From the NCBI GenBank assembly GCA_016765135.1, contig JAESQN010000006.1, positions 1-32,040 of the forward strand: a DNA stretch of 32,040 nt. Direction: 5' to 3'. Under the pieces are notes generated by a model, which was not told the origin of the DNA, ran no database searches, and saw only the letters and a program-made list of their open reading frames with translations. Numbering within the stretch: the stretch's first letter is position 1; each line of letters begins with the position of its first letter. This document shows positions 1 to 32,040 of the stretch, in pieces. The position numbers and the translations under genes are program-made. The stretch is from Robiginitomaculum sp. GTDB taxonomy: Bacteria; Pseudomonadota; Alphaproteobacteria; Caulobacterales; Maricaulaceae.

Positions 1-1
1 A

Positions 2-490
2 GCCGTCACGATTGACGGCGTTCATTTTTTTTGTGGCACCATGTGGACTGATTTTTGTCAAGGCTCAGAGCAAGCTATGATGACGGCACAAATGCAAATG
101 AACGACTTCAGGCTAATAGCGCGTGATGAGGGTCAGCAGTTAACACCGTCCGACACTGTTGATATGCATAAGGCATTTACTGGTAAGATCAAAAAATGGT
201 TTGCTAAAAAATTAAACGGGCCAAAAATCGTTGTCACTCACCATGCACCTGTTATCAATCCCAAAACAAAATATGTAAACAGGCCACTCAGTCCAGCATT
301 CAATTCACTAGACATGATTGAGTTGATCGAAAAACATCAGCCTGTTTTATGGGTTTATGTGTCCGTCCACATTTTGGCGTTGCGCCATATGTCATTCAGA
401 TTGTTTGTCACCAGCTTTCAATCATCTTTGATCTTGTTACGTGCAGCATTCAGCAGTTCAAGTGTGTGTTCCTCTTCCCTTAGGCGCTGA
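2..490 (+). pseudogene. Truncated metallophosphoesterase (5' end outside window, C-terminus lost)
   Basis: The frame is open from base 2 and continues off the left edge. The segment around bases 14-55 reads like the 'IDGVxF ... GTxWTDF' block of calcineurin-like phosphoesterases. A VTHHAP metal-binding motif follows at about 227-250, and then a 'HQPVLWVY' segment that normally precedes the last metal motif GHxH. Here that motif reads VSVH (about 359-370), so one metal ligand is lost, and the following codons to the stop at 490 do not resemble the family. This points to a gene cut near base 358 and fused to unrelated DNA. It is convergent with the minus-strand cluster that ends at 517. The family call is from motifs only. 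Confidence 0.55.
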
Positions 491-516
491 CGTGAGACAC
501 ACTTTACAAACGGAGT

Positions 517-1698
517 TTATTCCTCTTCTTCGTCCCAGCGGTTTGTGCGGCTCCAGATGTGTTTTATTTCATCTGTTCCAGCAACAACGGCGTAACTTTC
601 ATAAGCAGCGGCCGTCATATCCGCATGATTTGGCAGCACGCGCACCAAAGAGCCTATGGGAAAGGCACCTAAGTCCACTGGAAGCCCAGATAGGCTGGTG
701 ACAAGTCCCAATTCCTGGCTCACCAACGAGACGACTAAATCGCCCATTTGCTTGCCCGTTTTAGCATCACATACGAGGCCGTAAAGCGCGTCATATGGTT
801 TGCCTTGCGTGCTACGATCTTTTGAGAGCGCCAATCCGCCTGCGTCAATGACAAAGCGGTTATATTTTGGCTGGCGAGAAATCACGCTACTCACCACCGA
901 CAAAGCTATATCGTCGATAGTGCAAGCGCCAATGCCGGCTTGAAACAAGTCTTGGAAGGTGTAAATGCCAGCCCTAGCTTCGGTTGCGCCGTCTAAATTA
1001 GTGGCATGTAAAACGGCGGGCGTAGAGCCAATACTGACTATATCACACCCAAACCCTGCGGCTAGCAAATCTGCCTTAGTCGCGGCTAACGCCTTTAAGT
1101 GCTGCTCGGTTAGCTCTCGGGTTTCGTCGGGTGTTTTTCCGTAAGACGCCCCAGCATAGGACATAATACCTGCGAAACGTGTCCGCGGGGAACTCTCGAA
1201 TAATTTTGCGGCGGTCACAATGTCGGGGCTTCCCAGCGGCGCACCCGAGCGGTAGCCATCCACATCAATTTCAATGGTAAAATCGAGCTCTACGGTGCCA
1301 TCAATCGCTTCAATCGCTTCAATCGCTTCAATTGCTTTAATTGCGGCGCGGGCTCCGTCCAAACTATCTGTCATAAGCGTAAGCAGGCAATCCGCTTCAA
1401 CAAGCGCTACGGCGCGCGCTGCTTTATTGGGCGCGAAAGGCACGCAATAATACAAATCATCTATGCCTGCTGCGTGAAAATACTCGGCTTCTTTAATGGT
1501 GGACACGTTAAATCCTTGCGCGCCCGCCCGTTTAAGCATTTGCGCGATATGGACAGATTTGGGTGTTTTTAAGTGCGGTCGTAACGGTATGCCGAGTTCT
1601 TTTGCCCGTGCAGCCATCTTGTCGATATTCGCTTGCATTATATCAATATCAAGCACTAGTGCAGGGGTTTGTAAATCTGCTAAAACTTTGTATTCCAT
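517..1698 (-). CDS. D-threonine aldolase / D-serine dehydratase-like PLP enzyme (DSD1 family)
   Basis: This 393-residue protein has an alanine-racemase-type N-terminal barrel. The segment RPHLKTPKS (residues 40-48) carries the expected PLP lysine at K44. SIGSTP (222-227) fits the phosphate-binding loop, and PNHAD (356-360) supplies the His358/Asp360 pair that binds the divalent metal in this family. Members cleave D-threonine-type beta-hydroxy-D-amino acids or dehydrate D-serine; sequence alone does not decide which. The start codon follows the asparaginase stop by three bases and uses a GAGGAAG ribosome binding site inside that gene, so the two are probably translated together. A 9-bp minisatellite encodes AIE repeats at residues 119-132. 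RidA nearby would fit a dehydratase, which releases 2-aminoacrylate. Confidence 0.85.
   Translation of the reverse strand: MEYKVLADLQTPALVLDIDIMQANIDKMAARAKELGIPLRPHLKTPKSVHIAQMLKRAGAQGFNVSTIKEAEYFHAAGIDDLYYCVPFAPNKAARAVALVEADCLLTLMTDSLDGARAAIKAIEAIEAIEAIDGTVELDFTIEIDVDGYRSGAPLGSPDIVTAAKLFESSPRTRFAGIMSYAGASYGKTPDETRELTEQHLKALAATKADLLAAGFGCDIVSIGSTPAVLHATNLDGATEARAGIYTFQDLFQAGIGACTIDDIALSVVSSVISRQPKYNRFVIDAGGLALSKDRSTQGKPYDALYGLVCDAKTGKQMGDLVVSLVSQELGLVTSLSGLPVDLGAFPIGSLVRVLPNHADMTAAAYESYAVVAGTDEIKHIWSRTNRWDEEEE
1301..1345. repeat. In-frame 9-bp minisatellite inside the PLP enzyme gene
   Basis: The unit TCAATCGCT occurs three times perfectly (1301-1327), followed by TCAATTGCT (1328-1336) and a more diverged TTAATTGCG. 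On the coding strand it gives tandem Ala-Ile-Glu triplets. Because the unit is a multiple of three, copy number can change without breaking the frame. Confidence 0.9.
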
Positions 1699-1701
1699 TA
1701 C

Positions 1702-2835
1702 TTACTTTACTTCCTCAAAATATATCCCAGTTCGGGCTTTCGTTTGCGACGACATTACGCCTCTATACATGCCTTTATTATTCATGGAAAATACGACTTT
1801 GCCCTGGGGGTCGATTGAGATAACAGCGCCAGAGCCGCCGAGCGGTTTAAGTGTATCAACCAAAACCGCATTTGCAGCTTGCTCAAGGGTTTCCCCGCCA
1901 AACTCCATGCGCGCACAAATGTCGCGCGCCACAGTCCAGCGCATAAAGTATTCACCGTGCCCGGTGGCGGATACGGCGCAGGATTGATTGGACGCATAGG
2001 TACCTGCTCCAATGATGGGGCTATCGCCTAGGCGACCAAACCTTTTGTTTGCCCGTCCGCCCGTCGATGTGCCCGCCGAAATATTGCCTGCGCTATCAAG
2101 TACAACGGCACCAACCGTGCCAAAGGCGGTTTCTCCAGCTTCATTAAAAGCGATCTCACCACGGGATTTGGCGCGTTTTTTCAAGAGCGATTTACGGCGT
2201 GCATCGGTTTGAAAATAGAGCGGGTCAGCCATTGCCAATCCTTGCTCCCTTGCAAACCAGTCCGCGCCTGCGCCGTTTAAAAGCACATTTTGCGTATTTT
2301 CCATGACTGCACGGGCGGCGGATATAGGGTTTTTAATCCGCGATGAACCAGCCACCGCGCCTGCGCCCCGGTCACGCCCGCGCATTATTGAAGCGTCATG
2401 ACGCGCATTGCCATGCTCATCAAGAGCCGCGCCGCGCCCTGCATTAAATATAGGATTATCTTCCAAAATATTTAGGGCGGCCTCAATCGCTTCTGGCCCT
2501 GTTCCGCCTTGCGCTAAAACTTTACCGCCAGCCTCAGTTGCTACTTTCAAACCAGCGCGGTATTTAGCTTCAAGTTCGGGTGTCATCTTTGAGCGGGATT
2601 TTACACCTGCGCCGCCGTGTACAGCAATTACCCATTTCGGGGCAGTGCCGATATCAGGGATTTGCGTCGCTCCCGATGATGAATAAATATGACTGTCATT
2701 CGCCTGAATTAACGGCGTCGATGTTGGCGTTGAATTCGTTTGAGCTTGCATTTGTTCAATGCTGGCACATGCTGACAAACTGGCGGTTCCTATTATGGCC
2801 AGTGCCAACAGTTTAACGGGTTTAAAACAGATCAT
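1702..2835 (-). CDS. iaaA: Isoaspartyl peptidase / type 2 L-asparaginase, lipoprotein
   Basis: This is a 377-residue Ntn-hydrolase of the plant-type asparaginase family, which cleaves isoaspartyl dipeptides and asparagine. VIAVHGGAG (residues 69-77) is the family start. GTVGAV (239-244) contains the nucleophile Thr240, which becomes the new N-terminus after autocleavage, and TSTGG (256-260) and GRLGDSP complete the active site. Residues 1-23 form a signal peptide ending in a lipobox LSAC, so the enzyme is probably a periplasmic lipoprotein; many family members are cytoplasmic. It lies 29 bp after the alpha/beta hydrolase and three bases before the PLP enzyme, on the same strand, which suggests an operon. 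The start is supported by an AAGGAAG site. Confidence 0.9.
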   Translation of the reverse strand: MICFKPVKLLALAIIGTASLSACASIEQMQAQTNSTPTSTPLIQANDSHIYSSSGATQIPDIGTAPKWVIAVHGGAGVKSRSKMTPELEAKYRAGLKVATEAGGKVLAQGGTGPEAIEAALNILEDNPIFNAGRGAALDEHGNARHDASIMRGRDRGAGAVAGSSRIKNPISAARAVMENTQNVLLNGAGADWFAREQGLAMADPLYFQTDARRKSLLKKRAKSRGEIAFNEAGETAFGTVGAVVLDSAGNISAGTSTGGRANKRFGRLGDSPIIGAGTYASNQSCAVSATGHGEYFMRWTVARDICARMEFGGETLEQAANAVLVDTLKPLGGSGAVISIDPQGKVVFSMNNKGMYRGVMSSQTKARTGIYFEEVK

Positions 2836-2864
2836 TTGGCTTCCTTTTCATTATAATCTTTAAT

Positions 2865-3777
2865 TTATTTTTCTATAAAATCTACGGCGCCGATTAACAT
2901 TTGCGCATTGCTATGAGCAGCGCCAGGAACAACGACGACTTTCCAGTTAAAGGGGACGCCTAATTTCTTTGCCTGACTTTCTGCATTTTTGTAAAATGTT
3001 ATTCCGCGCGCCAAACGATGTGGGCCTTGACGCTGCGCCTCCGGGGTACGGCGCAAATGCTTGTGATTACTATCTTTATCATTTTCACCGAGTAAAACAA
3101 TAACATCTTTTTGCAAAGCCGCTTTTAAGTTTTCTTCAGAAACTTCAGCCCCCAGCAATCCATAAGGATATGGTTCACTCATATCAGCTAATGTATACCA
3201 GCCTGCATTCGCAGGAATGTAACGCTTTACTCGAGCGTTCGGTTTATAAAATAAATAACGATGAACAAATTGTGAGCCAGCAGAATGTCCATATATTGTA
3301 TATTCCTTTTGGTTGCCCCCGAGGGCTTGAACTACGGTGTCAAAAAGAGGCTCAATTGCAGAAAATGCCCATAGAGATTCTTCATTTCTTTGATGTCTTT
3401 TGTCGAATACATTACCGAGATTATAGCCCGATGATTTAGGGAATTTTTTCTTAGAAAAAGTTGGCGCAATAATAATGATTTTGTTCTTTTGGGCAATTTT
3501 CACCCAATCATCACGGTAACGACCGCCGTCTCGGTTAGTCCCGTGCATAACAATCACGATTGGCAAATCACGCGTTTCAGTATTTTTTGGGATATATACC
3601 CTTACTGGAATATTTGGCCCGTCCCAACCTTGTAAACGTAAACTTTACCTTCCCAGTCTTCATTTCCGCCGTGGGTTTTGACGAGCTTGCTTCGCTTATA
3701 GGGTATCCAGGCCCATTTTGTGCGCTCGCGCCATTCGCATACCCTGCAATAAAAAAAATGATGAGTAACAATTTCAT
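2865..3777 (-). pseudogene. Secreted alpha/beta hydrolase, frameshifted
   Basis: The catalytic part is an intact frame (2865-3566) beginning PIVIVMHGTN, with the nucleophile elbow GHSAGS and the late catalytic histidine in PGAAHSN. This resembles esterase/PHB-depolymerase-like hydrolases. Its frame extends upstream through a segment reading GWDGPNIPVRVYIPKN before meeting a stop at about 3645. A second frame starting at 3777 encodes a signal peptide (MKLLLIIFF...ASAQ) and then GKVKFTFT, which runs naturally into the hydrolase if one base is removed between about 3645 and 3600. The gene is therefore either frameshifted or misread there. A shorter product starting at 3566 would be cytoplasmic and would lack the first strands. 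It is the first gene of the minus-strand cluster, and its start lies a few bases from a putative MarR operator. Confidence 0.72.
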
Positions 3778-3781
3778 TTTT

Positions 3782-3797
3782 ATCTTTATATAAAGGT
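3782..3797. promoter_or_regulatory. Putative MarR operator, copy 1
   Basis: The 16-bp imperfect palindrome ATCTTTATATAAAGGT (one mismatched pair) lies in the divergent region between the hydrolase start (3777) and ridA (3847). The surrounding 20 bp are almost the same as the site at 7574-7589 next to marR. That the MarR protein binds here is an inference. Confidence 0.6.
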
Positions 3798-3846
3798 ATA
3801 TTTTTGATATAGATTTAAATAGTGAATGTAAAATAGGACAATAATT

Positions 3847-4227
3847 ATGCAGATGACTAAAGTATTTTCTCCAGATGCCATTCCGGCGGGCGGGCACTAT
3901 TCCCAAGCAATTTCTGCCGGCGGAATGATCTATATTTCCGGGCAACTTGGTATTAGCAAATTTGACGACCCGACCGATTCTGTACACATTCAAGTTCATC
4001 GTGTTTTAAACTCCTTAAAAGAAATCCTTGCCGTTAGAGGCGCTGATATTGCTTCCGTTGCTAAGGTAACGATTTACGTTACCGACATTAAATTATGGCC
4101 AGAAATTGACGCAATCTACTCTGACTTCTTTGCAAATCACAAACCTGCCCGCGCCATTGTTCCTGTGCCCGAATTACATTACGGCGCAAAGATAGAACTA
4201 GAAGCGATAGCCATTGACACTCAGTAA
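3847..4227 (+). CDS. RidA/YjgF family imine-enamine deaminase
   Basis: This is a 126-residue RidA-like protein. The family core is visible in SGQLGI (31-36), in PARAIV with the conserved arginine R102, and in KIELEAIA near the C-terminus, which carries the expected glutamate. RidA proteins hydrolyse reactive 2-aminoacrylate and other imines left by PLP dehydratases and amino-acid oxidases. It is divergent from the hydrolase-asparaginase-PLP enzyme cluster and shares a putative MarR operator with it, which fits a role in clearing imines from D-amino-acid breakdown. An AGGA sequence 8 bases upstream supports the start; the second ATG two codons later is also possible. A strong hairpin follows. 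Confidence 0.9.
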   Translation: MQMTKVFSPDAIPAGGHYSQAISAGGMIYISGQLGISKFDDPTDSVHIQVHRVLNSLKEILAVRGADIASVAKVTIYVTDIKLWPEIDAIYSDFFANHKPARAIVPVPELHYGAKIELEAIAIDTQ

Positions 4228-4256
4228 ACAGAGCATTTAGCAGTACTAGCTATTTT

Positions 4257-4288
4257 GATAGTGCGAGTAAATTGCTACTCGCACTATC
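4257..4288 (+). terminator. Strong hairpin between ridA and the TonB receptor
   Basis: Two perfect 13-bp arms (GATAGTGCGAGTA and its complement) enclose the loop AATTGC. The hairpin lies 30 bp after the ridA stop and 60 bp beyond the receptor stop, so it may terminate both convergent transcripts. The T tract on the plus side is weak; the minus-strand side reads into AAAATAGC. Confidence 0.65.
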
Positions 4289-4347
4289 ATTACTTGTTGC
4301 CCCACCAGCGAACATATTGCGAAATAATTCTCTAAACCCCGCTCTAG

Positions 4348-5724
4348 TTAGAATCGCACACGTGTGCCGAAAGTGAACGTCCGACCATTGAATGTCGAGT
4401 TATCATTAAAGGCTCGGCTTTTGCCCCGGGTTTCAAATACGGACGGCTTTTGGCCTGTGTCCGTAAGGTCATTGGCTTCAAAAAACAGGGTCACCCGACC
4501 AAAAGGCCCAACATCTTTAAACCTATATTCGATGTTGAAATCAATGAAAGTACGCCCTTGCTGGAATTGACTAATACCAAAAGCTTCTATTTCTTCTAGC
4601 TGTACTCCGGAGTTTCTATATGACAAGTTAGCTTCCAAGCCTTTATAATCCACGAATAATGTTGCATTATAAATAGCTTCCGGTGAGTTGAAGAACGGGA
4701 ATTCCTGGGTAAGGATATCGTCAGTATTGGCAAAACCCAATTGCACAAATGCAGCAGGTGACACAGTTAGACCGTCATCAATTTGTTGTTGAGTCAGTGA
4801 GAAATCACCTATGGCAATCGTGGTTTTGGAATCTGTGAATGTCGCATTGCCAATAAAGCCAAAGTGGGACAAAATACCTGGCAGATAATCAAAGGCGTGG
4901 AACACGGCAAACTCAATACCGGTAATTGTAGCTTTCTCGCCGTTTCGAGCCTGAGAGATATCAGTGTCAAATCCTGGCAAAGCAGCAATCCCCTGGAAAC
5001 CACCGAGCTGATCGACCAATTCAAACCCTGGCCTCCCAGCGAGATTCAGGCTGGCAAATAATGCACCAGGGTCATTAACGCCTGCCAAGTTTACATCTGC
5101 GTCCGTCGCGAAAGAGTTAAAGATGAAATCATCGATTTGTTTATGAAAAACCGCAACACTAAAAGCGTTTTGCTTGTCGGCATAATACTCAAATGAAATA
5201 TCGAAATTTCTTGAGTAGGCGTTTCTTAGTTCAGGGTTGCCCACTGTAAAAGATGCGCCCGCTTCAATAATGTCCGCACTCGTCGCTGTCGCTATATCAA
5301 CACCATCTGCCACTTCAACATTAAAGCGCCCGTTAATTCGGCCAGTTAACAGGTCAAATGTTGGCCGGGATAGAGCCGTTGTATAGGCCGCCCTAATTTT
5401 CATTTTGTCTGAAAGATTATAATTCAGCGCAATTCTGGGCAGGAACTCAAAATTAGACGTCGAAGTAAGAATTCGCTCTGACTGAGGAGCTACCAAAGTT
5501 AATTCATCATCAGCAGTACCACTGGCAGCTTGATCAAAGTCAATTCGAGATCTGAAAAGCAGAGAGCCTGCAAAATCCGCGTCATACTGCTCTATGCGTG
5601 CGCCCGCTACGATATCAAGTTTATTAAATGTCCACTTGCCTTGGGCATAGGCCGTGAAGAATGTTTCTTCGGCTTCAATGATGTCGACTTGACGGGGATC
5701 GACGCCAGAATCTAAAACCCTCTT
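4348..5724 (-). pseudogene. TonB-dependent receptor, C-terminal part after a frameshift
   Basis: This is the distal part of the receptor beta-barrel. The frame is open upstream to a TGA at 5727-5725 and begins RVLDSGVDPRQ. It continues through AYAQGKWTF and ARIEQYD, typical barrel strands, and through AAYTTALSRPTF, a block common in large receptors of the Caulobacter/Xanthomonas type. It ends with RTFTFGTRVRF; a terminal phenylalanine is the usual outer-membrane insertion signal. The internal ATG at 5496 lies in the middle of the barrel and is unlikely to be a real start. Restoring one base in the 16 bp between 5712 and 5727 joins this segment to the N-terminal part for a protein of about 1,050 residues. 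Confidence 0.8.
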
Positions 5725-7514
5725 TCATATGAAGCAAATAGGCTACGCAAAGCAGCGGCGTCAAATTGCGGAATACCGACAAACCCTGAAGCACGGAAAG
5801 GATTACCTATAGGATCAAAGCTGATCACATTTTGGGTTAGAAGCCCCAAATCACCGATTTGAACATTACTGTCGCCCAACCCGTTATTAACATCAGTACC
5901 AAGGAATTCACCATTAGGACCTAAAGTGTCATCAACAAAGGAGACATCTATATCACGATCCAGGAAATCTGAACGCTCCCACTGACCGCCAAATTTTATA
6001 TTCTGCAGAGCATTGCCGCTGTCAGAAAAATCTCTGGTGATGTCAAAACGGGCTGTGTAGCGCGTATTTTCACGGGAGTCTTCCAGCTCGTAATTAAAAT
6101 CGGCAATTTCACCGCAAGAGCTGCCGCCGTTCTGACAAAACGGATCAAGAGCCTCCAAAAACACGGCTTGATTTAACGGGACAGGCCCCGGAAACAATCC
6201 ATTGCCAATGCTTAAATCAAAGGGTGCGAATGTAATAGCTCTCTCATCCCCGGTGCCCCTACCAGGTGAGCTTGGCGTTTCTTCCAGTTCCTGCTCGAAA
6301 TTGATTTCTCTAAGCGGGCGATCCCGAAAGGCACGTGACCAACCCGCCGTAACATTGATATCCCATTTGTCGAGCCTGGTTTCGCTGCGCAGGAATAGAC
6401 GGGATTCGGTTTCAATATCATCCTCAACAAGACCGCGAAAGTTGATCTCGGGATCTCTGAACGTATTTATGCCGCCAACAAAGCTGTTATCAACATCAAA
6501 TTCGATCGTATTCGTGTCTTGCCTATCTTCCTTTTCGTCGTGACGTCCACCCAATGTGATCTTTGTGGTTGGGGAAACCTCCCAGTCAATATTACCGGAA
6601 AAAGTAATCTGATCCCGTTCAATATCGTCATAGGTGTAATTAATTTGCTCCGTCGTGAAATTGGCTATATCGATGAAATCTGTCGGGACAAGCGCCAAAT
6701 CGTCTGGGTCACCAAAAACCATTGGGTTGCCATTCACATCATTGAGAGTAACTGCGGTTAATAGATCTGGAACAGCTGTTGCCGGATTGATCTGGAAGCC
6801 AGTGACAAAGCGCTTACGGTAACGGGCGCTTAGATTGATGCCCACGGTATCGGACAGATGTTTTGTGAAAGAGCCGCCAAGGCGATAGCCATTTTTATCG
6901 GCAAAACTATTATTACTGATACTGGCACTTACGCTTGTCCGTTCTCTGCGCTCCAAAGCACCCTTTGTTCGGATATTGACAATACCGCCAATGCCTTCTG
7001 ATGCATGTTCAGGGAGCGGTGCTTTGATAACATCAATACTACTCACATTATCCCCGGTAATCACATCCAGAGCCGAGCGCCGGAATTCATCGGCTGTGCC
7101 CGTTCTCAATCCATTGTGCAAAACCGTGTTATACTGGGCATCCAGTCCGCGAATTGAAATAAACTCGCCGTCGCCAGAATTGTTATCACGCTGGAAGGAT
7201 ATCCCCGGAATACGCGCAAGGGCTTCCCCGATATTGTTGTCTGGAAAGCGGTCAGCATGATCTGCCGAGAGCGAATCCATGATCGAATCTGCTCTGCGCT
7301 TAATTCCCAGTGAATTTGCGATTGAACTGCGTGTACCCGTAGCAATTATCTCGTCTATTTCGTCGACAGGCGTCGCGGATGCGGGCGGTGACGCTGTTAA
7401 AACTTGTGCTTCCTGATCAACCTCCTGCGCCTGTGCTGTCATTGGCGCTATTGCTACTAGCAAAACCGACGACACGCTCCCCAATAATACTTTCTTCGTG
7501 AATTTAAACTGCAT
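5712..7514 (-). CDS. TonB-dependent receptor, N-terminal part (plug and first barrel strands)
   Basis: This 600-residue frame starts with a signal peptide ending near AQAQ (about residue 30), followed by a Ser/Ala/Pro-rich linker and a plug domain. The plug is recognised from DEIIATGTRSSI, DNNIGEALARIPGI and the block SIRGLDAQYNTVLHNG. Barrel strands follow (LGGSFTKHLSDTVGINLSARYRKRF and others). Such receptors import large or scarce substrates across the outer membrane with TonB-ExbBD energy. The frame stops in the barrel at 5712 because of a one-base shift. An AGGAGGGG site precedes the start. Its divergent neighbour is marR, with a shared palindrome between them. The substrate is unknown; the neighbours suggest D-amino-acid-containing peptides or N-acyl-D-amino acids. 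Confidence 0.85.
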   Translation of the reverse strand: MQFKFTKKVLLGSVSSVLLVAIAPMTAQAQEVDQEAQVLTASPPASATPVDEIDEIIATGTRSSIANSLGIKRRADSIMDSLSADHADRFPDNNIGEALARIPGISFQRDNNSGDGEFISIRGLDAQYNTVLHNGLRTGTADEFRRSALDVITGDNVSSIDVIKAPLPEHASEGIGGIVNIRTKGALERRERTSVSASISNNSFADKNGYRLGGSFTKHLSDTVGINLSARYRKRFVTGFQINPATAVPDLLTAVTLNDVNGNPMVFGDPDDLALVPTDFIDIANFTTEQINYTYDDIERDQITFSGNIDWEVSPTTKITLGGRHDEKEDRQDTNTIEFDVDNSFVGGINTFRDPEINFRGLVEDDIETESRLFLRSETRLDKWDINVTAGWSRAFRDRPLREINFEQELEETPSSPGRGTGDERAITFAPFDLSIGNGLFPGPVPLNQAVFLEALDPFCQNGGSSCGEIADFNYELEDSRENTRYTARFDITRDFSDSGNALQNIKFGGQWERSDFLDRDIDVSFVDDTLGPNGEFLGTDVNNGLGDSNVQIGDLGLLTQNVISFDPIGNPFRASGFVGIPQFDAAALRSLFASYERGF

Positions 7515-7573
7515 ATTCCCCTCCTGGACAATGATTCATTTTTCTGCCTCAATAAATATACATACCGATTTTT

Positions 7574-7589
7574 ATCTTTATGTAAAGAT
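7574..7589. promoter_or_regulatory. Putative MarR operator, copy 2
   Basis: The palindrome ATCTTTATGTAAAGAT, with perfect 7-bp arms around the central TG, sits between the receptor start (7514) and the marR start (7665). The block TATCTTTAtgTAAAGATATA matches the site at 3781-3800 in all but two of 20 positions. The location suits autorepression of marR and repression of the receptor. Confidence 0.65.
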
Positions 7590-7664
7590 ATATTATGTTG
7601 AGATATACAATCCCCTTGTCAATGCGACATAATTACCGCATTAGATTTTCAATGAGGAGAGAAT

Positions 7665-8156
7665 ATGGCTAAAAAAACAGACTTAGTAGATGCCCTAATT
7701 AAAGACTGGGCAAATGAAATACCAAATATGTCAACGTGCGGAATTGGTGTTGCCGGTAGAATTCTTAGACTGGGTAGACAATTTGAAGCGCGCGTAAACG
7801 CATTGCTAAAACCTCATGGGCTTAGCTATACGGACTTTGATGTCCTTGCCACATTACGGCGAAGCGGCGTCCCATACCGCTTGCCCCCCACTCAATTGAT
7901 GAAGTCCGTCCTGATAACCTCTGGAGCCATGACAGCAGCACTTGACCGCCTAACCAGAGTAAAAATGATAAAGCGCGCCCCACACAAAACAGATCGCCGT
8001 AGCTTTACTGCGGAGCTAACCCCTAAAGGGAAAGCTGCCATTGAAAAGGTTTTGTCCTTGAGATTTGAGGATGCTGAAAACTCTATCAACCATTTATCCA
8101 ATAAGGATATAAAACAATTAGAAATATTGCTACGAAAACTGACGTTGAGAGATTAA
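7665..8156 (+). CDS. MarR-family transcriptional regulator
   Basis: This 163-residue protein has the helical and winged-helix layout of MarR repressors. RILRLGRQFEARVNALLKPHGLS is the dimerisation helix and helix 2, PTQLMKSVLITSGAMTAALDRL is the recognition region, and KMIKRAPHKTDRRSFTAELTPKG is the wing with the typical DRR motif. MarR proteins are dimers that leave palindromic operators when a small ligand binds. The start has a GAGGAGAG site 5 bases upstream. It is divergent from the TonB receptor, and the same palindrome recurs next to ridA and the hydrolase, so it probably controls the D-amino-acid locus. The ligand is not apparent. Confidence 0.92.
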   Translation: MAKKTDLVDALIKDWANEIPNMSTCGIGVAGRILRLGRQFEARVNALLKPHGLSYTDFDVLATLRRSGVPYRLPPTQLMKSVLITSGAMTAALDRLTRVKMIKRAPHKTDRRSFTAELTPKGKAAIEKVLSLRFEDAENSINHLSNKDIKQLEILLRKLTLRD

Positions 8157-8182
8157 ATGTGATTGCCCTTACTACATGCTTT

Positions 8183-8371
8183 TGAACCGCCCCGGGTTTG
8201 CCGGAGGCTCCTAATCTATAGTAGAAGGAGCCATTATGAGCAACGCAAGACATACATTTCACAAGATGCAGGCTTCGCACTCACTTGAGGTGCGAGCGCG
8301 AGCCGTGCGGTTGGTGTTGGAGAATGAGGGCGATTAAGGCCAGCGACTGCGCACCGAATGTGATGTGGTGA
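8183..8371 (+). mobile_element. IS3-family left-end remnant with broken orfA
   Basis: The sequence TGAACCGCCCCGGGTTTGCC at 8183 looks like the terminal inverted repeat of an IS3-family element. A GAAGGAG site and an ATG at 8235 begin a short frame that contains SLEVRARAVRLVLENEGD, typical of IS3 orfA transposase N-termini, and then meets a stop. Nothing of orfB or the right end is present, so this is a dead fragment in the gap between marR and the D-aminoacylase. Confidence 0.6.
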
Positions 8372-8412
8372 AATAATTTTCCAAAAACTTATCATCTTCT
8401 TCAGCATTATTT

Positions 8413-9999
8413 TCATTCTGGGTTTATGTGCTTTGTGCATGGCTTTAGGACTTTGCCCGGAAAAACGGGTTGGGAGACGCCTTCATTTACGGCCAAACGA
8501 CCATTTACAAATAGATATTTTACGCCTTCGGACAGGCGTTCGGGATTTTGGAAGTCTGCCAAGGGCGCAAAGATTTTGGGGTCAAAAACAACAATATCGG
8601 CCTTATAGCCGGGTTTAAGGTAACCGCGCCCGCACAAGTTAAATGTATCAGCGACAAGTCCGCTACTGCGGTAGAGAAAGCTTTCAACAGGCATAACGCG
8701 CTGGTCTTTTATATAGGTTTGATATTTTTTGGGGAAACTGGCATATTTGCGCGGGTGCCCAACCGAGCCATCCGAACTGGTCATCACCCATTCCTGCTTC
8801 ATAAAATTGACAACGTCTTTCTTGTCCATATTAAAAGATGCAATTTTTGCATTGCCGTTGCTGGCAATATATATGGCCATGTCGACTGCGGACAGATTAT
8901 TTTTCTGGGCCAGATGGCTCAAGGTTTTCCCTTGCCAGTCGGCGCGGCCCATAGTGATCAGAACCGCATCGCCGCCCCCGCGCCGCCGCAAGTTTTCTGC
9001 AACGTCAAGGCGGAGTTTCGCGCGTAATAAAGTGTCTTTAAGTCGGGCCTGATGTTTTTCTTTGCCGCCCGCTTTTATATCGCGCGGGATCAAGGCAGCC
9101 GATATAGACGTGCCTGAAGCCAGCCAAGGGTATTGGTCCGCCGTAACGCGCAAGCCCTCCGCGCGCGCTTTTTCTATCATAGCTATCACGGGTACGCTTT
9201 TGCCCCAGACATCAACCCCCAATGCTTTGATATGGGCAATGTGAACGGGAATGTCAGCACGGCGACCAATTTCAAGCACCTCCTCTATTGATGCTTCCAG
9301 GCCGATATTATAAGTGCTTTCATCACGGATATGGCTGTCATAAACACCACCTTTCAAGGCCGCCACTTTTGCAAGCGCGACAACTTCGTCCGTACCGGAA
9401 AAACTACCCGGAACATAAAATAGTCCTGTAGATAAACCCAGTGCACCGGCGTCCATGGCCTCGTCGACAAGGGTTTTCATTTGCGATAATTCGTCCGGCG
9501 TTGGTGCCCGTTTTGCATTTTCCATCACCAGTCTGCGTACCGCGCCGTGGCCGATATAAAGCGCCGTATTTGTGCCGATACCGTGTGTTTGAAGCTGGCT
9601 GGATACTTTCAAAATATCTGGCTTTCCGCGGCCGTCATTACCGTTAAACACGGTCGTCACCCCTTGCAGGCGGTAATTAGCATTTTGCCGCAAAGCCTTA
9701 TCCTCACTGCCGAGCTCAAGCAGGCTATGGGTGTGGGGGTCTATAAATCCTGGCGCTATAATGTAGCCGCTCGCATCAATTAAACTTTTAGCTCTAAGAT
9801 GCCCTGAGCGCTTTCCGATAAAAATGATCTCGTCATTTTTTATTGCAATATCAGCGCGAATACTGCCGGAGCCATCACCCACATACACATCCGCGTTGGT
9901 GAGCAAATAATCTGCTTCCAAAGGCGCGGTACACGCTGACAAAATCATGAAGATTAAGGGGATTGTATATTTACCGATTTTCATTGTTTTTGTTCCCAC
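8413..9999 (-). CDS. N-acyl-D-amino-acid deacylase (D-aminoacylase), lipoprotein
   Basis: This is a 528-residue amidohydrolase of the D-aminoacylase group, which releases free D-amino acids from N-acyl-D-amino acids. Family marks are APGFIDPHTHS (HxH at H89/H91), HIRDES, VHIAHIKALG, SSDGSVGHPRKY and the C-terminal GYLKPGYKADIVVFDP. Residues 1-23 form a signal peptide with lipobox LSAC, so it probably faces the periplasm; the classical enzymes lack this and are about 480 residues long. The first codon may be the GTG at 9999 or the ATG at 9984. The block GVTTVFNGNDG (113-123) has Asp122 where classical enzymes have the metal-binding cysteine of GNCG. A dadA remnant ends just upstream on the same strand, so the two were probably one operon. 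Confidence 0.88.
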   Translation of the reverse strand: MGTKTMKIGKYTIPLIFMILSACTAPLEADYLLTNADVYVGDGSGSIRADIAIKNDEIIFIGKRSGHLRAKSLIDASGYIIAPGFIDPHTHSLLELGSEDKALRQNANYRLQGVTTVFNGNDGRGKPDILKVSSQLQTHGIGTNTALYIGHGAVRRLVMENAKRAPTPDELSQMKTLVDEAMDAGALGLSTGLFYVPGSFSGTDEVVALAKVAALKGGVYDSHIRDESTYNIGLEASIEEVLEIGRRADIPVHIAHIKALGVDVWGKSVPVIAMIEKARAEGLRVTADQYPWLASGTSISAALIPRDIKAGGKEKHQARLKDTLLRAKLRLDVAENLRRRGGGDAVLITMGRADWQGKTLSHLAQKNNLSAVDMAIYIASNGNAKIASFNMDKKDVVNFMKQEWVMTSSDGSVGHPRKYASFPKKYQTYIKDQRVMPVESFLYRSSGLVADTFNLCGRGYLKPGYKADIVVFDPKIFAPLADFQNPERLSEGVKYLFVNGRLAVNEGVSQPVFPGKVLKPCTKHINPE

Positions 10000-10003
10000 C
10001 CTA

Positions 10004-10463
10004 TCAGGTTTCCATCATTTTTTGCGCAATGCGCTGCGCGCTACCTGCGGCGAGTGTCAGACCCAAAGACCCATGCCCTATATTATAATATAAGCCGTTT
10101 ACTTTACTTTTCTTAACGGTTGGGATAGCTGAAGGTGTCATGGGAGGCAACCCAGTCCAAAAATTAGCCTCGCCGTCATAATTTGCAAGACTTGGCCAGA
10201 GTTTTTGCGGAGGGCCAACAAAGCCCGCCCACGTTCATCTATTTTTGTCTCTGGTATATTGGCATCTAAAAATCCTGCAATCCGGATTTTACCGCCTAGG
10301 TTTGAAAACACTATTTTACTTATAGGGTCGGTTACCCGAGTTTTTGTGGCCTCCCTTCCGGTAGGTAATGCCAGGCTATAGGTTTCGTCATGGATTTATA
10401 CTTCAGGCGCATATCGCCCTGTTCAAATATATCAACGGGTTCTATAATCCGAAACGACGACAT
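10004..10463 (-). pseudogene. dadA: Decayed D-amino-acid dehydrogenase (DadA-like), C-terminal remnant
   Basis: Reading the minus strand across frames gives YSLALPTGREATKTRVTDPI, then SKIVFSNLGGKIRIAGFLD, then ANYDGEANFWTGLPPMTP, and finally NGLYYNIGHGSLGLTLAAG and QRIAQKMMET with a stop at 10004. This order matches the C-terminal half of DadA-type FAD enzymes, including the FWTGLRPMTPD and NTGHGTLGWT motifs. At least two frame changes separate these blocks, and the FAD-binding N-terminus is missing. The most upstream piece (from ATG 10463) reads IFEQGDMRLKYKSMTK and seems joined to the rest by a deletion. The product would have oxidised D-amino acids to 2-oxo acids. It stops a few bases before the D-aminoacylase start. 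Confidence 0.72.
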
Positions 10464-10573
10464 TCTACCTTAGGCGGAATGTACAAAAGGCAGGCTACGC
10501 ACTCACCCATTGCTTTCGAAAGCAAGGCGGCATAATGAGTAGTCAATCCGGAACTAAACCGGGACAAGTCCAC

Positions 10574-11470
10574 TCATTCCCCATACCCTTCATAAAGCGC
10601 CAAGACATTTTGTGCTTGCTTTAGGTGCGGGATGTCGAGCATTTTGCCGCTTATTTGTACGGCGCCGGCGGTCGGGTTGTCGGCAAAGGCCTGGACTACG
10701 GCTTGGGCGTGCCGGATTTGGGCCGGGGTTGGGGTGAAGCTTTTATTGATGATGGGTATCTGGGTCGGGTGGATGGCCAGCATGCCTGTGAAGCCCTCGC
10801 TAAAAGCGGCTCCGGCGCGGGCGCGTAGTCCGTCTTTGTCGCGAAAATCGTCATAGAGCGTATCCACCGCTTGCACCCCCGCCGCCTTGGCAGCCAGCAA
10901 GGTCTGGCTCCTGACCATTTGGTAGGTGAAAGCAAAATTCCCGTCCGCACCTTTATTGGTCAGTGCGCCTATGTCCGTGGCCAGGTCTTCTGCGCCCCAG
11001 CTTAGGCCCAGCAATCTGGGTAAATATGTGCGCGGATACAGGCTAAGGCTCATGACGGCGCGGGCGGTTTCTGTGGCTACGGGCAGGATTTTTATACCGC
11101 CCGCCACCAAGCCGTGTGCGGCTTCTAGTTCGTCCAGACGGCGGCTTAATGTTTCGATATCCACTGGCCCGTCCGGCTTGGGCAGCACAATACCTGCAGG
11201 GGACAATGGCACGATTACGGCCAGGTCTGCGTCTATATATTCGCTGTCCAGCGGGTTGACCCTGACCCAAATTTGTGCCGAGGTTTGTAAATGGGTTTTG
11301 GTGCTCTTTAGGAACGCCGCGCACATCTTGCGGGCTTTGGCTTTGTTGGCGGGCAGCACCGCGTCCTCCAGATCGAGGATCAAAGCATCGGCTTCCAGCC
11401 CGCCCGCTTTGGCCAACTTTTTTTCGCTATCGCCCGGAACAAACAAAAATGAACGTAGTGTTTTAGCCAT
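10574..11470 (-). CDS. HpcH/HpaI aldolase - citrate lyase beta (CitE-like) family, probable malyl-CoA lyase/thioesterase type
   Basis: This 298-residue TIM-barrel protein starts with RSFLFVPGDSEKKLAKA and LILDLEDAV, the hallmark of CitE/malyl-CoA lyase proteins. IWVRVNP, GIKILPVATETARAV and LGLSWGAEDLATDIGA follow, supplying the metal- and CoA-site residues. The C-terminal AIHPTQIPIIN is also typical. Members cleave or hydrolyse malyl-CoA or citramalyl-CoA type esters. No citrate-lyase alpha or gamma subunit is nearby, so it is a stand-alone CitE-like enzyme and the exact substrate is open. The ATG at 11470 is preferred over the upstream one at 11491 because an AAGGA site sits 5-6 bases before it and the family alignment begins there. 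It is monocistronic. Confidence 0.85.
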   Translation of the reverse strand: MAKTLRSFLFVPGDSEKKLAKAGGLEADALILDLEDAVLPANKAKARKMCAAFLKSTKTHLQTSAQIWVRVNPLDSEYIDADLAVIVPLSPAGIVLPKPDGPVDIETLSRRLDELEAAHGLVAGGIKILPVATETARAVMSLSLYPRTYLPRLLGLSWGAEDLATDIGALTNKGADGNFAFTYQMVRSQTLLAAKAAGVQAVDTLYDDFRDKDGLRARAGAAFSEGFTGMLAIHPTQIPIINKSFTPTPAQIRHAQAVVQAFADNPTAGAVQISGKMLDIPHLKQAQNVLALYEGYGE

Positions 11471-11498
11471 GAAAATCCTTTCGAAGTGCATTTCCTCT

Positions 11499-11584
11499 GT
11501 AGGGTGGATTAGGCTTCTTGGCCGTAATCCACCTTGCGGTGATTGCCAATGGTGGATTACGCTAAAGAAGCTAATCCACCCTAC
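11499..11584. repeat. 86-bp palindromic dispersed repeat, copy 1
   Basis: The element begins GTAGGGTGGATTAGGCTTCT and ends with the complementary CTAATCCACCCTAC, with a second internal GTAATCCACC / GGTGGATTAC pair, so it can fold into a long hairpin. A copy of equal length lies at 25259-25344. It separates the CitE-like gene from pabBC, which diverge here. It looks like a REP/MITE-type element without a coding sequence. Confidence 0.85.
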
Positions 11585-11633
11585 AAGTGTTTACTACTAG
11601 CGCACCATTAGTCTTAGGTATAGGCACATTGTT

Positions 11634-13382
11634 ATGACCGATAAAGCTTTTGTATATTTCGAAGACCAGGAAGCGGGCAGCAAACGCCTGTATGAAAACC
11701 CGCTTGAGATCATCGAGGCATGGAGCGCGGACGACGTAGCGCCCGCCTTAAAGCGCATGGGGGCATGTCAGGCGAGCGGGCGATATCTGGCCGGGTATTT
11801 CGCCTATGAGCTTGGGTATTTGTTTGAAGATACATTGCGGGCTTTGCTACCAAACACCCCGGGTACGCCGCTCTTGCAATTTGGTGTGTTTGAAAAATTT
11901 TCGGATGGAGGTTTGCCCGATGGCCAAGACGGTCATATCACCGATCTGAAACCCGCTTGGTCATTAGCCCAATATCAAAAACGCTTCACCCAGGTTATGA
12001 ACTTGATCGAGGCTGGAGATGTGTACCAGGTCAATTTAACCTTCCCCTTATATGGGCAGTATGCCGGTGGTGGGGCGGCAGTTTACCAAGCCCTTAAATC
12101 GGCCCAGCCCGTAAAATACGGCGGTGTCATCAGCTTAGGCGGGGACGAAATCGTCTCCCTGTCACCAGAGCTGTTCTTTGCGCTTAAGGGCGAAAAAGTC
12201 ACCATGCGGCCCATGAAAGGCACGACTGGGCGCGGGCCAACACCAAAGCAGGATAAAGCTTTGGCCAAAGCTTTACAGCAAGACGCCAAAAACCGGGCGG
12301 AAAATTTGATGATTGTTGATTTGTTGCGTAATGATTTGTCGCGCATCGCCGTGCGCGGTTCCGTCAAGGTTAGCGATCTCTATAGGCTAGAGACCTATCC
12401 AAGCCTGCACACCATGACATCGGGGATTGAGGCGCGGTTAGAGGATGTAGAATTTGAAGACATTCTGCGGGCCTTGTTCCCGTGTGGCTCGGTCACGGGC
12501 GCCCCAAAAATCCGCGCCCAGGAAATTATCCGGGAGTTGGAGGGAACACCGCGTGGGGCCTATTGCGGCGCGGTTGGGTTCATTGATCCAAACGGAGATA
12601 TGCGCTTTAATGTCGGTATCCGCACACTGGTTTTACATGGCGACGGCACGTGCACCTACGGGGCCGGAAGCGGCGTGGTCGCGGATTCGAACGCCACCGC
12701 AGAATACGAAGAATGCTTACTAAAATCCACCTTTCTGCAAGACGGGTTTGGCCTGATTGAAACTTTGGGATGGCACGGGGACACGGGCTTTATGTGGCTG
12801 GATTTACATGTGCGGCGCTTGCAAAAATCAGCGCGCCAGCTTGGATTTTCTTTTGGCCATAAAGATGTAACACAAGCGCTGGGAACCGCGACCACCCATT
12901 TGTCAGGGCCGCACAAAATCAGGCTTGAACTGCGCAAAAATGGCCGGATTGATGTGAGGGCCAGCCCGCTTGGAATATCCGCACCGGATGCAATATGGCC
13001 TGTGACCATGAGTAAAAAAAACCTGTCCTCCAGTGATAAACTATTAGCCCATAAAACCACGCGCCGGGATTTTATCGAAAGCGAATTACTCCGGCTTAAA
13101 ACCAAAACCGGATGCCATGAGATTTTGTTTTTTAATGAACGCGGCGAGTTATGTGAGGGCAGTTATACAAATGTGTTTGTTAAAAAAGGCGGGCAAATGT
13201 TGACGCCGCCCCTGTCATGCGGCCTCTTGCCGGGAATATTGCGCGAAATTATGCTTGAGAGCGGCGAGGCCGTTGAGCGGGTGCTATGCATAGATGATCT
13301 GCTGGATGCGGACGCGCTCTATATCGGCAATTCCGTGCGCGGTCTTATGAAGGCCGAACTGACCAGCCATCTCCGGGGATAA
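11634..13382 (+). CDS. pabB: Fused aminodeoxychorismate synthase component I / aminodeoxychorismate lyase (PabB-PabC)
   Basis: This is a 582-residue two-domain protein. Residues 1 to about 365 form the chorismate-binding PabB domain: the core PCGSVTGAPK is at 283-292, followed by the ELEGTPRGAYCGAVG block. From about 370 to the end is a class IV PLP lyase domain (GFGLIETLGW, LHVRRLQKSARQLGF, PLSCGLLPGILRE), in which K474 of HKTTRR is the likely PLP lysine. Together with a PabA glutaminase, which is not in this window, it would convert chorismate to 4-aminobenzoate for folate. The fusion is common in bacteria. It ends 13 bp from the convergent GNAT gene. Confidence 0.92.
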   Translation: MTDKAFVYFEDQEAGSKRLYENPLEIIEAWSADDVAPALKRMGACQASGRYLAGYFAYELGYLFEDTLRALLPNTPGTPLLQFGVFEKFSDGGLPDGQDGHITDLKPAWSLAQYQKRFTQVMNLIEAGDVYQVNLTFPLYGQYAGGGAAVYQALKSAQPVKYGGVISLGGDEIVSLSPELFFALKGEKVTMRPMKGTTGRGPTPKQDKALAKALQQDAKNRAENLMIVDLLRNDLSRIAVRGSVKVSDLYRLETYPSLHTMTSGIEARLEDVEFEDILRALFPCGSVTGAPKIRAQEIIRELEGTPRGAYCGAVGFIDPNGDMRFNVGIRTLVLHGDGTCTYGAGSGVVADSNATAEYEECLLKSTFLQDGFGLIETLGWHGDTGFMWLDLHVRRLQKSARQLGFSFGHKDVTQALGTATTHLSGPHKIRLELRKNGRIDVRASPLGISAPDAIWPVTMSKKNLSSSDKLLAHKTTRRDFIESELLRLKTKTGCHEILFFNERGELCEGSYTNVFVKKGGQMLTPPLSCGLLPGILREIMLESGEAVERVLCIDDLLDADALYIGNSVRGLMKAELTSHLRG

Positions 13383-13395
13383 AGCAAACTCAGTC

Positions 13396-14538
13396 TTAGC
13401 CTCTTACCGCTTGCAACATAGCTCTTGAACGCCCGGTCAGTGTTGCATCGCAGGCGCTGATTTGACTGTAGCGGCGGCGGACTTTTCCGGGAAGTTTTCC
13501 AACTTTCCCCAATTTTGTTTCGCCAAAACTTTCCAACCCGCCGTAAAGTTTCGACAAAGTCGCAGACGGGCCACTCACCGCTATGAAACCAGAGCCAACC
13601 GCAACGTCTTCACTGGCATAATGACGTTTATAGCCGCCTATACCTTCGCCCAAATCAATGCGCCCATAACCAAGATCGCCCGCAGCATCTATTATGGCTT
13701 CCAACAATTGGATGCCCGGTGCCAAGGTTTGGAAATCCGCGTTATAGGCCACCATCCAGCTATGAAATGTCACCCCGTCGCACAGTCCTAAATCAATAGC
13801 CGCTAATTGGTCACCAAAATACAAAGCATGCATATCGGCGCGAAATTCCGCATCAGCACCTCGTTGCCATAAATTTTCCAGCAAGGCCCGTGTCCATGGG
13901 GCTGACAGAACATTATATCTTCCTGTCTCGGCAAATTTTTCGCATTTCCAGTTTATCAATTGCTCAAATACGTCTTTATCCGGTGACATAAACGCCAAAC
14001 GGCGCGGGCCTAGCTCTTCTGCCTTGCGCACCCGGCGGCGGTGACTTTTCAAGTGCCTGCGGTAGCTTTTATCCCGCGAGGCCCGCCAGGCTTCGGCGCC
14101 AATTGACAAATCCATAACCGTACAAGCGGTGTTTTGTTCACCGTTAGAGGCCAGCATATTTTGCGAGCCGACCAAGGCAGAATAATGGAAAGCGCCAAAC
14201 CCGGCCTGTTTAAGGGCGGTGCGTACGTCAAATTGGGTGTTGGGCGCGCAGATAAAACCGTGATAATCGGTCATAGGGGCGCCGACCGGGCGGGCAAACC
14301 CGACTTTACCAGATGTGCTGATCTTGGCCTGGAACGGCAAAAATGCAATTGGATCGCCAAATTGTTCAACCACCAAAACATGTACATCCGGGCATAGTTG
14401 CGCGAGCAATTGCGTGTATTCGCTATGGAAATACGGGCTATACAATGCCGGGTTAGCGACACGAAAATCAGCCCATGCGGAAAGCTCACACGCGCTTAAC
14501 CCGTCTATAGCAATAATTTTTGTATTGATGCTACTCAC
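13396..14538 (-). CDS. CelD/BcsL-type GNAT-fold acetyltransferase
   Basis: This 380-residue protein resembles the cellulose-biosynthesis CelD / FemAB-like GNAT family. An N-terminal half (SEYTQLLAQLCPDVHVLVVEQFGDPIAFLPFQ) is followed by a basic segment SYRRHLKSHRRRVRKAEELG. The GNAT-like core is in the C-terminal half (ALYFGDQLAAIDLGL, FHSWMVAYNADFQTLAPGIQLLEAI, RIDLGEGIGGYKRHYAS). Such proteins are thought to acylate polysaccharide or envelope precursors, but no exopolysaccharide genes adjoin, so the role is unknown. It follows alkB on the same strand with 82 bp between them, which contain an inverted repeat. Confidence 0.8.
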   Translation of the reverse strand: MSSINTKIIAIDGLSACELSAWADFRVANPALYSPYFHSEYTQLLAQLCPDVHVLVVEQFGDPIAFLPFQAKISTSGKVGFARPVGAPMTDYHGFICAPNTQFDVRTALKQAGFGAFHYSALVGSQNMLASNGEQNTACTVMDLSIGAEAWRASRDKSYRRHLKSHRRRVRKAEELGPRRLAFMSPDKDVFEQLINWKCEKFAETGRYNVLSAPWTRALLENLWQRGADAEFRADMHALYFGDQLAAIDLGLCDGVTFHSWMVAYNADFQTLAPGIQLLEAIIDAAGDLGYGRIDLGEGIGGYKRHYASEDVAVGSGFIAVSGPSATLSKLYGGLESFGETKLGKVGKLPGKVRRRYSQISACDATLTGRSRAMLQAVRG

Positions 14539-14539
14539 C

Positions 14540-14589
14540 CGTTTTCACCACTCTACTGAGCCGCTTGATAGCAAAATTTGGTGAAAACG
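14540..14589. repeat. Inverted repeat between alkB and the GNAT gene
   Basis: The arms CGTTTTCACCA (14540-14550) and TGGTGAAAACG (14579-14589) are perfect complements around a 28-bp spacer. The left arm abuts the GNAT start codon and the right arm lies 31 bp beyond the alkB stop. It could be an attenuating hairpin or an operator; neither is proven. Confidence 0.5.
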
Positions 14590-14620
14590 CCGTTAATGCC
14601 CGCAAATATTTTAGCTGTAA

Positions 14621-15814
14621 TTATTCCGCCGCCATAGCCTCGGCACCGCCGTATTTACGGTATAGCTTTTCCTTGCGTTTCGGGTCAATATTGACCTTTG
14701 TAATGTCGCCGCCGGCCCAGTCCATGACCTTTGGATCCATAACTTTAAACCAAAGCGGCGGTATGGCCGCCATCGCAAAACAGCCGCCATAACCCGTCGG
14801 CAAGCTTGGCAAGTCGGGGAAATCCCTAAGCACCTGATAGGGCCTTTGTGGATAGGCATGGTGGTCGGAATGGCGCTGGAGATGCAAGAGCGACATATTT
14901 GACCAAAGATGATTGGTGTTCCAGCTATGGCGCGGCTGACACGGTTCGTATTTACCGTTTGGGAGTTTCTGGCGTAATAGCCCGTAATGCTCCACATAAT
15001 TAGCCTGGGTCAAAGCCAACCAGCCAAACATATGATGAGGGATGATGAACCACAAAATATTGGGGCCAAAAATAAAGGCAAGCGCAATTATAATCAGCGT
15101 ACTGGCCACATAGACCTGCAAGACTTCATTATGTACCGACCAAAACCCGCGACCTTTGGCAGCAAGACGTTTCTTTTCATGGCCTAGCCCACGTTTGACC
15201 GTGCCGGGAATTTCGCGCAACATGAACCGGTATATACTTTCGCCCATGCGCGAACTGGCCGGGTCTTCGGGGGTCGAAACCCAGACATGATGGCCCATAT
15301 TATGTTCAATATTAAAATGCCCATAGCCCATAAGAATATTGCCCATCCGGGCCGCGCCTCGGTCTAGCCAGCTGTTTTTATGCCCAAGTTCGTGGGTATA
15401 GGCCAACATGGAACCACTGCCCGAACCGACACCAATGATCAGCGCCACCACTGCCCACCAAGGCAAATTTTGTGTGCCGACAAACCAGACAAAGGCAAAA
15501 AACATAATGAAAAATATCGGTAGATGCATGTAAATATGAAGCTTGTAATATTTGTCCGCCATCATGGCGGGCACGACCTCCTCGGGCGGATTATAATTAT
15601 CTTCACCAAAAATTTTATCAATCATTGACGTAATGAAATAAATATAAACCGCCGGGATCAATGTTACCCACGGATTATTGCCCAAGGCAAAATACAGCCA
15701 CAGCGTCAAAACATAAACACCCGTACCGACAAAACCAAGCCACCAGAGATGCCGTTTTTTGTCCACATATATAACTTCGCTACCGTCTTCAGCCGTGCCT
15801 GTGAAAACCGCCAT
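14621..15814 (-). CDS. alkB: Alkane 1-monooxygenase (AlkB-type membrane di-iron hydroxylase)
   Basis: This 397-residue integral membrane protein has several hydrophobic helices (about 24-44, 47-66, 95-115, 118-136, 233-266). It has the histidine boxes of AlkB: THELGH (140-145), HNMGHH (171-176) and LQRHSDHH (312-319), plus the AlkB signature NYVEHYGL (272-279). AlkB uses rubredoxin electrons and O2 to hydroxylate medium-chain alkanes at the terminal carbon. No rubredoxin gene is seen nearby. Its ATG overlaps the stop of the upstream ArsR gene (TAATG), so translation is probably coupled and expression is likely under that regulator. Confidence 0.92.
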   Translation of the reverse strand: MAVFTGTAEDGSEVIYVDKKRHLWWLGFVGTGVYVLTLWLYFALGNNPWVTLIPAVYIYFITSMIDKIFGEDNYNPPEEVVPAMMADKYYKLHIYMHLPIFFIMFFAFVWFVGTQNLPWWAVVALIIGVGSGSGSMLAYTHELGHKNSWLDRGAARMGNILMGYGHFNIEHNMGHHVWVSTPEDPASSRMGESIYRFMLREIPGTVKRGLGHEKKRLAAKGRGFWSVHNEVLQVYVASTLIIIALAFIFGPNILWFIIPHHMFGWLALTQANYVEHYGLLRQKLPNGKYEPCQPRHSWNTNHLWSNMSLLHLQRHSDHHAYPQRPYQVLRDFPDLPSLPTGYGGCFAMAAIPPLWFKVMDPKVMDWAGGDITKVNIDPKRKEKLYRKYGGAEAMAAE

Positions 15815-16230
15815 TACGCCGCCCCTTTTTGATGTTTGCTTAGGTCTGTAAATTCTTCAAAGGGCTTACACAATTCCGCCATAGGTTTAATAGCGTCCAA
15901 GATACTCGCCACCTTTGTCACATTGTGCGGCCCATCAATATCGTAAAAAACCCGGCGGCCAATTTTGCGGGTCTGGCAAATCCCGGCCCGTTCCAATACG
16001 GCCAGATGCCGGGAGATAACTGATCTATCTTGGGTCATACCATCAGCAATAGTGCCCACATCACATGCCCCGAGTAAAACAAGCCTGCGCATGATCTCGA
16101 CGCGAGTCGGCTCGCAAAGCGCCTTGAAAAATCGGGTGTCAAACACGTCCAAAGCCGCCTGAAGGTCTTTCTGCGTCGGGGCCATATATTCCGGCGACAA
16201 ACTACGGAGTTCATTGTTTTTATTATCCAT
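15814..16230 (-). CDS. ArsR/SmtB-family transcriptional regulator
   Basis: This small winged-helix repressor has the core FFKALCEPTRVEIMRRLVLLGACDVGTIADGMTQDRSVISRHLAVLERAGICQTRKIGRRVFYDI, in which SVISRHLAVLERAGI is the recognition helix. The metal-binding ELCVCD motif of SmtB is absent (ACDVG has a single Cys), so it may sense another signal. The start at 16230 is preferred because the upstream in-frame ATG at 16248 lies inside a palindromic stretch; no clear ribosome binding site is seen for either. Its stop overlaps the alkB start, so the pair forms an operon. The repeated GTGCAT in the upstream 30 bp may be its operator. Confidence 0.87.
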   Translation of the reverse strand: MDNKNNELRSLSPEYMAPTQKDLQAALDVFDTRFFKALCEPTRVEIMRRLVLLGACDVGTIADGMTQDRSVISRHLAVLERAGICQTRKIGRRVFYDIDGPHNVTKVASILDAIKPMAELCKPFEEFTDLSKHQKGAA

Positions 16231-16260
16231 GTGCGTATATATGCACACAAATGCACATAT
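16231..16260. promoter_or_regulatory. Candidate ArsR operator upstream of arsR-alkB
   Basis: On the minus strand the 30 bp just before the ArsR start contain GTGCAT twice, spaced 10 bp apart (ATGTGCATTTGTGTGCATAT), within an AT-rich alternating tract. The spacing of about one helical turn suits a dimeric regulator. Binding is inferred only from location. Confidence 0.35.
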
Positions 16261-16358
16261 AGCTATGTTTGATTATGTTGGGTGCTTATGCATTTGTGAA
16301 TGTTAACAACATAGAGAGAAAACAATATTTTGCGGTTAGCGCATGTGCCTCTTTCCTA

Positions 16359-16385
16359 CCCCTCTCCCCGTTTACGGGGGAGGGG
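16359..16385 (-). terminator. GC-rich hairpin after the carotenoid oxygenase gene
   Basis: The 27 bp CCCCTCTCCCC / GGGGGAGGGG around GTTTAC fold into a strong hairpin 13 bp beyond the carotenoid oxygenase stop. It resembles the hairpin arms at 30 kb. No long T tract follows on either strand, so it may act as a transcript stabiliser rather than a classical terminator. Confidence 0.5.
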
Positions 16386-16398
16386 AAAACGATACCGG

Positions 16399-17946
16399 TT
16401 AAGCTTTTTTCCACGCGCCGTGAAAACCTAATGGCAACGCATAGGGGAGTTCGAGGACGGCCAACGGCCCATCTTCCAAACGGGCGGCGTTTAAGATGTT
16501 GAGCCGTGTGGCTTTGGTTTTCAGATTTAGACTTGTGCCGATCAACCAGCCATCATCCTCGCGTATTGCGCCAAGGTGAGCGGTTCTTGGTCGAGGGATA
16601 TACAAATGCTCTTCGACAATGCTGTGCTCACCGTAATTGTGCGCAGTAATTTTTCCGGTCTTGAGATCATGTTTCAAGATAGATATTTGCCCAACTCCGG
16701 TTTTGGCCTGATCGCCTACGGTGTAGAGATAACGAGCATTTTGGCCGCTAAACCGTGCGTTAAATTGGGGAAACTCATGGGTAGCCCGCTCGCTTAATAT
16801 GGATTCGATTTTGGCACTGCCATTTTTACGTAACACCACATGGGCAAGTCTTGCCGGCGCGCTTTCATATATTTCACCGCGCATCAGAGCTTTTGCGCCC
16901 TTCTCGATAAAACCGCTATCGCCTACGCAGACACTAAAGCGAATATCACCGGATTTATCTTCCCAGGCATTACCGTAATGGAATTGAAATCCGGGCGGTA
17001 GTTCGTATTCGCGGCGATTATCTAGATTATCTTTCTCCACCACAATCACCCGCTGGCTTTCATTTGGCAGCCATTTGAACATATCCAATATTGTATCGGC
17101 TTTTCGAGTTATACGAAACGATGGGGCCACAAATATCAAATGCTTCTTGGTCATGCAAAAATCATGGATCATGCCGCCCGGAATATTTTTCAGCACACGC
17201 ATGCCGGCGAGCTTGCCCTTTGGCGATATTTTATAAATGATCATGCGGTTGTTGAAAAAGTCCTGACCAAAATTCCACACCGTGCCGTCGTTTTCTATTT
17301 TTGGATGGGCCGAGAACGGCATGCCTTGCAGCTCTGGCGCCCAGGTTTTTGTACCGAGTGTTTCAAGACTGGTATCGTCCAGGCGATAGACCGAGCCGCC
17401 CTCCCATAGAGCCAGCAATTCACTGTCGCCGTTTGCGCCAATAATGGGCAGGACGCTGGTATTGGCGACATTGACATCGTCCGGCCCACTAATCGCCACC
17501 GGGTTCTCTATTTTTGTCCCGAGGCCCGAGACCAAAAACCGCCCGGCTTTTTCCTCGCGCAAATATTTCCCGGTGCGCACCATACGGCCCGTGTGGGAGA
17601 CTTTACCGCCGCTGATATTATAAGCATGTACCATACCGTCGCCGTCAAACCAGTGGTCGAGCCTCAGCCCGTCTCTCTCGAACAAGGCTGGGCCGTTGCG
17701 GTAAAATGTGCCGGACAATCCCGCCGGGATTTTACCGGATATCAATTTAACCTCAGGCGTTGATAAATCAGCGGCTCCGGCACTGCGCCATCCCAACGCC
17801 CACGGATTTTTCTTTGCGGAAGCCCCATAACTGTCAAAGTTTGATGTCTGCGCGGACGCATTGATACCGGTACTTGCTAGTGCTGCAACGGCCCCACTTG
17901 CCGCTAATGTTTGCAGTGCCGCTCTTCGGGAAAATTCCGTACCCAT
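16399..17946 (-). CDS. Carotenoid oxygenase (carotenoid/stilbene cleavage dioxygenase), Tat-exported
   Basis: This 515-residue seven-bladed propeller enzyme of the RPE65/CCD family uses four histidines for its Fe(II). All four are visible: H214 (FSAHPK), H261 (GMIHDF), H323 (FQFHYGNAWED) and H509 (GFHGAW). The family blocks FYRNGPALF and HWFDGDGMVHAY are at 81-89 and 98-109. The N-terminus FSRRAALQTLAASGAVAAL (residues 5-23) is a twin-arginine signal, so it probably folds before export; that is unusual, as many bacterial members are cytoplasmic. It follows the secreted DUF2141 gene by nine bases and is probably co-transcribed with it. Substrate could be a carotenoid, apocarotenoid or stilbene. 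Confidence 0.9.
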   Translation of the reverse strand: MGTEFSRRAALQTLAASGAVAALASTGINASAQTSNFDSYGASAKKNPWALGWRSAGAADLSTPEVKLISGKIPAGLSGTFYRNGPALFERDGLRLDHWFDGDGMVHAYNISGGKVSHTGRMVRTGKYLREEKAGRFLVSGLGTKIENPVAISGPDDVNVANTSVLPIIGANGDSELLALWEGGSVYRLDDTSLETLGTKTWAPELQGMPFSAHPKIENDGTVWNFGQDFFNNRMIIYKISPKGKLAGMRVLKNIPGGMIHDFCMTKKHLIFVAPSFRITRKADTILDMFKWLPNESQRVIVVEKDNLDNRREYELPPGFQFHYGNAWEDKSGDIRFSVCVGDSGFIEKGAKALMRGEIYESAPARLAHVVLRKNGSAKIESILSERATHEFPQFNARFSGQNARYLYTVGDQAKTGVGQISILKHDLKTGKITAHNYGEHSIVEEHLYIPRPRTAHLGAIREDDGWLIGTSLNLKTKATRLNILNAARLEDGPLAVLELPYALPLGFHGAWKKA

Positions 17947-17955
17947 AATCGCCTC

Positions 17956-18420
17956 CTAGTTTAGTTTCATAGCATGGGCAGTATTGCTACCACTGACCGT
18001 AAATTTAGCGTCTTTCCACTTGGCCGGCCCCATATTGCCAACCGCATTGTTTGAAAACGCGAAAGGCTCGGTTGGCATACCAAACAGATTAGCATTCATC
18101 TTGCCGTTCCCGTCCACATCATGGAACAATTGGACGGCATATTCACCGTCCGGAAGATTGGTGTAGTTGATGGTTACAGTGTCCGCTTTAACGTCCACCT
18201 TGGCACCGCGCACGCTACCGCCTTTTTTATAACCGGCTTCGCTATTGTATAGCCCAGCTTGTACTACGCCTTTAACATCCTTAATACCTGTCAGGGTAAT
18301 GGTGATGTTAGCCGTACCGTTGACGCCCTCTTTGACATAATTTTCAGCCGCCATTGCAGGCGCTGCGCTTGCCGTTACCAGCAACATTGTCATCATTATT
18401 TTTTTAAATTCGCGTTTCAT
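17956..18420 (-). CDS. Secreted DUF2141 family protein
   Basis: This 154-residue protein has a signal peptide (MKREFKKIMMTMLLVTASAAPAMA, cleaved near residue 24). The mature part matches DUF2141: VVQAGLYNSEAGY, the middle NLPDGEYAVQLFHDVDGNGKMNANLFGMPTEPFAFSNNA, and a beta-rich end KFTVSG. The family has an Ig-like fold with unknown function; HDVDGNGKMD-type stretches hint at cation binding. The start at 18420 is chosen over the longer frame because a GGAGAG site lies 4 bases upstream and the signal peptide begins there. It precedes the carotenoid oxygenase by nine bases. The LytTR regulator diverges from it. Confidence 0.88.
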   Translation of the reverse strand: MKREFKKIMMTMLLVTASAAPAMAAENYVKEGVNGTANITITLTGIKDVKGVVQAGLYNSEAGYKKGGSVRGAKVDVKADTVTINYTNLPDGEYAVQLFHDVDGNGKMNANLFGMPTEPFAFSNNAVGNMGPAKWKDAKFTVSGSNTAHAMKLN

Positions 18421-18550
18421 TTTACTCTCCAAATTACCGTCCCGTCGTTGGAACAATTGCACACTGGCAGAAAAAAATTGCTGCGAAACCGAGGATACGT
18501 GAAGCAGTGGTTTGGCTTCGTGAACAGCAAGCCTGTGCAGTTCACGCCGC

Positions 18551-18606
18551 GCCAATAACACAAAAATCCCCTTGCGCAGCGCAAGAATATTGGCATTGTC
18601 ATTGGC
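18551..18606. promoter_or_regulatory. Candidate regulatory sites in the DUF2141 / LytTR divergent region
   Basis: The 227-bp divergent spacer holds the perfect palindrome CTTGCGCaGCGCAAG (18571-18585). It also holds a direct repeat ATTGGC at 18589-18594 and 18601-18606 (12-bp period), and an inverted copy GCCAAT at 18551. LytTR proteins typically bind direct repeats one helical turn apart, so the ATTGGC pair is the better candidate for autoregulation and control of the DUF2141-oxygenase pair. Confidence 0.35.
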
Positions 18607-18647
18607 GGTACGTGAATAACCTAGGGCTTAGCCACATTAAGGGGAAT

Positions 18648-19379
18648 ATGAACAAAATTGCCAAAAATATGATGCCCATGATCACCGTCTGTGCAATTGC
18701 CGGTGTTGTCTTGGCGATCATGGCCCCTTATGGCACCCATGTTTTTTCACCGCTTTACCGATTTATATACTGGACGGGTTTAAGCATGGCCGGCGGACTG
18801 GGGGCCAGTGTCGTTGATTTGTTCGCTCATATATTTAAGAAAAACCTGGTATTTAAGAAAAGTCTGGGCAAATGGCAAATAGCCCTGGCGCAATCCGTGA
18901 CCTCAACACTGGCGGTCTTGGCCATTCTCCTGATCATGGCCGCAAGCACATATGGCCTGCCAAGCGCCAAAGCCATATTCGCGACCATGTTTTATATCTG
19001 GATAGTTGCCGCCATCATCACCTTCATAGGCGCACTGTTAAATGGCCAGAAGAAAGCTCGCGAAGCTACCCCGAAACGCGCCGCACTTTACGAACGCTTG
19101 CCGCCAAAACTAAGAAGCGCCGACATCTACGCCCTCGCCGCAGAAGACCATTATGTCCGGGTGATCACAGCCAGGGGCGATGAACTGGTTTTGATGCGGC
19201 TCACCGACGCTATTAAAGAAACCGCACCCCTCAAAGGTTTGTCACCACACAGATCATGGTGGGTGGCGGAAGCGGGTGTGGACAAGATTAAAAAATCAGA
19301 GATATTACTACGCGCTGGCCAAACCGCCCCCATCAGTCGCACTGGCATGAAATTGGTCAGGGAAGCAGGCTGGGTTTGA
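18648..19379 (+). CDS. Membrane-anchored LytTR DNA-binding regulator
   Basis: This 243-residue protein has about four transmembrane helices (near residues 10-27, 35-55, 83-105 and 113-135) and a cytoplasmic LytTR domain (LRSADIYALAAEDHYVRVITARGDELVLMRLTDAIKE, followed by SPHRSWWVAEAGVDKI). LytTR proteins bind DNA through beta strands; membrane-linked versions may sense an envelope signal directly. The start at 18648 is preferred because a GGGGA site lies just upstream and the first helix follows directly; the longer frame from 18507 adds an unlikely leader. It diverges from the DUF2141-carotenoid oxygenase pair, which it probably controls. Confidence 0.85.
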   Translation: MNKIAKNMMPMITVCAIAGVVLAIMAPYGTHVFSPLYRFIYWTGLSMAGGLGASVVDLFAHIFKKNLVFKKSLGKWQIALAQSVTSTLAVLAILLIMAASTYGLPSAKAIFATMFYIWIVAAIITFIGALLNGQKKAREATPKRAALYERLPPKLRSADIYALAAEDHYVRVITARGDELVLMRLTDAIKETAPLKGLSPHRSWWVAEAGVDKIKKSEILLRAGQTAPISRTGMKLVREAGWV

Positions 19380-19415
19380 AATTCTGTGACACGTCCAGCT
19401 TGAAGGAATGGCATA

Positions 19416-19445
19416 ATAATACTTGATAATACTTGATAATACTTG
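19416..19445. repeat. Three perfect 10-bp tandem repeats
   Basis: The unit ATAATACTTG occurs three times without a mismatch, about 40 bp after the LytTR gene and about 120 bp before the amidohydrolase. The 10-bp period is close to one DNA turn. Confidence 0.85.
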
Positions 19446-19563
19446 GCAAATACGGGTCAGCTTAACGTCCTGCCCAGGCTCGCATTTATCTTTTTGCGCA
19501 ACGGGGCTATTGTTTTGTTTTTAGTGTTGCCATATAATTATGGCCCACCAACGGGGAATGAAA

Positions 19564-20844
19564 ATGATAAAGCATAGTCTAGTAACAGCCATTATGTGTA
19601 TGTTGGCCACGCCTGCATTTGCGCAAACAACCATTATCCATGCCGGAGACATGATTGATGTAAAGTCGGGCAAGGTTTTACAAAACCAATACATTCATAT
19701 TGAAGACGGGATGATCACCAAAATTGGCTCTAACACCGATGTTAAAGCGGCCAAAGAAAATGCAGCGGTAAAATTTATTGATCTATCCGGGATGACGGTC
19801 TTGCCCGGCCTGTCGGATTCCCATGTCCATTTAACCAGCGACGGCAAAACCCACGGTTACAAATCTTTGGGCGTTTCTCTCCCGCGTGCCACGGTCAACG
19901 GCGTCATGAATGCGGAAAAAACGCTTATGGCAGGTTTCACAACGGTGCGCAATTTGGGCGCACCCGGCTTTGCCGATATTGCCCTCATGAACGCAATTGA
20001 CGACGGCGATGTTGTCGGGCCGCGCATACTTCCGGCCGGACGTTCGCTGGGTATTACGGGCGGACATTGCGATTCCAATCTTTTGCCGCACAAATATAAG
20101 GATAAGGCAGGCGGGGTTGCTGACGGGCCTTGGGGGGTGCGGACGAAAGTGCGCGAAAACAACAAATACGGCGCAAAAGTTATTAAATTTTGCGGAACTG
20201 GCGGCGTGCTGTCCAAAGGCACGAAAATCGGCGCACAGCAATATAGCTTTGTTGAAATGAAAGCCATTGTCGACGAGGCGGCGCTATTAGGACTTAAAGT
20301 CGCCGTCCATGCCCACGGCGAAGACGGTATCAACACGGCTATTCGTGCGGGCGTCGATTCCGTTGAACATGCAAGCTTTATTTCTGATGCAGGCATTAAA
20401 GCGGCCAAGAAAAACGGGACATATTTATCCATGGATATATATGTGTCGGATTATATTTTATCCGAAGGTGAAGAGGCCGGGATATTGGAAGAATCCCTTG
20501 CCAAGGAACGCACCGTTGGCAAAAAGCAGCGCGAACGTTTCCGTGCGGCCGTGCGGTCCGGCGTCAATATGGCCTACGGTACGGACGCAGGCGTGTACCC
20601 ACATGGTCTCAACGGGCGGCAATTCTCCTACATGGTGAAGTGGGGCATGACCCCCATGCAAGCCCTACAAACCGCAACCCTCGGCAATGCAACATTATTT
20701 GGGATGCAAGAGAAAACAGGCTCAATAGAGGTCGGGAAATTTGCTGATATAATAGCCGTAGACGGCGACCCTCTGGCAGATATCAAAGAGCTTGAAAGCG
20801 TAGATTTTGTCATGAAAGGCGGGGTTGTTTATAAGGGGGAGTGA
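19564..20844 (+). CDS. Secreted amidohydrolase (Xaa-Pro dipeptidase/imidazolonepropionase-like)
   Basis: This 426-residue metal-dependent hydrolase has a signal peptide (MIKHSLVTAIMCMLATPAFAQ). The amidohydrolase core shows the DSHVHLTSD HxH motif, AGFTTVRNLG, GHCDSN, a probable carbamylated or coordinating lysine in AKVIKFCGTGGV, HAHGEDG, SVEHASF and the metal-binding Asp in YGTDAGV; it ends with GSIEVGKFADIIAVDGDPL. Relatives cleave Xaa-Pro, Xaa-Arg or similar dipeptides in the periplasm. The start at 19564 is chosen from a GGGGA site six bases upstream; ATGs at 19540 and 19558 are alternatives. It stands alone, and the gap before the next gene (20845-21006) shows nothing clear. Confidence 0.87.
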   Translation: MIKHSLVTAIMCMLATPAFAQTTIIHAGDMIDVKSGKVLQNQYIHIEDGMITKIGSNTDVKAAKENAAVKFIDLSGMTVLPGLSDSHVHLTSDGKTHGYKSLGVSLPRATVNGVMNAEKTLMAGFTTVRNLGAPGFADIALMNAIDDGDVVGPRILPAGRSLGITGGHCDSNLLPHKYKDKAGGVADGPWGVRTKVRENNKYGAKVIKFCGTGGVLSKGTKIGAQQYSFVEMKAIVDEAALLGLKVAVHAHGEDGINTAIRAGVDSVEHASFISDAGIKAAKKNGTYLSMDIYVSDYILSEGEEAGILEESLAKERTVGKKQRERFRAAVRSGVNMAYGTDAGVYPHGLNGRQFSYMVKWGMTPMQALQTATLGNATLFGMQEKTGSIEVGKFADIIAVDGDPLADIKELESVDFVMKGGVVYKGE

Positions 20845-21006
20845 GTACACGCGAAAGGTTATCTGTTTGCGGCGAGTTTATCTTTGGAGCGGACGTTAAC
20901 CGCCCATAAAAATAATCGCCAAAAGACGGCTAAATTTGGAGCTTTGATTGATAATACATGCCTCATCCGTCCAACTCAACGCTATGCATTGATCCGCCTT
21001 GAGAGG

Positions 21007-21573
21007 TTATGTGAGTTTCTCTTGAATTGATTTTACAGCCGCGTTAAAAATCGTGATGTCGTCATTGACGACACTGATAATCATAGCGCCTTCCAACAAG
21101 GCGAGTGTTGTTCTTGCATGATCGATTGCCCCCTTAAACCCCAAGGCTTCATAGCGCGCTGCCAGCCAAGCGATATTATCGTTAAAAAAGTTTTTGACCT
21201 CTATTGTAACTGGATGCGGCAGTCCCGGTGCCTCGGCTCCCAAGACAGCGCATAAACAGACAAGATGTTGTTCCGTAAGAGCATGGCGACAGATGTCGAC
21301 AAAGGCCGCTATCGCCGTTTGCGGGTCAACTTCACCATTGGTGCTGGCAGCGAGATGTGCGCGGAAATTATTTGCATAACGCCGAACCAAGGCCACGCCC
21401 AAATCTTCTTTTTTGGGAAAGTGGTAATGCAGGCTGGCACTTTTTACGCCCATTTCTGCGGCAATATCCCTGTAGCTGACGGCATTATAGCCAACCTGCC
21501 GCATACGGCGTTCCGCGATTTCAAGAATTTGAGTTGCGCTATCCATGACCGAATTATCAACCTTTGTGTTCAA
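21007..21573 (-). CDS. TetR/AcrR-family transcriptional repressor
   Basis: This 188-residue protein has an N-terminal helix-turn-helix (ILEIAERRMRQVGYNAVSYRDIAAEMGVKSASLHYHFPKKEDLGVAL) with the TetR recognition pattern SLHYHFPKKEDL. The C-terminal helical ligand domain (residues 65-188) has ACR-type features. It diverges from the cupin-VOC pair, and an imperfect inverted repeat lies in the 105-bp gap, so self- and cluster-control is likely. The inducing ligand is not apparent. Confidence 0.9.
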   Translation of the reverse strand: MNTKVDNSVMDSATQILEIAERRMRQVGYNAVSYRDIAAEMGVKSASLHYHFPKKEDLGVALVRRYANNFRAHLAASTNGEVDPQTAIAAFVDICRHALTEQHLVCLCAVLGAEAPGLPHPVTIEVKNFFNDNIAWLAARYEALGFKGAIDHARTTLALLEGAMIISVVNDDITIFNAAVKSIQEKLT

Positions 21574-21634
21574 TGCGAATAAGACACATTTTAATTAAAG
21601 TACATTTTGACTTGAAACTTATATCTTATCGTAT

Positions 21635-21656
21635 ATCTACCTACTACTAGATAGAT
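21635..21656. promoter_or_regulatory. Putative TetR operator
   Basis: A 22-bp inverted repeat with 11-bp arms (ATCTACCTACT / ACTAGATAGAT) has 18 of 22 positions symmetric. It lies between the tetR start (21573) and the cupin start (21679), which is 23 bp away, so bound repressor would block the cupin promoter or leader. Function is inferred from position and symmetry. Confidence 0.5.
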
Positions 21657-21678
21657 AAGTCCACAAGGTAAAACTTCC

Positions 21679-22338
21679 ATGCGCCTCAATGCTGATTTTT
21701 CAAAAGCCGTCGTCATAGATACGACCGCCATGCCGTGGGAGGCATCCCCGATGGCAGGTGTGCGTCGGCGTAAGCTTGACCGGATTGGCGATGAGGTGGC
21801 GAGGGCAACTTCGTTGGTGCGCTATGACCCCAAATCCTATTTCAGCCCCCACACCCATAGCGGCGGAGAAGAGTTTCTTGTTTTAGAAGGAATTTTTTCT
21901 GACGAACATGGGGACTACCCTGCCGGAACTTATGTGCGCAATCCAATCGGCTCGACCCATAAGCCCTATAGCGAAGCGGGGTGCATAATTTTTGTCAAAC
22001 TGCATCAATTTGACGAAAAAGACACAGCGCAGCTTTCCATAAATACCCATGGGGAAGAATTTCAACCGGGTACGGCTCCGGGTTTGACGGTGTTGTCGTT
22101 ACACAGTTTTGAAGGCGAGTCTTGCGCGCTGGTTCGCTGGGCGCCAGGCACCGTTTTTAATCCGCATACACACTGGGGCGGCGAAGAAATACTGGTGCTG
22201 GAAGGCACATTTTCGGATGAGAATGGGCATTACCCCAAAGGCACATGGGTGCGCAGCCCGCATCTCTCCGTGCACCATCCTTATTCAAAAGAGGGTTGCC
22301 TGATTTATGTGAAAACAGGCCACCTCCCTGCTGACTAA
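21679..22338 (+). CDS. Two-cupin ChrR-like protein
   Basis: This 219-residue protein contains two copies of the ChrR-type cupin motif. The first reads FSPHTHSGGEEFLVLEG, then DEHGDYPAGTYVRNP. The second reads FNPHTHWGGEEILVLEG, then DENGHYPKGTWVRSP. Each supplies the HxH...E metal ligands. Zinc-binding cupins of this kind act as anti-sigma output domains in ChrR, but here the anti-sigma helical domain is missing, so it may be a stand-alone binding or enzymatic protein. It is the first gene of a TetR-controlled pair with the VOC protein 39 bp downstream. Confidence 0.85.
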   Translation: MRLNADFSKAVVIDTTAMPWEASPMAGVRRRKLDRIGDEVARATSLVRYDPKSYFSPHTHSGGEEFLVLEGIFSDEHGDYPAGTYVRNPIGSTHKPYSEAGCIIFVKLHQFDEKDTAQLSINTHGEEFQPGTAPGLTVLSLHSFEGESCALVRWAPGTVFNPHTHWGGEEILVLEGTFSDENGHYPKGTWVRSPHLSVHHPYSKEGCLIYVKTGHLPAD

Positions 22339-22377
22339 TATCTTTTTTACTATCCACAAACCCTGAAAGGAAACACT

Positions 22378-22740
22378 ATGATTGGATATACAACACTTGG
22401 CGTCAAAGATTTGGACGCTGCCAAAAAGTTTTACACGGAGCTATTCGGCGCAGAAGTCTTGGTTGATGTAGGCCGTTTGGCGATGATCGGCAAGTCTATG
22501 GACCAGCCAAAAATCGCAGTTTGCGTGCCCTATAACGACCAAGACCCACATCCAGGCAATGGCATCATGGTTGCCTTTCCAGGTGGCTCAAAAGAAGGTG
22601 CAGATAAGCTGTATAAGAAGGCGATTGAACTAGGGGCGAGCTGTGACGGCGAACCCGGTCAGCGTATAGACGGCGTATTTTACGGTGCTTACGTTAAAGA
22701 CCCCGATGGCAATAAGCTCTGCTTCTTTGACTTCAGCTAA
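22378..22740 (+). CDS. VOC (glyoxalase/bleomycin-resistance/dioxygenase) superfamily protein
   Basis: This 120-residue protein has a single VOC fold. It begins IGYTTLGVKDLDAAKKFYTELFGAEVLVDVG, the first beta-alpha-beta-beta unit, and ends GVFYGAYVKDPDGNKLCFFDFS, the second unit with the conserved DPDGNKL. VOC proteins bind a metal and act on thiol adducts, epoxides or aromatics; this one cannot be assigned a substrate. It follows the cupin on the same strand with an AAAGGAAA ribosome binding site, and a hairpin follows. Confidence 0.87.
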   Translation: MIGYTTLGVKDLDAAKKFYTELFGAEVLVDVGRLAMIGKSMDQPKIAVCVPYNDQDPHPGNGIMVAFPGGSKEGADKLYKKAIELGASCDGEPGQRIDGVFYGAYVKDPDGNKLCFFDFS

Positions 22741-22763
22741 TATCAAAATGAACTAAAATTTTA

Positions 22764-22792
22764 GAGGCACAAGCTATCAAAGCTTGTGCCTC
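22764..22792 (+). terminator. Hairpin after the cupin-VOC pair
   Basis: Perfect 12-bp arms GAGGCACAAGCT and its complement enclose the loop ATCAA, 23 bp after the VOC stop. No T run follows on the plus strand, while AAAATTTTA precedes it, so the termination signal is stronger for minus-strand transcripts. It still marks the end of the operon. Confidence 0.6.
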
Positions 22793-22862
22793 ACATACAT
22801 GCTAACCAATAAGTATCATCATACTAAGTTTGGGGTTTTTAGGAACTACAAGGAGGTGTTCC

Positions 22863-23060
22863 TTACGGCTCCTTTGCCCTCAAAGCAGACGTTTTTAAGT
22901 GCTGTACCCCATACCCCGCACCTCGCTCATACCTGTGTATACAGGTATCCATAACTGCACTTGCGGTGTATCCCCGATAGCCTAGGGTTTTCAACCGTGG
23001 TTGTCCGCGTGCCGTCTCTGCTGGTAGTTGTACTACTTCTGTATTTGTCACCCATAACAT
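22863..23060 (-). CDS. Small hypothetical ORF, doubtful
   Basis: A 65-residue frame (MLWVTNTEVVQL...) or, in another frame from 23054, a 41-residue one (MGDKYRSSTTTS...) follows a strong AAAAGGAGA site. The site is best spaced for the shorter frame. No family is recognised for either. The stretch 22793-23092 otherwise contains a small palindrome ACCTGTgtatACAGGT at 22931-22946 and no clear gene. It lies next to an IS3 remnant and may be mobile-element cargo. Confidence 0.25.
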   Translation of the reverse strand: MLWVTNTEVVQLPAETARGQPRLKTLGYRGYTASAVMDTCIHRYERGAGYGVQHLKTSALRAKEP

Positions 23061-23092
23061 TCTCCTTTTAAAAAGTGGAGTACTATAATCAT

Positions 23093-23314
23093 GAGCGTTA
23101 CCACGAAAGCCTGAAAAACGTTACACCTGCCGACTCCTACTTCGGGCGAGCGCAATCAATTTTAAACAAAAGAGAAAGTATCAAAAAAACAGACTACCGA
23201 ACATAAGAGCTTGCAATATCGCAAAGCCGTAGCCTAATATAAATCAACAGAGGTGAGCAAACTCTCACTTAGCTCAGGCTTAAATCTGTCTCTTTTTATA
23301 TGAAGGCGGATACT
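23093..23314 (+). mobile_element. IS3-family transposase C-terminal remnant and right end
   Basis: Bases 23093-23206 read ERYHESLKNVTPADSYFGRA, then a lysine/arginine-rich tail and a stop. This matches the last 35-40 residues of IS3-type OrfB integrases, which end 'YHESLxNxTPADVYFGR'. The following about 100 bp up to the gene at 23357 probably include the right terminus, near TATATGAAGGCGGATA. The rest of the transposase, including its DDE domain, is missing. Confidence 0.65.
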
Positions 23315-23343
23315 GAGACCGTAACAAAGCTCTGTCGCCGCCC
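23313..23343 (+). repeat. 31-bp direct repeat, copy 1
   Basis: This copy and the one at 24062-24092 share 27 of 31 positions, including an identical 19-bp core GTAACAAAGCTCTGTCGCC. They flank the secreted orphan protein at 23357-24007, and a GAAGGC stretch is also shared just upstream of both. This copy sits at the right end of an IS3 remnant. Confidence 0.75.
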
Positions 23344-23356
23344 AAAGGGAAACAAT

Positions 23357-24007
23357 ATGAAGAAACTCGTCATGTGTTTGATAATAGCCATCGGCAGTGT
23401 TTGGCCTGCAAGCGCGGCGGAACAAGCAGCACCCGAATTATCAAAGGCAGAGCAAGCTGCATTTCTGGATGCGGCAACGAGTCAAATGAATGACAACTTA
23501 GTCAAAAACATGGCAATTGAGCTATGCACTCTGCTTAATCACACTCAGACTACTGTTGTAGACTATCCGGTTACTGAGGCTCTTGAGCGCAATCTTCTTC
23601 GCTTTATGAAAGTTTCAAAGGACGACCCGAATTACATTTTGAAAATTGCAGCGTTTTGGAATCATTATGCTGACCGAGTGATATGCCCTGCGGCATCCGG
23701 CTTTTATCCCAAGCAACACATATATAGACGGGCTCTTGACATGAACATACATAAGGTGGTGCTGAAAGACTATTTCTTTCGCGACCCAGTGGCGTTTCCA
23801 ATAGAGGTCAATACGATCGAGGTTCTTCCTAACGGAAGATCTACAACCCTATTGGATTACATTGATGCCGCCTTGGCTTCGGATGAGGCTGAAGATAGGT
23901 ATAATATTGATGTAGTAGAAGAGTTGACCGACTATTTAGTAGATAAGTTTGGTGCAAAAAGATTCAGTGAACTGGATCCTGCCGAACGTACCAACCGAAA
24001 AAAATAA
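23357..24007 (+). CDS. Secreted protein of unknown function
   Basis: This 216-residue protein has a clear signal peptide (MKKLVMCLIIAIGSVWPASA, then EQAAPEL). The mature part is helical and charged with two cysteines (in AIELCTLL and RVICPAAS), which might form a disulfide in the periplasm. No enzyme motif is recognised. The ATG at 23357 is chosen over the longer frame from 23300 because AAAGGGAAA lies just upstream and the signal peptide starts there. It is bracketed by 31-bp direct repeats and adjoins mobile-element remnants on both sides, so it may be recently acquired cargo. Confidence 0.75.
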   Translation: MKKLVMCLIIAIGSVWPASAAEQAAPELSKAEQAAFLDAATSQMNDNLVKNMAIELCTLLNHTQTTVVDYPVTEALERNLLRFMKVSKDDPNYILKIAAFWNHYADRVICPAASGFYPKQHIYRRALDMNIHKVVLKDYFFRDPVAFPIEVNTIEVLPNGRSTTLLDYIDAALASDEAEDRYNIDVVEELTDYLVDKFGAKRFSELDPAERTNRKK

Positions 24008-24043
24008 GCTCTTGAAAAAGTGATATAGACCAACAGCCTTAAA

Positions 24044-24517
24044 CTAACGAAGGCCGGCTTTCTGAGGTAGTAACAAAGCTCTGTCGCCACCCTTTTTATT
24101 ACATACTTCAAACAAACAAAGCCTCGGCAACCGCGCAAACTCCTGCGCCCAAAGCTCCTGCATATTCTCCTCCCTTGTTTGTGAATTTGTCACAAACAGC
24201 ACCCTAAAATTACTAAACCCAAATTTTTCTTTAGCAAGACCGCGTATGTGCGTGTCAGCATAACTATGATATTTCTTCAATATCGAGCTACGGTTAAAAT
24301 GCTTAGAGCGCAAAGGCATAGTGCCTCTATCAATCTCAAGAAGATAGTTACGCGGGTTGCTATCACCTTTCTCATAAATAGAAAGCACCCCGTCAGGTTT
24401 AAGCCCTACGGATAATGTCTCATACTCGGTATATATCCGTGTTCCCCAAGACACACCCTCAACATAATTTGCACCAAAAAGTTCGTCTTGATATATGAGC
24501 CGCCCCTCCGTCTCTCA
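24044..24517 (-). pseudogene. Truncated replication-relaxation (Replic_Relax) family protein
   Basis: The readable frame covers ETEGRLIYQDELFGANYVEG, then GLKPDGVLSIYEKGDSNPRNYLLEIDRGT, SSILKKYHSYADTHIRG and NFRVLFVTNSQTREENMQEL. These follow the C-terminal half of replication-relaxation proteins found on plasmids and integrative elements (PDGVF..., FLEIDRGTMP..., SIFRKLLAY..., FRVLTVT). The N-terminal helix-turn-helix half is absent: the frame meets a stop just upstream of 24517, and an ATG exists only at 24454. It looks like debris of an integrated element. Its 3' end contains the second copy of the 31-bp repeat. Confidence 0.6.
24062..24092 (+). repeat. 31-bp direct repeat, copy 2
   Basis: This is the partner of 23313-23343, in the same orientation. 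It lies in the 3' end of the truncated replication-relaxation gene, 54 bp after the stop of the secreted orphan. Confidence 0.75.
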
Positions 24518-24575
24518 AGCAAAGTAAGTAAACACCAACTAACTCCCCCCTTGACTCCCGCCTCCCTGTATATTA

Positions 24576-24587
24576 GTAAGCGCTTAC
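24576..24587. promoter_or_regulatory. Putative TetR operator upstream of the PlsC/MFS cluster regulator
   Basis: The perfect 12-bp palindrome GTAAGCGCTTAC lies 25 bp before the TetR start at 24613. A TTGACT block is at 24551, upstream of it. Perfect symmetry and position suggest autoregulation by the adjacent TetR protein; this is an inference. Confidence 0.5.
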
Positions 24588-24612
24588 AAACATACAAAAT
24601 AGGAGCATAACT

Positions 24613-25251
24613 ATGCGTATTGATGATAAAAACAGTGCTGTTCTCGCCTCTGGGCGCGGGGTTGCTGCTGAGGACGGGACGACCAAGGCTCGGATTGAAC
24701 GGTCTGCTTTGGTGCTGTTTATGGCGCGTGGGGTGGACGGGGTTTCTGTTAAGGAAATCGCTGGTTTGGCCGGGATTACCGATGCGGCTATCTATCGCCA
24801 TTTTGCCGCCAAGGCTGAACTGGCTGAGGGGTTGATGTTGGCTATTCATGAACGCTTGACGGCTTTGGTGCGAGATGTCGGGGCGCGGGATGTGCCGTTT
24901 CGCGAAAAAATCACGGCGCTGGTATCGGAATATTGCGCGGCGGCTGATGATGACTGGCAATTGTTCGCTTATCATTTGCTGCACCTGCACCATTTCCCGA
25001 ACTTGTTCACCCCCGGTAGTGGAAAGGTCAAGCGGCACGACAGCCCGGTCACGGCCTGTACGGCCATGCTGGAGCAAGCGGTCGAGGACGGCGATATTAC
25101 GCCGGGTAATATCGAGCTGTTGGCGTCTATGGTGCTGGGTATTGTCCTGCAAGGCGCACTGTCCAAAGCCTATTTGCGTTTGCAGGGCCCGCTGTCCATT
25201 TATGCCCCGGAGTTTGATAAGGCCGTTTGGGCCGTGCTTCGCCACCGATAA
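24613..25251 (+). CDS. TetR/AcrR-family transcriptional regulator
   Basis: This 212-residue protein has an N-terminal HTH (ALVLFMARGVDGVSVKEIAGLAGITDAAIYRHFAAKAELAEGL), with the TetR recognition pattern AIYRHFAAKAEL. The C-terminal helical ligand-binding domain begins near residue 80 and contains a His-rich stretch (LLHLHHFP) that could shape the pocket. The gene is followed by the 86-bp repeat, then PlsC and an LplT-like transporter on the same strand, so it may regulate membrane-lipid turnover genes. The ATG at 24613 has a plausible AGGAGC site upstream. Confidence 0.9.
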   Translation: MRIDDKNSAVLASGRGVAAEDGTTKARIERSALVLFMARGVDGVSVKEIAGLAGITDAAIYRHFAAKAELAEGLMLAIHERLTALVRDVGARDVPFREKITALVSEYCAAADDDWQLFAYHLLHLHHFPNLFTPGSGKVKRHDSPVTACTAMLEQAVEDGDITPGNIELLASMVLGIVLQGALSKAYLRLQGPLSIYAPEFDKAVWAVLRHR

Positions 25252-25258
25252 CAGGCCT

Positions 25259-25344
25259 GTAGGGTGGATTAGCCTCTTGGCGTAATCCACCGTGTGGTGT
25301 GTGCCAAAAGGTGGATTGCGGCTAAGAAGCCTAATCCACCCTAC
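25259..25344. repeat. 86-bp palindromic dispersed repeat, copy 2
   Basis: The element has the same ends (GTAGGGTGGATTAG and CTAATCCACCCTAC) and exactly the same length as the element at 11499-11584. The internal arms GTAATCCACC / GGTGGATTGC differ by a few bases. It sits between tetR and plsC, where transcripts would fold it into a long hairpin. Confidence 0.85.
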
Positions 25345-25370
25345 AAAATTTTGCCTTTTAGGAGACCGTT

Positions 25371-26153
25371 ATGCGCTCATTTGTTTTCAATATGTTGTTT
25401 TATGTGTTCGGCGTGTTTTTTGCGCTGCTTTGTGTTGTGTTGTCGCTGTTGCCGGGGCGTAAGCCGATTATGTTTGGGCTTTGGACTTATTCCAGATCAA
25501 TGGTTTGGTTGATGCGGGTTGTGGCCGGGATTAAAGTCACGGTCACGGGGCGCGAAAACTTGCCAGAGAAAGGCCCGTATATTCTTGCGCCCAAACACCA
25601 AAGCTACGGCGACGGGTTTGTGGTGTTCTCGCAGTTTTTTGATCTGTCATTTGTGACCGGGGATCATCTGGAGAAATACATGACGCTCAAGCATATCTTG
25701 CGAAAAGCAGGTGCGGTGGTGATTGATAATTGCGGCGGCACGGATGCCCGTGACCGCTTGCAAATCGAGGCCGAACGGGTGCGGGCCGAGGGGCGCAAAT
25801 TGCTGATTTACCCCGAAGGACATTTGTCAGCACCGGGTGAACAGAGGCGTTACCGCAAGGGTGTGTATTTTCTCTATAAGGATTTTAACTGCCCGGTTGT
25901 GCCTATGGCGACCAATTTGGGCCAACGCTGGAACCAAAACGTCTGGACAAAACATCCCGGCCCCGCCACAGTGGAATTCCTAAGGCCGATAGAGCCGGGA
26001 ATGGGGAAGGACGAATTCATGGAAAAATTGGAAACGGTTATAGAGACACGCTCGCGTGCGTTACTGGGTTTCGACAATCCCGGTGCGCTGAAACATTCGC
26101 GTGCTGATCTGGCGAACGGTACGATAATGAAGCAAGATAAGGCTAAGCCATGA
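25371..26153 (+). CDS. plsC: 1-acyl-sn-glycerol-3-phosphate acyltransferase (PlsC family)
   Basis: This 260-residue protein has an N-terminal membrane helix (residues 3-28) and the PlsC catalytic motifs. These are HQSYGD (HX4D) in APKHQSYGDG, the block YPEGHLSAPGEQRRYRKGVYFL with the EG motif, and VPMATN. PlsC transfers an acyl chain to lysophosphatidate to make phosphatidate at the inner membrane. Here it lies 37 bp before an LplT-like transporter, an arrangement like the acyltransferase/transporter pairs that re-acylate lysophospholipids, so repair of lysolipids is possible. Confidence 0.92.
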   Translation: MRSFVFNMLFYVFGVFFALLCVVLSLLPGRKPIMFGLWTYSRSMVWLMRVVAGIKVTVTGRENLPEKGPYILAPKHQSYGDGFVVFSQFFDLSFVTGDHLEKYMTLKHILRKAGAVVIDNCGGTDARDRLQIEAERVRAEGRKLLIYPEGHLSAPGEQRRYRKGVYFLYKDFNCPVVPMATNLGQRWNQNVWTKHPGPATVEFLRPIEPGMGKDEFMEKLETVIETRSRALLGFDNPGALKHSRADLANGTIMKQDKAKP

Positions 26154-26190
26154 GGCGCGGAGAGAACGCAGTGAACGACAGGGAAATATC

Positions 26191-27516
26191 ATGAGCGTCA
26201 AACAGGCAGGTGCCTTAATGACACAACGAAGGTTCTGGCCTTTGTTCGTTTTACTGCAAACTGGGACGTTTAATGACAATGTTTTGAAAAACGCCTTGAT
26301 CGGTTTGATCACATTTGGCGGCGTTGTATTTTTATCGGGCTTGCCGTCCGGTATTAGGGTGCCGGTCGCGGCGTTTATTTTTACCGGGCCATTTTTGCTG
26401 GTTTGCGCAGTCGCCGGGCAAATTGCCGATAAAGTTGATCGGGGTGTTATTTTAAAAACCATCAAGCGCTGCGAAATCGGTATTATGCTGATTGCCGCCC
26501 TTGGTTTTTGGTTCGTAAATATATGGGTTTTGGCCTTTGCCCTATTCCTTATGGGCGCCCAATCCGCGTTTTTTTCACCGACGAAAAACGCCGTGTTGCC
26601 GCAATGGCTTGAGAGTGATGAGTTGATAACGGGCAATTCAATTCTCAACGGATTTGTGTTCGTATTTATATTGGTCGGTATGGTCGGTGGTTTGTTTTTA
26701 GTGGGTATGGAGGGCGGGCCGCGTATCGTCGCCGTTATCCTGCTGGTGTTTGCCTTGGTCGGCTGGGGTGCATCGGAATTTGTCCCGCCAGCGCCCGCGC
26801 CAAAACCAGAGTTAAAGATAAATTTTGAACCGGTAACCGCGACTATTAATGTCCTGCGCAAGGCTCTCGACTCACCCCATGTTTTACGGCCCATGTTGGG
26901 GATTGCCTGGTTTTACGGCTTGTCGACCATGATTATAACGACCTTGCCGGATTATGTTGCCAATGTCATGGGCTATGACAGAAATGTCTTGATCGTCATT
27001 TTGGTGTTCTCGACCCTGGGTATTTTGATTGGCTCGCTCTTATGCATGGTGCTGGCCAAAGGGGAGCGCTGGGGTAAGGAATCCGTTGGTTTATCTGCGC
27101 TGGGTATTTGCGGCGTGATCGTATTTGTTACGGACTTGTATTTTAATGCACCTTCGCACTCAGTTGTCGGGCCGCATGATCCCCGCGCAGGATTAGCGAC
27201 ATTCTTCGCGGCCGAGGGTTCCAAGCGGATGATATTTGACATCACTATGGCGTCGATTTTCAACGGGTTATTTGTTGTGCCGTTACAGGCCATGGCCCAA
27301 AGACGTGCCGATCCGGCGATACGGGCACGCTTGATGTCGGCGGGGGCCGTGTTGTTGAATTTGTTTGTCAATGTTGTAACATTTGCCCTGATCGGGATGG
27401 CGGCACTGGCCTTACCACCTAAGTCACCGTTTCTTATAATTATCTTTGTGAGCTTATTTGTTGCGGCTTATTCGGTCTGGCGAACTTTTCACCCGATCAA
27501 GCAAGAAGCCATATAA
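26191..27516 (+). CDS. LplT-like MFS transporter, probable lysophospholipid flippase
   Basis: This 441-residue membrane protein has about 12 predicted helices. The start block RRFWPLFVLLQTGTFNDNVLKNALIGLI contains the FNDN motif typical of LplT and related major-facilitator proteins, and the first loop has DKVDRG. LplT moves lysophospholipids from the outer to the inner leaflet for re-acylation. PlsC directly upstream supports this, but sugar or drug MFS transporters cannot be excluded without alignment. The start at 26191 follows an AGGGAAAT site. The stop codon abuts the next gene's ATG. Confidence 0.8.
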   Translation: MSVKQAGALMTQRRFWPLFVLLQTGTFNDNVLKNALIGLITFGGVVFLSGLPSGIRVPVAAFIFTGPFLLVCAVAGQIADKVDRGVILKTIKRCEIGIMLIAALGFWFVNIWVLAFALFLMGAQSAFFSPTKNAVLPQWLESDELITGNSILNGFVFVFILVGMVGGLFLVGMEGGPRIVAVILLVFALVGWGASEFVPPAPAPKPELKINFEPVTATINVLRKALDSPHVLRPMLGIAWFYGLSTMIITTLPDYVANVMGYDRNVLIVILVFSTLGILIGSLLCMVLAKGERWGKESVGLSALGICGVIVFVTDLYFNAPSHSVVGPHDPRAGLATFFAAEGSKRMIFDITMASIFNGLFVVPLQAMAQRRADPAIRARLMSAGAVLLNLFVNVVTFALIGMAALALPPKSPFLIIIFVSLFVAAYSVWRTFHPIKQEAI

Positions 27517-28041
27517 ATGCGCGGGTATTTCGGTATCGGTGTTGAAGGGATTTCCAAGGCGGCTAATCTAGGGGCGGTGATGCGCACGGCCCATGCCTTT
27601 GGGGCCAGCTTTGTTTATACGGTGGACGCCCACCACAAGGCCCTCAAAATCGGTGCCACCGACACATCGCGGAGCCTCAAACACTTGCCCCATTATCAAT
27701 GGGACAATGTGGATGACATGCGTCTGCCCAAGGGCTGTGAACTGGTCGGTGTTGAACTTTGTGACCGTGCGGTAGATTTGCCCAGCTTTCGCCATCCCCG
27801 CGCCGCCGCCTATGTGCTGGGGCCGGAGCAAGGCTCACTGTCGCCGAGCATGCAGGAGTTATGCACCCACATCGTCAAAATCCCGACAAAATTTTGCATC
27901 AATGTCAGCCTTGCCGCCGCGCTTACATTATATGACCGAACCCTGTGCCTGGGCGGCTACCCCGACAGACCCCCCAGGCCCGGCGGCCCGGATTTGGCGG
28001 CAATGGAGAAGTGGCGGGCATTGCGCAAGCGGGCGGGCTGA
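27517..28041 (+). CDS. SPOUT-class RNA 2'-O-methyltransferase (TrmH/SpoU family)
   Basis: This 174-residue protein has the knotted SPOUT core. GISKAANLGAVMRTAHAFGAS (residues 10-30) is motif 1 with the catalytic-loop Asn/Arg, AYVLGPEQGSLS (95-106) is motif 2, and IPTKFCINVSLAAALTLYDR is motif 3. It lacks an RNA-binding N-terminal domain, so it is a minimal form; the target (tRNA or rRNA) is not clear. The start codon immediately follows the MFS stop, which suggests coupled translation. Confidence 0.87.
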   Translation: MRGYFGIGVEGISKAANLGAVMRTAHAFGASFVYTVDAHHKALKIGATDTSRSLKHLPHYQWDNVDDMRLPKGCELVGVELCDRAVDLPSFRHPRAAAYVLGPEQGSLSPSMQELCTHIVKIPTKFCINVSLAAALTLYDRTLCLGGYPDRPPRPGGPDLAAMEKWRALRKRAG

Positions 28042-28046
28042 TTTTT

Positions 28047-28317
28047 CTTCCCCTGTTTTTTATGGGTTTGAGCCAAAGCGGGGCAAATGCCCCGTGACGC
28101 GAATGAGTGCCGTAGCTCTTGCACCAAGAGGGCACTTCCAAGAGGTCGCGGAGGCGATGGGGGCCGCCGCTCTTGCGGCGGTACGGTAATATAGAATATT
28201 ACGAGAACTCAGAAGCGCACAAAATGTGCGCGCCCCCATCGAGCGCCAAGAGGCGCCCACTATTCGCATCACGAGGCATTTGCCCCGCTTTGGCTCAAAC
28301 CCCGTAAACAGGGGAAG
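28047..28317. repeat. Nested palindromic repeat, copy A
   Basis: The gap after the SPOUT gene holds a large palindrome. Arm 28047-28104 (CTTCCCCTG...GCGAAT) pairs with 28262-28317 over more than 45 positions. Between them is the element 28149-28261 (CGGAGGCGATGGGGGCCGCC...GGCGCCCACT), which recurs at 30236-30352, and a small hairpin around CTCTTGcacCAAGAG. There is no coding sequence in 28042-28401. Confidence 0.8.
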
Positions 28318-28401
28318 GAGAGAGCTGAAAAACCTACTGGTCTTAACCGGGTCTTAACGCTAAGAGTTTCTGATAGGCAAGAAATTTGTATAGGGTATAA
28401 A

Positions 28402-28905
28402 ATGCGCATTCTTAAATTTGTTCTTGTTCTTGTGGCTTTTGGTATGCTTATACTGGCGACCAATGCACACGCCAAATTGGAAGGCGTGTTTTCCGATTGG
28501 GCCGTGCATTCCAAAACCGTGAGCGGCGATACAATCTGCTATGCGCTGGCCAAGCCCAAATCCAAAACCCCCTCCTCGGTTGATCACGGCGATATATATT
28601 TCATGGTGGCGGACTGGAAATCCGGGGCGGCCAAAGAGCAACCAAGCCTGATCACTGGTTATATGCTCAAAGCGCAAATCCCGCCGTCTGCTCGTATCGG
28701 CCGCGCTAAAATCCCCATGTTTGCCGACAAGAACGAAGCTTTTGTAGAATCAGGTGCCGACGAGAAAAAATTGGTACGCTCCATGCGCAAAGGCTCGACC
28801 ATGCGTGTCGATGCAGTGTCGGCCAGAGGCACGCAAATTTCTTACGAATTTTCCCTGCGCGGTATAACGGCGGCGCTGGGTAAAGTGCGCAGCGTTTGTA
28901 AGTAA
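28402..28905 (+). CDS. Invasion-associated locus B (IalB) family protein
   Basis: This 167-residue secreted protein begins with a signal peptide (MRILKFVLVLVAFGMLILATNAHA). The mature part follows the IalB pattern: VFSDWAVHSKTVSGDTICYALAKPK with the first cysteine, IYFMVADWKSGAAKE, and MRKGSTMRVDAVSARGTQISYEFSLRGITAAL. The second cysteine near the C-terminus (RSVCK) probably pairs with the first. IalB proteins are widespread in alphaproteobacteria; a role in host invasion is known for Bartonella only, and the function here is unknown. Confidence 0.88.
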   Translation: MRILKFVLVLVAFGMLILATNAHAKLEGVFSDWAVHSKTVSGDTICYALAKPKSKTPSSVDHGDIYFMVADWKSGAAKEQPSLITGYMLKAQIPPSARIGRAKIPMFADKNEAFVESGADEKKLVRSMRKGSTMRVDAVSARGTQISYEFSLRGITAALGKVRSVCK

Positions 28906-28979
28906 GTAGGTTGGTTTGACTTGCAATGGATGGTTTTTTGCTTACGGTGAGAACATCTTAAAAATAAAGGGAGGAAGAT

Positions 28980-29228
28980 ATGGACAGCAACTTAAAAGAT
29001 TATCTGACGTTTAAAAAAATGATCACACCCATGGTTATCCAAATCGTGTTTTGGATCTGGGTCGTCTTTATTATTATAGGCGGTTTGGGAATGATGTTTA
29101 CCGTGAGCTTTTTTGGTGGACTTGGCATGATTTTATTTGGCCCAATTTTGGCTAGAATTAGTATTGAACTGATTATAGTCATGTTTAAAATTAACGAGGG
29201 CATACAAACCATCGCCAAAAGAAAATAG
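28980..29228 (+). CDS. Small DUF4282-like membrane protein
   Basis: This 82-residue protein has two hydrophobic helices (about residues 14-37 and 40-63) after LKDYLTFKKMITPMVIQ, and ends in a basic tail. The FKKMITPxxIxxxFW start and the glycine-rich centre match the DUF4282 pattern of small integral membrane proteins, whose function is unknown. The start is well supported by an AAAGGGAGG site upstream. It stands alone. Confidence 0.8.
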   Translation: MDSNLKDYLTFKKMITPMVIQIVFWIWVVFIIIGGLGMMFTVSFFGGLGMILFGPILARISIELIIVMFKINEGIQTIAKRK

Positions 29229-29243
29229 GCATTTTGGCCGACT

Positions 29244-30128
29244 TTATTTTTTGGGGAGCCACGGAATAAAGCTGGGTGTGCGGCGCATATAATCGGCGTA
29301 ATCCGTGCGCCTGTCATTGTTCAACATGGTTTTTTCCAACACGGCTACGCCCGTGAGTTTGATCAGGGCATAGGTCATAAATATGGGCGAGATGATGGTG
29401 AGCCAGCCATACGGTACCTGACACGCCACCAGCCATAGGCCCCACCACATCAGCGCATTGCCAAAATAATTGGGATGGCGGGTATAGCGCCACAGGCCTG
29501 TGTCCAGTATTTCGCCCGTAACGCCTGCGCCCAGTTTTTTACGCCGCGCCAAAAACCGGGCTAACTGATAATCTCCAATAGCTTCGAACAAGAAGCCTAT
29601 GAGCCAGATGATGGTGCCTATTTTTGCGATACCAAATATATAATAAAAATAAGGAATGTGATGGCGAAGCGATGTTCGCGGTAAATTTATGACGTCTGCA
29701 TATAATTCATAGTCATAAGGCACTGCCGTGGCCATTGCCAGCCAAAGCGGGGCCGCCACCACCAACATCGCCAAGCCTTGATTGAAAAACACCACCCGCA
29801 ACGCATAAAACGGCCACCTGCTTTCGGACACATTACCGCGAATAACGCGGTAGCGTTTGTCCTCCCCGTGGCCCCAATTGCGCCAAACCATATAGACCGT
29901 GAAGCGCAAAGCCCAAAACACGGGCAGGGCGGTGAGTAGTATTAGATATGGTGTGACGGCCTCACTCAACGCCAAACAGATCAAAGCAATGAACCCAAAC
30001 CCGGCCCCCCAAAACATATCAATAATACTGACATCTTTGATCTTGAGGGCGGTGAGCCACAAGACGAGCACGGCGGCGGCGATGAACACCGAGGCGGCGG
30101 CGAAATTCAAGATTATGTCGTTGATCAT
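29244..30128 (-). CDS. DUF1295 / steroid 5-alpha-reductase-like membrane protein
   Basis: This 294-residue protein has about seven hydrophobic helices. Its C-terminal part GLWRYTRHPNYFGNALMWWGLW, followed by ISPIFMTYALIKLTGVAVLEKTM, is the signature of DUF1295 / 3-oxo-5-alpha-steroid 4-dehydrogenase-like proteins, which use the RHPNY motif for NADPH binding. Substrate is unknown; short-chain enoyl or prenyl lipid reduction is possible. It is convergent with the DUF4282 gene (15-bp gap), and the nested palindromic repeat lies upstream. Confidence 0.9.
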   Translation of the reverse strand: MINDIILNFAAASVFIAAAVLVLWLTALKIKDVSIIDMFWGAGFGFIALICLALSEAVTPYLILLTALPVFWALRFTVYMVWRNWGHGEDKRYRVIRGNVSESRWPFYALRVVFFNQGLAMLVVAAPLWLAMATAVPYDYELYADVINLPRTSLRHHIPYFYYIFGIAKIGTIIWLIGFLFEAIGDYQLARFLARRKKLGAGVTGEILDTGLWRYTRHPNYFGNALMWWGLWLVACQVPYGWLTIISPIFMTYALIKLTGVAVLEKTMLNNDRRTDYADYMRRTPSFIPWLPKK

Positions 30129-30196
30129 ATATCCCCGTTTTAGAATAGTTTATTGGCTCTGTATGTGGGTGTAAAGTGAAAGTGTGGACACCGCGT

Positions 30197-30375
30197 CTTC
30201 TTCCCCCATTTATGGGGGAAGTGCCGGAGCCCTTGCGGAGGCGATGGGGGCCGCCGCTCTTGCGGCGCTACGGCGGTATAGAATATTTTACGAGAACTTA
30301 GAGAAGCGCACAAGATGTGCGCGCCCCCATCGAGCGCCAAGAGGCGCCCACTTCCCCCATGGAAAATGGGGGAAG
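30197..30375. repeat. Nested palindromic repeat, copy B
   Basis: This is the second copy of the element (30236-30352), flanked by complementary CTTCCCCCAT / ATGGGGGAAG arms that are themselves hairpins. It lies between the starts/ends of the DUF1295 and rlmB genes, in an otherwise empty 250-bp gap. Copy B is about 117 bp against 113 bp in copy A. Confidence 0.8.
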
Positions 30376-30380
30376 AAAGT

Positions 30381-31274
30381 TTACATACCCCGAACCGCTT
30401 CATACAAGGCTATCCCTGCCGCCGTCGAGACGTTTAAACTCTCCGCCCCGCTTGCCGCGCTGCCGGGCATGGGGATTTTTGCCAGTTGGTCACAGCAGTC
30501 TCGGACACGTTTTCTGAGGCCGGGGCCTTCTGCACCCATGACTATGACTTCTGCTTCAGCGTTTATAAATGCCTGTTCCAGAGTTATATCGGCTTCGCCC
30601 GCCAGTCCCGTCACCCGCCAACCCGTTTTTTGAAGCTCCAGCAAAGTATTGGCTATGTTGGTGACCAGCACATGAGGTACGGTTTCGACCGTGCCTACGG
30701 CAACTTTGGTCACCGCACCTGCTAACGGCGGCGCGTTTCGGGTCTGCATGATGACGGCCCGCGCTCCAAAGGCAGCGGCGAGGCGAAACATGGCCCCGAC
30801 ATTGTGGGGGTCAGTGATTTGGTCAAGTACGATAATGAGGCCTTTGGCAGGCGCGGTAATGTCCGCCAAATCATGAGCGGGCAGGGGGGCTGATAACAGC
30901 GCCGCCCCCTGATGCACGGCTCCGTCCGGGAGCATAGAATCGATTTCACCGGGACGCATGACAAAAGCATTGTTTTTGAGCGGGGCTAGCAGGACATCGC
31001 CGAGCCGCTCCCCCATTTTGCGGCTTATATAGAGCTTATGGTGGGTGCGGCGCGGGTTTTCCAGTGCCGCTTTGACCGCATGGTGGCCCCACATCCAATT
31101 TTCGTGCTTGTTGGTGCGGCTTTCACGCTTGTTTTCGCCCCTATTTTCGCTTCTGGTCGCACCTTGTTTGTCAGGATTCCAGCCAGAGTTTGCCCCTTGT
31201 CTGCCATCACCTGTTTTTTTGTGGTTTTTTTTGTGATTCTTGCCAAGATTTTTGTTGCGTGTTTGTCTGCTCAT
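30381..31274 (-). CDS. rlmB: 23S rRNA (guanosine-2'-O)-methyltransferase RlmB-like (TrmH family)
   Basis: This 297-residue protein has a basic, asparagine/lysine-rich N-terminal extension (residues 1-58), the RNA-binding domain (MWGHHAVKAALENPRRTHHKLYIS), and the SPOUT domain. The SPOUT motifs LDQITDPHNVGAMFRLAAAFGA, VMGAEGPGLRKRVRDCC and PMPGSAASGAESLNVSTAAGIALYEAVRG are typical of RlmB, which methylates G2251 of 23S rRNA. Its place beside tRNA-Tyr, tRNA-Gly and tuf matches a translation-related neighbourhood. The unusual basic tail is probably disordered. Confidence 0.93.
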   Translation of the reverse strand: MSRQTRNKNLGKNHKKNHKKTGDGRQGANSGWNPDKQGATRSENRGENKRESRTNKHENWMWGHHAVKAALENPRRTHHKLYISRKMGERLGDVLLAPLKNNAFVMRPGEIDSMLPDGAVHQGAALLSAPLPAHDLADITAPAKGLIIVLDQITDPHNVGAMFRLAAAFGARAVIMQTRNAPPLAGAVTKVAVGTVETVPHVLVTNIANTLLELQKTGWRVTGLAGEADITLEQAFINAEAEVIVMGAEGPGLRKRVRDCCDQLAKIPMPGSAASGAESLNVSTAAGIALYEAVRGM

Positions 31275-31450
31275 CTCTATACATCCCGCCTACATTCTGG
31301 TGAATTTTACTCTGTGTGGTTCGGCTATAGCATAGCCCTGCCATATTCAGAGTGTTTTTTGTTGGAAAATAGAGATTTAAAAGAGTGAATTAAGGAGAAT
31401 GATTTTTGCGCCCGTAATGTAACCGTGCTGGCGCATTTGGTGAGGTTTTA

Positions 31451-31536
31451 GGAGAGGTGGCCGAGTGGTTAAAGGCGTCAGACTGTAAATCTGATCACGC
31501 AAGTGTACATTGGTTCAAATCCAATCCTCTCCACCA
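31451..31536 (+). tRNA. tRNA-Tyr (anticodon GTA)
   Basis: The acceptor arms GGAGAGG (31451-31457) and CCTCTCC (31526-31532) pair fully, followed by A and an encoded CCA (31534-31536). The anticodon stem-loop CAGACTGTAAATCTG carries GTA. The long variable arm and the TGGTTCAAATCCA T arm fit a class II tRNA, as expected for bacterial tRNA-Tyr. Confidence 0.97.
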
Positions 31537-31559
31537 TCCTACGCTCCCAAGAGGGAGCT

Positions 31560-31635
31560 TCGGCTTGGCAGGCCATCCGGGAGTTCCATTGGGAATTTCG
31601 GTTCGGCAAGCCAGTCGGGAGTTCCAGCGGGAGTT
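31560..31635 (+). repeat. 38-bp tandem duplication in the tRNA spacer
   Basis: Units 31560-31597 and 31598-31635 are directly adjacent and match at 30 of 38 positions (shared TCGG...GGCA, GCCA, CGGGAGTTCCA). It lies between tRNA-Tyr and tRNA-Gly. Confidence 0.7.
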
Positions 31636-31712
31636 CTTGGGTGTCACCAAAACAAAGAAACCAATGTCTTGTGCCTGGGCGGGCCTGCCATGCCGAGGCG
31701 CAAAGTGCGTAG

Positions 31713-31786
31713 GCGGGTATAGTATAATGGTAATACAGCAGCCTTCCAAGCTGACTATGCGGGTTCGATTCCCGCTACCCGCTCCA
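31713..31786 (+). tRNA. tRNA-Gly (anticodon TCC)
   Basis: The acceptor arms GCGGGTA (31713-31719) and TACCCGC (31776-31782) pair fully. The anticodon loop CTTCCAA carries TCC, flanked by CAGC and GCTG. The T arm GCGGGTTCGATTCCCGC is typical. The discriminator T is followed by an encoded CCA at 31784-31786. Confidence 0.97.
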
Positions 31787-31885
31787 AATATGAGTAAGGC
31801 GGGCCTTGATAGAAAGTTTTGTAGGCCTATATGAGTAATAATTTCGCCCAATGAGGTGGGCAAGAGTTAAGAAACGGAGAGTAAC

Positions 31886-32040
31886 ATGTCTAAAGAGAAG
31901 TTTGAGCGTAATAAGCCCCATGCGAATATTGGTACTATTGGTCATGTTGACCACGGCAAGACCACATTGACAGCTGCGATCACCAAGTATTTTGGTGATT
32001 TCAAGGCTTATGACGAAATTGACGGCGCACCCGAAGAGAA
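31886..32040 (+). CDS. tuf: Elongation factor Tu, 5' part (continues beyond window)
   Basis: The frame begins [30 protein letters not shown] and continues [20 protein letters not shown] to the window edge. GHVDHGKT is the P-loop of EF-Tu, the GTPase that delivers aminoacyl-tRNA to the ribosome. A GGAGAG site lies just before the ATG. The tRNA-Tyr / tRNA-Gly / tuf order is the usual tufB-type cluster. Only the first 51 codons are in the window. Confidence 0.98.

Follow-up and report, generated by a model that had tools for sequence, protein, structure and literature searches.

The stretch of Robiginitomaculum sp. DNA analysed here (the window, 32,040 nucleotides) carries two nearly identical palindromes that are very probably the operators of a MarR-family protein encoded at 7665-8156. 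Judged by sequence comparison, this regulator would be of the PecS/UrtR type in its DNA target and not in its ligand pocket, and would govern a regulon for peptide uptake and breakdown. The features concerned are listed below, neighbouring genes being named from our own ORF calls.

517-1698, minus strand: PLP enzyme of the D-threonine aldolase / D-serine dehydratase kind (PF01168 and PF14031).
1702-2835, minus strand: isoaspartyl peptidase / asparaginase type 2 (PF01112, 332.8 bits).
2865-3777, minus strand: secreted-type hydrolase, alpha/beta-hydrolase-like (52% identical homologue in locus L026; only weak family matches).
3781-3798: operator A, 18-bp palindrome in the hydrolase/ridA gap (motif scans).
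3847-4227, plus strand: ridA, Rid family (PF01042, 99.6 bits; TIGR00004, 100.3 bits, below its cut-off of 106.25).
4348-5496, minus strand: TonB-dependent receptor, C-terminal part in another frame, open to about 5710 (frame analysis).
5712-7514, minus strand: TonB-dependent receptor, N-terminal part with plug domain (PF07715; TIGR01782 below cut-off).
7573-7590: operator B, 18-bp palindrome in the TonB receptor/marR gap (motif scans).
7593-7607, plus strand: degenerate repeat of the right half of operator B (13/15), a putative element (sequence comparison).
7665-8156, plus strand: marR, PecS-like regulator of the R-type group (domain matches, nearest structure and tree placement).
8413-9999, minus strand: amidohydrolase, D-aminoacylase-like, downstream of marR (PF07969).

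An earlier note on this DNA had described 20-mers at 3781-3800 and 7573-7592 as imperfect palindromes identical at 18 of 20 positions, one lying between the hydrolase and ridA and the other between the TonB receptor and marR. This description was borne out in full: the mismatches fall at positions 10 and 16 of the 20-mer and each site has a symmetric core of 18 bp, its symmetry broken by one base pair in operator A (TATCTTTATATAAAGGTA) and only within the central two bases in operator B (TATCTTTATGTAAAGATA). The likeness stretches to 25 of 27 positions (3776-3802 against 7568-7594). The only frames overlapping site A are a 77-codon ORF and that of the hydrolase when run open upstream. The gap from site A to the putative hydrolase start codon (ATG) is 3 bp and that to ridA 48 bp; the corresponding distances for site B are 58 bp to the receptor ATG and 74 bp to marR. 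By its sequence the box is of the PecS/UrtR type; this, the incomplete urate pocket of the regulator and the frame changes in the hydrolase and the receptor are all absent from the earlier note. The 18-bp PecS/UrtR operator, in which the first six bp of each 9-bp half read TATCTT, is recognizable in both sites, and each is identical at 16 of 18 positions to the PecS site reported for Vibrio vulnificus in an excerpt of PMC6391409.

Both sites are scarce. With up to three mismatches the 20-mer motif occurs in the window only at A and B, each read on both strands, and has no match in 100 dinucleotide shuffles. Across the 2.87-Mb genome, A and B are the sole places within one mismatch of TATCTTTATRTAAAGATA; a single place has two mismatches (C19:4608, within an ORF), and matches with three are background, with 8 strand-wise matches overall where the reversed pattern gives 9. 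A scan for further copies had been proposed in the earlier note, which saw the danger of a palindrome standing at many unrelated promoters; with the full motif at one mismatch or fewer, the genome holds no copy beyond A and B, and that case did not arise. The free-centre pattern TATCTT-N6-AAGATA, whose arms are exact at B and have one mismatch at A, is little better than background at up to two mismatches (124 places per strand, the reversed control giving 79). At one arm mismatch or fewer it leaves 14 places, namely A, B, C22:114328, over which no ORF of 60 codons runs but whose centre is off-consensus, and 11 others, each in an ORF 88 or more codons long that may or may not be a gene. One arms-perfect place in this genome falls in an ORF on another contig. 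On the result of the arm scan, a large regulon in the organism's own genome was rejected.

The box is conserved with the regulator. Of 62 homologous marR genes (related sequences, several from one family), 47 are preceded by TATCTT-N6-AAGATA arms with one mismatch or fewer, compared with 1 of 1240 shuffled upstream sequences, and the reversed pattern never reaches fewer than three mismatches in the same 62. Among the 15 homologues lacking such a box, 12 have one at two mismatches. The pooled 62 omit L006 (the window itself) and L157 (the same place as L083) and count as a miss L019, which was omitted from the trees. One set of homologue matches was followed at 24 non-self loci, many from families f177 and f204. 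Chance likeness of AT-rich DNA was rejected on both sets of shuffles. When 33 loci were cut into 2579 tiles, marR upstreams included, 19 tiles had one arm mismatch or fewer, boxes spanning tile borders being liable to be missed; 17 of these are upstream of a marR homologue and the other two precede PLP-enzyme runs in L024 and L028. In nine relative genomes 16 sites were found within one mismatch, against none for the reversed control; 14 of them either adjoin marR or precede the PLP run of L024. The fuller motif has no match at one mismatch or fewer in the L028 genome. Another protein, such as a MarR paralogue or an iron regulator acting on the TonB receptor, might read the sites, and PF12802 does match nine other stretches of the genome, seven above the cut-off. 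Such a reader is most improbable, given that the window marR is the sole match of the query P0001 in its own genome at E ≤ 1e-10 and that the box accompanies homologues of this regulator across phyla.

Gene linkage in relatives can likewise be read directly. In L026, a Woeseiaceae MAG, a single run holds the receptor, hydrolase, isoaspartyl peptidase and PLP enzyme genes, with one box between this run and the adjoining marR; the L026 receptor gave no match to the window by tblastn at 1e-5. The boxes ahead of the PLP-enzyme runs in L024 and L028 are about 3 and 5.4 kb from marR. That of L028 has the divergent layout of site A, flanked by an S15 peptidase gene on one side and an amidohydrolase-permease-PLP run on the other, with one arm mismatch and an off-consensus centre; it falls inside the longest callable amidohydrolase ORF, yet upstream of its homologous part. 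Further afield, the PLP enzyme has matches (E ≤ 1e-50) in 27 of 397 other genomes of the phylum, none above 45% identity; two of these, G823 and G717, with a marR match beside the PLP gene, were read further and have PecS-like regulators with a divergent EamA gene. The hydrolase has matches (E ≤ 1e-15) in 13 of 384 other genomes of the class, and among the 11 regions opened a homologous marR is nearby in one, G284; the best box of this marR is one mismatch off in its arms but five off the window site.

The earlier note had proposed that a single MarR protein controls the receptor, hydrolase, isoaspartyl peptidase, PLP enzyme and RidA together, and the comparison supports this proposal through the boxes at homologous marR genes, the L026 run, the L024 and L028 boxes and the scarcity of the sites. 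RidA would be a target on the strength of site A and of one RidA gene near marR elsewhere, in L021. Membership of the amidohydrolase at 8413-9999 is unsure; the closest upstream box-like match, at 10255, has five mismatches, and a related gene is present in the L028 run. A narrower arrangement, in which B serves autoregulation and the receptor and A serves either ridA or the hydrolase run alone, appears unlikely. On the hydrolase side the effect of site A is unsure, as the site overlaps the presumed ribosome-binding region there, and promoter scans at A and B returned one site each, equal to the shuffled expectation. The matching divergent layout in L028 and the L026 arrangement, with hydrolase, peptidase and PLP enzyme all behind the marR box, however, argue for the full set, and in V. 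vulnificus a PecS site is described as lying 6 bp from a start codon (excerpt of PMC6391409).

The hydrolase and the receptor each contain one frame change in this assembly, near 3630 and 5715 respectively, the signal-like N-terminus and the catalytic part of the hydrolase sitting in different frames; part of the regulon may therefore be decayed, or the assembly wrong. It is conceivable, albeit with a rather low probability, that the boxes are real but vestigial, in a decaying gene set whose receptor and hydrolase no longer work. Against this stand the intact frames of the peptidase, PLP enzyme, RidA and marR, the sharpness of both boxes, and the assembly error from which the frame changes may stem.

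The regulator itself scores over the curated cut-offs for the MarR domain (PF12802, 33.6 bits against 27; PF01047, 29.6 against 24.6), and its nearest PDB structure is the PecS chain 8ylh (phmmer E 1e-22). Trp15 is present; in PecS/UrtR proteins a conserved Trp sits in an N-terminal extension that is helical. DNA binding by this subfamily is weakened by urate or xanthine. The equivalent of HucR His142, which contacts uric acid, is Arg133, a position with Arg in 20 of 22 members of the window protein's group and His in 39 of 45 others. The urate signature further comprises one Asp and two Arg residues (HucR numbering). Here Asp59 and Arg104 are kept and the other Arg is Ala92, leaving the signature incomplete. 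Before the recognition helix, the T/S-S-G-T element reads TSGA, which is also found in many rows of the other group. In a 67-row tree the regulator's group is split from PecS by a branch with 100/99 support; long branches there lead to L020, L011, L168, L010, L069, L140 and L075. The residues at 92 and 133 served at first to define the R-type group, and the branch is kept at 98/96 after removal of seven diagnostic columns, in a tree of the first 40 rows only. A regulator group that stands apart from PecS, keeps the operator and, by its aligned residues, replaces two ligand-pocket positions is new here; with both replaced, urate is probably not the signal of the window regulator. A conventional PecS that answers to urate and has peptide genes in its regulon by coincidence would share the operator, the nearest structure and the retained Trp15, Asp59 and Arg104, but the residues at 133 and 92, the position across the branch and the lack of a divergent EamA (PecM-like) gene at the window marR make it decidedly improbable; an EamA gene does stand divergent to the marR homologue in L031, L165 and L166.

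For the preferred reading, a peptide regulon under a PecS-like regulator with a changed pocket, we infer the binding, repression, ligand and pathway as follows. Each 18-bp box would be occupied by a regulator dimer, repressing the TonB receptor and marR itself from site B, and the hydrolase-peptidase-PLP run and ridA from site A. Release would come through a ligand that is probably not urate but a carboxylate-bearing compound formed when peptides or amino acids are broken down, so that uptake, cleavage and amino-acid processing are switched on together, with RidA clearing reactive enamines from the PLP chemistry. The chances are about even that this extends to a PecS-like group in Pseudomonadota, Bacteroidota and Rhodothermota which keeps the PecS operator, has replaced the urate pocket (Arg for His; Cys, Ala or Leu for Arg) with one sensing a peptide or amino-acid breakdown product, and controls small regulons, of one or two promoters each, that comprise peptidases, receptors and amino-acid enzymes.

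An anonymous palindrome thereby becomes a testable regulator-operator pair with PecS as structural template. It offers a natural case in which DNA specificity is kept while ligand specificity appears changed, and lets the origin of new signals in MarR proteins be tested directly. TATCTT-N6-AAGATA beside a regulator with Arg133 and a residue other than Arg at 92 could also serve as a signature for finding and grouping peptide-scavenging gene sets.

Full-text literature searches on the palindrome strings gave, among the matches listed, none on MarR regulators. Among the closest known systems is PecS of V. vulnificus and Pectobacterium atrosepticum (UrtR subfamily of MarR), which according to excerpts of PMC6391409 and PMC12893000 shares the TATCTT-armed 18-bp palindrome, a divergent promoter whose boxes lie close to start codons, and a conserved N-terminal Trp. 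The window differs in having a TonB receptor as the divergent gene in place of a pecM/EamA partner, a peptidase and amino-acid enzymes as further neighbours, and Arg and Ala at the two pocket positions. MhqR of Staphylococcus aureus has a 9-9 bp palindrome starting TATCTCGAA, but is described as a quinone sensor with quinone-detoxification targets (excerpt of PMC12893000). TamR of Streptomyces coelicolor, likened here by description, provides a precedent for a PecS paralogue with another ligand and a metabolic regulon; its ligands are citrate and related compounds and its targets, unlike those in the window, are citric-acid-cycle genes (excerpts of PMC5487221 and PMC6391409).

The two palindromes described in the earlier note, one in each of two divergent promoter regions, were recovered when the sequence was re-read, and they are identical at 18 of 20 positions. 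Each contains a symmetric unit of 18 bp:

A, 3781-3798: symmetric unit of 18 bp, between the hydrolase gene and ridA
B, 7573-7590: symmetric unit of 18 bp, between the TonB receptor gene and marR

The likeness between A and B extends to 25 of 27 positions. Site A is separated by 3 bp from the ATG of the putative hydrolase and by 48 bp from ridA, and site B, a single box accompanied by a degenerate half-site repeat, lies 58 bp from the ATG of the TonB receptor and 74 bp from marR. On the minus strand the hydrolase gene is followed, at close spacing, by genes for an isoaspartyl peptidase (PF01112) and a PLP enzyme (PF01168 and PF14031). The hydrolase gene is broken at about 3630, where the signal-like N-terminus and the catalytic part fall in different frames, and the receptor gene of this assembly is likewise divided into two frames at about 5715; these breaks reflect either decay or sequencing error. 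Between ridA and the receptor gene, whose ends converge, positions 4256-4289 hold an inverted repeat with perfect 14-bp arms around a 6-nt loop; judged from the sequence, it may perhaps form a transcription end common to both. A signal-like stretch ending in LSAC, which we take to be a lipoprotein-like motif, opens both the isoaspartyl peptidase (start 2835, minus strand) and an amidohydrolase (start 9999, minus strand).

A scan of the window allowing up to three mismatches to the motif returned A and B only, and none was found in 100 shuffles. The window is one complete contig of a genome of 2,874,980 bases in 52 contigs, and throughout this genome A and B are the sole places within one mismatch of TATCTTTATRTAAAGATA, which answers the earlier note's concern that the palindrome might occur at many unrelated promoters. 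One place with two mismatches and perfect arms, located within a 208-codon ORF on another contig (C19), is probably a chance occurrence. That contig, 7.5 kb in length, appeared phage-like by eye. Only the strict motif is informative, since a search with the centre left free and up to two mismatches gave 124 places in the genome against 79 for the reversed control.

Homologues of marR were found in 14 of 137 genomes of the family (E ≤ 1e-10), in 17 of 385 of the class (E ≤ 1e-25) and, by profile search, in 69 of 398 of the phylum (E ≤ 1e-30; 24 non-self loci opened), with the window's own gene counted each time; 9 loci came from other lineages. Within a 221-base region spanning each gene start, the best match to TATCTT-N6-AAGATA had no mismatch in 33 of 62 homologues, one in 14, two in 12, three in 1 and five in 2. 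The reversed arm pattern had at least three mismatches in all 62 regions, and among 1240 shuffled regions one reached one mismatch and a further 16 reached two. Two or more boxes, mostly spaced 20-40 bp apart, were present in 17 of the first 40 rows. Dividing 33 loci into 221-base stretches gave 2579 tiles, of which 19 held a match with no more than one arm mismatch; 17 of these lie upstream of marR homologues, and the remaining pair are L024:6938 and L028:6977.

When 67 homologues were placed on a tree, a branch with 100/99 support set the window MarR and 21 others, a group initially delimited by its residues, apart from the side that contains PecS. An earlier 40-row tree gave the same split (100/98), which persisted at 98/96 after removal of seven diagnostic columns. 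At position 92 all 22 members of the window group carry Cys, Ala or Leu, and 44/45 of the others carry Arg; position 133 is Arg in 20/22 (one Trp, one His) and His in 39/45, respectively. Asp59 and Arg104 are conserved in 67/67, and Trp15 in 17/22 and 45/45. Positions 59, 92 and 104 are presumably the urate signature. Position 133 aligns with a His of PecS that is equated here, by alignment, with HucR His142, described as a uric-acid contact in PMC12893000.

By our own reading, a peptide-, amide- or ester-hydrolase-like gene adjoins marR or lies in the neighbouring run for 14 of the 22 window-group regulators (abhydrolase or TAP-like, beta-lactamase-fold, amidohydrolase, asparaginase or S15), several of these matches being under curated cut-offs, including those at L022, L023 and L027. 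At L036, L041 and L160 a CAAX-protease-like (Rce1-like) gene, slightly below cut-off in one case, is divergent to marR. The rest comprise one regulator with a PLP-cyclodeaminase pair only and four without clear assignment. By analogy with PecS, each box would be held by a regulator dimer, with both flanking promoters repressed until the ligand arrives. A carboxylate-bearing peptide or amino-acid product is tentatively, at less than even odds, the likeliest ligand class, favoured because of the His-to-Arg exchange and the peptidase neighbours.

The earlier note had proposed that a single MarR controls the receptor, hydrolase, isoaspartyl peptidase, PLP enzyme and RidA. At L026, in a Woeseiaceae MAG, the order is marR, box, receptor, hydrolase, isoaspartyl peptidase and PLP enzyme, the latter four in the same direction; the last three are 52%, 68% and 63% identical to those of the window, and a tblastn comparison of the two receptors at 1e-5 gave no match. 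In a Prolixibacteraceae MAG (L024), two boxes some 3 kb away from marR precede the genes for a PLP enzyme and a member of the ornithine-cyclodeaminase family. In another Woeseiaceae MAG (L028), a box about 5.4 kb from marR separates an S15 X-Pro dipeptidyl-peptidase gene from an amidohydrolase-permease-PLP-cyclodeaminase run, the arrangement of A. This box is weaker, with one arm mismatch and an off-consensus centre, and it falls inside the longest callable amidohydrolase ORF but upstream of the portion homologous to the window amidohydrolase. A RidA gene lies about 2.6 kb from marR in a Flavobacteriaceae genome (L021). Rid proteins clear reactive enamines, and RidA beside this kind of PLP enzyme fits such a role.

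Scanning nine relative genomes with TATCTTDAYRTHAAGATA at up to one mismatch yielded 16 places in eight of them (reversed control, 0) and none in the L028 genome. Since 14 of the 16 are at marR or precede the L024 PLP run, the regulator is local in these nine relatives. Of the remaining two, one (L169, 8283-8300, one mismatch) belongs to the L024 genome and lies upstream of a gene for arginine deiminase, which on sequence grounds could be a second target; the other sits between purK-like and purE-like genes. At L165 and L166, where the regulator is PecS-like and an EamA (PecM-like) gene is divergent to it, a run of PLP-enzyme and cyclodeaminase genes lies alongside, which at L165 also holds OsmC and PALP genes; as these regulators are PecS-like, the PLP-cyclodeaminase pair recurs near both regulator groups.

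The combination of this operator, regulon and pocket did not appear among the papers listed in literature searches that covered few subscription journals, so its absence there is weak evidence. The operator and the fold are already known. The solved structures nearest to the window MarR are the chain common to 8ylh, 8yli and 8ylj (E 1e-22) and then the 8ylf chain (E 9e-22); 8YLI and 8YLJ are given as PecS of Pectobacterium atrosepticum in PMC12893000. According to PMC6391409, the pecS-pecM region of V. vulnificus has two PecS sites by footprinting, one of them 6 bp off a start codon, and conservation of the 18-bp consensus is mostly confined to the leading six bases of either half. The site termed perfectly palindromic in that paper, TATCTTTATATTAAGATA, shares 16 of 18 positions with each of A and B.
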